DNA of 64,000 nucleotides from Neotamlana sargassicola. GTDB lineage: Bacteria; Bacteroidota; Bacteroidia; Flavobacteriales; Flavobacteriaceae. The DNA lies in NCBI RefSeq assembly GCF_020523965.1, contig NZ_JAJAPX010000002.1:682001-746000 (forward strand), in the 5' to 3' direction. The notes beneath the pieces are model-generated. The model worked only from the letters and a program-made list of their open reading frames with translations. It was not told where the DNA came from and did no database searches. Shown here piece after piece: positions 1-64,000 of the stretch. Both the position numbers and the translations under genes were made by a program. Each line of letters opens with the position of its first letter. The first letter of the stretch is position 1.

Positions 1-1214
1 ATTATGGTTTTTCTTGGGTTAAACCAATTGGTAATTACACCTATTTACTTTTTGTAATTTGTGGGCTTTCGGCATTATTGGTGGCATTTGGGTTAAAATA
101 CAGAATAGCCATTATTACCTTTTTTTTAAGTTTTACTTATATTGAGTTAATGGATAAAACGAGCTACTTAAACCATTATTACTTTATAAGTTTATTAAGT
201 TTTTTAATGATTTTTTTACCAGCTAATGCATACTTTTCGGTGGATAATTTAATTCGGAAAAAGACTTTTAAGAACGTTCCTAAGTGGAGCATAGATAGCA
301 TAAAATTACTACTTGGAATCGTCTATTTTTATGCTGGTTTGGCAAAATTAAATTCCGATTGGTTATTTAGAGCACAACCTTTAAAAATTTGGTTGCCTTC
401 AAAATACGATTTACCCATTATAGGCGATACTTTAATGCACCAAACTTGGTTTCATTATGCTATGAGCTGGAGCGGTATGTTGTACGATTTAGGTATTCCT
501 TTTTTATTGCTTTATCGTAAAACCAGAATATTTGCTTTTATTTTAGTGGTGTTTTTTCATGTGTTTACACGAGTTTTATTTCCCATTGGTATGTTTCCGT
601 TTATCATGATTGTAAGTTCATTAATATTTTTTGAGTCGGACTTTCATCAGAAAATAATAAGTTTTTTAAAACGTGTTTTAAATAAGCTCTCATTTAGTTC
701 TAAACGAGTACCTCATTTAAAAATCTACGATTATGGCACTATAAAATTTAAAAAAGCAACACTAACTATTGTTGGGCTGTTTTTTATTCTGCAATTAACA
801 ATACCATTTCGTTATTTGCTTTATCCCGGGGAATTATTCTGGACCGAAGAAGGTTACCGTTTTTCATGGCGCGTTATGCTTATGGAAAAAATGGGAATTG
901 CTACTTTTAAAATAGTTAACGCAGAAACAGGCGACTTTTTTTATGTTGATAATAGCGATTTTTTAACACCATTCCAAGAAAAGCAAATGAGCTTTCAACC
1001 CGATTTTATTTTAGAGTACGCACATTATTTAGGCGATCATTTTACGTCCCAAGGGCATAAAAATGTACAAGTGTTTGTAGATAGTTATGTGGCACTTAAT
1101 GGACGTTTAAGTGCGCCGTTTATTGATAAAACCGTAAATTTGTACGCCCAAAAAGAATCGTTTAAATCAAAATTTTGGATATTACCTTTTAAAGATGACA
1201 TTAAAGGACTTTAA
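1..1214 (+). CDS. HTTM-domain membrane protein (vitamin K-dependent gamma-carboxylase-like), 5' end outside window
   Basis: The frame is open to the left edge, so the true start lies upstream; the first in-frame TTG (position 78) is internal. The visible part has several hydrophobic segments and then a soluble C-terminal region. The stretch with LLLGIVYFYAGLAKLNSDW followed by a polar helix-rich region fits the HTTM family, bacterial relatives of vertebrate gamma-glutamyl carboxylase. The bacterial substrate is not known. The last 20 bases overlap the start of the next gene, a TonB-dependent receptor, so the two are probably co-translated and functionally linked. Family call fairly sure; function unknown. 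Confidence 0.75.
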   Translation, partial: YGFSWVKPIGNYTYLLFVICGLSALLVAFGLKYRIAIITFFLSFTYIELMDKTSYLNHYYFISLLSFLMIFLPANAYFSVDNLIRKKTFKNVPKWSIDSIKLLLGIVYFYAGLAKLNSDWLFRAQPLKIWLPSKYDLPIIGDTLMHQTWFHYAMSWSGMLYDLGIPFLLLYRKTRIFAFILVVFFHVFTRVLFPIGMFPFIMIVSSLIFFESDFHQKIISFLKRVLNKLSFSSKRVPHLKIYDYGTIKFKKATLTIVGLFFILQLTIPFRYLLYPGELFWTEEGYRFSWRVMLMEKMGIATFKIVNAETGDFFYVDNSDFLTPFQEKQMSFQPDFILEYAHYLGDHFTSQGHKNVQVFVDSYVALNGRLSAPFIDKTVNLYAQKESFKSKFWILPFKDDIKGL

Positions 1215-3612
1215 ATTTATTATAGCACTAATTTTTAGTGTATCTGCTTTCTCTCAACAAAACGTTACCGGTGTGGTAACATTTCAAGAAAAACCTGTAA
1301 ATGCTGTTAATGTTTACGATAAAGATTCAGGTTTATTAGCCATTACAGATGCCACAGGAACCTTTAAATTTTCAACAGATAAAATTAAATTAACTTTAGT
1401 GTTTTATGCTTCAGAATACGAAATAAAAGAAGTTATAATTAACGCCAAACAAGCAAACAATTTAAAAATTGAATTATATAGTTTAGCCACCGAATTGTCC
1501 GAAGTGGTTGTAAATGCCAACAAACGAAAAGCATTCGAGCTAAAACGTTTAAACGATGTTGAAGAAACTGCTATTTACGCCGGTAAGAAAACCGAAGTGG
1601 TTTTAATCGATCAATCTATGGCGAATTTGGCAAGTAATAATGCGCGCCAAATTTATAGTCAAGTAGCGGGTTTAAATATTTACCAAAACGACGATGCCGG
1701 TTTGCAGTTAAATATTGGTGGTCGTGGCTTAGACCCAAACCGAACGGCTAATTTTAATACTAGACAAAACGGTTACGATATTAGTGCCGATGTTTTAGGT
1801 TACCCAGAAAGTTATTACTCACCACCTGCAGAGGCTTTAAGCGAAATTCAAATTGTTCGTGGTGCGGCTTCGTTGCAATACGGAACGCAATTTGGTGGCT
1901 TGGTTAATTTTAAATTTAAAGACCCAAATCCTTCAAAACCGTTTGAGTTTATTACTAGAAATACTTTAGGAAGTTTTGGCTTGTTTACAAATTTTACAAG
2001 TGTTAGCGGAACAAGCGATAAACTCAGTTATTATGCTTATGCAAATTATAAAAAAGGTGATGGGTTTAGGCCAAATTCTGAGTTTGAATCGATAAACACT
2101 TTTGCTCATTTAGGTTATCAACTTTCCGAAAAAACCAAAATTGAAGGCGAGCTTACGTATTTAAATTATTTAGCAAAACAAGCGGGCGGTTTAACCGATG
2201 ATATGTTTTACAACGATCCTTATCAAAGTAATCGCGCTAGAAATTGGTTTAAAGTAGATTGGTTACTCTATAATTTAAAATTAGCCCACGAGTTTAATGC
2301 CAATACCAATTTTACGTTTAATTTTTTTGGATTGAATGCGTCGCGAAAAGCTTTGGGCTTTAGAACAAACCGTGTAAGTCAAGTAGATTCTGGTGAAGAA
2401 CGCGATTTAATTGTAGGCGATTTTAATAATTTTGGTTTCGAGTCTAGATTACTAAGCGAGTACACAGTTTTAAATAAAAACGCCACCTTTTTAATTGGAA
2501 CTAAATTTTATAAAGCCAATAATTACCAAAGACAAGGCCCTGGGAGCGATGGTGCTGATGCTGATTTTAATTTTTATAATGATGCATTTCCTAATTATTC
2601 AGATCAATCGGAATTTGATTTGCCAAACTTTAATGTTTCTGTATTTGGAGAAAATATTTTTTATGTAACCGATAAGTTTTCGGTAACACCAGGATTTAGA
2701 TTTGAATATATTAAAACCGAAAGTGAAGGTTTTTACAAAAATATAAATACAGATGCTGCTGGAAATGTAATTTTTGAAGAAGATGTTGCTGATAATAGAA
2801 ATTTTGAACGTTCGTTTGTGTTATTGGGCATTGGGTTAAGTTACAAACCTAATAGTAGTTTAGAGTTTTACGGAAACGTTTCTCAAAACTACCGTTCGGT
2901 TACATTTTCCGATATAAATATTGCGAATCCTGCTTTTTCCATAGATCCAGATATTACAGATGAAGAAGGTTTTACTGCCGATTTAGGTATGCGAGGAAAC
3001 TACAAAGGTTACGTGTCGTACGATGCAGGTTTATTTAGTTTGTTTTACAACGGAAGAATTGGTTTTGTACAAAAAGAAGCTGCCGATGGAAGTGTAACAA
3101 GCCAACGTGGTAATGTTGGAGATGCAGTTATGTTTGGCGTAGAATCTTTATTCGATTTTAATTTGAAAAAGATTTTTGGTTTAAATAATAATTATCAGCT
3201 TAATTATTTTATAAATACGTCTATTATAAATTCAGAATATATCACTTCAGAAGAACCGGGAGTAGAAGGTAATAAGGTAGAATTTGTTCCCGATTTAAAT
3301 TTAAAAACAGGTTTAAATGGTGGTTACAAAAACCTACTGGCAAGTATTCAATATACCTATTTAGGACAACAGTTTACAGATGCTACAAATGCAACGGCAG
3401 GAAGTATTAGTGGTGTTATTGGAGAAATTCCAGCTTACGATATTTTAGACCTATCGTTATCGTACAAATACAAAAAATTAAAGCTTGAAACAGGTGTAAA
3501 TAATGTTTTAGATAATGCCTACTTTACAAGACGTGCAACCGGTTATCCGGGACCGGGAATTATTCCTTCGGCGCCCAGAAATTGGTATGTTACTTTGCAA
3601 GTTAAGCTATAA
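1195..3612 (+). CDS. TonB-dependent receptor, FecA-like
   Basis: Predicted 805-residue outer-membrane transporter. The N-terminus has a hydrophobic signal ending at AFSQQ, then a carboxypeptidase-regulatory-like beta-sandwich (about residues 22-100), a plug domain (VVNANKRKAF, QVAGLNIYQNDDAG, EIQIVRGAASLQYGTQFGG) and a long barrel ending in the aromatic strand NWYVTLQVKL. The plug resembles that of ferric-siderophore/citrate receptors. The ATG lies inside the end of the HTTM gene. Substrate cannot be read from the sequence; iron chelate import is a guess from the plug and the HTTM context. Confidence 0.85.
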   Translation: MTLKDFKFIIALIFSVSAFSQQNVTGVVTFQEKPVNAVNVYDKDSGLLAITDATGTFKFSTDKIKLTLVFYASEYEIKEVIINAKQANNLKIELYSLATELSEVVVNANKRKAFELKRLNDVEETAIYAGKKTEVVLIDQSMANLASNNARQIYSQVAGLNIYQNDDAGLQLNIGGRGLDPNRTANFNTRQNGYDISADVLGYPESYYSPPAEALSEIQIVRGAASLQYGTQFGGLVNFKFKDPNPSKPFEFITRNTLGSFGLFTNFTSVSGTSDKLSYYAYANYKKGDGFRPNSEFESINTFAHLGYQLSEKTKIEGELTYLNYLAKQAGGLTDDMFYNDPYQSNRARNWFKVDWLLYNLKLAHEFNANTNFTFNFFGLNASRKALGFRTNRVSQVDSGEERDLIVGDFNNFGFESRLLSEYTVLNKNATFLIGTKFYKANNYQRQGPGSDGADADFNFYNDAFPNYSDQSEFDLPNFNVSVFGENIFYVTDKFSVTPGFRFEYIKTESEGFYKNINTDAAGNVIFEEDVADNRNFERSFVLLGIGLSYKPNSSLEFYGNVSQNYRSVTFSDINIANPAFSIDPDITDEEGFTADLGMRGNYKGYVSYDAGLFSLFYNGRIGFVQKEAADGSVTSQRGNVGDAVMFGVESLFDFNLKKIFGLNNNYQLNYFINTSIINSEYITSEEPGVEGNKVEFVPDLNLKTGLNGGYKNLLASIQYTYLGQQFTDATNATAGSISGVIGEIPAYDILDLSLSYKYKKLKLETGVNNVLDNAYFTRRATGYPGPGIIPSAPRNWYVTLQVKL

Positions 3613-3759
3613 TACAGGGGGATTTAAGTGAATAAATCACTGGTTTACTTTGAGATATAAAAATTGCGAGTTAAAGATTCTTTTAAGAGTTTTTTAACAT
3701 ATTGAAATTAAACGTTGTAAGCAATATGTAGTCTTAAAATAAACCAACCAATCACTAAA

Positions 3760-6498
3760 TTGAAAAAAACACTTATTTTCCTTGTGTTAAGCTTTTCTAC
3801 AACGTTGTTTGCGCAAAAGTTTACGCTAGAAGGCTTTGTTAAAGATAAAGATTCACTTACTCTAGAAGCTGCTACAGTTTATTTGCAAAGCATATCCGAT
3901 AGTATTCCAATTGCTTACGGTATTACCAATAGAGCAGGGAAGTTTTCATTACAAGTAAATACCTATAACGAGGCTAAAGCAATTTTTAATATTGCTTACA
4001 TGGGTTATAAACCTTATAGTAAAGTTATAAACGCACCAAAAGGCGATGCTTTAAACTTGGGGACATTGGTTTTAGAGGATCAAGCCGAAGCTTTAACTGC
4101 AGTTTCTATAATTGCAAAAGCACCACCTGTAGTAATTAAAAAAGATACGATTGAATATAATGCTGATAGTTTTAAGAGCTTGCCCAACGACAAAGCCGAA
4201 GATTTACTAAAAAAACTTCCAGGTGTAGAAATTGATGCTGATGGCTTAATAACAGTAAATGGTGTTGAGGTTGAAGCTATAAACGTTGACGGCATGCCGT
4301 TTTTTGGCGAGAAAAATGGAGAAATAGCTTTAAAGAATTTACCTAGTGGGGTTATTAGTAAAGTACAGGTTACAGATTTTAAAACAAATTTGCAAAAGTT
4401 TACTGGTGAAGAATCGGATTCTGGTACAAAAGAAATCAATTTTAAAATTAAAAAAGGAAAAAACCGAGCCATGTTTGGCGATGTTAAATTAGGCGCCGGA
4501 ACAGACGATAAATATCAAGGGAATGCTAATGTTTTTCAGGTAATAGATGGTAAGCAACTTGGGGTTATTGCCGGAACTAATAATATTAACATGTCACGCG
4601 GTTTTAATGCTTTGCCTAATACCGACACCAGTACCGGGTATTTAGAATCCGATTTTGTTGGAGCCAATTTTAGCAAAGGGAAATGGAACGAAACCCGTAT
4701 AAATTCAAATTACAACTACAGCGCGCAAGATCGTGAAACAGCGCAAATGAGTTACAGAGAGAACTTTTTACCAGATTTAAACTATATTACAGAGTCTGAA
4801 AACAGAGGTTATAACGAATCGGATAGCCATAAGGCCAGAGCCGATGTGCAGTATATTGTAGATCCTAAAAATAAATGGTCTAAAAACCGATTTAAAATTT
4901 CCAACGAAACTAATTTTAATACATCAAATACAATATCTGGCTCCGAAAACGCAAGCACATCGTCGTATAGCGATGGAGCGCTGGTAAGCGATTACATATC
5001 TCGAAATAATACAGAAGCTTCAAGTTATAATATTCAAAATAATTTCGATGTAACACCATCTCAAGGTGGTGGTAATTACTTTAATATAGGTGTAAATACT
5101 AATTTTAGTAAATCGAATAGCGATGTAAATAGTTATTCTGAAAATGTTTTATATAACAGTAACGACACCATAATTCAGAATCAAGAAAAATACAACGAAC
5201 ATAAATCGAGTAACATTAATGTAAATACAATTTTAGTAAAAGAAGTGTTCAACGATTTTAGGATAATGCCGCGGTATTCGGCAACAGTACATACGAGCTC
5301 TACCGAAAATTTTATTTATGATTTTAATGAAGATTCTGAAAGCTATAACGATTTTAATGAAACCTTAAGTACCGATAGTAAATATGTTACAACAACGCTG
5401 CGTCCGTCGTTAAAATTAAGATACGATTTAAACGATATTAGGTTCGAGATTGAAGGTGCTCACACAACCACTTATAGGGATTTTAAAGATGCGTTAATTG
5501 AAGCGCGAAATTTTAAGCGGGATTTTAAATATGTAACATTTGGTGGGCGTATTCGCTATCGCGATGAAAAAGGTTATAAACGCATTTCTTTAGATTATAA
5601 TCAGGATGTAAATTTACCATCGGTTAGCCAATTGCAACCCGTAGAAGATGTTAGTAATATAACCCACATTCGAGTTGGAAACCCAGATTTAGCACCGCAA
5701 GTAGACCATAATTTAAGGTTTCGTTATCAAAACAATATCGCCTTTCATAACATAAATGTTTCTGGCGATGCACGAGCCGAATTTACTAAAGACAAAATTA
5801 TAAACTCAACTATAACCAATTCCGATTTAAATAAGTATACCACTTATACTAATTTAAATGGCGACTATAATTTGCGCGGCAATGCTTCGGTTTCAAAATC
5901 GTACTTCAATAAAAAAATTAATTTTAATTTAAATGGAAGCGTTATGGCAAGTTTCGATAATAGCTTGTCTTTACAAAACGGACTTAAATTTACGGCTCAA
6001 ACTACAACCATTCGCCCAAGGGTTTCGGTAAATTGTTTGTATAACGAAATTATAGATCTTAGCACAAGCTACAGTTATTCAACTGTAAAAAGTATTTATG
6101 ATACCGATAGTTTTAACGATAACAGTTATTTTATTCAGAATTTACAATTTAACTCCTCAATCTTTTTTATAAAAGATGTTTTGTTTGTTACTAATAAAGT
6201 GTCATATCGCTACAATAGTCGTGTAGGCGACGAGTACGATGCCGATGCTGTTTTTTGGAATGCTGGCTTAGGGGCAGAACTATGGAAAAATAAAGCTACT
6301 GTAACATTTGTAGGTTACGATGTTTTAGGAAAAAACAATGGCTATCGACGCACGGTAACCGATACTTATATACAAGATGTTGAAAACCGAATTTTAGAGC
6401 AGTATTTCATGCTTAATTTTACCTATAAATTTGGAAGTTTTGCTGGTCAGCGTATGAATTTTGATTCGAATAGTCGCCGTAGAGGACGTCGCGGTTAG
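3760..6498 (+). CDS. TonB-receptor-like outer-membrane beta-barrel protein
   Basis: A 912-residue protein starting at TTG with a clear signal peptide (MKKTLIFLVLSFSTTLFAQ). A carboxypeptidase-regulatory-like domain (about 22-110) is followed by a plug-like section (DTIEYNADSFKSLPNDKAEDLLKKLPG) and a long barrel typical of the OMP_b-brl_3 group of Bacteroidota. The C-terminus is unusual: after the last beta strand it ends in a basic tail, SRRRGRRG. It is separated from the preceding receptor by 147 bp with no obvious terminator. Ligand unknown. Confidence 0.8.
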   Translation: MKKTLIFLVLSFSTTLFAQKFTLEGFVKDKDSLTLEAATVYLQSISDSIPIAYGITNRAGKFSLQVNTYNEAKAIFNIAYMGYKPYSKVINAPKGDALNLGTLVLEDQAEALTAVSIIAKAPPVVIKKDTIEYNADSFKSLPNDKAEDLLKKLPGVEIDADGLITVNGVEVEAINVDGMPFFGEKNGEIALKNLPSGVISKVQVTDFKTNLQKFTGEESDSGTKEINFKIKKGKNRAMFGDVKLGAGTDDKYQGNANVFQVIDGKQLGVIAGTNNINMSRGFNALPNTDTSTGYLESDFVGANFSKGKWNETRINSNYNYSAQDRETAQMSYRENFLPDLNYITESENRGYNESDSHKARADVQYIVDPKNKWSKNRFKISNETNFNTSNTISGSENASTSSYSDGALVSDYISRNNTEASSYNIQNNFDVTPSQGGGNYFNIGVNTNFSKSNSDVNSYSENVLYNSNDTIIQNQEKYNEHKSSNINVNTILVKEVFNDFRIMPRYSATVHTSSTENFIYDFNEDSESYNDFNETLSTDSKYVTTTLRPSLKLRYDLNDIRFEIEGAHTTTYRDFKDALIEARNFKRDFKYVTFGGRIRYRDEKGYKRISLDYNQDVNLPSVSQLQPVEDVSNITHIRVGNPDLAPQVDHNLRFRYQNNIAFHNINVSGDARAEFTKDKIINSTITNSDLNKYTTYTNLNGDYNLRGNASVSKSYFNKKINFNLNGSVMASFDNSLSLQNGLKFTAQTTTIRPRVSVNCLYNEIIDLSTSYSYSTVKSIYDTDSFNDNSYFIQNLQFNSSIFFIKDVLFVTNKVSYRYNSRVGDEYDADAVFWNAGLGAELWKNKATVTFVGYDVLGKNNGYRRTVTDTYIQDVENRILEQYFMLNFTYKFGSFAGQRMNFDSNSRRRGRRG

Positions 6499-6635
6499 AA
6501 AAATCCTTAAATGTTTTTTGGGTTATTTTGATGAAGTTGAGTTTATTCGTTTTTGTTTTTAAGTTAAGAATGAAAGATGGAATTAACTTAACATTAAATT
6601 TAGAATCAAATTAAAAAATGAAGCTATAAATTATG

Positions 6636-6643
6636 TATATTTG
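6636..6643 (+). promoter_or_regulatory. -7 promoter box (TATATTTG) of guaB
   Basis: Matches the Bacteroidota -7 consensus TAnnTTTG and is followed by CAC. The guaB ATG is 26 bp downstream, giving a short leader. No good -33 TTTG is visible at 19-21 bp upstream. Confidence 0.5.
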
Positions 6644-6668
6644 CACGCAATTATAACGTAATTGCAAC

Positions 6669-8141
6669 ATGAACGCACATCTTAACAAAATAGTAGGAGA
6701 GGGACTAACCTACGACGACGTTTTATTAGTTCCAGCTTTCTCCGAAGTTTTACCTCGCGAAGTAAACATTCAAACAAAATTTACAAGAAACATTACCATT
6801 AATGTGCCTATTATTTCGGCGGCTATGGATACTGTAACCGAAAGTAAAATGGCTATTGCTATGGCGCAAGAAGGTGGTATTGGTGTGCTTCATAAAAACA
6901 TGACTATAGAGCAACAAGCTCTAAAAGTACGTCGTGTTAAGCGTGCAGAAAGCGGTATGATTCTCGATCCGGTTACTTTACCATTAACAGCCAAGGTAAA
7001 AGATGCTAAGCAAAATATGGCAGAACATGGTATTGGCGGTATTCCTATTACAGACGATAACGGTATTTTAAAAGGGATTGTTACAAACCGTGATTTACGT
7101 TTTGAGCATGATGACGAAAGATTAATTACCGATGTTATGACTAGTGAAAACTTAGTAACTGCAGGCGTTGGTACATCGTTGGTTGATGCTGAAGCAATTC
7201 TTCAAAAACATAAAATTGAAAAACTACTTATTGTAGACGATAATTATAAACTTACAGGTTTAATTACGTTTAGAGATATTACTAAATTAACACTTAAACC
7301 TATTGCTAATAAAGATGAATTTGGCCGTTTACGCGTAGCCGCTGCCATTGGTGTAACAGGTGATGCTGTAGAGCGTGCTGAAGCTTTAGTAAATGCAGGT
7401 GTTGATGCTGTAGTTATCGATACGGCTCATGGACATACAAAAGGTGTAGTTGGTGTTTTAAAAGCTATAAAAGAAAAATTTCCAACGCTTGAAGTTATTG
7501 TAGGAAACATTGCAACGGGTGCTGCTGCTAAATATTTAGTTGAAGCTGGTGCCGATGCTGTAAAAGTAGGTATTGGTCCAGGGTCTATTTGTACAACGCG
7601 TGTGGTTGCTGGTGTTGGTTTCCCTCAGTTTTCTGCGGTGTTAGAGGTGGCTGCTGCTATAAAAGGTAGTGGTGTTCCTGTAATTGCCGATGGAGGAATT
7701 CGTTATACAGGCGATATACCTAAAGCTATTGCTGCTGGAGCCGATTGTGTGATGTTAGGTTCGCTTTTAGCAGGAACAAAAGAATCTCCAGGTGAAACTA
7801 TTATTTACGAAGGACGTAAGTTTAAGTCTTACCGTGGCATGGGATCTGTTGAAGCAATGAAAGAAGGTAGTAAAGACCGTTATTTTCAAGATGTTGAAGA
7901 CGATATTAAAAAGTTAGTTCCAGAAGGAATTGTAGGTCGTGTACCTTACAAAGGCGAATTGTTTGAAAGCATTCACCAATTTATTGGCGGTTTACGTGCA
8001 GGTATGGGGTATTGCGGTGCTAAAGATATTGAAACCTTAAAAGAAACAGGGCAGTTTGTAAAAATTACAGCGAGTGGTATTAACGAAAGTCATCCGCACG
8101 ATGTAACCATTACTAAAGAATCTCCTAATTATTCTAGATAA
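6669..8141 (+). CDS. guaB: Inosine-5'-monophosphate dehydrogenase
   Basis: Oxidises IMP to XMP with NAD+, the committed step of GMP synthesis; cytosolic. The 490-residue length is normal. It shows the N-terminal barrel start ([16 protein letters not shown]), two CBS domains at about residues 95-210 ([21 protein letters not shown]), the active-site loop GPGSICTTR with the catalytic cysteine at residue 308, and the flap/C-terminal part ([21 protein letters not shown]). Monocistronic: own promoter and a strong terminator. The partner gene guaA is elsewhere in this window (41.4 kb). Confidence 0.97.
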
Positions 8142-8160
8142 AATTAGATTATATATTTTA

Positions 8161-8194
8161 AAAAAAGGCTTGATTTTTACTCAAGCCTTTTTTT
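8161..8194. terminator. Bidirectional terminator between guaB and the PqqB-like gene
   Basis: A perfect stem (AAAAAAGGCTTGA paired with TCAAGCCTTTTTT) around a 7-nt loop, with A-run before and T-run after. It lies between convergent genes and can serve both strands; the minus-strand gene's stop codon overlaps its right arm. Confidence 0.9.
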
Positions 8195-9167
8195 ATAGTT
8201 TATAAATATCATGAATTTGCGCAATATTAAAGCCTGCTTTTATAACAGTTTGTGCTTCTTCACTATTTAAATTAATTACAGGATTGGTGTGGTTAAAATG
8301 TATAAATACAATTTTGTTTTTTTTAGAAAGTGGTAAGTTTTTAAATAAATCTAAGCTTTCTTGAATGAAAGGATGGGGAATTGTAGACATATCGCGATTA
8401 TTTAACTCTTTACCACTAAAAAATGTGGCGTCAACAAAGGCGTAATCAACAGTTTTAATTTCTTCAATTATGCTTTTTTTCCATTTACTCCATTTATCAA
8501 TGTCTGGGATAAATAAAGCGGATTTGCTTTTACCTTTTATTTTATAACCAACAGTTTCGGAATACTCGTCTCTGTGTGGTACTAAAAAAGGCGTGACCTT
8601 TAGGTTGTTGGTTAAAGTTATTGTTTGCTCATCATGAATATTTTTTAAAATAATATTTTCAGTTTTAACTAATTGGCTCCAAGGTCCGTTGCTTTCTAAA
8701 AATGTTTTCATTTTAGGCATGGCGTAAACAGGAACTTTACTGGTATTCATAGCTTCTTTACCCAAATACATTAAGCCTGTATAATGCCCAATGTGTGCAT
8801 GTGTTAAAAATATACCGTCTGGAATTTCGTTGGTGTTTTTTATGTCTGGATTAACAAGCGCCTTAGTTTGAGAAACAAAATCGGGTGAAGCTTCAAACAT
8901 ATATTTCTTTTTAAATTCATTATCAATTAAACCTAAAGAAACCACCTGTCTGTTTTTATCTGGATTATTAAAAAGTGTTTTGCAGCACTCTTTTTGGCAA
9001 CCAATTTGTGGCGAACCAGCATCTTGAATGGTTCCAAGAATTATTATAGCTGTTTCATTTGGGTTTATTTGGGGTGTTGAGGTTTTTGTATTGGATTTAA
9101 TGTTTTTCTCTTTACATGAAAAAGATATAAGTATTACTAAAAGGAGCGCTATTCGAGTTCGGTGCAT
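8193..9167 (-). CDS. MBL-fold metallo-hydrolase lipoprotein, PqqB-like
   Basis: A 324-residue protein with a lipoprotein signal (ILISFSC, cysteine at 18), so probably membrane-anchored in the periplasm. The fold is metallo-beta-lactamase: the metal motif THAHIGHYTGL, the early LGTIQDAGSPQIGC segment typical of PqqB-like members, a later VDATFF segment and the C-terminal IHFNHTNP. Pyrroloquinoline quinone genes are not seen nearby, so a role in PQQ synthesis is unlikely; a secreted hydrolase of unknown substrate fits better. Confidence 0.8.
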   Translation of the reverse strand: MHRTRIALLLVILISFSCKEKNIKSNTKTSTPQINPNETAIIILGTIQDAGSPQIGCQKECCKTLFNNPDKNRQVVSLGLIDNEFKKKYMFEASPDFVSQTKALVNPDIKNTNEIPDGIFLTHAHIGHYTGLMYLGKEAMNTSKVPVYAMPKMKTFLESNGPWSQLVKTENIILKNIHDEQTITLTNNLKVTPFLVPHRDEYSETVGYKIKGKSKSALFIPDIDKWSKWKKSIIEEIKTVDYAFVDATFFSGKELNNRDMSTIPHPFIQESLDLFKNLPLSKKNKIVFIHFNHTNPVINLNSEEAQTVIKAGFNIAQIHDIYKL

Positions 9168-9234
9168 TATATAAACGTTTTATAATGTGCCAAGGTATTA
9201 AAATTGAAAACAAGTATGCAAGTTGGGTGTAAAT

Positions 9235-9268
9235 AAAAAAAGCAACTAAATTAATAGTTGCTTTTTTT
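9235..9268 (-). terminator. Terminator of the putative metal-uptake operon
   Basis: Perfect 14-bp stem (A7 then GCAACTA, paired with TAGTTGC then T7) with loop AATTAA. It follows the last gene of the minus-strand operon by 27 bp and supplies a U-run on that strand. Confidence 0.88.
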
Positions 9269-9295
9269 AACTGTATTACAAAAAGATATTTAAGT

Positions 9296-9868
9296 TTACT
9301 CTACCTCAATAGCGAAAGTTACTTCTACGTCTGTGCTACCACCTGCATTTTCAGAAGTTCCATCGTTTGGTTTTGTAGGTTCGTGCTTTAAAACAATAGT
9401 TAAAGAACCTGTACCTGCTTCACCTGTTGTAAAAGATGTGTCAATTCCAATTGGGTTACCGTCTTCATCAACATCGGTTTTTGTGATTACGATATCTGAA
9501 ATGGTAGAAGTATAGAAAAATTCGTGCTCGTCACCTTCTTCTTCAACTTCTTCAGTAATGTCTTCAGCAGGATCTTCTGTTTCGTTTAATAATTGAATAG
9601 AACCAGAATACTGTGTATTAGCTACAAAACTTCCAGAAACTTCAGTAGTTCCGTCTGCACCACCATCACCGTCTAAATCTTCAAAAGTAAGGGTTACCGT
9701 GTTTCCATTTGCATCTTCTAGGGTATAAATAACTGTTGTTATAAGTTCTTCTTCGTGTTCGTGATCATCATCGTGATCGTCGTCACTAGAACAGCTAACT
9801 AAGGCTAAACTAGAGATAAAAAATAAGGCTAATAATTTTATTGTTTTTAATGAATTTATTTTTTTCAT
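9296..9868 (-). CDS. Asp/His/Glu-rich lipoprotein, partner of the upstream TonB receptor
   Basis: A 190-residue lipoprotein: signal ending at SLALVSC, then an acidic, histidine-bearing stretch (SSDDDHDDDHEHEEE) that could bind divalent metal, and a beta-rich body with a second acidic patch (EEVEEEGDEHEFF). It resembles short proteins often annotated as 'type 1 periplasmic binding fold superfamily' in Flavobacteriaceae; I recall this only loosely. It is 10 bp downstream of a TonB-dependent receptor and ends the operon. A surface or periplasmic metal-capturing partner of that receptor is an inference. Confidence 0.75.
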   Translation of the reverse strand: MKKINSLKTIKLLALFFISSLALVSCSSDDDHDDDHEHEEELITTVIYTLEDANGNTVTLTFEDLDGDGGADGTTEVSGSFVANTQYSGSIQLLNETEDPAEDITEEVEEEGDEHEFFYTSTISDIVITKTDVDEDGNPIGIDTSFTTGEAGTGSLTIVLKHEPTKPNDGTSENAGGSTDVEVTFAIEVE

Positions 9869-9878
9869 GATTTTTGTT

Positions 9879-12278
9879 TTAATAATTTATTTTGATTTTT
9901 AAGTTAAAGTTTCTTCCTAATTCATCGCCAAAATACCTCAGTCTATTAAGGTATTCTCTGTATGATGTGTTGAAAATATTTTCAACGTTAAATTCAACTT
10001 TTAAAGTTCCGGTTTTAAATGCTTTAAAATTAGCAGAACTGTTAAAACTGAATAGCGAGTAGGCCGAAGGCGGTGTACTAATATCTACATAAACATAATC
10101 GTCTACAGTAGCATTGTAAGTGTAAAAATTGTAATCTGGATATCTTTTTTGTTGTAATACAGTTTTGTGGTTTAAACGAATAGATAACTGATTTAAATTT
10201 TTATTATAATAAGTAATACTATTAGAAAAATTTGTGGATGGCATTTGTATAAGCGGAATATCATCGGTTAAATTATCGCCTTGAAGTAAGCTTATACTGC
10301 CACTATAATTAAATTTTGAGTTTAGTTTTACGTCTAAATCTATATCAATACCAAAAATTCTGGCATCAACTTGTTCGTATTCCCAAACCGGAAATGCACC
10401 ACGAACTGTGGTAGTTATGCCAGCAGGTATTAATAGAATGTAGTTGTTTATAGCATTGTAATAAGGGCTAATGGTAAAACCAAATTTTTGACTGTTACGC
10501 TGTAAAGAGAACATAAATTTATTGGCTACTTCTTTACCAATAGTTAATTTTCCTGTTTCAATTCTAGCAGCACTATGGTGTAAACCATCACTAAATAATT
10601 CTGATGGATTTGGCATTCTAGAGGCTAATCCGTAGTTAAAAAATAGTTCGAAATCGTTACTAAAATGCCTAGTGTAACCTAAGTTTGCAGAAAAATTATG
10701 AAACGTAAATTCTGGATAGGTTAATGTTTCAGAATTATCGGTTGTTCCAGATTCAAATTCTGGGAATAACTCATCGTAATTGTAAGTTTCTTCCCAATCT
10801 GTGGTATTATACCATTTTACGGCTTCAATTCTAGAAAAGTCATATCGGACACCTGCACTAATATCATTAAACAAGTCCATTTTATAATTTGCTGTAGCGT
10901 AAACACCGGCATCATATTTTTCGTAATCTGGAATAAGTGGGCTCGCACCGGTTCCTGAAATTGCATCGTTTTGCTGGAAGCGTAATAAAAAACCTGTGTT
11001 TATCTCAAAATCATCAATAGCATCAATTAATAAGTTGGGCTGAAATGAAGTTGTAAATAACCTTAAATCTATTACAGGTGTATCGCTATAATCGCCTCTT
11101 CTTAAATCGTATTCTTTTCTACGATTTATTTGAAAGTCGTATTGCGCAGTTAGTTTTCCTAAGCCTTTAAATCGCTTGTAAGCTTCTACTTTTGCTAAAT
11201 GATGTAAAATACTTTGCTTTGGATAATCTATGGTATATGAAAAATCGTCCGCTATACTTGGTTCTTCATTATTAATAGTTGTAACCAAATCGTTTACATT
11301 ACCAATGTGCGACGACTTTAGTATGGCAAACTCGTTACTTACAATACTATAATAGGCATCAAACCCTTTTTCAAAACTATTATAACCAAACGCAACCGAA
11401 GCATTTAAGTTTTTTGTTCCAGTATTCGTTAAATAATAATCTGGCGCTTTAAAATCGCCAAATTGCTTATAGTTTGCTTGAATTTTTCCATAAAAACCCG
11501 ATTTGTAAGTTTTAATAAGTTCGCTGTTTACAATGCCACCTAACCCATTAGAGTTAAAAGACAAAGTACTGCTACCAAATAAACTATCTATGGTCGCATA
11601 TTTTTTAGGCTTTACTAATATTAAACCACCAATGGCGTCGCTTCCATATCTTAAAGTTGTGGCGCCTTTTACAACTTCAATGCTATTGGATGCATTGATG
11701 TCGATGTTAGGTGCATGCTCGTCTCCCCATTCTTGATCGAATAGACGTACATTGTTATTAATAATTAAAAGACGACTACTGTGTAAGCCATGAATCATTG
11801 GTTTTACAATTGTGCTTCCGGTATTTAATGACGATACTCCGCTAATAGTGTTTAAAGCATCTCCCAACGATTTATCTGTGAAATCATCGATAGTTTTTTG
11901 TTTAAGCGATCGCGATATACTAGTATTCTCTGCTCGAATAGTGGTATTAACAACAACCTCGTTAAGCTCATCTAAATGATGCTCTAACAAAATGGTTTCA
12001 AAAGCATTTTCTTTTATTTCTATAGAAATTATTTGAGTTTCACAGCTAATATGAGAAACTTCTATAGTTATAACTTTATTGCAAAGATTTTTTAAAGTAA
12101 AATTTCCATTAATATCGCTTACGGCATAATTATTAGTGTTAAGTACTTTAATTGCTGCATTTTCAATAGGTGTTGCATTATGAAAATCTATAACTTCACC
12201 TTTAAGTGAATATTCACAATTTTGACTTAGTACAACCGCATTAATTAGAAAACATATTACTACTAATATATTTTTCAT
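9879..12278 (-). CDS. TonB-dependent receptor of a putative divalent-metal uptake operon
   Basis: A 799-residue outer-membrane transporter with a signal peptide (ending VVLSQ), a carboxypeptidase-regulatory-like domain (CEYSLKGEVIDFHNATPIENAAI), a plug (ALNTISGVSSLNTGSTIVKP, SIEVVKGATTLRYGSDAIGG) and a 22-strand-type barrel ending LGRNFNLKIKINY. Flanking genes encode a His/Cys-rich small protein and an Asp/His-rich lipoprotein, which suggests a metal substrate such as zinc or copper (inference). The barrel resembles ZnuD-like receptors only in general layout. Confidence 0.85.
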   Translation of the reverse strand: MKNILVVICFLINAVVLSQNCEYSLKGEVIDFHNATPIENAAIKVLNTNNYAVSDINGNFTLKNLCNKVITIEVSHISCETQIISIEIKENAFETILLEHHLDELNEVVVNTTIRAENTSISRSLKQKTIDDFTDKSLGDALNTISGVSSLNTGSTIVKPMIHGLHSSRLLIINNNVRLFDQEWGDEHAPNIDINASNSIEVVKGATTLRYGSDAIGGLILVKPKKYATIDSLFGSSTLSFNSNGLGGIVNSELIKTYKSGFYGKIQANYKQFGDFKAPDYYLTNTGTKNLNASVAFGYNSFEKGFDAYYSIVSNEFAILKSSHIGNVNDLVTTINNEEPSIADDFSYTIDYPKQSILHHLAKVEAYKRFKGLGKLTAQYDFQINRRKEYDLRRGDYSDTPVIDLRLFTTSFQPNLLIDAIDDFEINTGFLLRFQQNDAISGTGASPLIPDYEKYDAGVYATANYKMDLFNDISAGVRYDFSRIEAVKWYNTTDWEETYNYDELFPEFESGTTDNSETLTYPEFTFHNFSANLGYTRHFSNDFELFFNYGLASRMPNPSELFSDGLHHSAARIETGKLTIGKEVANKFMFSLQRNSQKFGFTISPYYNAINNYILLIPAGITTTVRGAFPVWEYEQVDARIFGIDIDLDVKLNSKFNYSGSISLLQGDNLTDDIPLIQMPSTNFSNSITYYNKNLNQLSIRLNHKTVLQQKRYPDYNFYTYNATVDDYVYVDISTPPSAYSLFSFNSSANFKAFKTGTLKVEFNVENIFNTSYREYLNRLRYFGDELGRNFNLKIKINY

Positions 12279-12328
12279 TTAATAAAATAAATGATTACTA
12301 AAATGGTTTAAAGTGTATTTGTTTTATA

Positions 12329-12667
12329 TTAAATATGCACAGGAGGTGCTCTTAAAGAAAAAGATAAATGTTGATGATTTGCTAAGAAGTTGTATGCTTT
12401 AGCTGATATTTTATTTGAAGCTAAAATATTTAAATATGTAAAGCATTGTGTAGGAAGTGTGAAAAAATGATTAAGTTGAAATTTTTGAAAATCGCAATCA
12501 AAATCTGTTTTGTGAATATGTGTTGAAGCACTTTTAGTGCAACAAATATTTATGTGCTCATGATGCTCAAAAATATGATTTAACTTAACTGCCGTAGGGG
12601 CAAACAAGGCACCTGTAACTACATGAGTTAAAATTTTAAAAACAATATGTTTAGCTATTTTATTCAC
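12329..12667 (-). CDS. Small His/Cys-rich protein with C-terminal LRAPPVHI
   Basis: A 112-residue protein of unknown function. It has an N-terminal hydrophobic stretch (VFKILTHVVTGALFAP), then a possible metal site (HIFEHHEHINICC, STHIHKTDFDCDF) and ends in LRAPPVHI. Small proteins with His/Cys clusters and a similar 'R-x-PP' end occur next to TonB receptors in Bacteroidota, as I recall. It lies 50 bp upstream of the receptor gene and overlaps the end of the preceding gene by 8 bp, so it is in the same transcript. Metal sensing or handling is an inference. Confidence 0.7.
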   Translation of the reverse strand: MNKIAKHIVFKILTHVVTGALFAPTAVKLNHIFEHHEHINICCTKSASTHIHKTDFDCDFQKFQLNHFFTLPTQCFTYLNILASNKISAKAYNFLANHQHLSFSLRAPPVHI

Positions 12668-12986
12668 TATCCTTTAAAAACTTGAATCCTAATCTTCGAA
12701 GCATTTTTTTTTCGAAATTCCAGAAAAACTTATGTTGCCCAAAAATCCAGCCAAAAAACACCAGCAAAAATTGATAAACAACGAAAAGCAAAAGTATACG
12801 AATTACCCAGTAAAAAAAAGGATTTAACGTTTCTGTAGTAATATTTAAGAAACTTAAAATGGGTTTGCCTATATAAGAAGCTGTAGAACCTGTTATGGCA
12901 AATACAATAAAGATAATGGCTATTTGCCAATTACTTGTAATGCCCCAACGCTCTTTTAACTTTTTCAATTTTGAAATTTTTACCAA
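12660..12986 (-). CDS. Small two-TM membrane protein, DUF6787-like
   Basis: A 108-residue protein starting with a basic amphipathic segment (KISKLKKLKERWGITS), followed by two membrane segments (about residues 22-42 and 58-82) and a basic tail. The KERWGI-Q-FAITGS pattern resembles proteins annotated as DUF6787 in Flavobacteriia (from memory). Its 3' end overlaps the His/Cys-rich gene by 8 bp. No function can be assigned. Confidence 0.7.
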   Translation of the reverse strand: MVKISKLKKLKERWGITSNWQIAIIFIVFAITGSTASYIGKPILSFLNITTETLNPFFYWVIRILLLFVVYQFLLVFFGWIFGQHKFFWNFEKKMLRRLGFKFLKDSE

Positions 12987-13002
12987 AAATAAGTAAAAGC
13001 TT

Positions 13003-13446
13003 TTAAATTCTGGGGATAAAGCTTCCCAACCTTTGGTTATATTTTAATTGAAAATAAATAAAGTAATTATATAGTTTGTAATTTACTTCATAGCCATAAT
13101 CTATATTTGGTTGGTAGTCTATTTGTAATTCGTATAAGTTAGGGCTAAATCTGTTAGGTTGTAACACGCGGTTATTCCATTCAATAACATATTGGTAGTT
13201 GCGCGATTCCATAAATTGCTGCGAATAATAACCTTCTGGTCGTGCTGTACTGGCAAGCCAATAGTTGTAGCCAGGTTCAATAATTATAATGTCGTACTCT
13301 ACTTTGTCGCTGCTAATTTTTACAGTGTCGTTATTTTTTAAGTTTTCAAGTTTTTCGTTCGATATGTTCTTGGATGCCGTTTTTGGGGTGTTGCAATTAA
13401 AAACAACAAGTGCGACGAACAGCAGTGAGTAAAGTAGATGTTTCAT
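13003..13446 (-). CDS. Lipoprotein of the DUF6146 type
   Basis: A 147-residue predicted lipoprotein (signal ending LVVFNC, cysteine at 18). The body has the conserved, aromatic-rich segments IIEPGYNYWLAS-ARPEGYYSQ, VIEWNNRVLQP and IDYGYEVNYKLYNYFIYFQ that I associate with DUF6146 of Flavobacteriia. It is the first gene of the minus-strand run that leads into the metal-uptake genes, 16 bp upstream of the two-TM protein. Function unknown. Confidence 0.75.
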   Translation of the reverse strand: MKHLLYSLLFVALVVFNCNTPKTASKNISNEKLENLKNNDTVKISSDKVEYDIIIIEPGYNYWLASTARPEGYYSQQFMESRNYQYVIEWNNRVLQPNRFSPNLYELQIDYQPNIDYGYEVNYKLYNYFIYFQLKYNQRLGSFIPRI

Positions 13447-13744
13447 AACTTGAATTTATTCTATAAGTTACAAAATTTGTTGCTAAAAACTAGGATTTAT
13501 ACCAGGTTTAACAAACCTAACTATGACTATGCAAAGTAATTTGTAATGTTGCACCTTAAATTCTAATGTCATGCAGAGTGCAGCGAAGCATCTCATTCAT
13601 TGCGGTGTTTTTTAATAAAAAAATGCCATTTAAAGAATAACAATTTTTCTAAGCTTAACTTAGAGTTCGTTTGAACTTTAAATGACAAATTTTATTTATT
13701 AATTACGCTTTCGCGTTTTCTTAATATGATTTGCGAGTCTGGTT
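13447..13744. other. 298-bp intergenic region with degenerate repeat remnants
   Basis: No plausible gene. It contains ATGCAGAGTGCAGCGAAGCA near 13570, which resembles the short dispersed repeats common between genes in Flavobacteriaceae, plus small hairpins (GTTCGTTTGAAC near 13667 and ACGCTTTCGCGT near 13707). No promoter box with both -33 and -7 elements was recognised. Confidence 0.4.
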
Positions 13745-14380
13745 TTATTTACCAAAAAGGCCACCTAATAAGCCGCCAATACCACCTTTGCTTTTATTAC
13801 CACTTAGTAACATACCGGCAACATCATCAACAACACTACCATCTCCATCGGCATCTAAAATTGACTCTAAAAAGCTTTGTTCTTGTCCTGCAGAACTTCC
13901 GCCTAATAAACCGCCTAATAAGTCTCCAATACCATTAGAACTGCTTACGTTTTGTTGTTGTGTTTGTTTCCCTAAAACCCCCATTAAAATTGGAGCAGCT
14001 ACTTTCATAATGTTACCAACAGACCCGGCATCTAAACCTGCTTTTTGGCCTATTACTTGCTCTACACCTTGCTGCTTACTCCCAAGAATATGCCCTAAAA
14101 TTTTAGAACCATCGTTAGTGACAGATTCATCGACACCACCATCAAATAAACCACCTAAATTATCAAGGATACTACCGTTGTGTTTCCCATTTAATGCACT
14201 CATTAACCCCTCTGCACCTTGAGGTGTAGAAGCATTGCGTTGCATTGCTTTCATTAATACCGGTAATGCCATAGTAAGTACACTGCTTGTTTTGCTTTGG
14301 TCGTTACCAGTAGATCCTGCTACACCGCTAATTATTGTTTTTCCTAGGTCGCTGTTTAATAAATCTAAAATTCCAGACAT
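13745..14380 (-). CDS. DUF937 (YidB-like) family protein
   Basis: A 211-residue cytoplasmic protein. The N-terminus (MSGILDLLNSDLGKTIISG) and the repeated Gly/Leu-rich helical segments (ALPVLMKAMQRNAST, ILDNLGGLFDGG, ILGHILGSKQQGVEQVIGQ) fit DUF937. A C-terminal calcium-loop-like segment (DADGDGSVVDD) precedes a Gly-rich tail ending LLGGLFGK. Function unknown in any organism as far as I know. It has its own start after the serA terminator. Confidence 0.8.
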   Translation of the reverse strand: MSGILDLLNSDLGKTIISGVAGSTGNDQSKTSSVLTMALPVLMKAMQRNASTPQGAEGLMSALNGKHNGSILDNLGGLFDGGVDESVTNDGSKILGHILGSKQQGVEQVIGQKAGLDAGSVGNIMKVAAPILMGVLGKQTQQQNVSSSNGIGDLLGGLLGGSSAGQEQSFLESILDADGDGSVVDDVAGMLLSGNKSKGGIGGLLGGLFGK

Positions 14381-14438
14381 GTTATTTTTATTTTTTTTAA
14401 TGTGTTAAACAAAATTGGTTAATCAATTTACAAAAAAA

Positions 14439-14463
14439 GTCCTAACCTTTTATAGTTAGGACT
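14439..14463 (-). terminator. Terminator downstream of serA
   Basis: Perfect 9-bp stem AGTCCTAAC / GTTAGGACT with a 7-nt loop, preceded on the plus strand by seven A's, which give a U-run for the minus-strand serA transcript. Confidence 0.85.
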
Positions 14464-14497
14464 CAATTTATGTATTTAGGTCACATTTTACAGTTTC

Positions 14498-15448
14498 TTA
14501 TCCAAGAATACTAATAATTTGCGACGCTAATTCTGTACCAATTCTGTCTTGCGCTTCATTAGTGGCTGCTCCTGTGTGTGGTGTTAACGACAAGGCAGGA
14601 TTCATTAATAATTGCATTTCTGGTTTAGGTTCTTTTTCAAAAACATCTAATGCAGCTCTTGCAACTTTACCGCTTTCAATAGCTTTTACTAAAGCCACTT
14701 CGTTTAATACACCTCCGCGAGCGGCATTTGCAATAATAACACCATCTTTCATTATGTTAAATTCAGCTTCATCAATTACATAATCTTTTTGTGCTGGAAC
14801 GTGTAATGTTAAAAAGTCTGCTTGTTTTAAAACATCTTCTTTAGATATGGTTTTAATTTCGAAGTTAACTTTTTGACCGTCGAAAAATTCTAACTCTAAA
14901 TTAGCTTCTTCCATAAACGGATCAAAAGCAACAACTTTCATGCCGGCACCAAGAGCTACTTTTGCTGTAGCTTGACCAATACGACCAAAACCTAAAACAC
15001 CTAAAGTTTTTCCTTTTAATTCTGTGCCTTTAGCATAAGCTTTTTTTAAGCCTTTAAAGTTGGTGTCGCCTTCTAAAGGCATTTCGCGGTTAGCGTTATG
15101 TAAAAAACGTGCTAAACCGTAAAGGTGTCCAAAAACTAATTCGGCAACAGAGTGCGACGAAGCAGCAGGTGTGTTAATTACGCTTAAACCTTTTTCGCGA
15201 GCGTATTCTACATCAATATTATCCATACCAACACCACCACGACCAATAATTTTTAGGTTTGGGCAGGCATCAATTAAATCTTTTCTAACTGTGGTAGCAC
15301 TTCTAACCAATAAAACCGAAATATCGTTTTCGTTTATATAGTTTATTAATTGTTCTTGAGCTACTGTTGTGGTAGATACTTCGTATCCGGCTTTTTCAAG
15401 GGCATCAATACCACTTTGAGAAACACCGTCGTTTGCTAGTACTTTCAT
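14498..15448 (-). CDS. serA: D-3-phosphoglycerate dehydrogenase
   Basis: Oxidises 3-phosphoglycerate to 3-phosphohydroxypyruvate with NAD+, the first step of serine synthesis. The 316-residue length is the short form without a regulatory ACT domain. Visible motifs: substrate loop GRGGVGMDNIDVEYA, NAD-binding GVLGFGRIGQATAKVALGAG, and the catalytic part NAARGGVLNE and LTPHTGAATNEAQ. It lies 129 bp downstream of serC on the same strand, with which it makes a serine operon; a terminator follows. Confidence 0.93.
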   Translation of the reverse strand: MKVLANDGVSQSGIDALEKAGYEVSTTTVAQEQLINYINENDISVLLVRSATTVRKDLIDACPNLKIIGRGGVGMDNIDVEYAREKGLSVINTPAASSHSVAELVFGHLYGLARFLHNANREMPLEGDTNFKGLKKAYAKGTELKGKTLGVLGFGRIGQATAKVALGAGMKVVAFDPFMEEANLELEFFDGQKVNFEIKTISKEDVLKQADFLTLHVPAQKDYVIDEAEFNIMKDGVIIANAARGGVLNEVALVKAIESGKVARAALDVFEKEPKPEMQLLMNPALSLTPHTGAATNEAQDRIGTELASQIISILG

Positions 15449-15456
15449 TTCTGTAA

Positions 15457-15484
15457 GTTAAAAATTAAAAGTTAGAAGTTAAAA
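15457..15484. repeat. Four degenerate heptanucleotide repeats in the serC-serA gap
   Basis: Consecutive 7-mers GTTAAAA, ATTAAAA, GTTAGAA, GTTAAAA directly upstream of serA. The third unit is the reverse complement of the TTCTAAC unit that is repeated 13 times in the trp operon. A TAAAATTTTAAT block at 15526-15537 also occurs in the trp gaps. Confidence 0.6.
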
Positions 15485-15577
15485 GTGATAAAACCATTAG
15501 CTTAAACTTTTTGGATTAATTATTTTAAAATTTTAATAAAAACAACTGCATAACTGCAACTGGTTTACTGTTTACTA

Positions 15578-16642
15578 TTATGCTTTACGTTCTAATTCGC
15601 TCATAACTTCAACAACAACTTTTACGCTATCTAATGGTAAAGCGTTGTACATTGATGCTCTGTAGCCACCAACACTTCTATGCCCGTTTAAACCATTAAC
15701 GCCTGCTTCTTTAAGCATGGTATCGAAGGTTTCTTTAAGGTTTTCGTTTTCAAGTGTAAAAGTAGCGTTCATGTTCGAGCGATCTTCTTTTGATGCAAAC
15801 CCCTTAAATAATGGGTTTAAGTCAATTTCAGAATACATTAAACGTGCTTTCTTTTCGTTTTCTTTTTCTACAGCCGCAATTCCGCCTAGTCCTTTTAGCC
15901 ACTCTAAAGTTAGCATTGAAGTGTATACAGCAAATACTGGTGGCGTATTAAACATGCTACCTTTATCGATATGCAGTTTATAATCCATCATTGAAGGTAT
16001 TTTACGAGATACTTTACCTAAAATATCTTCTTTAACAACGACTAATGTTGTTCCTGCTGGCCCCATGTTTTTTTGTGCACCTGCATAAATTAAATCGAAT
16101 TTAGAAAAGTCTAAAGATCGAGAAAAAATATCGCTACTCATATCGCATACCATTGGTATTGGCGAGTTAGGGAACTCTTTCATTTGCGTACCAAAAATGG
16201 TATTGTTAGAGGTACAGTGAAAATAATCGTAATCTTCAGGGATTTCATAACCCTTTGGAATGTAGTTATAATTTGCATCTTTCGATGACGCTACTTCATA
16301 AATGTCGTCGTAAATTTTGGCTTCTTTAATAGCTTTTGCAGCCCAGGTACCAGAATTTAAATATCCTGCTCTCTTTTCTAAAAGGTTTAAAGCCACCATT
16401 AAAAATTGTGTGCTTGCTCCACCTTGTAAAAATAAAGCCTTGTAACCTTTGCCTTCTAGTCCTAAAAGTTCTAGAGCTAAAGCCCTTGCATTTTCCATAA
16501 TGTCTACAAAAGCTTTGCTACGGTGTGATATTTCAATTAGCGACAACCCGCTATTATCTAAATTTAAAACGGCTTGCGAAGCTTTTTGTAAAACTTCTTG
16601 CGGTAAAATACATGGTCCTGCGCTAAAATTGTGTTTTTTCAT
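15578..16642 (-). CDS. serC: Phosphoserine aminotransferase
   Basis: A PLP enzyme converting 3-phosphohydroxypyruvate and glutamate to phosphoserine. The 354-residue length is normal. The start MKKHNFSAGPCILP, the substrate loop HCTSNNTIFGTQ, the PLP-lysine segment YAGAQKNMGPAGTT and the C-terminal NGLNGHRSVGGYRASMYNAL are typical. First gene of the serC-serA operon. The 181-bp region upstream is AT-rich and contains no recognised gene or clear promoter box. Confidence 0.96.
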   Translation of the reverse strand: MKKHNFSAGPCILPQEVLQKASQAVLNLDNSGLSLIEISHRSKAFVDIMENARALALELLGLEGKGYKALFLQGGASTQFLMVALNLLEKRAGYLNSGTWAAKAIKEAKIYDDIYEVASSKDANYNYIPKGYEIPEDYDYFHCTSNNTIFGTQMKEFPNSPIPMVCDMSSDIFSRSLDFSKFDLIYAGAQKNMGPAGTTLVVVKEDILGKVSRKIPSMMDYKLHIDKGSMFNTPPVFAVYTSMLTLEWLKGLGGIAAVEKENEKKARLMYSEIDLNPLFKGFASKEDRSNMNATFTLENENLKETFDTMLKEAGVNGLNGHRSVGGYRASMYNALPLDSVKVVVEVMSELERKA

Positions 16643-16823
16643 CTGTTTGTTTTTTGTCTTATTTTTTTTGAATCAGATGTAATCTTAAATCAATTAAAAA
16701 GTTGAAAATTACTGCTAATTTAAGAATCTTTCTAATATTTTAGATTTCATTTTTTGTGAAAAAAATTAAGGTGTAAAGTTGGTGATAAATTGAGTATTTT
16801 ATGTTAAAAAATCAATAATTTTT

Positions 16824-17885
16824 TTACGGAATTGCTAACAAAAATTCAACAGAATCGATACTATCCGCATAATCGTTTAGATTAGGCATTTGAGTATGCC
16901 CGAAGGCAATTTCAGCATCACTAAAATTGTGAGCAACAATGCACTGAATTTGGTCTTTTTCTGCATTTAGCTTTTCTTTTAGAACTCCAACGTTTTCGTA
17001 ATATTCGTAGAACAAAGTAGCAATTGGCGATGCATAACTTTCGTCTTCTTTTATCATAAAAAATCCGTTTTCAAGCATGTCAAATTCGCTCATTAAATAC
17101 ACTGCTTTATTGTAGTCGTAATTATTAGCGTATTTGGCGTGTTCAATAATGTTGTGCCAATGGTAAATGCCCTCAAAAAAGGCATTAAAATTATAGCCTT
17201 TTGGGACATACATTTTAGAAACATTACGGCATCCTAAGCCATAATATCTAAAAATGTCTTCAGCTAAATTTTTTAAATCATCAATAGTTTCGTTGCCAGT
17301 TAAAACCGCAACCGAGTTTCTGTTTTTTCTAATTATAGCTGGTTTATTTTTAAAATAATATTCAAAATAACGAGCTGTATTATTACTTCCTGTAGCAATT
17401 ACAGCATCAAAATTTTCTAATTTTTCTTCTGTAAATTGTATTTTGCCTTTAAAATCAGGTTCGGCATATTCTAAGTATTTAGCTAAATAGGGTAGTAGTT
17501 GTTTATCGTTACTCGATTGTTTAACTAAAATATGATGTCCAGTAATTAAAACACTTAAAAAGTCGTGAAACCCAACTAAAGGAATATTTCCTGCCATAAT
17601 TATAGCAACAGTTTTAGGTGTAATGTTGTCTATATTATATGGTTTTAACCAAGTTTTTAAATTTTCTAGAGTTAATGCATTTGCCCAATTATTAATAGAA
17701 AACCTCAAGTTTTCTGTTGTAAACCAACCATTATGTTCTTGGGCAAGTTTTAATTGGTGTTTAAAGCCATCGAAAAATAAGTCGTTATTTTTAACATTAT
17801 TTTCCTTTTTTATTGTTTCGTTTGAAAATTGTTTTAAAAACAACCCTAAATTCACAAAAGCATTAATTCTCTGTTCTAATTGCAT
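16824..17885 (-). CDS. Acyl-CoA reductase, LuxC-like
   Basis: A 353-residue protein of the LuxC/acyl-CoA reductase family, which reduces acyl-CoA (or related acyl thioesters) to aldehyde with NADPH. The segments VAIIMAGNIPLVGFHDFLSVL, KQSSNDKQLLPYL, AVIATGSNNTARYFEYYF and the catalytic-cysteine region YYGLGCRNVSKMYVPKGY fit. There is no luciferase gene in the window, so this is not a lux operon. Its physiological substrate in Flavobacteriia is unclear. It is divergent from the ferredoxin gene across a 95-bp gap, a gene pair I recall as common in this group. Confidence 0.85.
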   Translation of the reverse strand: MQLEQRINAFVNLGLFLKQFSNETIKKENNVKNNDLFFDGFKHQLKLAQEHNGWFTTENLRFSINNWANALTLENLKTWLKPYNIDNITPKTVAIIMAGNIPLVGFHDFLSVLITGHHILVKQSSNDKQLLPYLAKYLEYAEPDFKGKIQFTEEKLENFDAVIATGSNNTARYFEYYFKNKPAIIRKNRNSVAVLTGNETIDDLKNLAEDIFRYYGLGCRNVSKMYVPKGYNFNAFFEGIYHWHNIIEHAKYANNYDYNKAVYLMSEFDMLENGFFMIKEDESYASPIATLFYEYYENVGVLKEKLNAEKDQIQCIVAHNFSDAEIAFGHTQMPNLNDYADSIDSVEFLLAIP

Positions 17886-17890
17886 TCTAA

Positions 17891-17922
17891 TTTGGTTATG
17901 AATGGTTTTGGCTTTATTTTTG
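17891..17922 (+). promoter_or_regulatory. Promoter of the ferredoxin gene (TTTG-N20-TATTTTTG)
   Basis: A complete Bacteroidota-type promoter: -33 TTTG at 17891-17894 and -7 TATTTTTG at 17915-17922 with a 20-bp spacer. It lies just upstream of the ferredoxin gene and beside the start of the divergent acyl-CoA reductase gene. Confidence 0.7.
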
Positions 17923-17980
17923 CAACTGCAAATTTAAGGAAACTATAACGAGTTCTTGAATTTTAAAAACAAAAATTACT

Positions 17981-18334
17981 ATGGCAATTATAATAACAGA
18001 CGAATGTATAAACTGTGGTGCTTGCGAACCGGAGTGCCCAAATACAGCAATATACGAAGGTGCCGACGATTGGCGCTATAAAGATGGTACAAGTTTAGAA
18101 GGATCTATTGTTTTACCTAACGGAAAAGAAGTTGACGCAGACGAACCGCAAGAACCGGTAAGCGACGATTTATATTACATTGTTCCAGATAAATGTACAG
18201 AGTGTAAAGGATTTCACGACGAGCCACAATGTGCTGCAGTTTGTCCTGTAGATTGTTGTGTGCCAGATGAAGACGTTGAAGAAACCGAAGAAGAGTTGTT
18301 GGCAAAACAACGCTTTATGCACCCAGAAGACTAA
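17981..18334 (+). CDS. 4Fe-4S dicluster ferredoxin
   Basis: A 117-residue electron carrier with two cluster motifs: C9[10 protein letters not shown] at the N-terminus and [22 protein letters not shown] in the second half, the longer spacing typical of bacterial 2[4Fe-4S] YfhL-like ferredoxins. The C-terminus is acidic ([14 protein letters not shown]). It is divergently paired with acyl-CoA reductase and ends at its own terminator, so it is probably a single-gene unit. Confidence 0.92.
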
Positions 18335-18358
18335 TATTTTTTGATAATAATGAAATTG

Positions 18359-18391
18359 AAATCCTGAGTTTTTAAGCTCAGGATTTTTTTT
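18359..18391 (+). terminator. Terminator after the ferredoxin gene
   Basis: 10-bp stem AAATCCTGAG / CTCAGGATTT with loop TTTTTAAG, followed by an eight-T run. Confidence 0.9.
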
Positions 18392-18417
18392 GTTTCTTAG
18401 CTTTAAATAATTTTTTA

Positions 18418-19026
18418 ATGGCATTGAAAAAAGCGTTTTTATTAATTAATGGCGAACCGCCTAAAATATTTCCAGATTTAAGTGAATATGATGTGGTTTG
18501 TGCAACAGATGGTGGTTATAAACACTTGTTAAAGCATGAAGTTAAACCAGATTTTATTAGCGGCGATTTCGATTCGTTACATGATTTGCCTAAAGATGTT
18601 GAGGTTGTACATACTCCAGATCAAGACTTTACAGATTTTGATAAAGTTTTAAAAATTTTAAAAGAAAAAGGCTTTACACATGTTGATGTTTATGGTGCTA
18701 GCGGGCAAGAACAAGATCATTTTTTGGGAAATTTAAGCACAGCAATAAAATGGAATAATGATATAAATTTGATGTTTTATGATAATTATGGTTATTATTT
18801 TTTAGCTGATAAGTATACAGAAATAAAAAAATGTAAAAACAAAATAGTATCGCTAGTTCCGTTTTTTAATGTTGAAGGCGTTACAACAAAAGGTTTAATG
18901 TATCCTTTAAATAACGAAGCTTTAATTTTTGGACAGCGTATAGGAACACGTAATATAGCCATTGAAGATTCGGTTGAAATTACATATGAAAATGGGCACT
19001 TATTTGTTTTTGTAAATAATAGATAA
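18418..19026 (+). CDS. Thiamine diphosphokinase
   Basis: Transfers pyrophosphate from ATP to thiamine to make thiamine diphosphate. At 202 residues it is of normal length and shows the family motifs CATDGGYKHLL, ISGDFDSL, TPDQDFTDFDKVL and YGASGQEQDHFLGNL. The stop TAA shares one base with the ATG of the next gene, so the two are translationally coupled. No thiamine riboswitch was seen upstream; the region upstream is the ferredoxin terminator. Confidence 0.88.
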   Translation: MALKKAFLLINGEPPKIFPDLSEYDVVCATDGGYKHLLKHEVKPDFISGDFDSLHDLPKDVEVVHTPDQDFTDFDKVLKILKEKGFTHVDVYGASGQEQDHFLGNLSTAIKWNNDINLMFYDNYGYYFLADKYTEIKKCKNKIVSLVPFFNVEGVTTKGLMYPLNNEALIFGQRIGTRNIAIEDSVEITYENGHLFVFVNNR

Positions 19027-19433
19027 TGAATAAGGAAGGTGAAAAAAACTTAGAAGAGCTAATAAAGCATATGAAACCAAAATTAAATGATGGCGAGTAT
19101 GTTTTTGTAAGCTTACCTAATATTGATAATATTAAAAGAGAAGATACACTTTTCGAATTTAAAGAAGCTGCAGGTATTACCGTTGTGCTTGAAAAAAGTA
19201 AAGCAGATAATTTAAAGTTAAAATACCATTTTGTAGCTTCTTGGATTACTTTGCAGGTTCATTCTGCGCTTGAAGCTGTGGGGTTAACCGCCAAATTTTC
19301 GGTAGAATTAGCAAAATATAATATATGTTGTAATGTGGTTGCTGGTTATTATCATGACCATATTTTTGTAGATAAAACAGATGGTTTAAGCGCAATTAAA
19401 GTTTTAGAGCAATTGGCAGATAGCTATAAATAA
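19026..19433 (+). CDS. ACT-domain protein
   Basis: A 135-residue protein with two ACT-like halves: GEEKNLEELIKHMKPKLNDGEYVFVSLP-like start (ligand-binding half, about 1-65) and FVASWITLQVHSALEAVGLTAKFSVELAKYNI (about 70-130). Stand-alone tandem ACT proteins of this type are usually annotated as amino-acid-sensing regulators, but the ligand is unknown. It overlaps the thiamine diphosphokinase stop by one base. Confidence 0.75.
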   Translation: MNKEGEKNLEELIKHMKPKLNDGEYVFVSLPNIDNIKREDTLFEFKEAAGITVVLEKSKADNLKLKYHFVASWITLQVHSALEAVGLTAKFSVELAKYNICCNVVAGYYHDHIFVDKTDGLSAIKVLEQLADSYK

Positions 19434-19460
19434 AAAAAGACCCAATCGAGTCTTTTTTTT
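19432..19460. terminator. Bidirectional terminator between the ACT gene and the TonB receptor
   Basis: A7-GAC paired with GTC-T7 around an 8-nt loop (CCAATCGA). It lies between convergent genes and overlaps the ACT gene's stop codon by two bases. Confidence 0.85.
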
Positions 19461-19479
19461 ATTTATAAAATGAGTTCTC

Positions 19480-22167
19480 TTAAAATGTAAAATTAAGTTT
19501 AGCATAGTAATAAGCACCACCAAATCCCATTTGTACAGAATCCCAATATCCACCAGCTTCAGTCCAATCGTCTTGTTGGTCTGGGTAAATATTAAATAAG
19601 TTGTTTGCACCAACATTTATTTTTGTGCTCTCACATAAATCGAACCCTAAATTTAAATCGGTTACTATTTTAGAAGAGTATGTGTCTGTAGCTGCAGCAA
19701 CTTGGTCTGCAAGTGTGCCGTAATCTGCAGTGTCTTCATACATTTGCCAGTCAAGTAACTCAACTTCGCTAAAACGTGTAAACGAAAGCGCAGCATCAAA
19801 CCAATCTTTATCGTAGTTTAAGTTTAAACTTATTTTGCTATCTGGAGCAGAAGCTAATAAAAAGGCTTTGTCTCGCTCTCCAAAAAACGTTTGTTCGTCT
19901 AGATCTCCATTTAAAACATCATCAATTTCCATATTGTTAAAATTGGCAAGTAATGTTGCGCCTAATCGGCTACCATTACCTAAAGTTTCTTTGTAAGATA
20001 AAATTACATCTAAACCAGTTGTACTTGTATTAACACCGTTTGTAAAAAATTGTGCAGAACCAACATTATCAATATCTGTAGCTTCAAAATAACCTGTTAA
20101 TACAATACGATCTTTTACTTTAATATAATAACCATCTAAAGTAGCTGTGAATTTTCCAAAAGAAGCAGTGAAACCTAAAGCGGCATTTAGGGCTTTTTCT
20201 TCATATAAATCATCAATTCCAAACGATTTTGTTACTGGGCTATCGTTTGATGCTAATAGCACTTCTTCTGTACCAGTACTTGATACGTTAGTAAATTTTA
20301 AGTTGTAATATATTTGAGCTAAAGAAGGCGCTCTAAAACCAGAACTAACAGAACCTCTAATATTTATGTTATCTGAAGCTTTTAAACGCATCGCTAATTT
20401 TCCGTTTAGAGTGCTACCAAAATCACTGTAGTTTTCAAAACGGGCGGCACCACTTAAAAGGAAACTATCCGTAATATCTAATTCCGCATCAGCGTAAAGC
20501 GATAAGTTACTTCTGTTTTCGTTAACTTCGTTATCTGGGCTATAACCAGGGAATCCTTGAGAGCCACCAGGACGCAATTCGCCGGTATTAGTATCGTAAT
20601 ACGTATAATCTGCCGGATCGGTGTTTGCGGTAACAGGCTCTCCGTTAACGTCGTAAGTGGCGTAAGATCCTTCTTCACCTGCAAAAATAGTAAAGTTCTC
20701 AGTTCTAAACTCTGCCCCAAAGGCTAAGTTCATGCCTGCTAAAACATCGTCGTAGTATTTAGATAAATCTAAGTTTACGGTATTTTGGCTTAAGCTATGT
20801 CCACCAGCATCAAAACTAGTGGGCGAGTTGTCTTCTAAAGAGGCGTTTAAAGTCCCTTTAATGTAATAATGAAAATTGTTCTTTCCGTAGGTGTTACTAA
20901 AATCTAAATTCCATCCACTAGCCATTTCGGTTCTAATACCAGCCGAAACCGAGTTATCTAAAATTACCGATGTAATTCTAGGTGTAAATCCATCAGGGTA
21001 AATAGATTCTACAACACGAGCACCACCGTTTCTTGTAAATGCATAAGCATCAGTATCTCTGTAATTACGTCCTCCAAAGGCATAAAATTCTGTGTTTTCA
21101 GATAGAGGAATGGCAACATTTCCAAAGAAATTAAAACCATCAATAGCGGCTTCACCAAACCCTTTTCTAAATTCAAAAGCAGGGCGTAACGTTTTATTTT
21201 TACTTAAATATTCAGTTGTAAAATTGGCATAACCTTCCTCGCCAATTTTAAACCCGTAGTTCGCTGCAATTTTTACAGAACCACCATCAAAATTTTTATC
21301 ATCTCCAATAGCATTTCCATCTTTTTCGGTATCTAATCTATAACCATCGGTGTTCCAAGAACCGTATTCGCCAAAGTCGCTCGTGTCAACATCTGGGTTA
21401 TTGTTGTAGGCACCGTACGAAATGCTACCTGTAAATTCTTCAACATTATCTTTTAAAACAATATTAATTACACCAGCAATGGCATCAGAGCCATATTGTG
21501 CGGCGGCACCATCTCTTAAAATTTCAATTCGTTTAATTGATGCAGAAGGAATGGCATTTAAATCGGTTCCTGTGTTACCACGACCACGCGTACCAAAAAG
21601 GTTAATTAAAGACGATTGGTGTCTTCTTTTACCGTTAATTAAAACTAAAGTTTGGTCAGGCCCTAAACCTCTTAAGGATGCCGGATCTACATGGTCTGCA
21701 CCGTCAGATCCAGATTGTTTGTTGGCATTAAAAGATGGTGCTGCATATTGTAGCAATTCGTTAATTTCTACTTTACCAATTTGTGTGTTAACTTCTGTTA
21801 CATCAATAACATCAATGGCTACAGCTGTATCTACAGCGGTACGTTTTGGGCTACGGGAGCCTACTAAAACAATTTCGTCGAGGCTAACTCCTTCTTCTAA
21901 GATTACGTTAATTGTAGATTGGCCGTTAACAGCAATAGTAGTAGTGTTGTAGCCTACGAAACTAAATACAAGGGAGGCATTATCGCTAACAGAAATAGAA
22001 TAATTTCCGTCAAAATCTGTGGCCGTCCCATTTGTAGTGCCGCTTTCACTAATGTTAACACCAGGGAGAGGGATTCCTGAAGCGTCTTTTACAGTTCCGC
22101 TAACAGTTTGTTGTGCAAAAGTTAGGCATACTGAAAAAAAGAATAAATAAAAATGGATTGTTTTCAT
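19480..22167 (-). CDS. TonB-dependent receptor
   Basis: An 895-residue outer-membrane transporter: signal peptide ending LTFAQQ, a carboxypeptidase-regulatory-like domain (VSGTVKDASGIPLPGVNISES, about 20-100), a plug with SLRGLGPDQTLVLINGKRRH and RIEILRDGAAAQYGSDAIAG, and a barrel ending YYAKLNFTF. There is no SusD partner beside it, so it is not a classic polysaccharide-utilisation pair. It is a single-gene unit; substrate unknown. Confidence 0.88.
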   Translation of the reverse strand: MKTIHFYLFFFSVCLTFAQQTVSGTVKDASGIPLPGVNISESGTTNGTATDFDGNYSISVSDNASLVFSFVGYNTTTIAVNGQSTINVILEEGVSLDEIVLVGSRSPKRTAVDTAVAIDVIDVTEVNTQIGKVEINELLQYAAPSFNANKQSGSDGADHVDPASLRGLGPDQTLVLINGKRRHQSSLINLFGTRGRGNTGTDLNAIPSASIKRIEILRDGAAAQYGSDAIAGVINIVLKDNVEEFTGSISYGAYNNNPDVDTSDFGEYGSWNTDGYRLDTEKDGNAIGDDKNFDGGSVKIAANYGFKIGEEGYANFTTEYLSKNKTLRPAFEFRKGFGEAAIDGFNFFGNVAIPLSENTEFYAFGGRNYRDTDAYAFTRNGGARVVESIYPDGFTPRITSVILDNSVSAGIRTEMASGWNLDFSNTYGKNNFHYYIKGTLNASLEDNSPTSFDAGGHSLSQNTVNLDLSKYYDDVLAGMNLAFGAEFRTENFTIFAGEEGSYATYDVNGEPVTANTDPADYTYYDTNTGELRPGGSQGFPGYSPDNEVNENRSNLSLYADAELDITDSFLLSGAARFENYSDFGSTLNGKLAMRLKASDNINIRGSVSSGFRAPSLAQIYYNLKFTNVSSTGTEEVLLASNDSPVTKSFGIDDLYEEKALNAALGFTASFGKFTATLDGYYIKVKDRIVLTGYFEATDIDNVGSAQFFTNGVNTSTTGLDVILSYKETLGNGSRLGATLLANFNNMEIDDVLNGDLDEQTFFGERDKAFLLASAPDSKISLNLNYDKDWFDAALSFTRFSEVELLDWQMYEDTADYGTLADQVAAATDTYSSKIVTDLNLGFDLCESTKINVGANNLFNIYPDQQDDWTEAGGYWDSVQMGFGGAYYYAKLNFTF

Positions 22168-22331
22168 ATGAGTATTTTATAGTTAGGTAAGCTAATTTAT
22201 AGTAAAACACCTAGAAAAACTAAGAAAAACATTATAAATGTTATTGAAAATTCTGTAAATACATGTTTTTATTGAAAAATTACTAGCGTCTTCAATTTTA
22301 AAAAAAATGTAAAAAAACAAACAAGATAGTA

Positions 22332-22339
22332 TATATTTG
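22332..22339 (+). promoter_or_regulatory. -7 promoter box (TATATTTG) of ychF
   Basis: Matches TAnnTTTG, followed by CAC exactly as at guaB. It lies 21 bp before the ychF ATG, and an upstream in-frame TTG (22337) falls inside the box, which argues against that TTG as the start. No good -33 box. Confidence 0.5.
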
Positions 22340-22360
22340 CACTCGCAAAATACAGTTATT

Positions 22361-23455
22361 ATGAAAGCAGGAATTGTAGGATTACCAAATGTTGGAAAGT
22401 CAACGTTATTTAATTGTTTATCTAACGCGAAAGCGCAAAGTGCAAACTTTCCTTTTTGTACTATTGAGCCTAATATAGGAGTTGTTAATGTGCCAGATCC
22501 TAGATTAGAGAAATTAGAAGAATTGGTAAGTCCAGAACGTGTTATACCTGCTACTGTAGAAATTGTAGATATTGCTGGTTTAGTAAAAGGGGCAAGTAAG
22601 GGTGAAGGTTTAGGAAATCAATTTCTAGCAAACATTCGTGAAACAGATGCTATTTTACATGTTTTACGTTGTTTTGATAACGATAATATTGTACATGTTG
22701 ATGGAAGTGTAGACCCAATTCGAGATAAAGAAACCATTGATATGGAACTTCAATTAAAAGATCTTGAAACCGTAGATAAAAAACTAGATAAAGTAAAGCG
22801 TGCCGCAAAAACAGGTAATAAGGAAGCTCAAAAAGAAGAAGCTATTTTATTAAGTATTAAAGCTGGTTTAGAAGCAGGAAAATCTGTTAGAGCTTTAGAG
22901 TTTAGTGAAGACGATTATGTCGATTTTGTAAAACCAGCGCAATTAATTACCGATAAGCCAGTATTATACGTTTGTAATGTAGATGAAGGTGCTGCTGTTT
23001 CGGGAAACGATTATGTAGAAAAAGTAAAGGAAACAGTTAAAGATGAAAATGCAGAAGTTTTAGTGCTTGCAGTTGGTACAGAAGCCGATATTAACGAGCT
23101 TGAAGATTACGAAGAGCGTCAAATGTTTTTACAAGATATAGGTTTAGACGAGCCAGGATCGGCAAAATTAATTCGTGGTGCTTATAAATTATTAAATCAG
23201 CAAACCTATTTTACAGCTGGTGTAAAAGAAGTGCGTGCGTGGACTGTAAATATTGGTGCAACAGCACCCCAAGCAGCGGGCGTAATTCATACCGATTTTG
23301 AAAAAGGTTTTATTCGAGCAGAAGTTATTGCATATAACGATTATGTTGAGTTTGGTAGCGAAGCAAAGGTAAAAGAAGCTGGAAAAATGCGTGTTGAAGG
23401 TAAAAATTATATAGTCAAGGATGGCGACGTAATGCATTTCTTATTTAATGTGTAA
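22361..23455 (+). CDS. ychF: Redox-regulated ATPase YchF (Obg-like)
   Basis: A ribosome-associated P-loop ATPase of the Obg-related family; the N-terminus [18 protein letters not shown] is the G1 motif. Also visible are the G3-like [20 protein letters not shown], a coiled-coil insertion ([18 protein letters not shown]) and the C-terminal TGS-like domain ([26 protein letters not shown]). 364 residues from the ATG at 22361, chosen because the upstream in-frame TTG lies within the promoter box and the ATG gives the family's normal N-terminus. Confidence 0.95.
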
Positions 23456-23476
23456 GTAAAGGCAAAAGGACTTAAT

Positions 23477-23519
23477 AAAATCAAAACTTTGAAACTTAGA
23501 CTTTTGATTTTTTTTTGAT
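23477..23519 (+). terminator. Probable terminator after ychF
   Basis: AAAATCAAAA (23477-23486) pairs with TTTTGATTTT (23502-23511) and is followed by more T's. The stem is AT-only apart from one C-G pair and the loop is 15 nt, so moderate confidence. Confidence 0.5.
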
Positions 23520-23606
23520 TTTTTTCTTGAAAAATGCATAATTTTTGAAGAAAATGTAGCTGTACTAAGAATCCTTTAAAATACGAGTTTGTTTTAGATT
23601 TATGTA

Positions 23607-23637
23607 GTTGAAAATCAGATGCCGTTTGGTATATTTG
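23607..23637 (+). promoter_or_regulatory. Promoter of the SRPBCC gene (GTTG-N19-TATATTTG)
   Basis: -7 TATATTTG at 23630-23637 with GTTG 19 bp upstream, near the Bacteroidota -33 TTTG. The ATG follows 40 bp downstream. Confidence 0.5.
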
Positions 23638-23677
23638 GAGAACTTTTTAAGATTACTAAAAATAGTTTCTTTGTATT

Positions 23678-24130
23678 ATGCCTTGTATTGAAGTACAAAC
23701 TGAAATCGACGCCGATATTGAAAAATGTTTCAATTTGGCGAGAGATTTAACGTTTTATCAAAATTCATTAAAAAAGCCAACCGAAATAGCTATTGCAGGC
23801 AAAGTTTCTGGTTTAGTGCAAAAAAATGACTTCACCCTCTGGGAAACAAGGCACCTTTATTTTCATCAGCATTTAACTTTAAAGGTTACAGAGTTTGAAG
23901 CCCCTGTTTTGTTTGTAGACGAAATGGTAAAAGGAGGTTTTAAGCAGTATAAGCATAAGCATATTTTTAAAGAGGAGTGTAATAAAACCATTATGATTGA
24001 TGAGTTTTATTTTGAATCGCCTTATGGAATACTAGGTAAATTATACGATTCTTTTTTCCTTAAGAAGCACATTACTAACTTGTTGGTTTATAGAAATAAA
24101 GTTTTAAAAGAAAAAGCTGAATCGTATTAA
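23678..24130 (+). CDS. SRPBCC (START/Bet v1-like) family protein
   Basis: A 150-residue protein with the helix-grip pattern of SRPBCC ligand-binding proteins: beta strand EVQTEIDADIEKCFNLARDL at the start, a central TLWETRHLYFHQHLTLKVTEFE, and a C-terminal long helix (LLVYRNKVLKEKAES). Ligand unknown. The 218 bp downstream hold no gene; an inverted repeat AATTAACA / TGTTAATT lies at 24247-24270 ahead of parE. Confidence 0.75.
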   Translation: MPCIEVQTEIDADIEKCFNLARDLTFYQNSLKKPTEIAIAGKVSGLVQKNDFTLWETRHLYFHQHLTLKVTEFEAPVLFVDEMVKGGFKQYKHKHIFKEECNKTIMIDEFYFESPYGILGKLYDSFFLKKHITNLLVYRNKVLKEKAESY

Positions 24131-24348
24131 GGTTTCCAGAATTGCTGCTTTAATTCAGGTGTTACTGTATGTAAATTTAAGTTAGGTGGTTTGGTGTGTT
24201 TATGGATAAACCGCGTTTTTTGGTAGCTCAGCTTGAGGTTCTTAACAATTAACAGGTCTTTTTGTTAATTATTTTGTGAGTTGCTGGTTTTATTTTTTGA
24301 GCCGATATGTTATATTAGCAAGCAATCTCACAAAACTCACCTAATTTT

Positions 24349-26214
24349 ATGGCAGAACAAACCAATTACACCGAAGATAATATTCGTTCGTTAGACTGGA
24401 AAGAGCATATTCGTATGCGACCGGGAATGTATATTGGTAAATTGGGTGATGGTAGTTCTCCAGACGATGGTATTTATATTCTTTTAAAAGAAGTTTTAGA
24501 TAACTCAATCGATGAGTTTGTAATGGGCGCAGGTAAAACCATCGAAATTTCTATACAAGGCAGTAAGGTTATTGTGCGCGATTATGGTCGTGGTATTCCT
24601 TTAGGAAAGGTTGTAGATGTGGTTTCTAAAATGAATACAGGGGGTAAGTACGACTCTAAAGCATTTAAAAAATCGGTGGGGCTTAATGGGGTTGGTACTA
24701 AGGCTGTAAATGCTTTATCTACTTATTTTCGAGTTGAAAGTACACGAGATGGAAAATCAGCCTCGGCAGAATTTGAAAAAGGCGAGTTAACAGGTAAAGA
24801 TATGCTCGACGATACCTCGCGCCGAAAAGGAACCAAAGTATCGTTTGTGCCAGACGAAAGTATTTTTAAAAACTACAAGTTTCGCAGCGAATATGTTGTG
24901 AAAATGCTTAAAAATTATGTGTACCTAAATCCTGGGTTAACTATAGTTTTTAATGGTGAAAAGTATTACAGCGAAAATGGTTTAAAAGATTTGTTATCCG
25001 AAAAAATAAACGAATCCGATTTATTATATCCCATTATTCATTTACGAGGCGACGATATAGAAATTGCACTAACGCACAGTAAAACACAATATAGCGAAGA
25101 ATATAACAGTTTTGTTAATGGGCAAAACACAACGCAAGGTGGTACACATTTAAATGCTTTTCGTGAAGCTATCGTTAAAACAATTAGAGAGTTTTATGGT
25201 AAAAGTTATGATGCTTCAGATGTGCGAAAATCTATTGTAAGTGCTATCGCTATTAAGGTTATGGAGCCCGTTTTTGAAAGCCAAACAAAAACCAAGTTAG
25301 GCTCTACAGATATGGGAGGCGATTACCCAACGGTAAGAACTTACATAAACGATTTTGTAAAAAACAAACTCGATAATTATTTACATAAAAACACAGATAC
25401 CGCCGAAAAGCTTCAAAAGAAAATTTTACAAGCCGAACGCGAACGAAAGGAACTCTCTGGTATTCGTAAGTTAGCCAGAGATCGCGCAAAAAAAGCAAGT
25501 CTTCATAATAAAAAGTTACGTGATTGCCGCGTACATTTTGGCGATACAAAAAACGAGCGCAATCTAGAAACAACCTTGTTTATTACCGAGGGAGATTCGG
25601 CATCAGGTAGTATTACAAAGTCACGCGATGTAAACACCCAAGCCGTATTTAGTTTAAAAGGAAAGCCTTTAAATTGCTACGGATTAACAAAGAAAATAGT
25701 TTACGAAAACGAAGAGTTTAACTTGCTGCAAGCAGCTTTAAATATAGAAGAATCTTTAGAAGATTTGCGATATAACAATGTTGTAATTGCCACAGATGCC
25801 GATGTGGATGGTATGCACATTCGTTTATTATTAATTACGTTTTTCTTGCAGTTTTTTCCTGAAGTTATAAAAGAAGGTCACTTGTACATATTACAAACAC
25901 CTTTATTTAGGGTTCGCAATAAAAAGGAAACTATTTATTGTTATACAGAAGAAGAGCGCATTAATGCTATAGAAAAATTAAAGCCAAAACCAGAAATAAC
26001 ACGATTTAAAGGATTAGGTGAAATTTCGCCCGATGAATTTAAACATTTTATAGGCGACGATATTCGATTAGACCCTGTAATGCTCGACGAAGGCATGTCT
26101 ATTGAAGATTTATTATCATTCTACATGGGTAAAAATACGCCAACCCGCCAAGAGTTTATTATAGAAAATCTAAAAGTAGAGTTAGATTTAATAGAAGAAG
26201 AGAAAGCCTCATAA
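24349..26214 (+). CDS. parE: DNA topoisomerase IV subunit B
   Basis: The ATPase subunit of topoisomerase IV, which decatenates daughter chromosomes. 621 residues with the GHKL ATPase domain ([47 protein letters not shown]), a transducer domain, and the TOPRIM domain with EGDSASG at residue 414, [12 protein letters not shown] and the C-terminal [13 protein letters not shown]. Three bases separate it from parC. The length and the adjacent parC support ParE rather than GyrB. Confidence 0.94.
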
Positions 26215-26217
26215 TAT

Positions 26218-28866
26218 ATGATAGACGAACATAACGACGAATTAGCCAACAAAGAAAACCAAGAACCAAACGAAACCATTACCCGAGTTACGGGAATGTA
26301 TAAAGATTGGTTTTTAGATTATGCGTCCTATGTAATTTTAGAACGCGCAGTTCCAGCCATTGAAGATGGTTTTAAACCGGTTCAAAGACGTATAATGCAT
26401 AGTATGAAAGACCTCGACGACGGTCGTTACAATAAAGTTGCAAACATCGTTGGGCATACCATGCAATATCACCCACACGGCGATGCTAGTATTGCAGATG
26501 CTATGGTGCAAATAGGCCAAAAAGATTTATTAATAGATACTCAAGGAAACTGGGGGAATATTTTAACAGGCGATAGTGCAGCGGCATCGCGTTATATTGA
26601 AGCGAGATTATCAAAATTTGCTCTCGATGTGGTTTACAACCCTAAAATAACCGAGTGGCAAGCCAGTTACGATGGTCGTAGAAAAGAGCCGGTAAATCTT
26701 CCGGTAATGTTTCCGTTGTTATTAGCACAGGGCGGAGAAGGTATTGCAGTCGGGCTTTCAACAAAAATATTACCACATAATTTTATCGAACTTATCGATG
26801 CTTCAATTAAGCATTTAAATGGGAAGCGGTTTACATTAGTTCCCGATTTTCCTACGGCAGGAATTGCAGATTTTTCAAATTATAACGATGGTTTACGAGG
26901 TGGAAAAGTACGTGTACGAGCCAAAATTTCGCAACTCGATAAAAATACTTTAGTAATTACCGAAATTCCTTTTGGTACAACAACGTCGTCTTTAATCGAT
27001 TCAATATTAAAGGCCAACGATAAAGGGAAAATAAAAATTAAAAAAATTGAAGATAACACAGCTGCCGAAGTAGAAATTTTGGTGCATTTGCCTTCCGGTT
27101 TATCACCCGATAAAACAATAGACGCACTTTATGCATTTACTAGCTGCGAAAGTTCCATTTCGCCTTTAGGTTGTGTAATTGAAGACAATAAACCACTGTT
27201 TATAGGTGTTTCTGAAATGCTTCGCAGAAGTACAGATAATACCGTTCAACTATTAAAACAAGAGTTAGAAATTAAACTCGGCGAGTTTGAAGAACAATGG
27301 CACTTTGCATCTCTTGAGCGTATTTTTATTGAAAATAGAATTTATCGCGATATTGAAGAAGAAGAAACCTGGGAAGGCGTTATTAAAGCCATCGATAAAG
27401 GGTTACAACCCCATATAAAACATTTAAAACGAGCGGTTACCGAAGAAGATATTGTACGATTAACCGAAATTCGTATTAAGCGCATATCTAAATTCGATAT
27501 TGATAAAGCACAACAAAAAATTGATGCTTTAGAAGAGCAAATTGCCGAGGTAAAACACCATTTAGATAATTTAATAGACTATGCCATAGCTTATTTTGCA
27601 AGGCTAAAAAAGGATTACGGTGAAGGGCGAGAGCGTAAAACCGAAATTCGTGTGTTTGACGATGTCGATGCTACAAAAGTAGTTATTCGAAATACAAAAC
27701 TTTATGTAAATCGGGCTGAAGGCTTTATTGGAACGTCCTTACGACGCGATGAATACGTTGGCGATTGTAGCGATATAGACGATATTATTGTATTTACAAA
27801 AGCCGGTAAAATGATGGTAACCAAAGTAGATACAAAAACCTTTATTGGTAAAGATATTGTTCATGTTGCCGTATTTAAAAAGAAAGATAAACGCACCATT
27901 TATAACATGATTTATCGGGATGGAAAAAGTGGGCCATCGTACATAAAACGTTTTGCGGTTACCAGTATTACCCGAGATAGAGAATACGATTTAACCACTG
28001 GTAATAAAGCATCAACCATGTTGTATTTTTCGGCAAACCCTAATGGTGAAGCCGAGGTAGTAACTATTTTATTGCGACAAGCTGGAAGCATTAAAAAATT
28101 GAAATGGGATATTGATTTTGCCGATATTTTAATCAAAGGTCGTGCATCAAAAGGAAATTTGGTAACAAAATATTCTATTAAGCGTGTTGAGCTTAAAGAG
28201 AAAGGCGTATCAACCTTAAAACCAAGAAAAATCTGGTTCGACGAAACCGTTCGTCGTATAAATGTTGATGGTCGAGGCGATTTAATCGGTGAGTTTCGAG
28301 GTGAAGATAAATTGCTTATAATTAGTCAGTCGGGTGTTATTAAAACGGTTACTCCAGAAGTAACGATGCATTTTGATGATGATATGGTTGTTCTAGAAAA
28401 ATGGGAGCCTAAAAAACCAATTTCGGCTATTTATTATCACGGTGAAAAAGAGCTTTATTACGTAAAACGTTTTGTAATTGAGCAAGAAGATAAAGAAGAA
28501 ACTTTTATATCCGATCATCCAAAATCGCAATTAGAAATTGTTTCTACCGATTGGAAACCAATGGCCGAAGTGGTTTTTGCTAAAGAACGCGGTAAAGACC
28601 GTAAAGAAAATTTAGAAGTAAATCTAGAAGAATTTATAGCCATTAAAGGTATTTCGGCATTAGGAAACCAACTCACAAAAGATAAAGTAAATCAAGTGAA
28701 TTTATTAGATCCGTTACCTTTTGAATCGCCAGAGGAAGTTCATGCTAACGATTTAGAAGTTGTAGATGAAGAAACATTAGGTGCTACCGAGTCAGACGCT
28801 TCAACCAAACCAAAAGACGACACAGAAACCGATAAGGACGACGAAGGACAAACGAGTTTGTTTTAA
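26218..28866 (+). CDS. parC: DNA topoisomerase IV subunit A
   Basis: The DNA-cleaving subunit paired with ParE. 882 residues: winged-helix/tower region starting YASYVILERAVPAIEDGFKPVQRRIMHSM-like motif, catalytic tyrosine Y126 in AASRYIEARLS, the coiled-coil gate (IDKAQQKIDALEEQIAEVKHHL), and a C-terminal beta-propeller of about 350 residues. The last 40 residues are a disordered acidic tail (DDTETDKDDEGQTSLF). The propeller has no clear GyrA box, in keeping with topoisomerase IV. Confidence 0.94.
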   Translation: MIDEHNDELANKENQEPNETITRVTGMYKDWFLDYASYVILERAVPAIEDGFKPVQRRIMHSMKDLDDGRYNKVANIVGHTMQYHPHGDASIADAMVQIGQKDLLIDTQGNWGNILTGDSAAASRYIEARLSKFALDVVYNPKITEWQASYDGRRKEPVNLPVMFPLLLAQGGEGIAVGLSTKILPHNFIELIDASIKHLNGKRFTLVPDFPTAGIADFSNYNDGLRGGKVRVRAKISQLDKNTLVITEIPFGTTTSSLIDSILKANDKGKIKIKKIEDNTAAEVEILVHLPSGLSPDKTIDALYAFTSCESSISPLGCVIEDNKPLFIGVSEMLRRSTDNTVQLLKQELEIKLGEFEEQWHFASLERIFIENRIYRDIEEEETWEGVIKAIDKGLQPHIKHLKRAVTEEDIVRLTEIRIKRISKFDIDKAQQKIDALEEQIAEVKHHLDNLIDYAIAYFARLKKDYGEGRERKTEIRVFDDVDATKVVIRNTKLYVNRAEGFIGTSLRRDEYVGDCSDIDDIIVFTKAGKMMVTKVDTKTFIGKDIVHVAVFKKKDKRTIYNMIYRDGKSGPSYIKRFAVTSITRDREYDLTTGNKASTMLYFSANPNGEAEVVTILLRQAGSIKKLKWDIDFADILIKGRASKGNLVTKYSIKRVELKEKGVSTLKPRKIWFDETVRRINVDGRGDLIGEFRGEDKLLIISQSGVIKTVTPEVTMHFDDDMVVLEKWEPKKPISAIYYHGEKELYYVKRFVIEQEDKEETFISDHPKSQLEIVSTDWKPMAEVVFAKERGKDRKENLEVNLEEFIAIKGISALGNQLTKDKVNQVNLLDPLPFESPEEVHANDLEVVDEETLGATESDASTKPKDDTETDKDDEGQTSLF

Positions 28867-28903
28867 AGTTATCTGGTTTTAGATAAATATAGGATTTTAC
28901 TGA

Positions 28904-29548
28904 ATGAAAAAAAAAGCACTGTTACTAGGAGTTTTTGTTTTACTTTATTGCTATAATTTAAATGGACAAAACTCTACTATTGAATTTGGAATTACGTTTG
29001 GAGGAAATTTTTCGCAATTTACTCCAGAACATAAAGTAGGCGGAATTACTTATCTTGATTATAAACCAAAACTTGGCTTTTTTGCAGGAGGCTATGCAAA
29101 TGTTATTATAGGAAATAATTTTAACATGCAACCAGAATTAATGTTTGCTAGCCAAGGTACAAATATTTTAGTCGAGGATATACAAGTTTATGATTCTGAA
29201 GGATTCCTTATATCTGATTCAGATTATGAATCTAAAATAAACGAGTTTACCATTATATTGCCAATTGTTTTTCAGTATTTATTTAATGATGTTTTTTATA
29301 TTGAGGCTGGACCACAATTAGGTTACATTTTTAATGTAAAAGAAAAAGTAAAGAAAAGTCCTTTTGAGTATAATGCAACAAATAACACATTTGAGAGTAA
29401 TGTGTTTGACTTAGGATTAACTTTAGGTTTTGGGTATAAAATCGCTGAAAATTTAGCTGTTAATCTTAGATATTTTTTGGGGATAATTGAAAGAAATGGC
29501 ACATTAAAATCTTCAGTTCTCAATTGTGGAGTTCAATTTAAATTGTAG
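28904..29548 (+). CDS. PorT-like outer-membrane beta-barrel protein
   Basis: A 214-residue secreted protein with a signal peptide (LLGVFVLLYCYNLNGQ) and eight-strand-type barrel features: FGITFGGNFSQF, PKLGFFAGGYANVIIG, FYIEAGPQLGYIFN, LGLTLGFGYKIAENLAVNLRYFLG. This is the common 'porin family / PorT' barrel of Bacteroidota, without a sure function. It is 37 bp after parC, yet is not expected to be related in function. Confidence 0.8.
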   Translation: MKKKALLLGVFVLLYCYNLNGQNSTIEFGITFGGNFSQFTPEHKVGGITYLDYKPKLGFFAGGYANVIIGNNFNMQPELMFASQGTNILVEDIQVYDSEGFLISDSDYESKINEFTIILPIVFQYLFNDVFYIEAGPQLGYIFNVKEKVKKSPFEYNATNNTFESNVFDLGLTLGFGYKIAENLAVNLRYFLGIIERNGTLKSSVLNCGVQFKL

Positions 29549-29604
29549 TAAACAACGTTCTAACCTCAATAAAATTAATAAAACTTAAAAGAAAGTATAA
29601 TTCT

Positions 29605-31503
29605 ATGAAGCTTAAATTTATCGTTCTTTTTTTTGTCGGATTGGTTAATACGTTTTTGTTTGCTAATAACGATTTTGAAAAATATTTACTATTTACTCCT
29701 CAAGAAATAGCTGTAAATACCGATTCGGTTGTCATTTATAATGACGAAGTAGCTGTTTTGAAAGCGTTTTTAAATTCTAGTATCACTGAAGCTTCAGCTG
29801 GAAAATTTAATATATCAACTACAAAAAGTGATTATAAAATATGTTTCGAAATCGATGCTAATTTAAAGGGATTTGATGCTTTTCAGTTAGAAATAAATAC
29901 TTCAAACGTCACCTTAGTTGCAAAAAACTTAAATGCGCTACGCTACGGAAAGCAAACATTACTAAGGTTGCTAAATTATGCTCAAACCGAGAACGAATTT
30001 GTTCCGTATACTAAAATTAGTGATTGGGCAAATTTTGAGAAACGCGGTTATATGCTCGATGTAAGCCGCGATAAGGTGCCAACTATGGCAAGCATTTATT
30101 TGTTAATAGATCAGTTGGCGCAATGGCGTATAAACGAATTTCAGTTGTATACCGAACATACTTTTGCTTATAGAAACCATAAAGTGGTTTGGGAAAATGC
30201 GAGTCCGTTAACCGCAGATCAAATAAAAGAAATTGATAGTTATTGCCTAAAAAAAGGTATTGATTTAGTGCCAAACCAAAATTCGTTTGGCCATATGGAA
30301 AATTGGCTAAAACATGATGCCTATTTAGATTTATGTGAATGCGAAACCGACTGTAAAACCATTTGGGGAAATAGAAAGCGCACCGCATTAGCACCGACGA
30401 ACCCCAATTCGTTGGCTTTGATGCAAGAATTGTACACCGAATTATTACCCAATTTTTCGAGTAAATATGTAAATATTGGCGGTGATGAAACCGTAGAATT
30501 AGGCTTAGGAAAATCTAAAGCCTTAAGCGACTCTATAGGTAAAGGTAAAGTGTATTTAAATTTTTTAAAAAAACTAAATAACGAAATTGTTAAAAACGGC
30601 AGGCAAAGCCAGTTTTGGGGCGATATTGTTTTAAATCACCCAGAACTTATAAAAGACATTCCAAAAAACATGACGGCCTTAGTTTGGGGTTACGATGCTA
30701 CTTATCCGTTTGATAAAAATTTAGAAAAGTTTCATGATGCTAATCTCGATTTTTATGTGTGTCCTGGTACATCGAGTTGGCGTTCTGAAATTGGTAGAAA
30801 TTACAACGCTTTTATAAACCTAAAAAACGCAGCGATTGAAGGTGAAAAGTATGGAGCAAAAGGATATTTAATTACCGATTGGGGCGATTTTGGGCATTTC
30901 CAGCCGAAATCTGTGAGTTATCCAGCATTAGTTTTGGGGGCAAATTATGCTTGGAATTATTCAGATAAAACCGTCGAAAATTTAGAGTTTCTGTTAAATC
31001 AATATGTTTTTAATGATGATACAGGTAATACGGCAAAAGCTATTTTAACATTAGGAAATGCTTATTTAAAAGCCAATATTCCTGCTGGTAATGCAAATGC
31101 TTATCATTTAATGCTTAGACGATTTCGTTGGACTATGAAAGGGCATTACCAAACCAAACATTTAACAAAAAATGGCTTATTAGCTGCCCAAATAGAAATA
31201 GAAAAGGGGTTAAGTCAATTAGAACTCGCTAATCCGCAAGCCCCAGATGGCGAAACAATTATTACAGAACTACAACAAGCGTCGAAGTTGGCATTATTTG
31301 GTATTAAACTTGGTTTAGCACGTTTGGAAGCCAGAAATATGGCAACCCATAAAATACCAATTAAAAAAAGAAAGTTACTGGCCACCGAACTTTCAAAATT
31401 AATCGATAACCATAAAACGGTTTGGTTACTTAGGAATCGAGAAGGAGGTTTAAAAGATTCGGTAGAAAAACTGGAGGACTTAGTAAACTATTTACAACAA
31501 TGA
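29605..31503 (+). CDS. Glycoside hydrolase family 20 beta-N-acetylhexosaminidase
   Basis: A secreted enzyme of 632 residues (signal MKLKFIVLFFVGLVNTFLFA) that probably removes terminal GlcNAc/GalNAc. An N-terminal GH20b-like domain (to about 140) leads into the TIM barrel: KRGYMLDVSRDKVPT, QNSFGHMENWL, and the catalytic Asp-Glu pair D294-E295 in NIGGDETVE, which supports substrate-assisted catalysis. A C-terminal helical region of about 150 residues is present. Its stop overlaps the next gene by 4 bp. Peptidoglycan or chitin fragment recycling is a guess. Confidence 0.88.
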   Translation: MKLKFIVLFFVGLVNTFLFANNDFEKYLLFTPQEIAVNTDSVVIYNDEVAVLKAFLNSSITEASAGKFNISTTKSDYKICFEIDANLKGFDAFQLEINTSNVTLVAKNLNALRYGKQTLLRLLNYAQTENEFVPYTKISDWANFEKRGYMLDVSRDKVPTMASIYLLIDQLAQWRINEFQLYTEHTFAYRNHKVVWENASPLTADQIKEIDSYCLKKGIDLVPNQNSFGHMENWLKHDAYLDLCECETDCKTIWGNRKRTALAPTNPNSLALMQELYTELLPNFSSKYVNIGGDETVELGLGKSKALSDSIGKGKVYLNFLKKLNNEIVKNGRQSQFWGDIVLNHPELIKDIPKNMTALVWGYDATYPFDKNLEKFHDANLDFYVCPGTSSWRSEIGRNYNAFINLKNAAIEGEKYGAKGYLITDWGDFGHFQPKSVSYPALVLGANYAWNYSDKTVENLEFLLNQYVFNDDTGNTAKAILTLGNAYLKANIPAGNANAYHLMLRRFRWTMKGHYQTKHLTKNGLLAAQIEIEKGLSQLELANPQAPDGETIITELQQASKLALFGIKLGLARLEARNMATHKIPIKKRKLLATELSKLIDNHKTVWLLRNREGGLKDSVEKLEDLVNYLQQ

Positions 31504-32072
31504 CCGAAAAACAAAAAATGTTAAATGGTGATTTTTACGATTCTCGTGATCCGGAATTATTAAAAATGTACCATAATGCTAAAAAATTGTTGAAAGTGTA
31601 TAATAATCTAGATTCTGAATTATTAGAAGATAGAAATAAGGTTTTAGAATCGCTTTTTAAGTTTCGAGGCTCTGGCGTATGGATTGAATCTCCTTTTTTT
31701 TGTGAATATGGCGAAAATATTAGTATTGGAGAAAATACGTTTGTTAATACAAATTGTATTTTTTTAGATACGAATAAAATCACGATAGGTAAAAATGGCC
31801 TTATCGCACCTTATGTTCAAATTTATACCGCAACACATCCAATAAATGCCGCAGATAGAGTTATTATATCAAACAAAGAATCGCGTTATGTAACAGCAAC
31901 AAAGCCTGTGACCATAGGAGATAATGTTTGGATTGGAGGAAACGTAGTAATTTGCCCTGGCGTTTCCATTGGTAATAATGTTACTATTGGCGCAGGCAGC
32001 GTAGTTACTAAAAATATTCCAGACAACTCGTTGGCTTTTGGAAATCCATGCGTCATTCAAAAAAAACTATAA
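31500..32072 (+). CDS. Sugar O-acetyltransferase (maltose/galactoside type)
   Basis: A 190-residue acetyl-CoA dependent enzyme with a left-handed beta-helix of hexapeptide repeats. The start (KMLNGDFYDSRDPELLKMYHNAKKLL) matches the Mac domain of maltose O-acetyltransferases; the helix carries YGENISIGENTFVN, ITIGKNGLIAP, the catalytic-His segment TATHPINAADR and GDNVWIGGNVVICPGVSIGNN. Its ATG overlaps the GH20 stop (ATGA), so both are made from one message and may act on the same amino sugar. Confidence 0.88.
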   Translation: MTEKQKMLNGDFYDSRDPELLKMYHNAKKLLKVYNNLDSELLEDRNKVLESLFKFRGSGVWIESPFFCEYGENISIGENTFVNTNCIFLDTNKITIGKNGLIAPYVQIYTATHPINAADRVIISNKESRYVTATKPVTIGDNVWIGGNVVICPGVSIGNNVTIGAGSVVTKNIPDNSLAFGNPCVIQKKL

Positions 32073-32086
32073 CCTATACTTCGCTC

Positions 32087-33379
32087 TTATTTTACACGAA
32101 GTAACCAAACTTTATTAAACCCATCTTCTTTTTGTTTGCCAAAAGTGCGTTCAACGGCTAAATCTTTATCATCGTAACGATCTACATAAATATAGTAGAA
32201 TTTATCACCATTTTTACGTCCTGCTCTGGCATAAATGCCTTGAGATTTTAAACGTTCTACTTCTTTGTTGGCATTGCTTTCGTTAACAAAACTTCCTAAA
32301 ATTATATAATAACCAGATTTTAAGACACCGTTTACAATATCGGAAGGAGAATCTTCACTCATTACAGGTGTTGAGATAATGTTATCTTCGTCTGTATTGG
32401 TCTCTGGAATAACCTCTTCAGCAATTTCTTCTGTTTCTACAATTTCTTCAACGGTTTCAACAATTGTAGGTTCTGGTTTTTTTTCTTTCTTTTTTCTACC
32501 TAATTTTTCTCTACTTCGTTTAACGTTAGCTAACCATTCTGGTATTTCTTGTTCTTTTGGTGTTAAATCTACAGAAACCCCGACAGAATGCACACGATTA
32601 AAGTTTTGCGAACCTAAGGCACTTTCAAGAGAGTAGCTTACTCTAAAATATTTAAAAAAGCGTCCGCTAATGACGGTATTAAAAGAGTAATCGTCCTTAT
32701 AGCTTAAAGCCAATTCGTAATTGCCTTTGTAATTAATATTAGCAACACCTTCAACAATGTTTAAGTCGCTGTAAGAATTGTATTTTGCCATAGGCGTAAT
32801 CCTTAAATTATCAGAAACTCTTATTCTGTAGGCTGCATATGCAGTATAGCCATCACTACTGGTTAAGGGTTCGGTTGGAGCTAAAGACAAATCATTTTGA
32901 ATAGGGTATGTTGTTAAAAAACCACCAATGGTTAAGTTAAAATTAGTGTAATGCGCCCCCAATTTATAAACAGAACTAAAGCTATTATCGTTCGATGATC
33001 TATTTTCGTTAACTCTATCTATACCAATTGAAGCTCCTAGGTTAATGTAATTAAATTCGTTACCTAAATTAAATTTAAACCGTGTATTTAAAAATAGTTG
33101 TGTATAATGATAAATTTGATAACTATGATTTGAGTAATCTAAACCAAAAGCGAAATTATCAAAAGGAGCTAATTGTGCATTTACATATTGTGATGTGTTA
33201 GATATGTTTGTGTCTGAAGCCTGAATAATTCCTGTCATGTTATAACGACCATTTAAAGCTAAAAATGAAGGGTCGTCTAAATATGGATTTATAGGATTTT
33301 GATTAGGAAAAACTACACGTTGGCCAAATATTGAAACTGAGACGAATAGAAATAATACAATGCAGTAGGCCTTTTTCAT
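32087..33379 (-). CDS. PorP/SprF family type IX secretion protein with C-terminal SPOR domain
   Basis: A 430-residue protein: signal peptide (LFLFVSVSIFGQ), then a PorP/SprF-type barrel of about 270 residues (VFPNQNPINPYLDDPSFLAL start; LGASIGIDRVNEN; YELALSYKDDYSFN), a charged Lys/Glu-rich linker (KKKEKKPEPTIVETVEEIVE) and a C-terminal SPOR domain (SGYYIILGSFVNESNANKEVERL). PorP/SprF proteins anchor or present type IX secreted proteins; SPOR domains bind denuded peptidoglycan. The fusion would tie the barrel to the cell wall. Single-gene unit. Confidence 0.85.
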   Translation of the reverse strand: MKKAYCIVLFLFVSVSIFGQRVVFPNQNPINPYLDDPSFLALNGRYNMTGIIQASDTNISNTSQYVNAQLAPFDNFAFGLDYSNHSYQIYHYTQLFLNTRFKFNLGNEFNYINLGASIGIDRVNENRSSNDNSFSSVYKLGAHYTNFNLTIGGFLTTYPIQNDLSLAPTEPLTSSDGYTAYAAYRIRVSDNLRITPMAKYNSYSDLNIVEGVANINYKGNYELALSYKDDYSFNTVISGRFFKYFRVSYSLESALGSQNFNRVHSVGVSVDLTPKEQEIPEWLANVKRSREKLGRKKKEKKPEPTIVETVEEIVETEEIAEEVIPETNTDEDNIISTPVMSEDSPSDIVNGVLKSGYYIILGSFVNESNANKEVERLKSQGIYARAGRKNGDKFYYIYVDRYDDKDLAVERTFGKQKEDGFNKVWLLRVK

Positions 33380-33476
33380 GATTTGAAGCTTTTATATGAA
33401 GTAAAGTTAAAAAAAATACAATAGTTACGATTATAATCCTTTTACAAAACTATATGTAACTTAAAATTAAACCGAA

Positions 33477-34262
33477 TTATTGTTTTTTAGTGGTTTTAAA
33501 GTTTAAAAACTCTACAAAAAGTGAAAAGGCAATGGCAAAATACAAATACCCCTTTGGTATGGCGCCAACCTCGTTACCGAATAATTTGGTGTGCGATAGG
33601 TGAGCGGCTTCGGTAATTAGCATAAAGCCAATAAGAATTAAAAAGGCTAAGCCAAGTAGCTGTATACTAGGGTGATTATTTATGAATTTACGAATTGGAT
33701 TTGCAAACCCAATCATGATGGTTATTGAAATTACAACAGCAATTATCATGAGTACTAAAGTGTAATTATGGTTTGGGTGTAAACCGTTTGTCATACCAAC
33801 CGCAGTAAGTATAGAATCGATTGAAAATATAAAGTCTATAATTAAAATTTGTGTTATGGCTTGCTTTAGGCTTTGCATTTTTTTGCCTTTAAGATTTTGT
33901 TCACTGTGGTTGGGGTGTTCAACTTTTTCATGAATTTCGCTAGTACTTTTATATATTAAAAAAATACCACCAACAAAAAGTATTACGGCTTGCCAACTTA
34001 TGCCGGCATGAAACCACGTTAGGTTAATGGTGTAAAAAGGTTCTTTTAAACCTACTAAAAAACTAACAAAAAACAATAAAATAATACGCTGCGCCATGGC
34101 TAAAAGTAAACCAATATTTGTGGCTTTACTTCGTTGGTTTTCTGGTAATTTGTTGGCTGCAATAGATATGAATACAATATTATCGATCCCTAAAATAATT
34201 TCTAAAAAAGTTAAGGTTAGTAACGCCATTATAGCGTCTGTTGTAAGTAAAAAATCTATCAC
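33477..34262 (-). CDS. TerC family integral membrane protein
   Basis: A 261-residue membrane protein with seven to eight hydrophobic segments. The TerC signature appears in two acidic membrane motifs, LEIILGIDNIVFISIAANKL and IDFIFSIDSILTAVGMTNG, whose Asp residues are thought to bind a metal ion. Family members are linked to manganese export and tellurite resistance; here the substrate is not clear. It is a single-gene unit downstream of the peroxidase terminator. Confidence 0.9.
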   Translation of the reverse strand: MIDFLLTTDAIMALLTLTFLEIILGIDNIVFISIAANKLPENQRSKATNIGLLLAMAQRIILLFFVSFLVGLKEPFYTINLTWFHAGISWQAVILFVGGIFLIYKSTSEIHEKVEHPNHSEQNLKGKKMQSLKQAITQILIIDFIFSIDSILTAVGMTNGLHPNHNYTLVLMIIAVVISITIMIGFANPIRKFINNHPSIQLLGLAFLILIGFMLITEAAHLSHTKLFGNEVGAIPKGYLYFAIAFSLFVEFLNFKTTKKQ

Positions 34263-34312
34263 AATAAAAAAGGTGTTTATATCAAAGCTAATGAAAAATT
34301 AGACACAAAAAT

Positions 34313-34350
34313 AAAGCTTCAAAACATTTATGTATTTGTTTTGAAGCTTT
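34313..34350 (-). terminator. Terminator of the dihaem peroxidase gene
   Basis: Perfect 13-bp stem AAAGCTTCAAAAC / GTTTTGAAGCTTT with a 12-nt loop, followed on the minus strand by ATTTTTG. It lies 27 bp after the peroxidase stop. Confidence 0.85.
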
Positions 34351-34376
34351 ACAATTCGTAAACCTAATATTTGTGT

Positions 34377-36194
34377 TTAATAGTTTTCGTAATCTTTATC
34401 GGTTAAAGTATTCATAAAGGCTATTATAGCTTGTTGCTCTTCTATGGTTAAATCTAAATTATCAAAAGGAAGTGTTTGGTGTGGTAAATTAAAACCTAAG
34501 CCGCCACCGCCGCCTTGGTTATAAAAATCTAGCACTTCTTCTAAAGTATTGTAAACACCGTTGTGCATGTATGGCGCTGTTAAGGTTATGTTTCTCACAG
34601 TTGGTGTTTTAAACATGCCTTTGTGTAAATCTTCTTTAAATTTCCAGTAGTAGCCATAATCATCATCTAATGCTTTATTCGCTTTGGTTTCTGGTACGCC
34701 AATAACCTCTTTTTCAGTTTCGCTATAAAATGGCGGTACCGTACCGTTTGTTAATGGCATAAAATGACAGGTAGCGCAAAGGGCTTTACCCATAAATAAG
34801 TTATAGCCAAGTTTTTCTTGTGGCGTAAAGGTGTTTTCTTCGCCTCTAATGTTTTTATCGAATTTTGAATTAAAGCCGTTTAGTGTAGCTACAAACGATG
34901 ATAAAGCTCTAATAACAACACGGTTGTTTTTTGGTACGCTACCGTAGGCTTCTTTAAACAGATTGATGTATGTAGAATCTGTTAAAATTTCATCTGAAAA
35001 TTGATGCACTTCGGTATTAAATTCTTTTTTGTTTGTAAATACCATGCCTATTTGTCCGGTAATGGTGCTGGCTCTACCATCCCAAAAAAAGTTTTTTTGA
35101 TATACGCTATTTATCAAGGTTGGGGTGTTGCGCTCTAAATTATTGCCAGTATTATCTTTACCTAAAGCTAAACCATCGGCATAGCCTTTTTCTGGTAAAT
35201 GGCAAGATGCACAGGCTAAAGTTTGTGTTTTGGAGATTTTTTTGTCGAAGAATAGTTTTTTGCCTAGTTCAACTTGTTTTTTTGTTGGGTTTTTATCGTT
35301 TACATCAACAAAATAATTGGTGTTAAACGCATTGTTTTCAAAAAAAGTAGGAGCATTGAAGTTAAAAGGATACCAGTCTGTTGGTTCCCAAAGGTCGCTT
35401 ACTTTTCTAATTTCTACCCAATTTCTGGTAATTTCATTTAAATAGTCTCGGGTAAATGTAAACCTATCAAAAGTTATAAAATCGGTATTGTTGTTTATGT
35501 ATTTTACGGCGTTTTCAATATTAGATTTAAACGCGCTATCGAGGTCTTTGTTATTAGAAATAATTACAGATTGAAGCGTGTTTTTGTAAACAAATAATAA
35601 ACTTTCTAAGGAAGTGGCTGTTTCTTTAATGCTTAATTGGCTTACAGGTGTATCGAACCCTGCCATAGCTAAACTTACCAAGCGCATTAATTGTTGGTGT
35701 GTTGATACAAAAAAGCGTTTAGGGTTTAGGGGTCTTTTTTCAATATCTTTTTTTAAAACATTTAGTAAACCATGGGTAATAAATACTTCATTTTCGAAAT
35801 CGGCTTTTGTAGTTTCTTGGGTGTAAATGCTTTCTTCTATTTTTTGAAAACCTACAGGTTTTAATATTTTACCATTATCTTCTTTATAAATGGGTAGCGC
35901 GGGTCCATTGGCTCGATGCCCAACTTCTGGGTTTAAATGTGATGCAAAAGGTTCCGCTTTTTTAAATGCAATTCTCGCTTGTTTAAAATAAAATTTTGCG
36001 TTTTTACCATTAAAACCTTCCATTTTTAAGCTATCTAAATAGCTTAAGGCCTGCTTAATATTGGTTAAATAATATTGATGAGCGATGTCCCAATTAATTT
36101 TATTTGGAATAGGTTGAGTATGTTCTTCTTTACATGATGTAATCCCAATTAAAGCAGTGAATACGATTAGTTTTAATAATAAATTTTTATACAT
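34377..36194 (-). CDS. Cytochrome c peroxidase lipoprotein with long helical N-terminal domain
   Basis: A 605-residue periplasmic lipoprotein (ALIGITSC, cysteine at 21). Residues 25-300 form a mostly helical domain unlike standard peroxidases; the C-terminal part (about 305-600) is a dihaem cytochrome c peroxidase/MauG-type domain with CASCH at 328 and CATCH at 473, plus FDKKISKTQTLACASCH and FKTPTVRNITLTAPYMHNG. Standard members have about 350 residues, so the N-terminal 270 are extra and may be imelysin-like (inference). It follows the PhoX-like gene, from which an 81-bp gap with a hairpin separates it. Confidence 0.85.
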   Translation of the reverse strand: MYKNLLLKLIVFTALIGITSCKEEHTQPIPNKINWDIAHQYYLTNIKQALSYLDSLKMEGFNGKNAKFYFKQARIAFKKAEPFASHLNPEVGHRANGPALPIYKEDNGKILKPVGFQKIEESIYTQETTKADFENEVFITHGLLNVLKKDIEKRPLNPKRFFVSTHQQLMRLVSLAMAGFDTPVSQLSIKETATSLESLLFVYKNTLQSVIISNNKDLDSAFKSNIENAVKYINNNTDFITFDRFTFTRDYLNEITRNWVEIRKVSDLWEPTDWYPFNFNAPTFFENNAFNTNYFVDVNDKNPTKKQVELGKKLFFDKKISKTQTLACASCHLPEKGYADGLALGKDNTGNNLERNTPTLINSVYQKNFFWDGRASTITGQIGMVFTNKKEFNTEVHQFSDEILTDSTYINLFKEAYGSVPKNNRVVIRALSSFVATLNGFNSKFDKNIRGEENTFTPQEKLGYNLFMGKALCATCHFMPLTNGTVPPFYSETEKEVIGVPETKANKALDDDYGYYWKFKEDLHKGMFKTPTVRNITLTAPYMHNGVYNTLEEVLDFYNQGGGGGLGFNLPHQTLPFDNLDLTIEEQQAIIAFMNTLTDKDYENY

Positions 36195-36223
36195 AATGTT
36201 TTAATAATTATAAAAACAAAAGA

Positions 36224-36246
36224 ATCTCCATTGTAACAATGGAGAT
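36224..36246 (-). terminator. Hairpin between the PhoX-like and peroxidase genes
   Basis: Perfect 10-bp stem ATCTCCATTG / CAATGGAGAT with a 3-nt loop, followed on the minus strand by TCTTTTGTTTTT. It is either the terminator of the PhoX-like gene or an intercistronic structure that lowers readthrough into the peroxidase gene. Confidence 0.7.
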
Positions 36247-36275
36247 CTTTTATTTATTTAAAAAAGTGTTTTCTT

Positions 36276-37820
36276 TTATCTAGGAAGCCCTTTTAATAAA
36301 ACGATTTGAGACGCTTGGTCGTCTTCGTATGATGTGTTTTCATGTCCATCTAAACTTGTGAAATCGCTGTTTTCCCAATAGTGAGGTTGTACAGCAAGAA
36401 TAAATGTGTTGGCTACACCTACTTTATCCGATACATCTATTAATGCACCAAACTCACCGCTGAAACCAGTACTAAAGTTAGGATCTAAATCTTGACGAAC
36501 AACTAACTCTAACACTTGGTTAATGTTGTTTCCACTTAGGTCTGATTGGTAAATGTAAGCCGCGTGGTTTCTGTCAAAAGAATTTGGGTCTTCTTGCACA
36601 TAAACAAAGTTTTCTGTAACACAAATGTTGTCTGGACTTTGTAAGTCGTTTAAGTTTCCGTCCATATTATTAGTGTCTGTATTTCCGCTAATAATTTGCG
36701 TTAGTTTACCAACAAGAGGGTTTGTTTCGTCTAATTCTAATTTGTAAACTGTTCCCCAATCGTTGTACGTACCTCTACCTGGGCCACGACCTGTAACAGC
36801 AAAATATACATTTCTTGCATTGGCATCGTCTCCTTTTTGGTAATCTACGTCTTCAACTCTCATAAATTGAGAAGCATTAACAGCGTTACAAGCGGTTTCC
36901 ATTTCGTTCTTAGTTAAGTTTGCACCGTCAACTATTTCAACAAATTCTACACTGTATTCTGTTTGGAAATCTAGGTTACTTTCGTCGTATTGTGTGTCAG
37001 CATCTACTGCTTGAACTCCACCAGCACCATCAGAAACTTCGGTAAATTTTAAAACATATACTTTACCTCCAGTTAGGTCTGCATCTCCTGCTTCAGAATA
37101 ATACATAGTTACTTGTCCTTCAGAGTCGCTAGAATCATCATCTCCACCAATAATAACTGTTTTACCAGAATAGGCGTCTTTTGGAAGAGGTACAGCATTT
37201 TCCCAAGAAAATTCTCCTAATGCGTCTAAACCAAAATCGGCAGTAGGTGTTGGAGTTTCTACCCAAGGATCTATACCTTTAACATCGTAGTTTATAGATT
37301 CTGAAGCAGATAAAAATAAATCTGAAGTTCCGCCATGAATTTCGCTTTCCCACATGGTTCCAGAACATTGTCTTGCGAAATCTGCTACGCCAGAGTTTAA
37401 TAAATAGTCTCCAGAAATAGGATTCATAAATTCATCGAAACGTATTCTAGCTACCGCATAACTGTCTTCGCAGTTAACCACATACATGTAACCATCGCCA
37501 TCTTTTAAAAAGCCTGCACCATCTGCAGATCCGGCTAATTGAAAACCATCAATAACATCGGGTGTTGATACTAAAGAATAGGCTTCAACAAAATTAAATT
37601 GAGTAGCCATTGCAACCAGAGGAGAGGTAGCCGATTTATTTTCAAACATGGTTGGAGTTTCAGTTAAGTCTTCACCATCTTCACCGTCTTCGCCATCTTC
37701 ACCGTCTTGTCCGTCAACGCCATCAATTCCGTTTTTTCCATCTTCAACATCACAGCTAACTAAGGTAGCAGTAGATGTAAGTACAAATAATAATAAAAAG
37801 ATTTGTAATAGTTTTTTCAT
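36276..37820 (-). CDS. PhoX-like beta-propeller lipoprotein with collagen-like stretch
   Basis: A 514-residue lipoprotein (TATLVSC, cysteine at 23). Directly after the anchor are eight Gly-X-Y triplets (residues 28-51, mostly GED), then a beta-propeller-like body with FMRVEDVDY, YFAVTGRGPGRG and DLQSPDNICVTENFVYVQED, which recall PhoX-family (DUF839) proteins. PhoX is a calcium/iron alkaline phosphatase; I could not confirm all active-site residues, so 'PhoX-like' is a fold-level call. It is upstream of the dihaem peroxidase on the same strand. No Pho box was recognised in the 276-bp gap to bshC. Confidence 0.65.
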   Translation of the reverse strand: MKKLLQIFLLLFVLTSTATLVSCDVEDGKNGIDGVDGQDGEDGEDGEDGEDLTETPTMFENKSATSPLVAMATQFNFVEAYSLVSTPDVIDGFQLAGSADGAGFLKDGDGYMYVVNCEDSYAVARIRFDEFMNPISGDYLLNSGVADFARQCSGTMWESEIHGGTSDLFLSASESINYDVKGIDPWVETPTPTADFGLDALGEFSWENAVPLPKDAYSGKTVIIGGDDDSSDSEGQVTMYYSEAGDADLTGGKVYVLKFTEVSDGAGGVQAVDADTQYDESNLDFQTEYSVEFVEIVDGANLTKNEMETACNAVNASQFMRVEDVDYQKGDDANARNVYFAVTGRGPGRGTYNDWGTVYKLELDETNPLVGKLTQIISGNTDTNNMDGNLNDLQSPDNICVTENFVYVQEDPNSFDRNHAAYIYQSDLSGNNINQVLELVVRQDLDPNFSTGFSGEFGALIDVSDKVGVANTFILAVQPHYWENSDFTSLDGHENTSYEDDQASQIVLLKGLPR

Positions 37821-38096
37821 GAGTTTTTGTTCTATTTTTTGTTGTTAATTTGATGTGGTAAAACTATAATTTAAAGAAGCCGTAATTGTTAACTTATTAA
37901 GGTGCTTGTTTTAAAATATTGTTAGACTAACTTTACCAAGGTTACCTCGGTATTAATATTTAAAATGAGTTTAAATAGTGTGTAGGAAAACATTTTAAAT
38001 TCCCAAGAGATAGGAAATTGAAAGCCTTTTCTTAACTTAATTTTTAGAAATTAACAATTGCAATAGCCGTATATTTACGGTTTCTTATAATCAACC

Positions 38097-39698
38097 ATGC
38101 AAAAACAAAGTCTTCCGTTTAAACAAACAGGTTACTTTTCGCAGTTAATTTGCGATTATTTAGACCAAAAAACAGAATTAAATGCGTTTTACAATAACTA
38201 CCCGAATTTAAGTAGCTTTAAAAAGCAAATAGAAGAAAAACAAAAAGGGTTTAGTAAAAATACGCGACTCGTTTTAGTAGAAAGTTTAAAACGGCAATAT
38301 GCTAAATTAAATACTTCAGATAAAACTTTAAATAATATTGATCTTTTAAAAGAAGATAACACATTTACAATTACAACAGGGCACCAGTTAAATTTATTCA
38401 CTGGGCCATTATATTTCTTGTATAAAATTGTAGCTACTATAAATTTAACAGAAGAATTAAAAAAGGAATATAAAGAACAACATTTTGTGCCTGTTTATTG
38501 GATGGCTACAGAAGATCATGATTTTGATGAAATAAACTATTTTAATTTTAAAGGAAAAAAAGTAGTTTGGAATAAAGCCGCAAGTGGAGCCGTTGGAGAA
38601 CTATTAACCGATGGGCTAGATGCTGTTTTTAATGTGTTTTCAACAGAATTAGGTAGTAGTAAAAATGCAGAAGCCCTAAAGCAGCTTTTTAAAAGAGCTT
38701 ATTTGGAGCATAGTAATTTAGCTGAAGCAACCCATTTTTTAGTAAACGAACTGTTTAAAGATTACGGTTTAGTAATTATTGATGCGAACCAAAGTGAATT
38801 GAAGCGGCTTTTTATTCCTTATATAAAAGAGGAATTAATAAAACAGACCGCTTTTAATGAAGTAAACCAAACAAATGAAGCTTTAGTTCAAGTTTCAGAA
38901 GCTTATAAAATTCAAGTAAACCCTCGTGAAATAAATCTGTTTTATCTAAATAAAAATTTACGAGAACGTATTGTTTTTCAAGATGAAGTTTATAAAGTTT
39001 TAAATACAGATATTACTTGGAGCAAGCGTGACATACTTAAACACCTCGACGAGGCACCAGAACGTTTTTCGCCAAACGTTATTATGCGTCCGCTTTATCA
39101 AGAAGTTATTTTACCTAATTTATGTTACATTGGTGGTGGCGGAGAGTTGGCATACTGGTTTCAGTTAAAAGATTTTTTTACAGCTGTAAATGTGTCTTTT
39201 CCTATATTGTTGTTGCGCAATTCTGTGTTGTTACAGTCCAATAATCAGCAAAAAAAGCTTGAAAAACTTAATATAAGTACCGAGCATTTATTCTTGAAAA
39301 AGCATGCATTTATAAATAAGCGTGTGCGAGATATATCGAATATAGACATTGATTTTTCATCTCAAAAAGAACATTTAGTAAATCAGTTTAAAGATTTATA
39401 CACATTAGCCGAACAAACAGATAAATCTTTTATAGGCGCAGTAAAAGCACAAGAAATAAAGCAAATAAAAGGCTTAGAAGCTTTAGAAAAGCGTTTGTTG
39501 CAAGCTCAAAAGCGCAAGTTAAAAGATGAGGTTGAGCGTGCTACCACAATAAAAAACGAATTATTTCCTAATGAAAGTTTACAGGAACGTTACACCAATT
39601 TTTCTGAAATATATCTGGAATATGGCGATAATTTAATTAAAGCCTTAGTTTCTAATCTAGAACCATTAAAATCAGAATTTTTAATAATCACGCTATAA
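38097..39698 (+). CDS. bshC: Bacillithiol synthase (cysteine-adding enzyme)
   Basis: Adds cysteine to glucosaminyl-malate in the last step of bacillithiol synthesis; cytosolic. 533 residues, the usual length. Recognisable parts: LPFKQTGYFSQLICDYL at the start, TITTGHQLNLFTGPLYFLYKI, VPVYWMATEDHDFDEI, RPLYQEVILPNLCYIGGGGELAYW and a C-terminal coiled coil (LEALEKRLLQAQKRKLKDEVERA). It is followed after 6 bp by a PLP decarboxylase, probably as one transcript. Bacillithiol replaces glutathione in Firmicutes and Bacteroidota. Confidence 0.93.
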   Translation: MQKQSLPFKQTGYFSQLICDYLDQKTELNAFYNNYPNLSSFKKQIEEKQKGFSKNTRLVLVESLKRQYAKLNTSDKTLNNIDLLKEDNTFTITTGHQLNLFTGPLYFLYKIVATINLTEELKKEYKEQHFVPVYWMATEDHDFDEINYFNFKGKKVVWNKAASGAVGELLTDGLDAVFNVFSTELGSSKNAEALKQLFKRAYLEHSNLAEATHFLVNELFKDYGLVIIDANQSELKRLFIPYIKEELIKQTAFNEVNQTNEALVQVSEAYKIQVNPREINLFYLNKNLRERIVFQDEVYKVLNTDITWSKRDILKHLDEAPERFSPNVIMRPLYQEVILPNLCYIGGGGELAYWFQLKDFFTAVNVSFPILLLRNSVLLQSNNQQKKLEKLNISTEHLFLKKHAFINKRVRDISNIDIDFSSQKEHLVNQFKDLYTLAEQTDKSFIGAVKAQEIKQIKGLEALEKRLLQAQKRKLKDEVERATTIKNELFPNESLQERYTNFSEIYLEYGDNLIKALVSNLEPLKSEFLIITL

Positions 39699-39704
39699 TA
39701 TTAC

Positions 39705-41075
39705 ATGCATAAAATAGATATAAATTTAGTTGAAATGACATTAGATGTCATGAAGTATACCATAGACCGTGTATCTAACACAAAATTTGATATTGGTATA
39801 CCTAAAAAGGCTGAAGAGTTAAAAGCATTGGTAGGCGAAACCATTACACCAAAAGGTGTGGGAGGCGAATATGCTTTCGATATGTGGAAAAAACACTTGT
39901 CAAAAGCTGTTGTGCCAATAGACCATCCTAGGCATTTAGCATTTGTGCCAGCATCTCCAACTCGAGCAGCAATTATGTTCGATTTGGTAACATCGGCATC
40001 AAGTATACACGGCGCCTATTGGATGGAAGGTGCAGGCGGTATTTTTTGTGAGAACGAAGCCATGTCCTGGATTGTGTCTTTAACAGGGCTACCAGAAGGT
40101 GCATTTGGTGTATTTACCAGTGGTGGTACTGCAGCAAATTTATCGGCTATTGTTACAGCCCGAGAACATTGGCGCGAAAATGCTGTTCATAAAACACAAC
40201 GCGGTTTAATTATAACATCTTCAGGAGCACATTCTTCCATTAAAGCTATGGCAAAAGTAGCAGATGTAGATATTTTGCTTGTTGAAACTGAAGATGTAAT
40301 GAGTGAAGAAGGTTTACAAGACTGTATAAACAGTTTAAGTAAAGATCAGCGTGAACGTTTATTTGCTGTTGTGGCAACTGGAGGAACAACAAATGCCGGA
40401 ATTATAGACGGTTTAACAGGAATTGCAAATATTTGTGAACAAGAAAATTTATGGTTCCATGTTGATGCTGCTTATGGTGGTGGTGCTTTGGTAGCAGATT
40501 CGGTAAGACATTTATTTAATGGCATTGAGCGTGCAGATAGCATAACTATAGATCCGCATAAATGGATGTTTTCGCCATACGATTGTGGCGCCGTAATATA
40601 CAAACAACCAGAATTAGCTAAAAAAGCGCATTCGCAACAAGGTTCGTATCTAGATATTTTTAAAGATGAAGGCGCTCATGGGTTTAACCCAACCGACTAC
40701 CAAATACAATTAACGCGTCGTGTACGTGGCTTGCCATTATGGTTTTCGTTAGCAACTCATGGCACAAACCGTTATAAAGAAGCCGTAGAACGCGGTTTAG
40801 AATTAGCACAAATTGCAGGAAAATTAATAGAGAATGAGCCACATGTCGAGTTGGTTAGAGAACCAAGTTTATCTTGTGTTTTGTATAGAAGAATAGGGTG
40901 GAAGCCTGAAGATTATACGCATTGGACATACGAGAACCAAAAATCGGGCTTTGCACTGGTAACACCAACAAAATGGAAGTCTGGAAATACTTATGAAACT
41001 GTTTCTCGTTTCTGCTTTATAAATCCTGATACTACAGAAGAGGATATAAAATTGATTTTAGAGTCAATGAAATAA
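39705..41075 (+). CDS. PLP-dependent group II amino acid decarboxylase
   Basis: A 456-residue PLP enzyme. The group II decarboxylase motifs are present: GVFTSGGTAANLSAIVTARE (phosphate loop), SSGAHSSIKAMAKVADVD, WFHVDAAYGGGAL (cofactor Asp) and SITIDPHKWMFSPYDCG with the Schiff-base lysine. The substrate (aspartate, glutamate or an aromatic amino acid) cannot be told from these motifs. It is 6 bp downstream of bshC. No terminator is obvious, but the following gap carries a long inverted-repeat element. Confidence 0.88.
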   Translation: MHKIDINLVEMTLDVMKYTIDRVSNTKFDIGIPKKAEELKALVGETITPKGVGGEYAFDMWKKHLSKAVVPIDHPRHLAFVPASPTRAAIMFDLVTSASSIHGAYWMEGAGGIFCENEAMSWIVSLTGLPEGAFGVFTSGGTAANLSAIVTAREHWRENAVHKTQRGLIITSSGAHSSIKAMAKVADVDILLVETEDVMSEEGLQDCINSLSKDQRERLFAVVATGGTTNAGIIDGLTGIANICEQENLWFHVDAAYGGGALVADSVRHLFNGIERADSITIDPHKWMFSPYDCGAVIYKQPELAKKAHSQQGSYLDIFKDEGAHGFNPTDYQIQLTRRVRGLPLWFSLATHGTNRYKEAVERGLELAQIAGKLIENEPHVELVREPSLSCVLYRRIGWKPEDYTHWTYENQKSGFALVTPTKWKSGNTYETVSRFCFINPDTTEEDIKLILESMK

Positions 41076-41089
41076 ATAAGTGTTTATTT

Positions 41090-41208
41090 TTCTCGATACA
41101 ATTCCTCGTGCCTCGGAATCACTCGAACCGACGAGTGTGCCTAGATTGATATTCTTTATAAATTCGGGTGAATTTGCGCAGAGCAACGAAGCAAATTTGT
41201 ATCGAGAA
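41090..41208. repeat. 119-bp inverted-repeat element between the decarboxylase and guaA
   Basis: The ends are a perfect 12-bp inverted repeat, TTCTCGATACAA (41090-41101) and TTGTATCGAGAA (41197-41208). Inside are smaller hairpins: ATTCC/GGAAT at about 41101-41119, CACTCG/CGAGTG and TTTGC/GCAAA. No gene. The element looks like the dispersed palindromic repeats common in Flavobacteriaceae genomes and could act as a terminator or a non-autonomous mobile repeat. Confidence 0.6.
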
Positions 41209-41346
41209 GTATTTTACCTTTAGTTGATATTAGTTAATTAATTTTTTTTGTTTTGTTAATTTTTAAAGATTAGGTTTAAAAAAAGTTTTGTTGACAATTA
41301 AGTAAAAAAATTACGACTCGTAATTAGCAATTAAAAAATCAATTAT

Positions 41347-41354
41347 TATTTTTG
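41347..41354 (+). promoter_or_regulatory. -7 promoter box (TATTTTTG) almost touching the guaA start
   Basis: Same box as the ferredoxin promoter. It ends only 3 nt before the guaA ATG at 41358. In Bacteroidota the start of transcription lies a few bases past this box, so the guaA message would be leaderless or nearly so. No -33 TTTG was found at the usual distance. Confidence 0.4.
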
Positions 41355-41357
41355 CGC

Positions 41358-42893
41358 ATGCAACACGACAAGGTACTTATTTTAGACTTCGGATCGCAAT
41401 ACACACAACTTATTGCGCGCAGAGTTAGAGAGCTTAACATCTATTCCGAAATACATCCATTTAACAAAATTCCAACTAATTTAAGCGAGTATAAAGCTGT
41501 AATTCTTTCCGGTAGTCCAAATTCGGTAAGAGGCGAAAAGGCTTTACACCCAGAATTAAGCGAACTACGTGCAAAAAAGCCAATGCTGGCAGTTTGTTAC
41601 GGCGCACAATATTTAGCCCATTTTTCGGGAGGAGAAGTAGCGCCATCAAACACCAGAGAATATGGTCGTGCTAATTTATCTTACATAAAAGGTGATGAGA
41701 TATTTTTTGAAGGTATAAATGAAGGTAGCCAAGTTTGGATGAGCCATAGCGATACCATTAAAAAATTACCTTCAAATGGTGTTTTATTGGCAAGTACAAC
41801 CGATGTTGAAAATGCTGCTTATAAAATAGAAGGCGAAACTACGTATGCTATTCAATTTCACCCAGAGGTGTATCATTCTACAGACGGGAAACTATTGCTG
41901 GAGAATTTTTTAGTAAAAATAGCAGGCCTAAATCAAGATTGGACACCACAATCGTTTGTTGAAGAAACGGTTGCTGCTATTCAAGAAAAAGTAGGAAACG
42001 ATAAAGTTGTTTTAGGCTTATCTGGAGGTGTAGATTCTACTATTGCTGCAGTTTTATTAAACAAAGCTATTGGAGATAACCTATATTGTATTTTCGTAAA
42101 TAACGGATTATTACGTAAAAATGAATTTGAAAACGTTTTAAAACAATACGAAGGCATGGGATTAAACGTTAAAGGTGTAGACGCATCGCAACGTTTTCTT
42201 GATGCTTTAAAAGGTATTGAAGACCCAGAGAAAAAACGTAAAGCTATTGGTAATGCTTTTATTGAGGTGTTTGATGATGAAGCACATAAAATTAAAGATG
42301 TTACATGGTTGGCTCAAGGTACTATTTATCCCGATGTTATTGAAAGTGTTTCGGCAACTGGTGGGCCGTCGGCAACTATAAAAAGTCATCATAACGTTGG
42401 TGGTTTACCCGATTTTATGAAACTTAAAATTGTAGAGCCACTACGTGCTATTTTTAAAGATGAAGTACGTCGTGTAGGTGCAAGTTTAGGGGTTAGTCCA
42501 GAATTATTAGGTAGACATCCGTTTCCGGGTCCTGGTTTAGGAATTCGTATTTTAGGGGATATTACGGCCGAAAAAGTGCGCATGTTACAAGAGGTTGATG
42601 CTATTTTTATTAATGGCTTAAAAGAATGGGGACTTTACGATAAGGTTTGGCAAGCTGGAGCTATGTTATTACCGGTTAATAGTGTTGGTGTAATGGGAGA
42701 CGAGCGTACGTACGAAAAATGTGTGGCGCTTCGTGCTGTTGAAAGCACCGACGGAATGACTGCAGATTGGGTTAACTTACCTTACGAATTTTTACAAAAA
42801 ACGAGCAACGAAATAATAAATAAAGTAAAAGGCGTTAATAGGGTAGTTTACGACATTAGTTCTAAACCACCTGCAACTATAGAGTGGGAATAA
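41358..42893 (+). CDS. guaA: GMP synthase (glutamine-hydrolysing)
   Basis: Converts XMP to GMP using glutamine and ATP. 511 residues from the ATG at 41358, which starts [17 protein letters not shown]; an in-frame TTG two codons upstream lies in the promoter box. The class I glutamine amidotransferase domain has catalytic cysteine C80 ([10 protein letters not shown]) and the QFHPEVYHS His-Glu pair. The ATP pyrophosphatase loop is [12 protein letters not shown], and the dimerisation domain ends in [12 protein letters not shown]. Works with GuaB; monocistronic. Confidence 0.97.
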
Positions 42894-42928
42894 ATTTTTG
42901 TTGAAGTCTATTTTTAGCAAGTACACCC

Positions 42929-43041
42929 GCGTTAGGGATAGAAATGGAAAGCCCACAGCGATCCCGATTGTATCGGGGCGCGAGGACTTGTAATGAATAG
43001 CCCGACGCCGTTTGCGACAAAAATCGAAAACGGGGTAACGC
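42929..43041. ncRNA. Structured intergenic element, possible repeat or small RNA
   Basis: The 268-bp gap after guaA holds a GC-richer block closed by GCGTTA (42929-42934) and TAACGC (43036-43041). Inside are CCCGAT-TGT-ATCGGG (42963-42977) and a two-part hairpin CGTTT-G-CGA-loop-TCG-A-AAACG (43009-43032). The base composition is unlike the surroundings. The GTTAGGGAT ... TAACGCCC frame recalls a repeat I have seen in other Flavobacteriaceae. It could be a mobile repeat or a structured RNA; no coding potential was seen. Confidence 0.45.
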
Positions 43042-43161
43042 CCAATTAATTTTTGGCATGTTATGTGCTATAATTTTGTAGGTTTTTAATCTGTTTGCTT
43101 AAAAACTTACGTATATATTTTGGTTTATTACCGTTAACAAACTTACAGCTTACAAAGTAAA

Positions 43162-45090
43162 ATGAAGAAATTTTTAATAGCATTAATTTTAATAGGTTGG
43201 TTTACTACCGCTAGGGGACAAAACTTTAGTACGCATCGTGTAAAAGAGGGCGAAACCGTAGAAGCTTTAGCTAAACAGTATTATGTTACTCCTGCCGATA
43301 TTTATAGTTTAAACCCCGATGCGAAAAAAGGGTTGAAGGCCAATACTATTTTAATTATTCCTATTTCGAAATCTGAAAAGCCTAAAGTGACTGTTATTAA
43401 AGAGTTAAATGGTTTTAAGGAGCATAAGACTAAACGTAGAGAAACTTTATATGGCCTAGCGAAACAGTATAACATTACTGAAGATGAGATAAAAAAACAC
43501 AATACTTTTTTATATGCGAACCCTTTAAAAAAAGGTGATAAAATAAAAATCCCGGTTTTTAAAGTTACCGAAGTAGTAGAGGAAGTTCAAGAAACTACGG
43601 AATATAAGGTTTTGCCAAAAGAAGGTAAATGGCGTATTGCTTATAAATTTGGAATTTCGGTTAAGGAATTAGAAGATTTAAATCCAGAAATGGGCGAGGT
43701 TTTAAAGGATGGACAAATTATTAATGTGCCAAATGTTGAGAAGTCGGAACAGCAAGTAATAGACGAAAAGTATAGCTATTATAAAGTGCTTCCTAAAGAA
43801 GGGTTTTATCGCTTAAAATTAAAATTAGGATTAGAACAAACCCAGTTGGAAGGTTTAAATCCGGGGTTGGCCGAAAGCGGATTAAAAGAAGGTATGATTT
43901 TAAAAATACCATTTTCGAACGCGGTTGAAACCTTAACATCTTCGGGGTTACAGGCTATTAATCTTGCAGATAGTATTAGCGATTTTAGCACCAAGCATAT
44001 TGCTGTAATGTTGCCTTTTAGATTGCATAGAGTGGATTTTGACTCGGTGGTTGATACTAAACGCAGTATAAAATCGGATAGATATTTAAATGCTTCTTTA
44101 GATTTTTATTCGGGCGTTTTAATGGCTTTAGATTCTTTAAAAACACTTGGAGTTTCGGTAAAGGTGGATGTTTACGATACTAAAGGACAAGTAAGTGAAG
44201 TAGCTAAAATATTAAACGAAAATAACTTCGATACTGTTGATGCTGTTATTGGTCCCTTAACCACGGCGCCTTTCGATAAGGTTGCTTCGCAATTAAATAA
44301 AATGTCTGTGCCAGTTGTGTCGCCTATTGGGTCTAACTTAAAGCTTCATGGCAATGTGTTTCAGTCAAAACCTTCGGATGAGTTATTAAAGTCGAAAATA
44401 ATTAATTACATTAAAAAAGATTCGTTAGCGAAAAATATAGTTATTATTTCCGATAGTAAAACGGCTGATGTGGCTTTAGAATTAAAACGTGAATTTAATG
44501 CTGCGAAACCTGTTACTTCAAGAAAAGATAAGAAAACGGGTAAAGATGAATTTTTTGTAATAAAAGATGATATACAGGCTGTGCTTAAACCTGGTAGAAA
44601 TATTGTGTTTTTAGAAACATCGAACGAGGGGTTTGCCTCGAATGTATCTAGTATTTTGGCTTCGTTAAATAATAAAGTTTTGGTTGAAGGTGCGAAACCA
44701 ACCGAAATTATTTTAACTACAACAAACGAAAATGCTGCTTTTGAAGGCGACCAAATAAACAATACTCATTTATCGAGTTTACAATTCTTGTTTGCAACAA
44801 GCTCTAAAGAATCTAGTTTTAACGATACCAGTAGTTTTACTAAAAAATATGATAAGCTTTATAACATAACTCCTAATAAACGCGCTGTAAAAGGTTTCGA
44901 TTTAACTATGGACATTGTGTTGCGTTTAGTTACTTCAGAAAACTTATTTATTTCGGCAAAAAACACTTTGTTAACCGAGTATGTAGAGAATAAATTCTCT
45001 TACAAGCACAAGCTTTACGGTGGTTATTACAACGATAGTGTGTATTTGGTGAAATACGATAACTTATCGGTTGTCGAGGTTGAGCAATAA
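43162..45090 (+). CDS. LysM-repeat protein with type 1 periplasmic-binding fold domain
   Basis: A 642-residue secreted protein (signal LILIGWFTTARGQ). The N-terminal half carries up to four LysM-type modules (HRVKEGETVEALAKQYYV; HKTKRRETLYGLAKQYNI; YKVLPKEGKWRIAYKFGI; YKVLPKEGFYRLKLKLGL). From about residue 270 the protein has a Leu/Ile/Val-binding or LpoA-like fold: HIAVMLPFRLHRVDFDS, VDVYDTKGQVSEVAKIL, AVIGPLTTAPFDKVASQL. In Proteobacteria LpoA-type domains activate peptidoglycan synthases; a similar role at the cell wall is possible here but not shown. Confidence 0.8.
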   Translation: MKKFLIALILIGWFTTARGQNFSTHRVKEGETVEALAKQYYVTPADIYSLNPDAKKGLKANTILIIPISKSEKPKVTVIKELNGFKEHKTKRRETLYGLAKQYNITEDEIKKHNTFLYANPLKKGDKIKIPVFKVTEVVEEVQETTEYKVLPKEGKWRIAYKFGISVKELEDLNPEMGEVLKDGQIINVPNVEKSEQQVIDEKYSYYKVLPKEGFYRLKLKLGLEQTQLEGLNPGLAESGLKEGMILKIPFSNAVETLTSSGLQAINLADSISDFSTKHIAVMLPFRLHRVDFDSVVDTKRSIKSDRYLNASLDFYSGVLMALDSLKTLGVSVKVDVYDTKGQVSEVAKILNENNFDTVDAVIGPLTTAPFDKVASQLNKMSVPVVSPIGSNLKLHGNVFQSKPSDELLKSKIINYIKKDSLAKNIVIISDSKTADVALELKREFNAAKPVTSRKDKKTGKDEFFVIKDDIQAVLKPGRNIVFLETSNEGFASNVSSILASLNNKVLVEGAKPTEIILTTTNENAAFEGDQINNTHLSSLQFLFATSSKESSFNDTSSFTKKYDKLYNITPNKRAVKGFDLTMDIVLRLVTSENLFISAKNTLLTEYVENKFSYKHKLYGGYYNDSVYLVKYDNLSVVEVEQ

Positions 45091-45132
45091 TACTTGGTAA
45101 ATAGTCGTTTTTAGTTTTTAACTCCTAAAAAC

Positions 45133-45675
45133 GTGTACAGATTAGTATTTATTTGTTTATTTTTTCTTTTTAATGTGCAAGACGCTTCGATTAAATCGTG
45201 GCAAGCAAATTATAAGTTGACTTGGAATGATTTTAAAGGAAAACCAAAGGCGAATACTGGTGCCGTGGCAATTACTGCGTCTGGAATTACATTTGGATTT
45301 TCGATAACAGAAACAGACAACCATAAGGTTGTTGATTTCACAACAGAAGTTCATGCGCATTTTTACCCCGAAAAGTCTTGGTATTTGCCAAACAAAGCAA
45401 CAAAACATGTGCTTGGACACGAACAACTTCATTTTGATATTACAGAACTGTTTGCCAGAAAGTTTAGGCAGCGTATTAGCAAAATAAAAACGTCTAATAA
45501 TGTAAAACAAGAGTTAAAAACAGTGCATAATAATGTTAATAGAGAATTGGCGGCGTTTCAAAATAAATACGATGCAGAAACAGATTTTTCAAGAAATTTT
45601 GAAGCTCAATTACAATGGAAACTGTACATTGAAGACGAATTGAAAGCATTGGAAGATTTTGCGACAAATGATTAG
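45133..45675 (+). CDS. DUF922 protein with HExxH motif
   Basis: A 180-residue secreted protein starting at GTG (hydrophobic N-terminus LVFICLFFLFNV). The LGHEQLHFDITEL segment is an HExxH zinc-binding motif, and NYKLTWNDFKGKP is the conserved start of DUF922. A metallopeptidase role is inferred for the family, not demonstrated. It is 42 bp after the LysM/PBP1 gene and is probably co-transcribed. Confidence 0.75.
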   Translation: MYRLVFICLFFLFNVQDASIKSWQANYKLTWNDFKGKPKANTGAVAITASGITFGFSITETDNHKVVDFTTEVHAHFYPEKSWYLPNKATKHVLGHEQLHFDITELFARKFRQRISKIKTSNNVKQELKTVHNNVNRELAAFQNKYDAETDFSRNFEAQLQWKLYIEDELKALEDFATND

Positions 45676-45682
45676 TTTTTGT

Positions 45683-45829
45683 AAGAATCAAGAATCAAGA
45701 ATCAAGAATCAAGAATCAAGAATCAAGAATTAAGAATTAAGAAGCTAGAACTAAGAATCAAGATACTAGAAACAGCCAACAAAAAACAAACAACCAACAA
45801 CCAACAACAAATATCCAACAACCAACATG
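45683..45829 (+). repeat. Heptad-phased repeat tract filling the gap before the DUF3820 gene
   Basis: Reading in 7-base steps from 45683 gives AAGAATC six times, AAGAATT twice, then AAGAAGC, TAGAACT, AAGAATC, AAGATAC, TAGAAAC, AGCCAAC, AAAAAAC, AAACAAC, CAACAAC twice, AAATATC, CAACAAC and finally CAACATG, whose last three bases are the next gene's start codon. All 21 units keep the register, although they drift from AAGAATC to CAACAAC. Confidence 0.85.
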
Positions 45830-46057
45830 TTCCCCAATAAAGACTTTTTAATAAAACTAGCGCATACTAAAATGCCATTTGGTAAATATGAAGGTAGATA
45901 TTTAATAGATTTACCCGAGTATTACATTGTTTGGTACAATAGTAAAGGTTTCCCAAAAGGGCAATTGGGCGATATGCTTCGGCAAGTTTATGAGCTTAAA
46001 GTAAATGGTTTAGAAGATATTGTTAGGAATATAAAACAACAATTTCCTAAAAAATAA
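45827..46057 (+). CDS. DUF3820 family protein
   Basis: A 76-residue protein with the conserved core KMPFGKYEGRYLIDLPEYYIVWY and a helix ending in basic residues. In Bacteroidota it is a small cytosolic protein of unknown function; the motif resembles the exonuclease-associated 'MPFGKYKG' domain. The start codon is the last part of the heptad repeat tract. Confidence 0.8.
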   Translation: MFPNKDFLIKLAHTKMPFGKYEGRYLIDLPEYYIVWYNSKGFPKGQLGDMLRQVYELKVNGLEDIVRNIKQQFPKK

Positions 46058-46060
46058 ACG

Positions 46061-46570
46061 CTATTTAATGCGTTTTGCCTGTGTTGTAAACGATAAACCT
46101 TGTTGTCCCATAGTAGAATTCATAACACCTTCAAACAAAGGTTCTGGTGCGTTTAATGGTGTTTTCCATTCAAAAATAAAATTCGATCCGGTTCCACCAA
46201 TAACATCAATTTCATCAATTATAATTTCGGCAGTTTCAAGTGGTGCTAAAAAAATAGGTTGTTTAAAGTAGTTTCTTATGGAAGCGCCGTGGGTATCAAA
46301 ATATTCGGCTCTTAAAACATAAACAGTGTCGGTTTCGCTTATGTTTCTTAAACTTACCATAGAGGTTAAATTGTGTGTTTTATGCTCAGACATGCTGTAA
46401 ATTTGTGCATAAATAGAAAGGTAAGATTTGCCGTATTCTAAACTATCCGTTGGGTTAATTTTTGCATAACGTTTACTCCAGTTTTCGGGGTTTATAGAGC
46501 TAACTTCCTTGGTTTCTTCGCAGCCAATAAGTAAAACAGATACTAGTAATAATAATATAGTTGTTCTCAT
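46061..46570 (-). CDS. DUF3124 family lipoprotein
   Basis: A 169-residue lipoprotein (LLIGC, cysteine at 17). The body has the beta-rich DUF3124 pattern: YLSIYAQIYSMSEHKTHNLTSMVSLRN, FKQPIFLAPLETAEIIIDEID, and SNFIFEW. Function unknown. It converges on the DUF3820 gene with only 3 bp between stop codons. Confidence 0.78.
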   Translation of the reverse strand: MRTTILLLLVSVLLIGCEETKEVSSINPENWSKRYAKINPTDSLEYGKSYLSIYAQIYSMSEHKTHNLTSMVSLRNISETDTVYVLRAEYFDTHGASIRNYFKQPIFLAPLETAEIIIDEIDVIGGTGSNFIFEWKTPLNAPEPLFEGVMNSTMGQQGLSFTTQAKRIK

Positions 46571-46652
46571 TTTTGTTATTGGTTTTGGGTTAAGAAAACA
46601 GTAAAGTTGTTTTTAAATTATTGTTTTAAATCTACTAAAAAGAAATGGTTTT

Positions 46653-47108
46653 TTATAATTTTAATTGTCTAATAGCTTCGTAAATAGTAATACTTACAGC
46701 ATTAGCTAAATTTAGACTTCTAATATGTTCACTAAACATGGGGATTTTATAAAGTTGATTGGGATAATTTTCAATAATATCTTTTGATAACCCAACCGAT
46801 TCTTTTCCAAAAATTAAGAAGAAATCATCTTCAAACGGAATGTCCCAATGGTTTTTAGTACCATGACTTGATAGAAATGCCATTTTTTTTGAGGTGTTTA
46901 CACGGAAGAATTCTTCGGTGTTTTCATAATAAATTACTTCTAGATGTTGCCAATAATCTAAACCAGCACGTTTTAAGCGTTTGTCGTCTATTTCGAAACC
47001 AAAAGGCTTTACCAAATGTAGTTTTGCTCCAGAGGCCAAAGCTAAACGGCCAATATTTCCTGTGTTATTAGGTATTTCTGGTTCTATTAAAACAATATTT
47101 AAAGGCAT
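46653..47108 (-). CDS. trmL: tRNA (cytidine(34)-2'-O)-methyltransferase
   Basis: Methylates the wobble base ribose of tRNA-Leu using S-adenosylmethionine. 151 residues, the short SPOUT form. Seen: MPLNIVLIEPEIPNNTGNIGRLA, the trefoil-knot segments FFLIFGKESVGLSKDII and YKIPMFSEHIRSLNLANAVSI. Separated from the unit upstream by a strong hairpin at 47144-47170. Confidence 0.92.
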   Translation of the reverse strand: MPLNIVLIEPEIPNNTGNIGRLALASGAKLHLVKPFGFEIDDKRLKRAGLDYWQHLEVIYYENTEEFFRVNTSKKMAFLSSHGTKNHWDIPFEDDFFLIFGKESVGLSKDIIENYPNQLYKIPMFSEHIRSLNLANAVSITIYEAIRQLKL

Positions 47109-47143
47109 TGCATATAAAAGTTAATAAGCGGTAAATATAAAAT

Positions 47144-47170
47144 AACCTATTCTAAAAAATAGAATAGGTT
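47144..47170 (-). terminator. Terminator upstream of trmL, ending the small-ORF transcript
   Basis: Perfect 11-bp stem AACCTATTCTA / TAGAATAGGTT with an AAAAA loop, followed on the minus strand by ATTTTATATTT. It lies 29 bp after the stop of the 47-codon ORF and before trmL. Confidence 0.75.
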
Positions 47171-47198
47171 ACAAGTTATTAATAAAGCAATTAGTAAA

Positions 47199-47342
47199 TT
47201 AATGCTTATGTTGTTGCTTTTTTATTGTGGCTTCATTTATATCAAAATCATTTGTATTTTGATTTATGTTTCCCGAAGGATTTGTTGGATTACTTTGTTC
47301 TTTGGTTGTTTTAAATTTTCTTTTGTCTTCAATAATTCCCAT
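47199..47342 (-). CDS. Small hypothetical protein, 47 residues
   Basis: An ATG-started ORF shorter than common calling limits. It encodes a polar protein that starts MGIIEDKRKFKTTKEQ and ends TIKKQQHKH, without signal or membrane segments. It fills an otherwise empty gap and is followed by a strong hairpin terminator in the right orientation, which suggests a real transcript end. No family is recognised; coding status uncertain. Confidence 0.42.
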   Translation of the reverse strand: MGIIEDKRKFKTTKEQSNPTNPSGNINQNTNDFDINEATIKKQQHKH

Positions 47343-47439
47343 ATCATTTAAATTTTAATGTTCATTCTTAATATATGAATTGAACAGAGGAAATTCTATT
47401 AAATAGTTATTAAAATATTGATAATAAGTGTTAAATCCT

Positions 47440-48171
47440 TTATTTAACCAAATAAGTAAGCTTCATTGTAATAGAAGCTGTTTTTTCTTTTGATGATGTG
47501 TTGTAAGCACCGCCCCAAGAATAGTCTTCGTTTGAGTTTTGACCCGTAATTTGAAAAATACCCATTTGTGCAGTTTGTAACTCGCCAAGAATAGCTCCAG
47601 AATTTTCGGCAATACTTTTTGCACGTAAATGTGCATTATCTGTTGCTTGAGCTATCATTTCAATTTTTAAATCTTCTAATTTTGTATAATAATAGCGCGG
47701 CGGGTTGGAATATAATTGAATGCCTTTGTTTAATAATTCGGTAACTTCGCGCGATATTTTCTCAACCTTTTCAACATCGTTAGAATTTATTTGAACCGTT
47801 TGGCTTAAGGTATAACCTGTAAAATCCTGTCCTAAATATTTTCCATCTGTAGAATAATTTGGGCTAAAGTTCTTATTGGTTTCAACAGCATTAAAAACAA
47901 TAATATCGTCGCTTAATCCTTTTGCTTTAAAGTAAGTTAAAATGGATTCTTTATCTCTTTTTAAATCGGAATACGCTTGCTTTAAATCGGAGTTGACCTG
48001 AGAAAATTTAGCTTCCCAAACAATTAAATCTGAAGTAAAATTTGTTTTTCCTAAACCAGTTACCGCAATGGTTCCTGTTTTTTTATTACGATTAATAACC
48101 GCGTTTCCTAAAATTACAGAAGCTATAACGATAGCAATGGCAAATACAATGGCACTTATGTTTTTTTTCAT
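47440..48171 (-). CDS. SIMPL (DUF541) family protein
   Basis: A 243-residue protein with an N-terminal membrane anchor (AIVFAIAIVIASVILGNAVI) and a SIMPL domain: TIAVTGLGKTNFTSDLIVWEAKFSQ, a helical middle with ILTYFKAKGL, and ATDNAHLRAKSIAENSGAILGELQTAQMG. Members face the periplasm or cell surface; function unclear. It is 34 bp downstream of the NDH-2 gene on the same strand. Confidence 0.85.
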   Translation of the reverse strand: MKKNISAIVFAIAIVIASVILGNAVINRNKKTGTIAVTGLGKTNFTSDLIVWEAKFSQVNSDLKQAYSDLKRDKESILTYFKAKGLSDDIIVFNAVETNKNFSPNYSTDGKYLGQDFTGYTLSQTVQINSNDVEKVEKISREVTELLNKGIQLYSNPPRYYYTKLEDLKIEMIAQATDNAHLRAKSIAENSGAILGELQTAQMGIFQITGQNSNEDYSWGGAYNTSSKEKTASITMKLTYLVK

Positions 48172-48205
48172 GATGATGTTGTTTAAGAAATTAACTGGAT
48201 AAATC

Positions 48206-49480
48206 TTATTTTATTTTAACTCGATTAGCAACAGGCTTCATTAAAATACGAAGTGTACTATCGTTATTAAAGTAACTAATCATCCAATTCATAAAAATCA
48301 AAAGTTTATTTTTTACACTTAAAATTAGCATTAAGTGAATAAACATCCATGTAAACCAAGCCAATCTCCCTTGGAAGCTAAATTTAGGCAAATCTACCAC
48401 GGCTTTTCGTTTTCCAATAGTAGCCATGGAACCTTTATCGGTATACTCAAACTCCTTTAAAGGTTTGTTTTTAGCTTCATTTATTAAGTTTTTAGCTAAT
48501 AAAGCAGCTTGTTGTATGGCAACGCTAGCTACTTGTGGGTGTCCTTTTGGGAATGCTTGTGTTTCCATATATGCAATATCGCCTAGAGCATAAATATTTT
48601 TAATAGCTTTTGTTTTATTAAACCTATCAACTACCAATCGGTTGCCACGGGTAAAAATGTCTTCGTGCAAACCTTGAATTTTATTTCCGGTTACACCGGC
48701 TGCCCAAATTACGTTTTTAGAGGTAATGTGTTCTCCAGTATTTAAAGTTACCATTTCACCATCGTAATCCTTAACAAATGTATTTGTTTTTACCACAACA
48801 CCTAAATCTTCAAGATACTCTTGCGATTTGGTTTGCGAACCTTTACTCATTGGGCTTAAGGTGTTTGGAGAGCCTTCTAATAGGTAAATGGTTAGTTTTG
48901 AGAAATCTTTGTCTGGATAATCTTTGGGTAAAATGTGTTTTTTCATTTCGGCCAATGCACCAGCAAGTTCTACTCCTGTAGGGCCACCACCAACAATTAC
49001 AAAGTTTAGTAAGGTTTGTAATTCGGTTTCGTTTTTTGTGTTTAATGCATCTTCAAAGGTTTGTAAAATTCTATTTCTAAGCTGAATGGCTTCAGGAATA
49101 GTTTTCATTGGGTATGCATAATCAGCAAGATTAGCATTGTTAAAATAGTTTGTTGTGCACCCAATGGCAATAATTAAATGATCGTATTCAAATGTACCAA
49201 TTGGTGTAGAAATATAATTTTCTTCGGTGTTTATTTCTTCAACTTTAGTAATTCTAATTTTTACATTTTTGGCTTTTTGAAACACTTTTCGCAACGGAAA
49301 AGAAATACTAGCAGGCTCTAATCGCGCCGTAGCCACTTGGTACATTAACGGTTGAAATTGATGATAGTTATGCTTATCTATTAATAAAACCTCGAAAGCA
49401 GGATTGTTTATTAAATCTTGAGCAACTCGTAAGCCGGCAAAACCTGCGCCTACCACTATTACTTTTTGTTTTTGTACCAT
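48206..49480 (-). CDS. ndh: NADH dehydrogenase, type 2 (NAD(P)/FAD-dependent)
   Basis: A 424-residue flavoprotein that passes electrons from NADH to quinone without pumping protons. It has the FAD motif VVGAGFAGLRVAQDL, a second nucleotide-binding motif VIVGGGPTGVELAGALAEM, NVIWAAGVTGNKI and YALGDIAYMETQAFPKGHPQVASVAIQQA. The C-terminus has a hydrophobic helix (AWFTWMFIHLMLILSVKNKLL) that anchors it to the membrane. It begins 12 bp after trpA and may be read from the trp transcript. Confidence 0.9.
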   Translation of the reverse strand: MVQKQKVIVVGAGFAGLRVAQDLINNPAFEVLLIDKHNYHQFQPLMYQVATARLEPASISFPLRKVFQKAKNVKIRITKVEEINTEENYISTPIGTFEYDHLIIAIGCTTNYFNNANLADYAYPMKTIPEAIQLRNRILQTFEDALNTKNETELQTLLNFVIVGGGPTGVELAGALAEMKKHILPKDYPDKDFSKLTIYLLEGSPNTLSPMSKGSQTKSQEYLEDLGVVVKTNTFVKDYDGEMVTLNTGEHITSKNVIWAAGVTGNKIQGLHEDIFTRGNRLVVDRFNKTKAIKNIYALGDIAYMETQAFPKGHPQVASVAIQQAALLAKNLINEAKNKPLKEFEYTDKGSMATIGKRKAVVDLPKFSFQGRLAWFTWMFIHLMLILSVKNKLLIFMNWMISYFNNDSTLRILMKPVANRVKIK

Positions 49481-49492
49481 GATGTGTTGTGT

Positions 49493-50257
49493 TTAACTTA
49501 AAATTGAAGAAACAAACGTATCTATTTCTTTTGCATTTTTTGCGGTTAAATGTTTTACAAAAGCGCTACCTATAATGGCGCCTTTTGCATATTTTGTTGC
49601 CGCTGTAAAGGTGGCGTTGTTACTAATACCAAAACCAACTATTTGCGGGTTTTTTAAGTTTAAACTGTTTATACGCTCAAAATATGCGGTTTGCTCGTCA
49701 CCAAAACCAGATTTTGCACCTGTTGTACTAGCGCTACTAACCATGTAAATAAAACCGTTTGATACGGAATCTATATAACGAATGCGATCATCGCTAGTTT
49801 GTGGTGTTATTAAAAATACGTTCGATAAACCATATTTCTCGAATGTAGATTGATATTTTTCATGGTAAACATCTACCGGTAGATCCGGAATTATGAGTCC
49901 GTCGATGCCTATTTCTTGACATTTTTTACAAAAAGCTTCAACACCATATTGAAACATAGGGTTAAAATACCCCATAATTATTAACGGAATATTTACCGTT
50001 TTTCGGATGTCTTTAAGTTGATTAAAAAGCACCTCGGTGGTCATGCCATTTTTTAAGGCTTGCGTTGAGCTATCTTGAATGGTTGGTCCATCGGCTAGAG
50101 GATCGCTAAACGGAAGACCAATTTCAATCATATCGACACCATTTTTTTCAAGATCTTGTATTATTGAAACTGTATCGTTAAGGCTTGGATATCCTGCCGT
50201 AAAGTATATGGATAGTAACTTTTTGTTTTCTTTTAGTTTTTGATTTATTCTGTTCAT
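49493..50257 (-). CDS. trpA: Tryptophan synthase alpha chain
   Basis: Cleaves indole-3-glycerol phosphate to indole and glyceraldehyde 3-phosphate. 254 residues; the catalytic Glu/Asp are in MIEIGLPFSDPLADGPTIQDS and GLIIPDLPVDVYHEKY. Last gene of the trp operon. It is separated from trpB by the GIY-YIG gene and two palindromes, which is unusual because trpB and trpA are normally adjacent. Confidence 0.95.
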   Translation of the reverse strand: MNRINQKLKENKKLLSIYFTAGYPSLNDTVSIIQDLEKNGVDMIEIGLPFSDPLADGPTIQDSSTQALKNGMTTEVLFNQLKDIRKTVNIPLIIMGYFNPMFQYGVEAFCKKCQEIGIDGLIIPDLPVDVYHEKYQSTFEKYGLSNVFLITPQTSDDRIRYIDSVSNGFIYMVSSASTTGAKSGFGDEQTAYFERINSLNLKNPQIVGFGISNNATFTAATKYAKGAIIGSAFVKHLTAKNAKEIDTFVSSILS

Positions 50258-50276
50258 TGAAAATGAATAATTTTTT

Positions 50277-50296
50277 ATTCCCTCGAAAGAGGGAAT
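50277..50296. repeat. 20-bp palindrome, 3' side of the GIY-YIG gene
   Basis: Perfect 8-bp stem ATTCCCTC / GAGGGAAT around a GAAA tetraloop (plus strand), after a T-run and followed by CTATTTTAT. The GIY-YIG stop codon is 5 bp away. Confidence 0.75.
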
Positions 50297-50301
50297 CTAT
50301 T

Positions 50302-50586
50302 TTATATGTATTCTGAAAGATCTTTCCAATCGGGGTTTAAACTATTTATTAAACTTATTTTCCATGATCTGTTCCATTTTTTTATTTGTCGTTCTCGTTT
50401 TATTGAGTTGTTAACATACTTTGTAGTTTCAAAATAAACGAGTTTTGTTACGTTGTACTTTCCTGTAAAAGTTTTTGGACCATTAGTTTTGTGTTGTTTT
50501 AATCTCAATTTTAACTGCTTCGTTCGTCCTACATATAAAACCGTATGGTTTTTATTAGTTAAAATGTATACATAGTGAACATCCAT
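50302..50586 (-). CDS. Small GIY-YIG nuclease-domain protein
   Basis: A 94-residue protein consisting of one GIY-YIG domain: YVYILTNKN...VLYVGRT (the two Y-x-Y/Y-V-G strands), basic KLRLKQHK with the catalytic Arg region, and the Glu-bearing helix IKRERQIKKWNRSWK. This is the UvrC-N/YhbQ-like single-domain form. It lies inside the trp operon between trpB and trpA and is bracketed by inverted palindromes (50277-50296 and 50597-50616), which suggests an inserted cassette. Activity and target unknown. Confidence 0.88.
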   Translation of the reverse strand: MDVHYVYILTNKNHTVLYVGRTKQLKLRLKQHKTNGPKTFTGKYNVTKLVYFETTKYVNNSIKRERQIKKWNRSWKISLINSLNPDWKDLSEYI

Positions 50587-50596
50587 AGACTTTGAG

Positions 50597-50616
50597 ATTT
50601 CCGATTTCTCGGAAAT
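50597..50616. repeat. 20-bp palindrome, 5' side of the GIY-YIG gene
   Basis: Perfect 8-bp stem ATTTCCGA / TCGGAAAT with loop TTTC on the plus strand (GAAA on the minus strand), next to an A-run. It is the inverse orientation of the palindrome at 50277, so the pair forms inverted flanks of the GIY-YIG gene. Confidence 0.72.
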
Positions 50617-50629
50617 GAAAAAACACTAA

Positions 50630-52516
50630 TTATATTTTAAAATACTCAATATAATTATTCAAATCTTTATCGCCACGTCCCGATAAACTAACTACTACAA
50701 TGTCGTCTGGTTTGAACGTTTTTTGCTCGAAAATGGCCAAGGCGTGCGAACTCTCTATAGCTGGAATAATACCTTCTAATTTACAAAGTTCTAAACCGGC
50801 ATTCATGGCTTGGTCGTCGGTAATAGACATAAATTCTGCGCGTCCTGTTTTTGCTAAATGCGCGTGCATTGGGCCAACTCCAGGATAATCTAAGCCTGCT
50901 GAAATAGAGTAGGGCTCTGTTATTTGTCCGTCGTTAGTTTGCATTAACAACGTTTTACAGCCGTGAATAATACCTTCTTTTCCTAATACCGATGTGGCTG
51001 CACTTTCGCCAGAATCTACGCCTAAACCAGCAGCTTCAACAGCTATAATTTTTACATCTTCGTCGTGTAAATAGTGGTAATAGGTTCCTGCTGCATTACT
51101 TCCTCCGCCAATACATGCCACAACATAATCTGGGTTTTCTTTGTTTTCGTGCTCTAATAATTGCCATTTAATTTCTTCTGAAATCACAGCTTGAAAACGG
51201 GTGACCATATCTGGATATGGATGCGGACCAATAGCAGAACCAATAATGTAATGCGTATCTACGGGATTGTTAATCCAATCGCGAATGGCTTCGTTAGTGG
51301 CATCTTTTAAAGTACGACTTCCTGATTTTGCCGGAACTACTGTCGCGCCAAGCATTTTCATACGGGCAACGTTTGGAGCTTGTCGTGCAATGTCAATTTC
51401 GCCCATATACACAATACATTCTAAGCCCATTAATGCACAAACGGTGGCAGTTGCAACACCGTGTTGGCCTGCACCAGTTTCGGCAATTATGCGGTGTTTA
51501 CCTAAGCGTTTTGCCATTAAAATTTGACCAATAGTATTGTTTATTTTATGTGCGCCGGTATGATTTAAATCCTCGCGTTTTAAATAAATTTTGGTGTTGT
51601 ATTTTTCTGAAAGGCGTTTTGCAAAGTATAATGGCGATGGGCGCCCAACATAATCTTTTAAAAGCTGATTGAATTCTTCTTTAAATGAAGGTTCGCTCAT
51701 AACTTCTAAATATTTTTGGCGTAACTCCTCGACGTTTGGATAGAGCATTTCTGGAATGTATGCACCGCCAAATTCGCCGTAATAGCCTTTTTCATCTACA
51801 TTATATAAATTCATGTTTTTATTATTGAGATGGTTTTTGAATGCTTTTAAGGCCGAAACTTTTTTAAGTCCGGGTTCAATTTCAAATTTACTATTTATAT
51901 CGATAGCATAACAGTATTTTGATGCTTCGCTAGTTTTAAATTTATTGATTACATCTACATCGCTTAAGCCAATACCTCCGCTTAAAAAGAAGGGTTTTGT
52001 TGATGGGTAATTGTTTAACAAACTCCAATCGAACTTGTAACCATTACCTCCTGGAAGTTTGCCTTTGGTATCGAACAGAAAATAGTCGCAAACCACTTCG
52101 TAAGGCTCTAATTGATTAAAATTGAAGCTTTCGTTTACAGAAAACACTTTTATAATTTCTACTTTATTTTTTGTAAAAAGTTTTGTCGATTTTAAAATAC
52201 TGCAATAATATGGCGATTCGTGACCGTGAAGTTGTACGGCTTGCAAGTTGTAATCGGTTACAGTTTTAATAATGGTGCTAATTTCGGCATTTACAAAAAC
52301 TCCAGTTTTTTTTATGGTTTCTGGTACATTTGTAATGGTTTTAGCATCGTAATTTCTAGGTGTTTTATCGTAAAATATAAAGCCAAGATAATCGGGTTGA
52401 AGCGAAGCGACTTGCTCGATATTATCTTGGTATTTCATACCACAGATTTTAAGCTTAATAGCAGCGCTATCAGTTTGTTCTGTAGCTTGTTGTGTTATGT
52501 TTGAAGTGTCTTTCAT
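50630..52516 (-). CDS. trpFB: Fused phosphoribosylanthranilate isomerase - tryptophan synthase beta chain (TrpF-TrpB)
   Basis: One 628-residue frame. Residues 20-230 are Trp[30 protein letters not shown] and [12 protein letters not shown]. Residues 235-628 are a complete TrpB, including its own initiator-like Met at 235 (codon 51814-51812), the PLP lysine K324 in [14 protein letters not shown], and [12 protein letters not shown]. The linker is only NNKN. TrpF isomerises phosphoribosylanthranilate; TrpB makes tryptophan from indole and serine. TrpB could also start internally from Met235. A sequencing error that removes a stop between the genes is the alternative. Confidence 0.9.
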
Positions 52517-52557
52517 TTTCTGTGTGTTGGAATATGAATTCTGATAATCTAGGTGAA

Positions 52558-53340
52558 TTAACTTAGGCTTTTAATAAATTCTGTTGCACTTGCACCAGGA
52601 TTATCGGTTTTCATAAAATTTTCTCCTATTAAAAAACCTTGGTAACCGTAGGGTTGTAATTCTTTAATAGCCTCAATATTGCTTATACCACTTTCTGATA
52701 CTTTTACAAAATCGTCTGGAATTATTTTACTTAATGCTTTGCTGGTGTTTAGGCTAACATCGAACGTTTTTAAATTTCGGTTATTAACGCCTAACATATC
52801 TAAACTTGGCATTATGGATTTGTGTAATTCTTCTTCGTTATGAACTTCTAAAAGCACATCTAATTTTAAACTTTTTGCTAATTCTGAAAATTGCTTGATT
52901 TCGTCTCTGGTTAAAATAGCCGCAATGAGTAAAATAACATCGGCGCCGTATGCTTTGGCTTCAAGAATTTGATATTCATCAATAATGAATTCCTTGCGTA
53001 ATAGCGGTAAATTGCAACTGGCTCTTGCCGTTAATAAATCGTCTAGAGAACCACCAAAATATTTTCCATCTGTTAAAACCGACATACCACAAACGCCTGC
53101 TTTTTCGTAACCTGTGGCTACATCTTGAACATTTAAACCGTTATTTATAACAGATTTTGAAGGCGAACGTCGTTTATGCTCGGCGATTATTCCTGATTTA
53201 CTATTTTTTAAATTTTGAGCCAAAGAAGTGGTTGCTCTTGTAAATAAAACAGATTGTTCTAGTTGTGAGATAGGGATTAAGGATTTTCTTAAATCTACTT
53301 CTTTGCGTTTATCTATTACTATTTTGTCTAAAATATTCAT
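52558..53340 (-). CDS. trpC: Indole-3-glycerol phosphate synthase
   Basis: Closes the indole ring in tryptophan synthesis. 260 residues from the ATG at 53340 ([16 protein letters not shown]), with [41 protein letters not shown] and [14 protein letters not shown]. The open frame runs 20 codons further upstream (to 53400), but those codons belong to repeat element A, which also encodes the same short peptide in its copy B, so the internal ATG is preferred. Confidence 0.94.
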
Positions 53341-53358
53341 TTTATTTTTTATTAGTAA

Positions 53359-53552
53359 TTCATTTTTTGCTTGTCCAAAAAACGAATCAAAAAAGGACAT
53401 TCAAGTTGAGGAATTTTTTCTTCAGATTTAATTCTGAAGAAAAACCGATTTGAAAACTCCGCGTCGAACTGCGTTCTCCTGATTTCGGAGCTTTTCTTCA
53501 TCTATTCTGCACCTTGACGATCAATTCTACGAATTGAAAAGGGACTTGAATT
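53359..53552. repeat. Element A: 194-bp foldable repeat in the trpD-trpC gap
   Basis: Shares all but about six bases with element B (54725-54918), and is of the same length. It holds TGTCC/GGACA (53372-53376 with 53395-53399), an outer pair ATTCAAGT/ACTTGAAT (53399-53406, 53544-53551) and several inner hairpins. The 20-mer TTCTAAAATTTTAATCTTTC follows at 53566-53585. With it the 344-bp gap between trpD and trpC is fully explained by repeats. Confidence 0.85.
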
Positions 53553-53582
53553 ATTTCTTGTTCTATTCTAAAATTTTAATCT

Positions 53583-53673
53583 TTCTAACTTCTAACTTCT
53601 AACTTCTAACTTCTAACTTCTAACTTCTAACTTCTAACTTCTAACTTCTAACTTCTAACTTCTAACTTCTAAC
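53583..53673. repeat. Heptanucleotide array, 13 x TTCTAAC
   Basis: Thirteen perfect copies of TTCTAAC in a row, ending 11 bp before the trpD stop codon. It directly follows the 20-mer shared by all three trp gaps. On the transcribed (minus) strand the unit reads GTTAGAA. Confidence 0.95.
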
Positions 53674-53684
53674 TTCAACTAAAT

Positions 53685-54677
53685 CTATTTACTCAATTCA
53701 ATTAATTTATCTAAACTTTGTTTTGCTTTACCAGAAAAAAGCGATTCTTTGGCTAGTTCAAAACCGGCTTTATGTGTAATTTGTTTACTTGTTGCGATGG
53801 CTAATCCTGCATTGGCACAAACCACATTGTTTTGCGCTTCGGTACCTTTTGCTGAAATAATATCGACAAATATGTTTGCAGCATCGGCAATGGTATCGCC
53901 ACCATAAATGGCTTCTTGCTTTATGGTTTTAAGCCCTAATTGTTCTGGTGAAAAAATTGTTTCTGAATGATTGGAAACTATTTTAGCTTTTCCTGTTAGC
54001 GATATTTCATCATAGCCATCAAGAGCAAAAACGATATTGTAATTTTTATCGGTATTTTGATATAAGAAGCTATACAAACGCAACACTTCTAAATTAAAAA
54101 CACCTAATAATTGATTTTTTGGAAATGATGGATTTACCATTGGCCCTAACATGTTAAAAAATGTTTTTACACCTAGTTGTTTTCTAATTGGTGCTACATT
54201 TTTCATGGCAGGGTGGAAGAGTGGTGCATGTAAAATACATATTCCGGCTTGGTCTACGCAGCGTTTTAAAAAATCTTCGTTGTTTGAAAATTTAACACCC
54301 AAATGCTCCATAACATTTGATGAGCCCGATGTTGATGACACGCCGTAATTACCATGCTTTGAAACCTGAACACCAGCACCTGCTGTTATAAAAGATGATA
54401 AAGTTGAAATGTTAAATGTGTTTTTACCATCGCCACCAGTTCCTACAATATCAATGGTATTAAACTCACTTAAATCGATAGGAATGCAAAGTTCTAAAAG
54501 CGCATCTCTAAAGCCTTGCAACTCATTTAAAGTAATGCTTCGCATCATAAAAACCGATAAGAAACATGCAATTTGGCTAGGGTTGTACATATCGTTGGAT
54601 ATGTTTACAATAATTTGTTTTGCCTCTTGTGTGGTGAGGGTTTCGTGGTTTATTAGTCTGTTTAGTATGTCTTTCAT
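53685..54677 (-). CDS. trpD: Anthranilate phosphoribosyltransferase
   Basis: Couples anthranilate to PRPP. 330 residues, the stand-alone form. Seen: IVGTGGDGKNTFNIST (PRPP site), KHGNYGVSSTSGSSNVMEHLG, APLFHPAMKNVAPIRKQLG and FNMLGPMVNP. Flanked on both sides by repeat elements A and B. Confidence 0.95.
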   Translation of the reverse strand: MKDILNRLINHETLTTQEAKQIIVNISNDMYNPSQIACFLSVFMMRSITLNELQGFRDALLELCIPIDLSEFNTIDIVGTGGDGKNTFNISTLSSFITAGAGVQVSKHGNYGVSSTSGSSNVMEHLGVKFSNNEDFLKRCVDQAGICILHAPLFHPAMKNVAPIRKQLGVKTFFNMLGPMVNPSFPKNQLLGVFNLEVLRLYSFLYQNTDKNYNIVFALDGYDEISLTGKAKIVSNHSETIFSPEQLGLKTIKQEAIYGGDTIADAANIFVDIISAKGTEAQNNVVCANAGLAIATSKQITHKAGFELAKESLFSGKAKQSLDKLIELSK

Positions 54678-54692
54678 TAATTGTTCTTTTTT

Positions 54693-54712
54693 ATTTCCGC
54701 GAAAGCGGAAAT
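54693..54712. repeat. Solo 20-bp palindrome upstream of trpD
   Basis: Perfect 8-bp stem ATTTCCGC / GCGGAAAT around GAAA, after a T-run and followed by CTATTTTAT, exactly like the palindrome at the 3' side of the GIY-YIG gene, but with no gene beside it. Confidence 0.75.
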
Positions 54713-54724
54713 CTATTTTATTTA

Positions 54725-54918
54725 TTCATTTTTTGCTTGTCCAAAAAACGAATCAAAAAAGGACATTCAAGTCGAGGAATTTTTTCTGCAGATTTATGTC
54801 TGAAGAAAAACCGATTTGAAAACTCCGCGTCGAACTGCGTTCTCCTGATTTCGGAGCTTTTCTGCATCTATTCTGCGCCTTGACGATCAATTCTACGAAT
54901 TGAAAAGGGACTTGAATT
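54725..54918. repeat. Element B: 194-bp foldable repeat in the trpG-trpD gap
   Basis: Near-identical partner of element A, in the same orientation relative to the operon. On the minus strand it encodes the short peptide MSFFDSFFGQAKNE and then a stop, as element A does without the stop. The common 20-mer follows at 54953-54972. Confidence 0.85.
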
Positions 54919-54969
54919 TTTTCAATTTTTGTTTCTTTTATTTCTTGTTCTATTCTAAAATTTTAATCT

Positions 54970-55018
54970 TTCAAACTTCAAACTTCAAACTTCAAACTTC
55001 AAACTTCCATCTTCCATC
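54970..55018. repeat. Heptanucleotide array, 5 x TTCAAAC and 2 x TTCCATC
   Basis: Seven heptads in one register, all starting with TTC, running up to the trpG stop codon. It has the same position relative to the common 20-mer as the TTCTAAC array in the next gap. Confidence 0.9.
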
Positions 55019-55020
55019 TT

Positions 55021-55587
55021 CTAATGATTCACCCAGTTTTCTAATATTTTTTTTCCGTCTGGTGTTAAAACCGATTCGGGGTGGTATTGCACACCGCGAA
55101 CATCGAACGTTTTATGGCGTAAAGACATGATTTGTCCGTTTTCATCAAACGATGTTGCTTCTAAACTTTCTGGTAAATTAGCATTTACAACCCATGAGTG
55201 GTAACGGCCAACTTCAATGTTTTTATTTAAACCTTCAAAAATATATTCATCATCAACGCTTAAAGTTACGTTGGTTGCCACGCCATGGTAAACATCGTCT
55301 AAATTTTCTAAAGAACCTCCAAATACTTCACCAATAGCTTGTTGCCCTAAACACACACCAAAAATACTTTTTGTTGCTGCATATTTTTCAATAATAGCTT
55401 TTAAAAGGCCTGCTTCGTCTGGAATTCCTGGTCCTGGAGATAAAACAATTTTATCGAATGGTTCAACATCTTCTAATTGTAATTTATCGTTTCTAACTAC
55501 AGTAACTTCGCAGTTTAAATCTTCTAAATAATGTACAAGATTGTATGTGAAACTGTCGTAATTGTCTATAACTAATATTTTTTTCAT
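55021..55587 (-). CDS. trpG: Anthranilate synthase component II (glutamine amidotransferase)
   Basis: Supplies ammonia from glutamine to TrpE. 188 residues, class I amidotransferase: LVIDNYDSFTYNLVHYL, LSPGPGIPDEAG, nucleophile C79 in GVCLGQQAIGEVFGG, and the His-Glu pair in VQYHPESVLTP. In other bacteria the same subunit can also serve p-aminobenzoate synthase. Position 2 of the operon, after trpE. Confidence 0.93.
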   Translation of the reverse strand: MKKILVIDNYDSFTYNLVHYLEDLNCEVTVVRNDKLQLEDVEPFDKIVLSPGPGIPDEAGLLKAIIEKYAATKSIFGVCLGQQAIGEVFGGSLENLDDVYHGVATNVTLSVDDEYIFEGLNKNIEVGRYHSWVVNANLPESLEATSFDENGQIMSLRHKTFDVRGVQYHPESVLTPDGKKILENWVNH

Positions 55588-55596
55588 AGTTGTTAC

Positions 55597-55612
55597 CCTG
55601 AACCTGTTCAGG
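55597..55612. repeat. Short palindrome CCTGAAC-CT-GTTCAGG
   Basis: A 7-bp perfect stem with a 2-nt spacer, just upstream of trpG. It resembles the CCTGAA...TTCAGG dispersed palindromes seen between genes of Flavobacteriaceae. Confidence 0.5.
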
Positions 55613-55646
55613 ATCTTTTTTAAATTATCTTTTATAAATTCAAATG

Positions 55647-55818
55647 TTCATTTTGTCTTGATACAAAACGAACCAAAAAATCAAATCAATCTGAGGAAAT
55701 TCCTTCGGAACGTTCACTTTAAAACTCCATGCTTGAAGCTGCGCTTCGCAGTTACGTTTCACGCTCTCTATTTCTGCAGATTGATATTTTCGACTATGTC
55801 GAAATTTGGGGCTTGACT
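55647..55818. repeat. Element C: diverged copy of the trp-gap repeat, between trpE and trpG
   Basis: Aligns at both ends with elements A and B (TTCATTTT-G-CTTG start, GCTTGACTTTTTTC end) but the middle has diverged. Its first hairpin is TTGAT/ATCAA (55658-55662 with 55680-55684), in place of TGTCC/GGACA in A and B, around the similar loop ACAAAACGAACCAAAAA. The common 20-mer is at 55844-55863. Confidence 0.65.
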
Positions 55819-55872
55819 TTTTTCATTTTTACTTTTTATTCAATTCTAAAATTTTAATCTTTCAAAATTCAA

Positions 55873-57279
55873 TTATATTTCCTCAGCCACTTTAATAGCT
55901 TTTTTAAGCGCACCTAGTTTGTTGTAAACTTCTTGCATTTCACTTTCTTCATCCGATTTAGAAACCATTCCTGCTCCGGCTTGCCAGTTTAATTTGTAAT
56001 CTTTACTTAAAAAGGTGCGAATCATTATGGCGTGGTTAAAGTTTCCTTCAAAATCCATAAAACCAATGGCGCCGCCGTAATAGCCACGGCTTGTTTTTTC
56101 GTATTTTTCAATAAGTTGCATAGCCATGTGTTTTGGAGCTCCACTTAAAGTTCCTGCAGGAAAGGTGTCGGCAACGACCTGCATTGTAGAAGTCGTGTCA
56201 TGTTTTTTACCAATTACTTTACTTACTAAATGGATAACATGCGAGAAAAATTGAACTTCACGATATGTTTCTACATTTACGTTGTTTCCATGTCGGCTTA
56301 AATCGTTTCGAGCTAAATCGACAAGCATAACGTGTTCGGCATTTTCTTTGTCATCGTTTTTTAGCTTTTCTGCTAAAATTTCGTCTTGCTCTTCATCGCC
56401 TGTGCGTTTAAAAGTTCCTGCAATAGGATGAATTTCGGCTAAACCATTACTTACAATAAGTTGCGCTTCTGGCGAGCTACCAAATATTTTAAAATCGCCA
56501 TAATCGAAATAAAATAAATAGGGCGATGGATTTATACTTCGTAAGGCACGATACACATTAAAATCGTCTCCAGTAAATTCTTGGGAAAAACGGCGCGATA
56601 ATACTAATTGAAACACATCACCGCGTTGGCAATGTTTTTTAGCTAGTTTAACTTGTTCTTTAAACTCGTCGTCGGTTAAATTAGATTCAATTTCATTTTT
56701 GGCATTAAACTTATACGACGCAAAGTTTTGTACGTTTATAAGTTTATCTATTTCATGAATATTGTTTTCTGAACCTTCTGGACAATGCGCAAAAATATAA
56801 GCTTCATTTTTAAAATGATTTATGGCTATTATATTTTTATAAACCGCATAATACATGTCTGGAATGGTAACCGAATCGTCTTTTTTGCTAATATTGATAT
56901 CTTCAAAATAACGAACAGCATCATAAGCTGTGTAGCCAAAAATGCCGTTGTTTATAAACTTGAAATCTTCTTCAGATTCTACATCAAATTTTTGGGTAAA
57001 ATTGTAAATTTCATCTACAACATTAACTTTATCTGTAATATTAACCGCGCTAGAACTACCATCTGGAAACGTTTCGCTTATAACTTCGTTTTCAACTTTA
57101 ATTGATGCAATTGGGTTAAAACAGATATACGAGAAATTCTTGTGATTACGGTGATAATCGCCACTTTCAAGCAAAATACTATTTGGGTATTTGTCACGAA
57201 TTTTATAGTAAACCGTAACCGGTGTAATGGTATCGGTTAATATTTTTTTGTAATGTGTATGTAATTTGTGTTGTTTCAT
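55873..57279 (-). CDS. trpE: Anthranilate synthase component I
   Basis: Makes anthranilate from chorismate with ammonia from TrpG; feedback-inhibited by tryptophan in known members. 468 residues. Seen: the N-terminal LLESGDYHRNHKNFSYIC (tryptophan-site region LLES), FQLVLSRRFSQEF, INPSPYLFYFDYGDFKIFGSSPE, HPIAGTFKRTGDEEQDE, LVDLARNDLSRHG and FPAGTLSGAPKHMAMQ. First structural gene of the operon, downstream of the attenuator. Confidence 0.95.
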   Translation of the reverse strand: MKQHKLHTHYKKILTDTITPVTVYYKIRDKYPNSILLESGDYHRNHKNFSYICFNPIASIKVENEVISETFPDGSSSAVNITDKVNVVDEIYNFTQKFDVESEEDFKFINNGIFGYTAYDAVRYFEDINISKKDDSVTIPDMYYAVYKNIIAINHFKNEAYIFAHCPEGSENNIHEIDKLINVQNFASYKFNAKNEIESNLTDDEFKEQVKLAKKHCQRGDVFQLVLSRRFSQEFTGDDFNVYRALRSINPSPYLFYFDYGDFKIFGSSPEAQLIVSNGLAEIHPIAGTFKRTGDEEQDEILAEKLKNDDKENAEHVMLVDLARNDLSRHGNNVNVETYREVQFFSHVIHLVSKVIGKKHDTTSTMQVVADTFPAGTLSGAPKHMAMQLIEKYEKTSRGYYGGAIGFMDFEGNFNHAIMIRTFLSKDYKLNWQAGAGMVSKSDEESEMQEVYNKLGALKKAIKVAEEI

Positions 57280-57320
57280 TTAGTTTGTTTTTCAAAATAA
57301 ATAGTTTGATTAAAACCATT

Positions 57321-57352
57321 AAAAAAGGCCTGTCGTGAATGACAAGCCTTTT
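57321..57352 (-). terminator. trp attenuator terminator
   Basis: On the transcribed minus strand: AAAAGGCTTGTC, loop ATTCAC, GACAGGCC then six T's; one G-U pair in an otherwise perfect stem. It lies between the leader peptide and trpE. The 7-mer TCGTGAA upstream (57387-57393) is complementary to its loop and the first two bases of the 3' arm, so it could open the stem. Confidence 0.85.
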
Positions 57353-57396
57353 ATGATATTTTAAATTAAATATACGAGGAATTTGCTTCACGAACG

Positions 57397-57444
57397 TTAG
57401 TTACGTAAACACCACCACCAAGTATTATTTAATGAATTTTTCAT
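57397..57444 (-). CDS. trpL: trp leader peptide (MKNSLNNTWWWCLRN)
   Basis: A 15-codon ORF starting at 57444 with three consecutive TGG codons at residues 9-11 and a TAA stop, 117 bp upstream of trpE. Its start is about 20 bp from a good promoter, and a terminator follows. This is the classic form of a tryptophan attenuation leader. Ribosomes stalled at the Trp codons would leave the antiterminator at 57387-57393 free; ribosomes reaching the stop would cover it. Confidence 0.85.
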   Translation of the reverse strand: MKNSLNNTWWWCLRN

Positions 57445-57463
57445 TGTTTTGTTTTTGTTGCAT

Positions 57464-57495
57464 CAAAGATAAAAATGAAAATACTATTACCCAAA
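57464..57495 (-). promoter_or_regulatory. Promoter of the trp operon (TTTG-N20-TATCTTTG)
   Basis: On the minus strand the -33 box TTTG (57495-57492) is followed after exactly 20 bp by the -7 box TATCTTTG (57471-57464). Spacing and sequence equal the ferredoxin promoter. The leader-peptide ATG is 19 bp past the -7 box. Confidence 0.75.
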
Positions 57496-57570
57496 ACTTT
57501 AAAAGATTTTTTGATTAAAAGTTTGTTAAACTATTAGAAAATCAGAAATGAGTTAATTATTTTTAAACTT

Positions 57571-58104
57571 ATGAAACTAAAACTGATTTTTATTGTATTT
57601 TTTGCATTAGTAAGTTGTAAAAAAGAAACCAAAAACACTACAGAAACTAAAACAAAAGAAGCTGTTACCGAAACGAAGACTAGTGAAGCTCTTGAAATAT
57701 ACGACTTTAATGGTTTAGAGAAATTTTTAAATTTTAAAGACGATAAAACTTACGTTGTTAACTTTTGGGCCACTTGGTGTGCACCCTGTGTAAAAGAGTT
57801 GCCTTATTTTGAGCAATTAAATGAAGCTTATAATGATAAAAACGTTGAAGTTTTATTAGTAAGTTTAGATTTTCCACATCAGTACGACACAAAATTAAAA
57901 CCCTTTATAAAAGAGCATAAATTAAAATCGAAGGTTTTAGTATTGGATGATGCAGATATGAACACTTGGATACCTAAAGTAGACGAAAACTGGTCCGGTT
58001 CTATTCCGGCAACGGTAATCTATAATAAAAATAAAAAGTTGTTTTTTGAACAATCTTTTAGCTTTGAAGAGTTAGAAAACGAATTAAAACCATTCTTAAA
58101 TTAA
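57571..58104 (+). CDS. TlpA-like thioredoxin-fold lipoprotein
   Basis: A 177-residue periplasmic lipoprotein (FFALVSC, cysteine at 16), a Thr/Glu/Lys-rich linker to about residue 40, and a thioredoxin-like domain with the redox motif WATWCAPC (C70, C73) and a cis-proline region SIPATVIY. It probably reduces or isomerises disulfides outside the cytoplasm. The next gene, also thioredoxin-like, starts 7 bp later, so they form an operon. Confidence 0.88.
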   Translation: MKLKLIFIVFFALVSCKKETKNTTETKTKEAVTETKTSEALEIYDFNGLEKFLNFKDDKTYVVNFWATWCAPCVKELPYFEQLNEAYNDKNVEVLLVSLDFPHQYDTKLKPFIKEHKLKSKVLVLDDADMNTWIPKVDENWSGSIPATVIYNKNKKLFFEQSFSFEELENELKPFLN

Positions 58105-58111
58105 AAAACCT

Positions 58112-58738
58112 ATGAAAAATTCCATTAAATTAATTTTAGCTGTTTGCGTTGTTGGGCTTATTAGTGCCTTTACATTAAAACCAACAGCAGAATATGCCGG
58201 CTATAATGTTGGAGATATTGTTGAAGATTTTAAATTAAAAAATATCGACGGAAAAATGGTTTCGCTCTCCGATTACGAAGACGAGCTAGGTGTTATCGTA
58301 ACTTTTACATGTAATACATGCCCGTACGCTGTTGCTTACGAAGATCGAATAATTGCGTTAGATAAAAAATATGCAGATAAAGGATACCCTGTAGTAGCTA
58401 TTATGCCAAATGATACAAGTGTAAAACCAGATGACGATTTAGCGTCAATGAAAAAGCGTGCCGAGGAAAAAGGATTTACTTTTCCTTATTTAATTGATGC
58501 GAAACAAGATGTTTTTCCAAAGTTTGGAGCAACTAAAACACCTCACGTATTTGTTTTAGATAGAACGGAATCTGGATTTGTAGTATCTTATATAGGTGCA
58601 ATAGATAATAATTATAAAGATGCATCGGCGGTTACTACAAAATATGTTGAAAATGCGGTTGATGCTTTAATAGCAGGAATACCAATAAAAGAAACAGAAA
58701 CAAAAGCCATTGGTTGTTCAATAAAGGTAGCTAATTAA
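58112..58738 (+). CDS. AhpC/TSA-type thioredoxin-like protein
   Basis: A 208-residue protein with a hydrophobic N-terminal signal (LILAVCVVGLISAF) and a thioredoxin-like domain: VEDFKLKNIDGKMVSLSDY, redox pair CNTC (C67, C70) in TFTCNTCPYAVAYEDRI, and KTPHVFVLD with the cis-proline. The C-x-x-C-P-Y pattern is that of the alkyl-hydroperoxide-like family common in Bacteroidota. It is co-transcribed with the TlpA-like lipoprotein and followed by a terminator. Confidence 0.87.
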   Translation: MKNSIKLILAVCVVGLISAFTLKPTAEYAGYNVGDIVEDFKLKNIDGKMVSLSDYEDELGVIVTFTCNTCPYAVAYEDRIIALDKKYADKGYPVVAIMPNDTSVKPDDDLASMKKRAEEKGFTFPYLIDAKQDVFPKFGATKTPHVFVLDRTESGFVVSYIGAIDNNYKDASAVTTKYVENAVDALIAGIPIKETETKAIGCSIKVAN

Positions 58739-58761
58739 GAAAGTATTATACTGGTTTATGT

Positions 58762-58797
58762 AAATCTGGAGTTTTGTAAAACTTCAGATTTTTTTTC
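58762..58797 (+). terminator. Terminator after the thioredoxin-like pair
   Basis: Stem AAATCTGGAGTTTT / AAAACTTCAGATTT (one G-U) with a short loop and a following T-run of eight or more. Confidence 0.85.
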
Positions 58798-58849
58798 GTC
58801 TAAACTTAAATATATAGTAATTTTGTAATATAAATTTAAAGTAATTAAA

Positions 58850-59164
58850 ATGGAAGATTTATCTCAAGAAGAATGGCAAGAGCAATTAGCCGATGATAAT
58901 AATGCTGTAATTTTAGATGTAAGAACTGATGCTGAAGTTGCCGATGGAATTATTCCGAATGCTATTCATTTAGATATTTATAAAGGGCAAGAATTTATTG
59001 AAGAAATTGATAAATTAGATAAAAGTAAAAACTATTACGTGTATTGTCGCTCAGGAAATAGAAGCGGGCAAGCATGTAAACTAATGGAGGAGTTAGGTTT
59101 TGAAAATGCTTATAATTTAGAAGGCGGCATGCTACAATGGACCGGAGATGTTGTAGATAAATAG
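58850..59164 (+). CDS. Rhodanese-like single-domain protein
   Basis: A 104-residue cytosolic rhodanese. The catalytic cysteine C66 sits in the loop YCRSGNRSGQA, after ILDVRTDAEVADGIIPNAIHLD, with the C-terminal NLEGGMLQWTGDV. It transfers or carries sulfane sulfur; specific partner unknown. A TAATTTTG -7-like box lies at 58818-58825. Confidence 0.9.
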   Translation: MEDLSQEEWQEQLADDNNAVILDVRTDAEVADGIIPNAIHLDIYKGQEFIEEIDKLDKSKNYYVYCRSGNRSGQACKLMEELGFENAYNLEGGMLQWTGDVVDK

Positions 59165-59190
59165 AATTAAATAAAAATTTTACAATTTAG

Positions 59191-59234
59191 AATCTTTAGG
59201 TAATTAATCATTTAATTATCTGAAGATTTTTTTA
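59191..59234 (+). terminator. Terminator after the rhodanese gene
   Basis: A 17-bp stem (59191-59207 paired with 59212-59228, two G-U pairs) with a 4-nt loop, followed by a T-run. The rest of the 226-bp gap to the next gene is AT-rich and shows nothing else recognisable. Confidence 0.85.
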
Positions 59235-59390
59235 TTAAAACAATTTCGTCCCTTTTTTTAGTACTTTAACTTGTTTATTTTAGTAGGAGTAACAATTTAT
59301 GTAATTTCGCTAAAGGACTGTGTTAATAAGTATAAATTACGCAGATTTTTAGCAAAAAAATATTAATTCATTAATCCCTCGTTAAAAGTC

Positions 59391-59660
59391 ATGGAAAATG
59401 GTTATGTAATTTTAGGAATTGTAGCCTTATTATTTTTAAGTATGTATGGCTACTCCTATTGGTCTGTTTTTAGAGAAAAAATGGCTCAGAAAAAAATTAA
59501 AGAAGAAGAACAAAAAAAGCGTGAGCTTAGGCGCGAACGTCGCTTAAAAAATCAAGCTTTAATTGATGCTAAAGTAAATGCATTTAATAAACGTAAAGCA
59601 GAAATAAAACAAGAGTTAAATATGCTTAATCGTATTAAAGAGCAACAAAAAGTTAGTTAA
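59391..59660 (+). CDS. Small membrane-anchored coiled-coil protein
   Basis: An 89-residue protein with one N-terminal membrane segment (YVILGIVALLFLSMYGYSYW) and a highly charged helix (KKIKEEEQKKRELRRERRLKN) that is likely to form a coiled coil in the cytoplasm. No family was recognised. It converges with the phosphodiesterase gene across a shared terminator. Confidence 0.65.
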   Translation: MENGYVILGIVALLFLSMYGYSYWSVFREKMAQKKIKEEEQKKRELRRERRLKNQALIDAKVNAFNKRKAEIKQELNMLNRIKEQQKVS

Positions 59661-59685
59661 TTTACTTCTGCATAAAATAATTTTT

Positions 59686-59711
59686 AAAGTCCATTTTATA
59701 TGGACTTTTTT
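59686..59711. terminator. Bidirectional terminator between convergent genes
   Basis: 9-bp perfect stem AAAGTCCAT / ATGGACTTT with loop TTTAT and a following T-run; serves the coiled-coil gene and, less strongly, the phosphodiesterase gene. Confidence 0.82.
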
Positions 59712-59736
59712 ATTGCCTAATATGTAAAATTGAATC

Positions 59737-60228
59737 TTACTTTTTAAACTCAATAACTTCAAGATTATCAATTTTTTTACCATCAATAGTAAATCGTAAC
59801 ATGGTACGTACTTTATGAAACCCGTGTTTACCAACCGCACCGGGATTCATGTGTATTAAATTTAAATTTTTATCTGGCATTACCTTTAAAATATGAGAAT
59901 GCCCGCAAATAAATAATCGCGGCGGATTTTGTTTAATTTCATTAACGGTTCTAACATTATATTTTGGCGGGTAACCACCAATGTGCGTTATCCAAACGTC
60001 GACGTTTTCACATAAAAATCGATTATGCTCAGGGAATTCTACCCGAACTTCAGCATCATCAATATTGCCATAAACTCCACGTAATGGTTTTATAGCTTTT
60101 ATAGCATCGGTAACTTTTAAATCACCAATATCGCCAGCATGCCAAACTTCATCAGCTTGTTTTACATATTTTAAAATAGCATTATCAATAAAACCGTGCG
60201 TATCAGAAAGTAAAAGTATTTTTGTCAT
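59737..60228 (-). CDS. Metallophosphoesterase, YfcE/MJ0936 family
   Basis: A 163-residue phosphodiesterase with the five metal-binding blocks of the family: LLSDTHGFID, WHAGDIGD, VYGNIDD, FICGHSHI and HMNPGAVGKHG. Acts on phosphodiester or phosphomonoester bonds of an unknown substrate in the cytoplasm. Divergent from truA. Confidence 0.92.
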   Translation of the reverse strand: MTKILLLSDTHGFIDNAILKYVKQADEVWHAGDIGDLKVTDAIKAIKPLRGVYGNIDDAEVRVEFPEHNRFLCENVDVWITHIGGYPPKYNVRTVNEIKQNPPRLFICGHSHILKVMPDKNLNLIHMNPGAVGKHGFHKVRTMLRFTIDGKKIDNLEVIEFKK

Positions 60229-60293
60229 GTAAAAAGGGCTTTCTTTTAATATAGAATTAAGATTATGGCTTTCGCAGAAACTACAAAACTATC

Positions 60294-60301
60294 TATATTT
60301 G
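60294..60301 (+). promoter_or_regulatory. -7 promoter box (TATATTTG) of truA
   Basis: Same box as at guaB and ychF, 26 bp upstream of the TTG start. TTTC, close to the -33 TTTG, lies 20 bp further upstream. Confidence 0.5.
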
Positions 60302-60327
60302 TTGTTTAATAAAAGAAGAAAAACAGA

Positions 60328-61065
60328 TTGAGGTATTTTTTAGAGCTTTCGTATAATGGAACCGCGTATCATGGTTGGCAAAATCAGCCCAATGCAATAA
60401 GCGTTCAGGAAGTTATTGAGAAAGCATTATCAACTTTATTAAATACAAAAATTAGCATTGTTGGTGCGGGTAGAACCGACGCTGGTGTGCATGCCAAACA
60501 AATGTTTGCGCATTTTGAAACCGACCAAATAATCGATAACTTAGTTTATAAATTAAATTCTTTTTTACCTAAAGATGTCGCTATTCATGATTTATTCGAA
60601 GTAAAAACAGACGGTCATGCTCGTTTTGATGCTTTAAGTAGAACTTATTTGTACCGCATTGCAACAAAAAAAAATGTGTTTAATTTTAATAATGCGTATT
60701 TTGTAAATCAGGAATTAGATCTGGAAAAAATGAACAAAGCCTCGAAAATCTTATTTGAATATATCGATTTTCAATGTTTTTCAAAAACCAACACCGATGT
60801 TAAAACCTTTAACTGTAAAGTTATGCAAGCAGAATGGAGTAAGGTTGAAGACGAAATTCATTTTACGGTAAAAGCCGATAGGTTTTTGCGAAACATGGTG
60901 CGTGCTATAGTTGGTACCATGGTAAATATTGGTTTAGGTAAAATTGAAGTTGAAGCTTTGCACGACATCATCCAGTCTAAAAACCGCAGTGAAGCGGGCT
61001 TTTCGGTGCCTGCTCATGGGTTGTACTTAACGCATATTGAATACCCCGAGGACATAAAAATATAA
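60328..61065 (+). CDS. truA: tRNA pseudouridine(38-40) synthase
   Basis: Converts uridines 38-40 of the tRNA anticodon arm to pseudouridine. 245 residues from a TTG start (MRYFLELSYNGTAYHGWQNQP), chosen because it gives the family's normal N-terminus and follows a promoter box. The catalytic Asp is in GAGRTDAGVHA; ADRFLRNMVRAIVGTM is the C-terminal signature. The stop TAA shares a base with the ATG of the ABC exporter gene. Confidence 0.95.
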   Translation: MRYFLELSYNGTAYHGWQNQPNAISVQEVIEKALSTLLNTKISIVGAGRTDAGVHAKQMFAHFETDQIIDNLVYKLNSFLPKDVAIHDLFEVKTDGHARFDALSRTYLYRIATKKNVFNFNNAYFVNQELDLEKMNKASKILFEYIDFQCFSKTNTDVKTFNCKVMQAEWSKVEDEIHFTVKADRFLRNMVRAIVGTMVNIGLGKIEVEALHDIIQSKNRSEAGFSVPAHGLYLTHIEYPEDIKI

Positions 61066-62831
61066 TGAGTAATTCTAAAGATAAATTTTTCGATTATAAC
61101 CTGTTTAAACGACTGTTTGAGTTTATTAAGCCCTACAAGTTTGTGTTTTTTGGTTTAATTATAAGTGTTGTTTTACTAGCCGTTTTAAGTGCAGCAGTCC
61201 CGAAGTTAACAGAGTTAGCTATAGATGATAGCATGACTAATAAAGACAAAGAAGGCTTTGTATTTTATGTAACGCTAATGTTTGGTGCTTTAATTTTTCA
61301 AACTGTTTTTCAGTTATTGTTTATGTATTACGCCTCTTGGTTAGGGCAAAGTTTGGTTAAAGATGTTCGCGTAAATTTATTCGATCATTTACTAAGTTTT
61401 AAAATGAAATATTACGACCAATCTTCTGTAGGTGTGCTTATTACACGTTCGGTTGCCGATATGGAACGTATTGCCGATATTTTTGGACAGGGTTTGTTCA
61501 TGATATTTAGAGATTTACTAACCATGGCGGTAGTTTTTGGTGTTATGCTTTACACCAATGTAAAGTTGTCTTTAATTGTGGTGCTTATGTTGCCTTTATT
61601 AATTTATGCAACTCGAATTTTTCAAAAGTACATGAAAAAAGCCTTTGAAGAAGTACGCTCGGAAGTATCAAACCTTAATTCTTTTGTTCAAGAACGACTT
61701 ACAGGAATGAAAATTTTGCAAGTTTTTACGCGTGAATCTATAGAATTCGAAAAGTTTAAAACCATAAACGAACGACATAAAAAAGGGTGGTTAAAAACCG
61801 TTTGGTATAATTCGTTTTTCTTTCCAATTGCCGAATTATTTGGGTCTGTAACCATAGGTTTAGTTGCGTGGTATGGCGGATTAAATATTGGGGTGACAAG
61901 CAGTGTTTCTCAAGGTGTTTTAGTGTCGTTTATCATGTTTATTCCTATGTTGTTTAGGCCGTTACGACAAATTGCCGATAAATTTAATACATTGCAAATG
62001 GGCATGGTTGCAGCCAATAGGGTGTTTAAAGTGTTAGATACAACATCTCATATCGACGATTCCGGAACGCAGTTAGCAGAAGCTTTTAAAGGAAATATTC
62101 GATTCGATAAAGTTCGTTTTAGTTATGTTGAAGAAGAAGAAGTATTAAAAGGAATTTCTTTTAATGTAAATGCAGGTGAAACCATTGCTATTGTTGGCGC
62201 TACCGGCGCTGGTAAATCTACAATTATTAATTTATTAAATCGTTTTTACGAAATTAAAGATGGTAATATTTTAGTTGATGATGTTAATATTAAAGCCTTC
62301 ACTTTACAATCGTTACGAAATCAAATAGCAGTAGTTTTACAAGATGTGTTTTTGTTTGCAGATACCATTTTGAGTAATATTACGCTCGATCATCCAGACG
62401 TTTCTGAGGCCGATGTAATTGCAGCAGCTAAAGAAATTGGCGTTCATGAGTTTATTTCAAGTTTGCCAAACGGCTATCATTACAATGTAAAAGAACGTGG
62501 GGTGATGTTGTCATCGGGTCAACGGCAATTAATATCCTTTTTACGTGCTTACGTTACCAACCCAAGTATTTTGGTTTTAGATGAAGCAACATCGTCTGTC
62601 GATTCGCACTCTGAACAACTTATACAAGACGCTACCGATAAAATTACCAAAGGAAGAACATCTATTGTTATTGCGCACCGTTTAGCAACTGTTAAGAAAG
62701 CAGATAAAATTATAGTTATGGATGCAGGCGAAATTGTAGAACAAGGCACGCACGACGAATTGCTTAAAAAAGAAAATGGCTATTATAAAAACCTTTACGA
62801 AGTACAGTTTTTACAGGAAAAAGTAGCTTAA
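61065..62831 (+). CDS. ABC transporter, fused permease and ATPase (MsbA/YheH type)
   Basis: A 588-residue half-transporter: six membrane segments in residues 1-320, then the ATPase domain with Walker A (VGATGAGKST), Q-loop (AVVLQDVFLF), signature (MLSSGQRQLIS; the usual LSGGQ is altered to LSSGQ), Walker B (ILVLDEATSSVDS) and H-loop (IVIAHRLAT). It probably exports lipid or a hydrophobic compound as a homodimer; substrate unknown. Coupled to truA by a 1-base overlap. Its stop overlaps the end of the DUF3667 gene by 4 bp, tail to tail. Confidence 0.92.
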   Translation: MSNSKDKFFDYNLFKRLFEFIKPYKFVFFGLIISVVLLAVLSAAVPKLTELAIDDSMTNKDKEGFVFYVTLMFGALIFQTVFQLLFMYYASWLGQSLVKDVRVNLFDHLLSFKMKYYDQSSVGVLITRSVADMERIADIFGQGLFMIFRDLLTMAVVFGVMLYTNVKLSLIVVLMLPLLIYATRIFQKYMKKAFEEVRSEVSNLNSFVQERLTGMKILQVFTRESIEFEKFKTINERHKKGWLKTVWYNSFFFPIAELFGSVTIGLVAWYGGLNIGVTSSVSQGVLVSFIMFIPMLFRPLRQIADKFNTLQMGMVAANRVFKVLDTTSHIDDSGTQLAEAFKGNIRFDKVRFSYVEEEEVLKGISFNVNAGETIAIVGATGAGKSTIINLLNRFYEIKDGNILVDDVNIKAFTLQSLRNQIAVVLQDVFLFADTILSNITLDHPDVSEADVIAAAKEIGVHEFISSLPNGYHYNVKERGVMLSSGQRQLISFLRAYVTNPSILVLDEATSSVDSHSEQLIQDATDKITKGRTSIVIAHRLATVKKADKIIVMDAGEIVEQGTHDELLKKENGYYKNLYEVQFLQEKVA

Positions 62832-63616
62832 TTTTTAGGTACAAAATCTTGCGGGCTTAATTCGCCAGTTAAAAATAATATAGCTACAGTTAATACAGAA
62901 GTGCCTATATAACCTATCATAACAATGAGTAAGAACAAGGGGATTCTCCAAAATAAAGATTTCAGGTTGTTCTCTGAGTTTTTATATGATACATAAATAC
63001 AAAATACAATCATGAAAACAATGTAAATCATTGCTGTACTCATGTACAACTGCGGATTTATTAGTAGCGTAATTATAGCATAAATTGCAGTAATAAGGCT
63101 AAAACTAGTAAGTGTGTAAATGGCTGAAACAACATGTTCTGCAAAATTATATTTTTTATAATTGAAGGCAACAAAACTAGCAAATGCAATAATGGGAATG
63201 TATAAAAAGTATACAAACGAGCTATATTCCATGGTTTTAGACATGATTTTCTCGGTGCCAGATGCTCCCGAACTGGTTTGGGCATAACCAATGTTACTAA
63301 AATCGATATGCTCCCATGCAAATTTTTTCATTAAAAACATTATTAAACCCGATACCGTAAGCGAAATAGCTAGTATGCTTACAGGATTTAAATATTTTTT
63401 GCGTAATCCAGAAATATAACCACCACAGACGTCTTGTGGTTTAATAATCATGTGCCAAAGCGTTTTAAAAAGCGTATTATCAAGATTGAAATAACGTTCA
63501 AAAAAATCGAAGGTTAAACTTTTAGCAGTAATTCGGTTTCTTATAACTTTAGCGCCGCAATTTGGACAAAAACTATAATCGGTTCTAAGGGTGTTGTTGC
63601 AGTTTTTGCAAATCAT
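62828..63616 (-). CDS. DUF3667 zinc-ribbon membrane protein
   Basis: A 262-residue protein with an N-terminal zinc ribbon (CKNC ... CPNC within residues 3-22), the conserved segment FDFFERYFNLDNTLFKTLWHMI, and five hydrophobic segments from about residue 75 on. DUF3667 proteins are membrane proteins of unknown function found in Bacteroidota. It is 5 bp downstream of cdaA on the same strand. Confidence 0.85.
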   Translation of the reverse strand: MICKNCNNTLRTDYSFCPNCGAKVIRNRITAKSLTFDFFERYFNLDNTLFKTLWHMIIKPQDVCGGYISGLRKKYLNPVSILAISLTVSGLIMFLMKKFAWEHIDFSNIGYAQTSSGASGTEKIMSKTMEYSSFVYFLYIPIIAFASFVAFNYKKYNFAEHVVSAIYTLTSFSLITAIYAIITLLINPQLYMSTAMIYIVFMIVFCIYVSYKNSENNLKSLFWRIPLFLLIVMIGYIGTSVLTVAILFLTGELSPQDFVPKN

Positions 63617-63621
63617 AATAA

Positions 63622-64000
63622 TTAGCTTAAATCTTTTTTAATAAGCTTTGTAAGCTCGTTGCTATCTTCGTAAACCACGAATTCTCCGTCTTTAAAATAC
63701 GAAATATGCCCTGTTTCTTCACTTACAGCTAGCGCTAGTGCATCGGTTTTTTCGGTAACACCAATAGCAGCTCTATGCCGAAGTCCGAAACGCTGCGGAA
63801 TGTGTTTTTCATTATTAACAGGTAAAATAACTCGGGTAGCTTTTACAATATTATTGCTCACAATTATAGCACCATCGTGTAGCGGACTATTTTTAAAAAA
63901 TATACTTTCAATAATGGGTTGTGTTACTTTTATGTTCATTTCGTCTCCCGAAGACGATAAAAAATCTAAATTATTGTTGCGTTCAAAAACTATTAAAGCT
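63622..64000 (-). CDS. cdaA: Diadenylate cyclase CdaA, 5' end outside window
   Basis: The frame stays open to the right edge: residues before the internal ATG at 63939 read ALIVFERNNNLDFLSS, the normal DAC-domain start, so the gene begins beyond 64000. The catalytic motifs DGA (in SPLHDGAIIV) and RHR (in GLRHRAAIGVTEKTDA) are present. CdaA makes cyclic di-AMP from two ATP at the membrane. It is followed after 5 bp by the DUF3667 gene. Confidence 0.9.
   Translation of the reverse strand, partial: ALIVFERNNNLDFLSSSGDEMNIKVTQPIIESIFFKNSPLHDGAIIVSNNIVKATRVILPVNNEKHIPQRFGLRHRAAIGVTEKTDALALAVSEETGHISYFKDGEFVVYEDSNELTKLIKKDLS

Follow-up and report, generated by a model that had tools for sequence, protein, structure and literature searches.

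The DNA ahead of trpE in Neotamlana sargassicola very probably holds an attenuator of the Bacteroid-trp (RF01692) kind, in which the ribosome controls transcription of the trp operon through three competing helices. It lies on the minus strand of the 64,000-nucleotide stretch that was analysed, here called the window. Its sequence elements, their conservation and a pairing that exceeds shuffled and swapped controls are observed in relatives. A tryptophan attenuator had been predicted at this place from the letters alone (the original prediction). The elements, the run of Trp codons (WWW) and the compensatory pairing support that reading, but the RNA belongs to a known Rfam family and the attenuator reading is largely in print. 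A 1:2 helix, the loop/3′-arm register of the antiterminator and the difference in this register between families go beyond the original prediction, and the register seems to be new.

The genes downstream of the attenuator, all on the minus strand, run trpE-trpG-trpD-trpC-trpFB-trpA, with 41 nt between the terminator and the trpE start. The product of trpE (55873-57279) carries the Pfam domains Anth_synt_I_N and Chorismate_bind, and its two closest relatives, at 98% identity, are from Tamlana, a genus of the Flavobacteriaceae. The names of trpG (55021-55587; GATase) and trpD (53685-54677; Glycos_transf_3 and Glycos_trans_3N) are inferred from their place. These are followed by trpC (52558-53400; IGPS), a trpF-trpB fusion in a single ORF (50630-52516; PRAI at 23-226, PALP at 291-613) and trpA (49493-50257; Trp_syntA). 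A 178-nt repeat is present in two copies, 96% identical, in the trpD-trpC gap (53380-53557) and the trpG-trpD gap (54746-54923), with short CTTCTAA/CTTCAAA-like repeats strung together after each copy; a different contig of the genome carries a third copy (89%). A small GIY-YIG ORF (50302-50586) sits within the operon between trpFB and trpA.

The promoter, TTTG-N20-TATCTTTG (57464-57495, minus strand), is of what we take to be the Bacteroidota type, and it is identified from its sequence and its conservation in relatives. The element TANNTTTG occurs in the 60 nt before the leader start in 150 of 153 relatives, whereas a control stretch lying 200-260 nt upstream contains it in 6 of the 153, and TTTG stands 18-22 nt ahead of TANNTTTG in 91 of the 153. 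In the family loci the spacing between the first base of TANNTTTG and the leader start codon has two peaks, at about 13 and about 26 nt; the short-distance group (about 13 nt) would make a nearly leaderless transcript.

The leader ORF encodes MKNSLNNTWWWCLRN, 15 residues (57397-57444, minus strand), and was the sole short ORF with WWW found in a scan of the window. Its three tandem Trp codons, TGG TGG TGG (57412-57420, minus strand), are the putative sensor, as the sequence and the folding snapshots described below suggest. The conservation expected of these codons was borne out: the longest Trp run is 3 in 150 of the 153 parsed relatives and 2 in the other 3. Leader peptides range from 13 to 20 residues, and the first TGG lies 26-28 nt from the TCGTGA core in 152/153. 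At 78 of 141 loci the TGA inside TCGTGA doubles as the leader stop codon; in the window TCGTGAA begins three bases past the leader TAA.

Membership in the Bacteroid-trp family was assigned by cmscan, which matched 57464-57341 to RF01692 with 61.1 bits (cut-off 49); the locus also lies before trp genes in a member of the Bacteroidota and has a leader ORF with Trp codons. Among the 18 Rfam matches at E up to 10 there was no Trp_leader model and no T-box family. The RF01692 model ends at the terminator 5′ arm, leaving the terminator hairpin and the loop/3′-arm pairing outside it. In the genus, 4 of 4 genomes, including this one, have RF01692 with all elements kept, one with a G-U in the antiterminator helix H23. 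In the same family, matches were found in 208 of 299 genomes at E up to 0.001, 184 of them over the cut-off. At E up to 0.01 there were 19 in a class sample of 247 (7 of these from the same family) and 35 in a phylum sample of 296 (29 from the same family). Of 155 family loci, 153 were parsed (L132 and L154 were not). An earlier parse had left 11 of 169 loci unparsed: five with GTG or TTG starts, three with short T tails, L132 and L068, which by eye have another shape, and L154. L039 was dropped as a duplicate of L001.

The distribution is wider than the matches to the RNA model. In 91 family genomes RF01692 had no match; 20 of these were examined, and 14 had trpE (E below 1e-130). Judged by eye, 12 of the 14 loci have a WW leader and a terminator, one runs into a contig edge and one has neither. 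In one 1.6 Mb genome (91% complete; L183) trpE is present, and no leader or terminator was seen before it. In other families, trpE was matched at E up to 1e-60 in 23 of 36 genomes (35 without an RF01692 match and one with a weak one). These gave 24 trpE loci; 21 have a WW leader and a terminator, and three have, by eye, WRW, WLW or a single W. Thus trp attenuators in Bacteroidota extend beyond RF01692 matches. A further set was anchored on TrpE, with the RNA model unused. In these 80 loci, which come from near relatives (73-98% identity) and partly from the same genomes as the RF01692 set, a WWW leader with a terminator recurs in 79, and a perfect spacer-apex complement of at least 6 nt in 73. 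The sole exception, L315, has other DNA there and no leader in view; by eye this DNA has the apparent end of an ORF similar to the GIY-YIG ORF, and the leader looks as if it had been displaced by an insertion. In a search of the own genome for a His leader of the same design, 15 of the 30 places fitting the pattern were inspected, and none of the 15 had a terminator behind a short ORF.

The positions and letters originally given for the promoter, leader, Trp codons, 7-mer and terminator match the DNA base for base. The intrinsic terminator (57321-57352, minus strand), recognized from sequence and folding, consists of the hairpin H34 and a U tract. It has a 12-pair stem, the loop ATTCAC and a TTTTTT tail, and 57356-57318 folds at -17.0 kcal/mol (z -7.55). 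A generic terminator scan did not list 57352-57321; the probable reason is that most of the T run is part of the stem. The antiterminator strand, or segment 2, is TCGTGAA (57387-57393, minus strand). Its target in H23, segment 3 (57333-57339, minus strand), is TTCACGA, made up of the terminator loop and the first two bases of the 3′ arm, and the two are, as had been claimed, exact complements. In 20000 shuffled spacers a perfect match between spacer and apex reached 7 nt in 0.97% and 6 nt in 2.5%. The 7-nt match by itself is suggestive, and it appears solid through its conservation: TCGTGA is present in 144 of 153 relatives, and the complement is kept in diverged loci.

The covariation anticipated for TCGTGAA and TTCACGA was found in part. 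Compensatory changes are present in diverged relatives, but in the own family the core is near invariant, which leaves flanking positions and a few outliers as the source of covariation. Compensated pairs include TCGCAA:TTGCGA (L134, L169), TCGTAAGG:CTTTACGG, TCGTGAC:GTCACGA (L167) and TCGCGA:TCGCGA (L178); more diverged ones are GCGATGA:TCATCGC, GGATTCAG:CTGAATCC (L182), GAACAGC:GCTGTTC (L048, L198) and CGGGGTTC:GAACCCCG (L204). In 43 diverged loci, several of which share a genus and are therefore not independent, the strands of the same locus scored 13.87 on a custom pair score (not kcal), compared to 10.30 for swapped strands (sd 0.37, maximum 11.75; 0/5000 permutations). The best duplex was weak or not the expected one in L033, L174, L179 and L206. 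This set is what remained of 47 loci when four were not parsed (L050, L068, L180, L197); L173 (contig edge), L183 (no leader) and L190 and L211 (no WW) had been excluded before. Within the family the corresponding values were -9.94 and -9.72 kcal/mol (sd 0.037; 0/5000; 88 distinct combinations), a small difference because the core hardly varies. The seventh base of the 7-mer and its loop base form a Watson-Crick pair in 70 of 141 loci (64 A:T, 5 T:A, 1 C:G), and covariation at this position was rejected, the association being clade-dependent and the tree-based contrasts flat. Terminator and antiterminator alternatives with compensatory change are what is expected of a ribosome-mediated trp attenuator.

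These comparisons bear on two simpler explanations. The terminator is strong alone, and a 7-nt match arises by chance in about 1% of shuffled spacers, as would suit a plain terminator beside a chance Trp-rich ORF with no regulation. Such a coincidence is exceedingly improbable, since the WWW leader, the spacing and the complement recur in the TrpE-anchored relatives (79/80) and diverged loci have the same design in other letters; the 43-locus permutation test and the TrpE-anchored set led us to reject it. The near-invariance of the core in the family (144/153) could also be read as the mark of a trans-acting factor, protein or small RNA, that recognizes TCGTGA/TCACGA, with the Trp codons secondary. 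That both strands change together in diverged loci, and that the Trp codons keep a fixed distance from the core, makes recognition by such a factor very unlikely.

The original prediction described a very compact layout with no separate pause hairpin visible. On this point it has to be revised: an upstream hairpin with the 7-mer inside it is seen in the MFE fold, in the RF01692 structure line and in the relatives. With this 1:2-type hairpin, formed by an outer helix P1 and a helix between leader and 7-mer, the arrangement becomes the usual three-helix attenuator. An attenuator lacking the upstream hairpin was rejected on the folds, the structure line and the duplex and closing-pair tests given below. 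P1 (57365-57433, minus strand) pairs 57433-57418 with 57379-57365 in the MFE fold and the structure line, enclosing the Trp codons and the 7-mer. It is present, with modest covariation, in the consensus fold of the CGA class of loci (60 rows), and was not recovered in that of the TTACG class (68 rows). The energy of the upstream hairpin is unexceptional (57455-57341, z -0.72, with 45 of 200 shuffles as good).

Inside P1, the leader codons after Trp supply segment 1, TTTACG (57404-57409, minus strand), which pairs with CGTGAA (57392-57387) to form H12 and hide the 7-mer; CTTACG:CGTGAG and ATTACG:CGTGAT are found in other loci. The RF01692 inner helix differs from H12 in register, by our own reading of the structure line. 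Duplexes within a locus are more stable than swapped ones (-6.59 vs -5.36 kcal/mol, sd 0.12; 0/5000; 127 combinations). The closing pair could be tabulated in 73 of 145 loci, the other 72 being without an NTTACG arm (mostly of the CGAA type) or without the core. It is C:G in 36, T:A in 20, A:T in 4, T:G in 4 and unpaired in 9, and in 6 of these 9 the motif lies just 2-3 nt before the core and cannot be H12. The 60 Watson-Crick pairs in 73 compare to a mean of 33.5 and a maximum of 49 in 20000 shuffles. The consensus fold of the TTACG class finds H12 unaided, with the closing pair in 62 of 68 rows (shuffle mean 45.2, maximum 52). Many other loci are of the CGAA:TTCG type, for which the consensus fold gives a related helix inside P1. 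Counting the core as hidden if paired anywhere from the first Trp codon to the core itself, folding of the 153 relatives with no ribosome predicts pairing with the leader above 0.5 in 152, vs 299 of 765 shuffled leader segments.

Shared ancestry inflates the plain shuffles, as a sign test on an 84-row TrpE tree indicates; an earlier tree from short TrpE pieces was too weak. Of 7 contrasts for the closing pair, 4 were concordant, 1 was opposite and 2 showed no difference in most pairings (median p 0.375). On the tree, one side needs a minimum of 10 changes, the other 9, and both taken jointly 12. The H12 association is present in the data, and its independence across the tree appears only as a trend. 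A hairpin of the 1:2 type that hides the antiterminator strand is thus found, with a tree sign test that is not significant.

How these helices might work together was modelled by folding snapshots of the emerging RNA, from which we infer the ribosome positions, the kinetics and the response to tryptophan. The footprints were assumed to be 15 nt either way of the P-site for the ribosome and about 14 nt for the polymerase. With no ribosome on the window RNA, H12 is predicted at 0.91. With Trp2 or Trp3 in the A site it falls to about 0, and H23 rises to 0.68, 0.81 and 0.93-0.95 when the RNA has emerged to 57335, 57334 and 57333-57330, respectively. With Trp1 in the A site H12 is partly broken, at 0.52-0.61 until the loop emerges, and H23 later reaches 0.62-0.95. 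A ribosome at the stop codon leaves neither H12 nor H23. The proposal that a ribosome finishing the leader peptide covers the 7-mer is upheld by the folding model in the window and in the relatives: a Trp2/Trp3 stall brings H23 above 0.5 in 151 of the 153, a ribosome at the stop codon in just 1.

In the full-length RNA the terminator stands at 0.95-0.96 in every modelled ribosome state. Antitermination at equilibrium was accordingly rejected, which leaves only a kinetic mechanism. If the polymerase encloses 14 nt, it stands at 57321, the end of the U tract, when the RNA has emerged as far as 57335, so H23 could form at the decision point and hardly earlier. Terminator and antiterminator would be mutually exclusive, judging from their overlap and the folds. 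With no stalled ribosome, the 7-mer would be held in H12, inside P1, by the leader codons after Trp, and the terminator would form. Under a shortage of Trp-tRNA, the ribosome would stall at the second or third Trp codon, covering the leader half of H12 and freeing the 7-mer, which would capture the terminator loop and the first two 3′-arm bases as they exit the polymerase, allowing readthrough into trpE. With ample Trp, the ribosome would move on to the stop codon and cover the 7-mer, and termination would follow. The no-ribosome model also passes through a brief state that favors H23 (0.88-0.90 at 57333-57332) before H34, so that in the model an untranslated leader does not terminate cleanly.

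The strongest contiguous duplex of the antiterminator strand falls on the loop and 3′ arm in 146 of the 153 family loci, on the 5′ arm and loop in 3, on all three in 3 and on the 3′ arm alone in 1. Eleven further family loci, not matched by RF01692, are mixed (loop and 3′ arm 5, all three 3, and one each on the 5′ arm, the 5′ arm with loop, and the 3′ arm), so the register varies even within the family. Among 32 loci from other families, the counts are 16 for the 5′ arm and loop, 6 for the 5′ arm, 8 for the loop and 3′ arm and 2 for all three. L043, L069 and L162, of the GTGAGA:TCTCAC type, are shifted by a few bases and look intermediate. In L207, from another family (f63), CTTGCCGGGT complements one loop base and nine 3′-arm bases, the extreme of the register series.

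These registers also bear on a rival form of H23, in which the key antiterminator is a longer pairing that includes the 5′ arm (GCAA, 57386-57383, with TTGT) and the loop/3′-arm match is merely its tip. The fold of 57405-57332 does extend TCGTGAAGCAA onto both TTGT and TTCACGA, and in 22 of the 32 other-family loci the strongest duplex lies on the 5′ arm, alone or with the loop. This longer pairing is nevertheless unlikely to be the key one here, given the predominance of loop plus 3′ arm in the family (146/153), and the GCAA:TTGT extension may matter all the same. For the preferred loop/3′-arm pairing, there is about an even chance that two things hold together: that the Flavobacteriaceae trp antiterminator works by timed capture of the loop and first 3′-arm bases, emerging as the U tract is made, and that the pairing slid along one homologous terminator, over 5′ arm, loop and 3′ arm, in the evolution of Bacteroidota, with sensor and logic unchanged. 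The timing of loop capture is that given by a 14-nt polymerase footprint. If the register really slid, these loci would form a natural series in which to follow how a co-transcriptional switch can shift its pairing without losing its function. They also suggest that invasion of the 5′ arm is not a requirement for an antiterminator.

The Bacteroid-trp motif was tabulated with a "y" for RNA and for cis-regulation (Weinberg, 2010; PMC2864571). The window locus resembles that motif in its occurrence in Bacteroidota, upstream of trp genes, with Trp codons inside the motif. A passage in PMC6414381 describes Bacteroid-Trp RNA as structured similarly to the E. coli leader and conserved before trp in Flavobacterium psychrophilum, so the basic attenuator reading is already in print; that passage does not give the anatomy of the pairing. 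In the parts of the literature searched, including PMC2864571, PMC4833913 and PMC6414381, no description of the loop/3′-arm pairing was found; the supplements of PMC2864571 or the comparative study of Lopatovskaya et al. (2010) could contain one. Compared to the Rfam RF01692 model, the window locus adds the terminator hairpin and the antiterminator on its loop and 3′ arm, beyond the model end, and thereby the full three-helix anatomy of a family that Rfam models only in part.

The other natural comparison is with the trp attenuator of E. coli, presumably the proteobacterial Trp_leader of Rfam (RF00513). The familiar anatomy of that attenuator is shared: a leader peptide with Trp codons, alternative 1:2, 2:3 and 3:4 pairings and a terminator with a U tract. 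The E. coli antiterminator is formed by segment 2 and the terminator 5′ arm. The window differs from this form: apart from a weak 5′-arm extension, segment 2 here finds its partner in the loop and the first bases of the 3′ arm.
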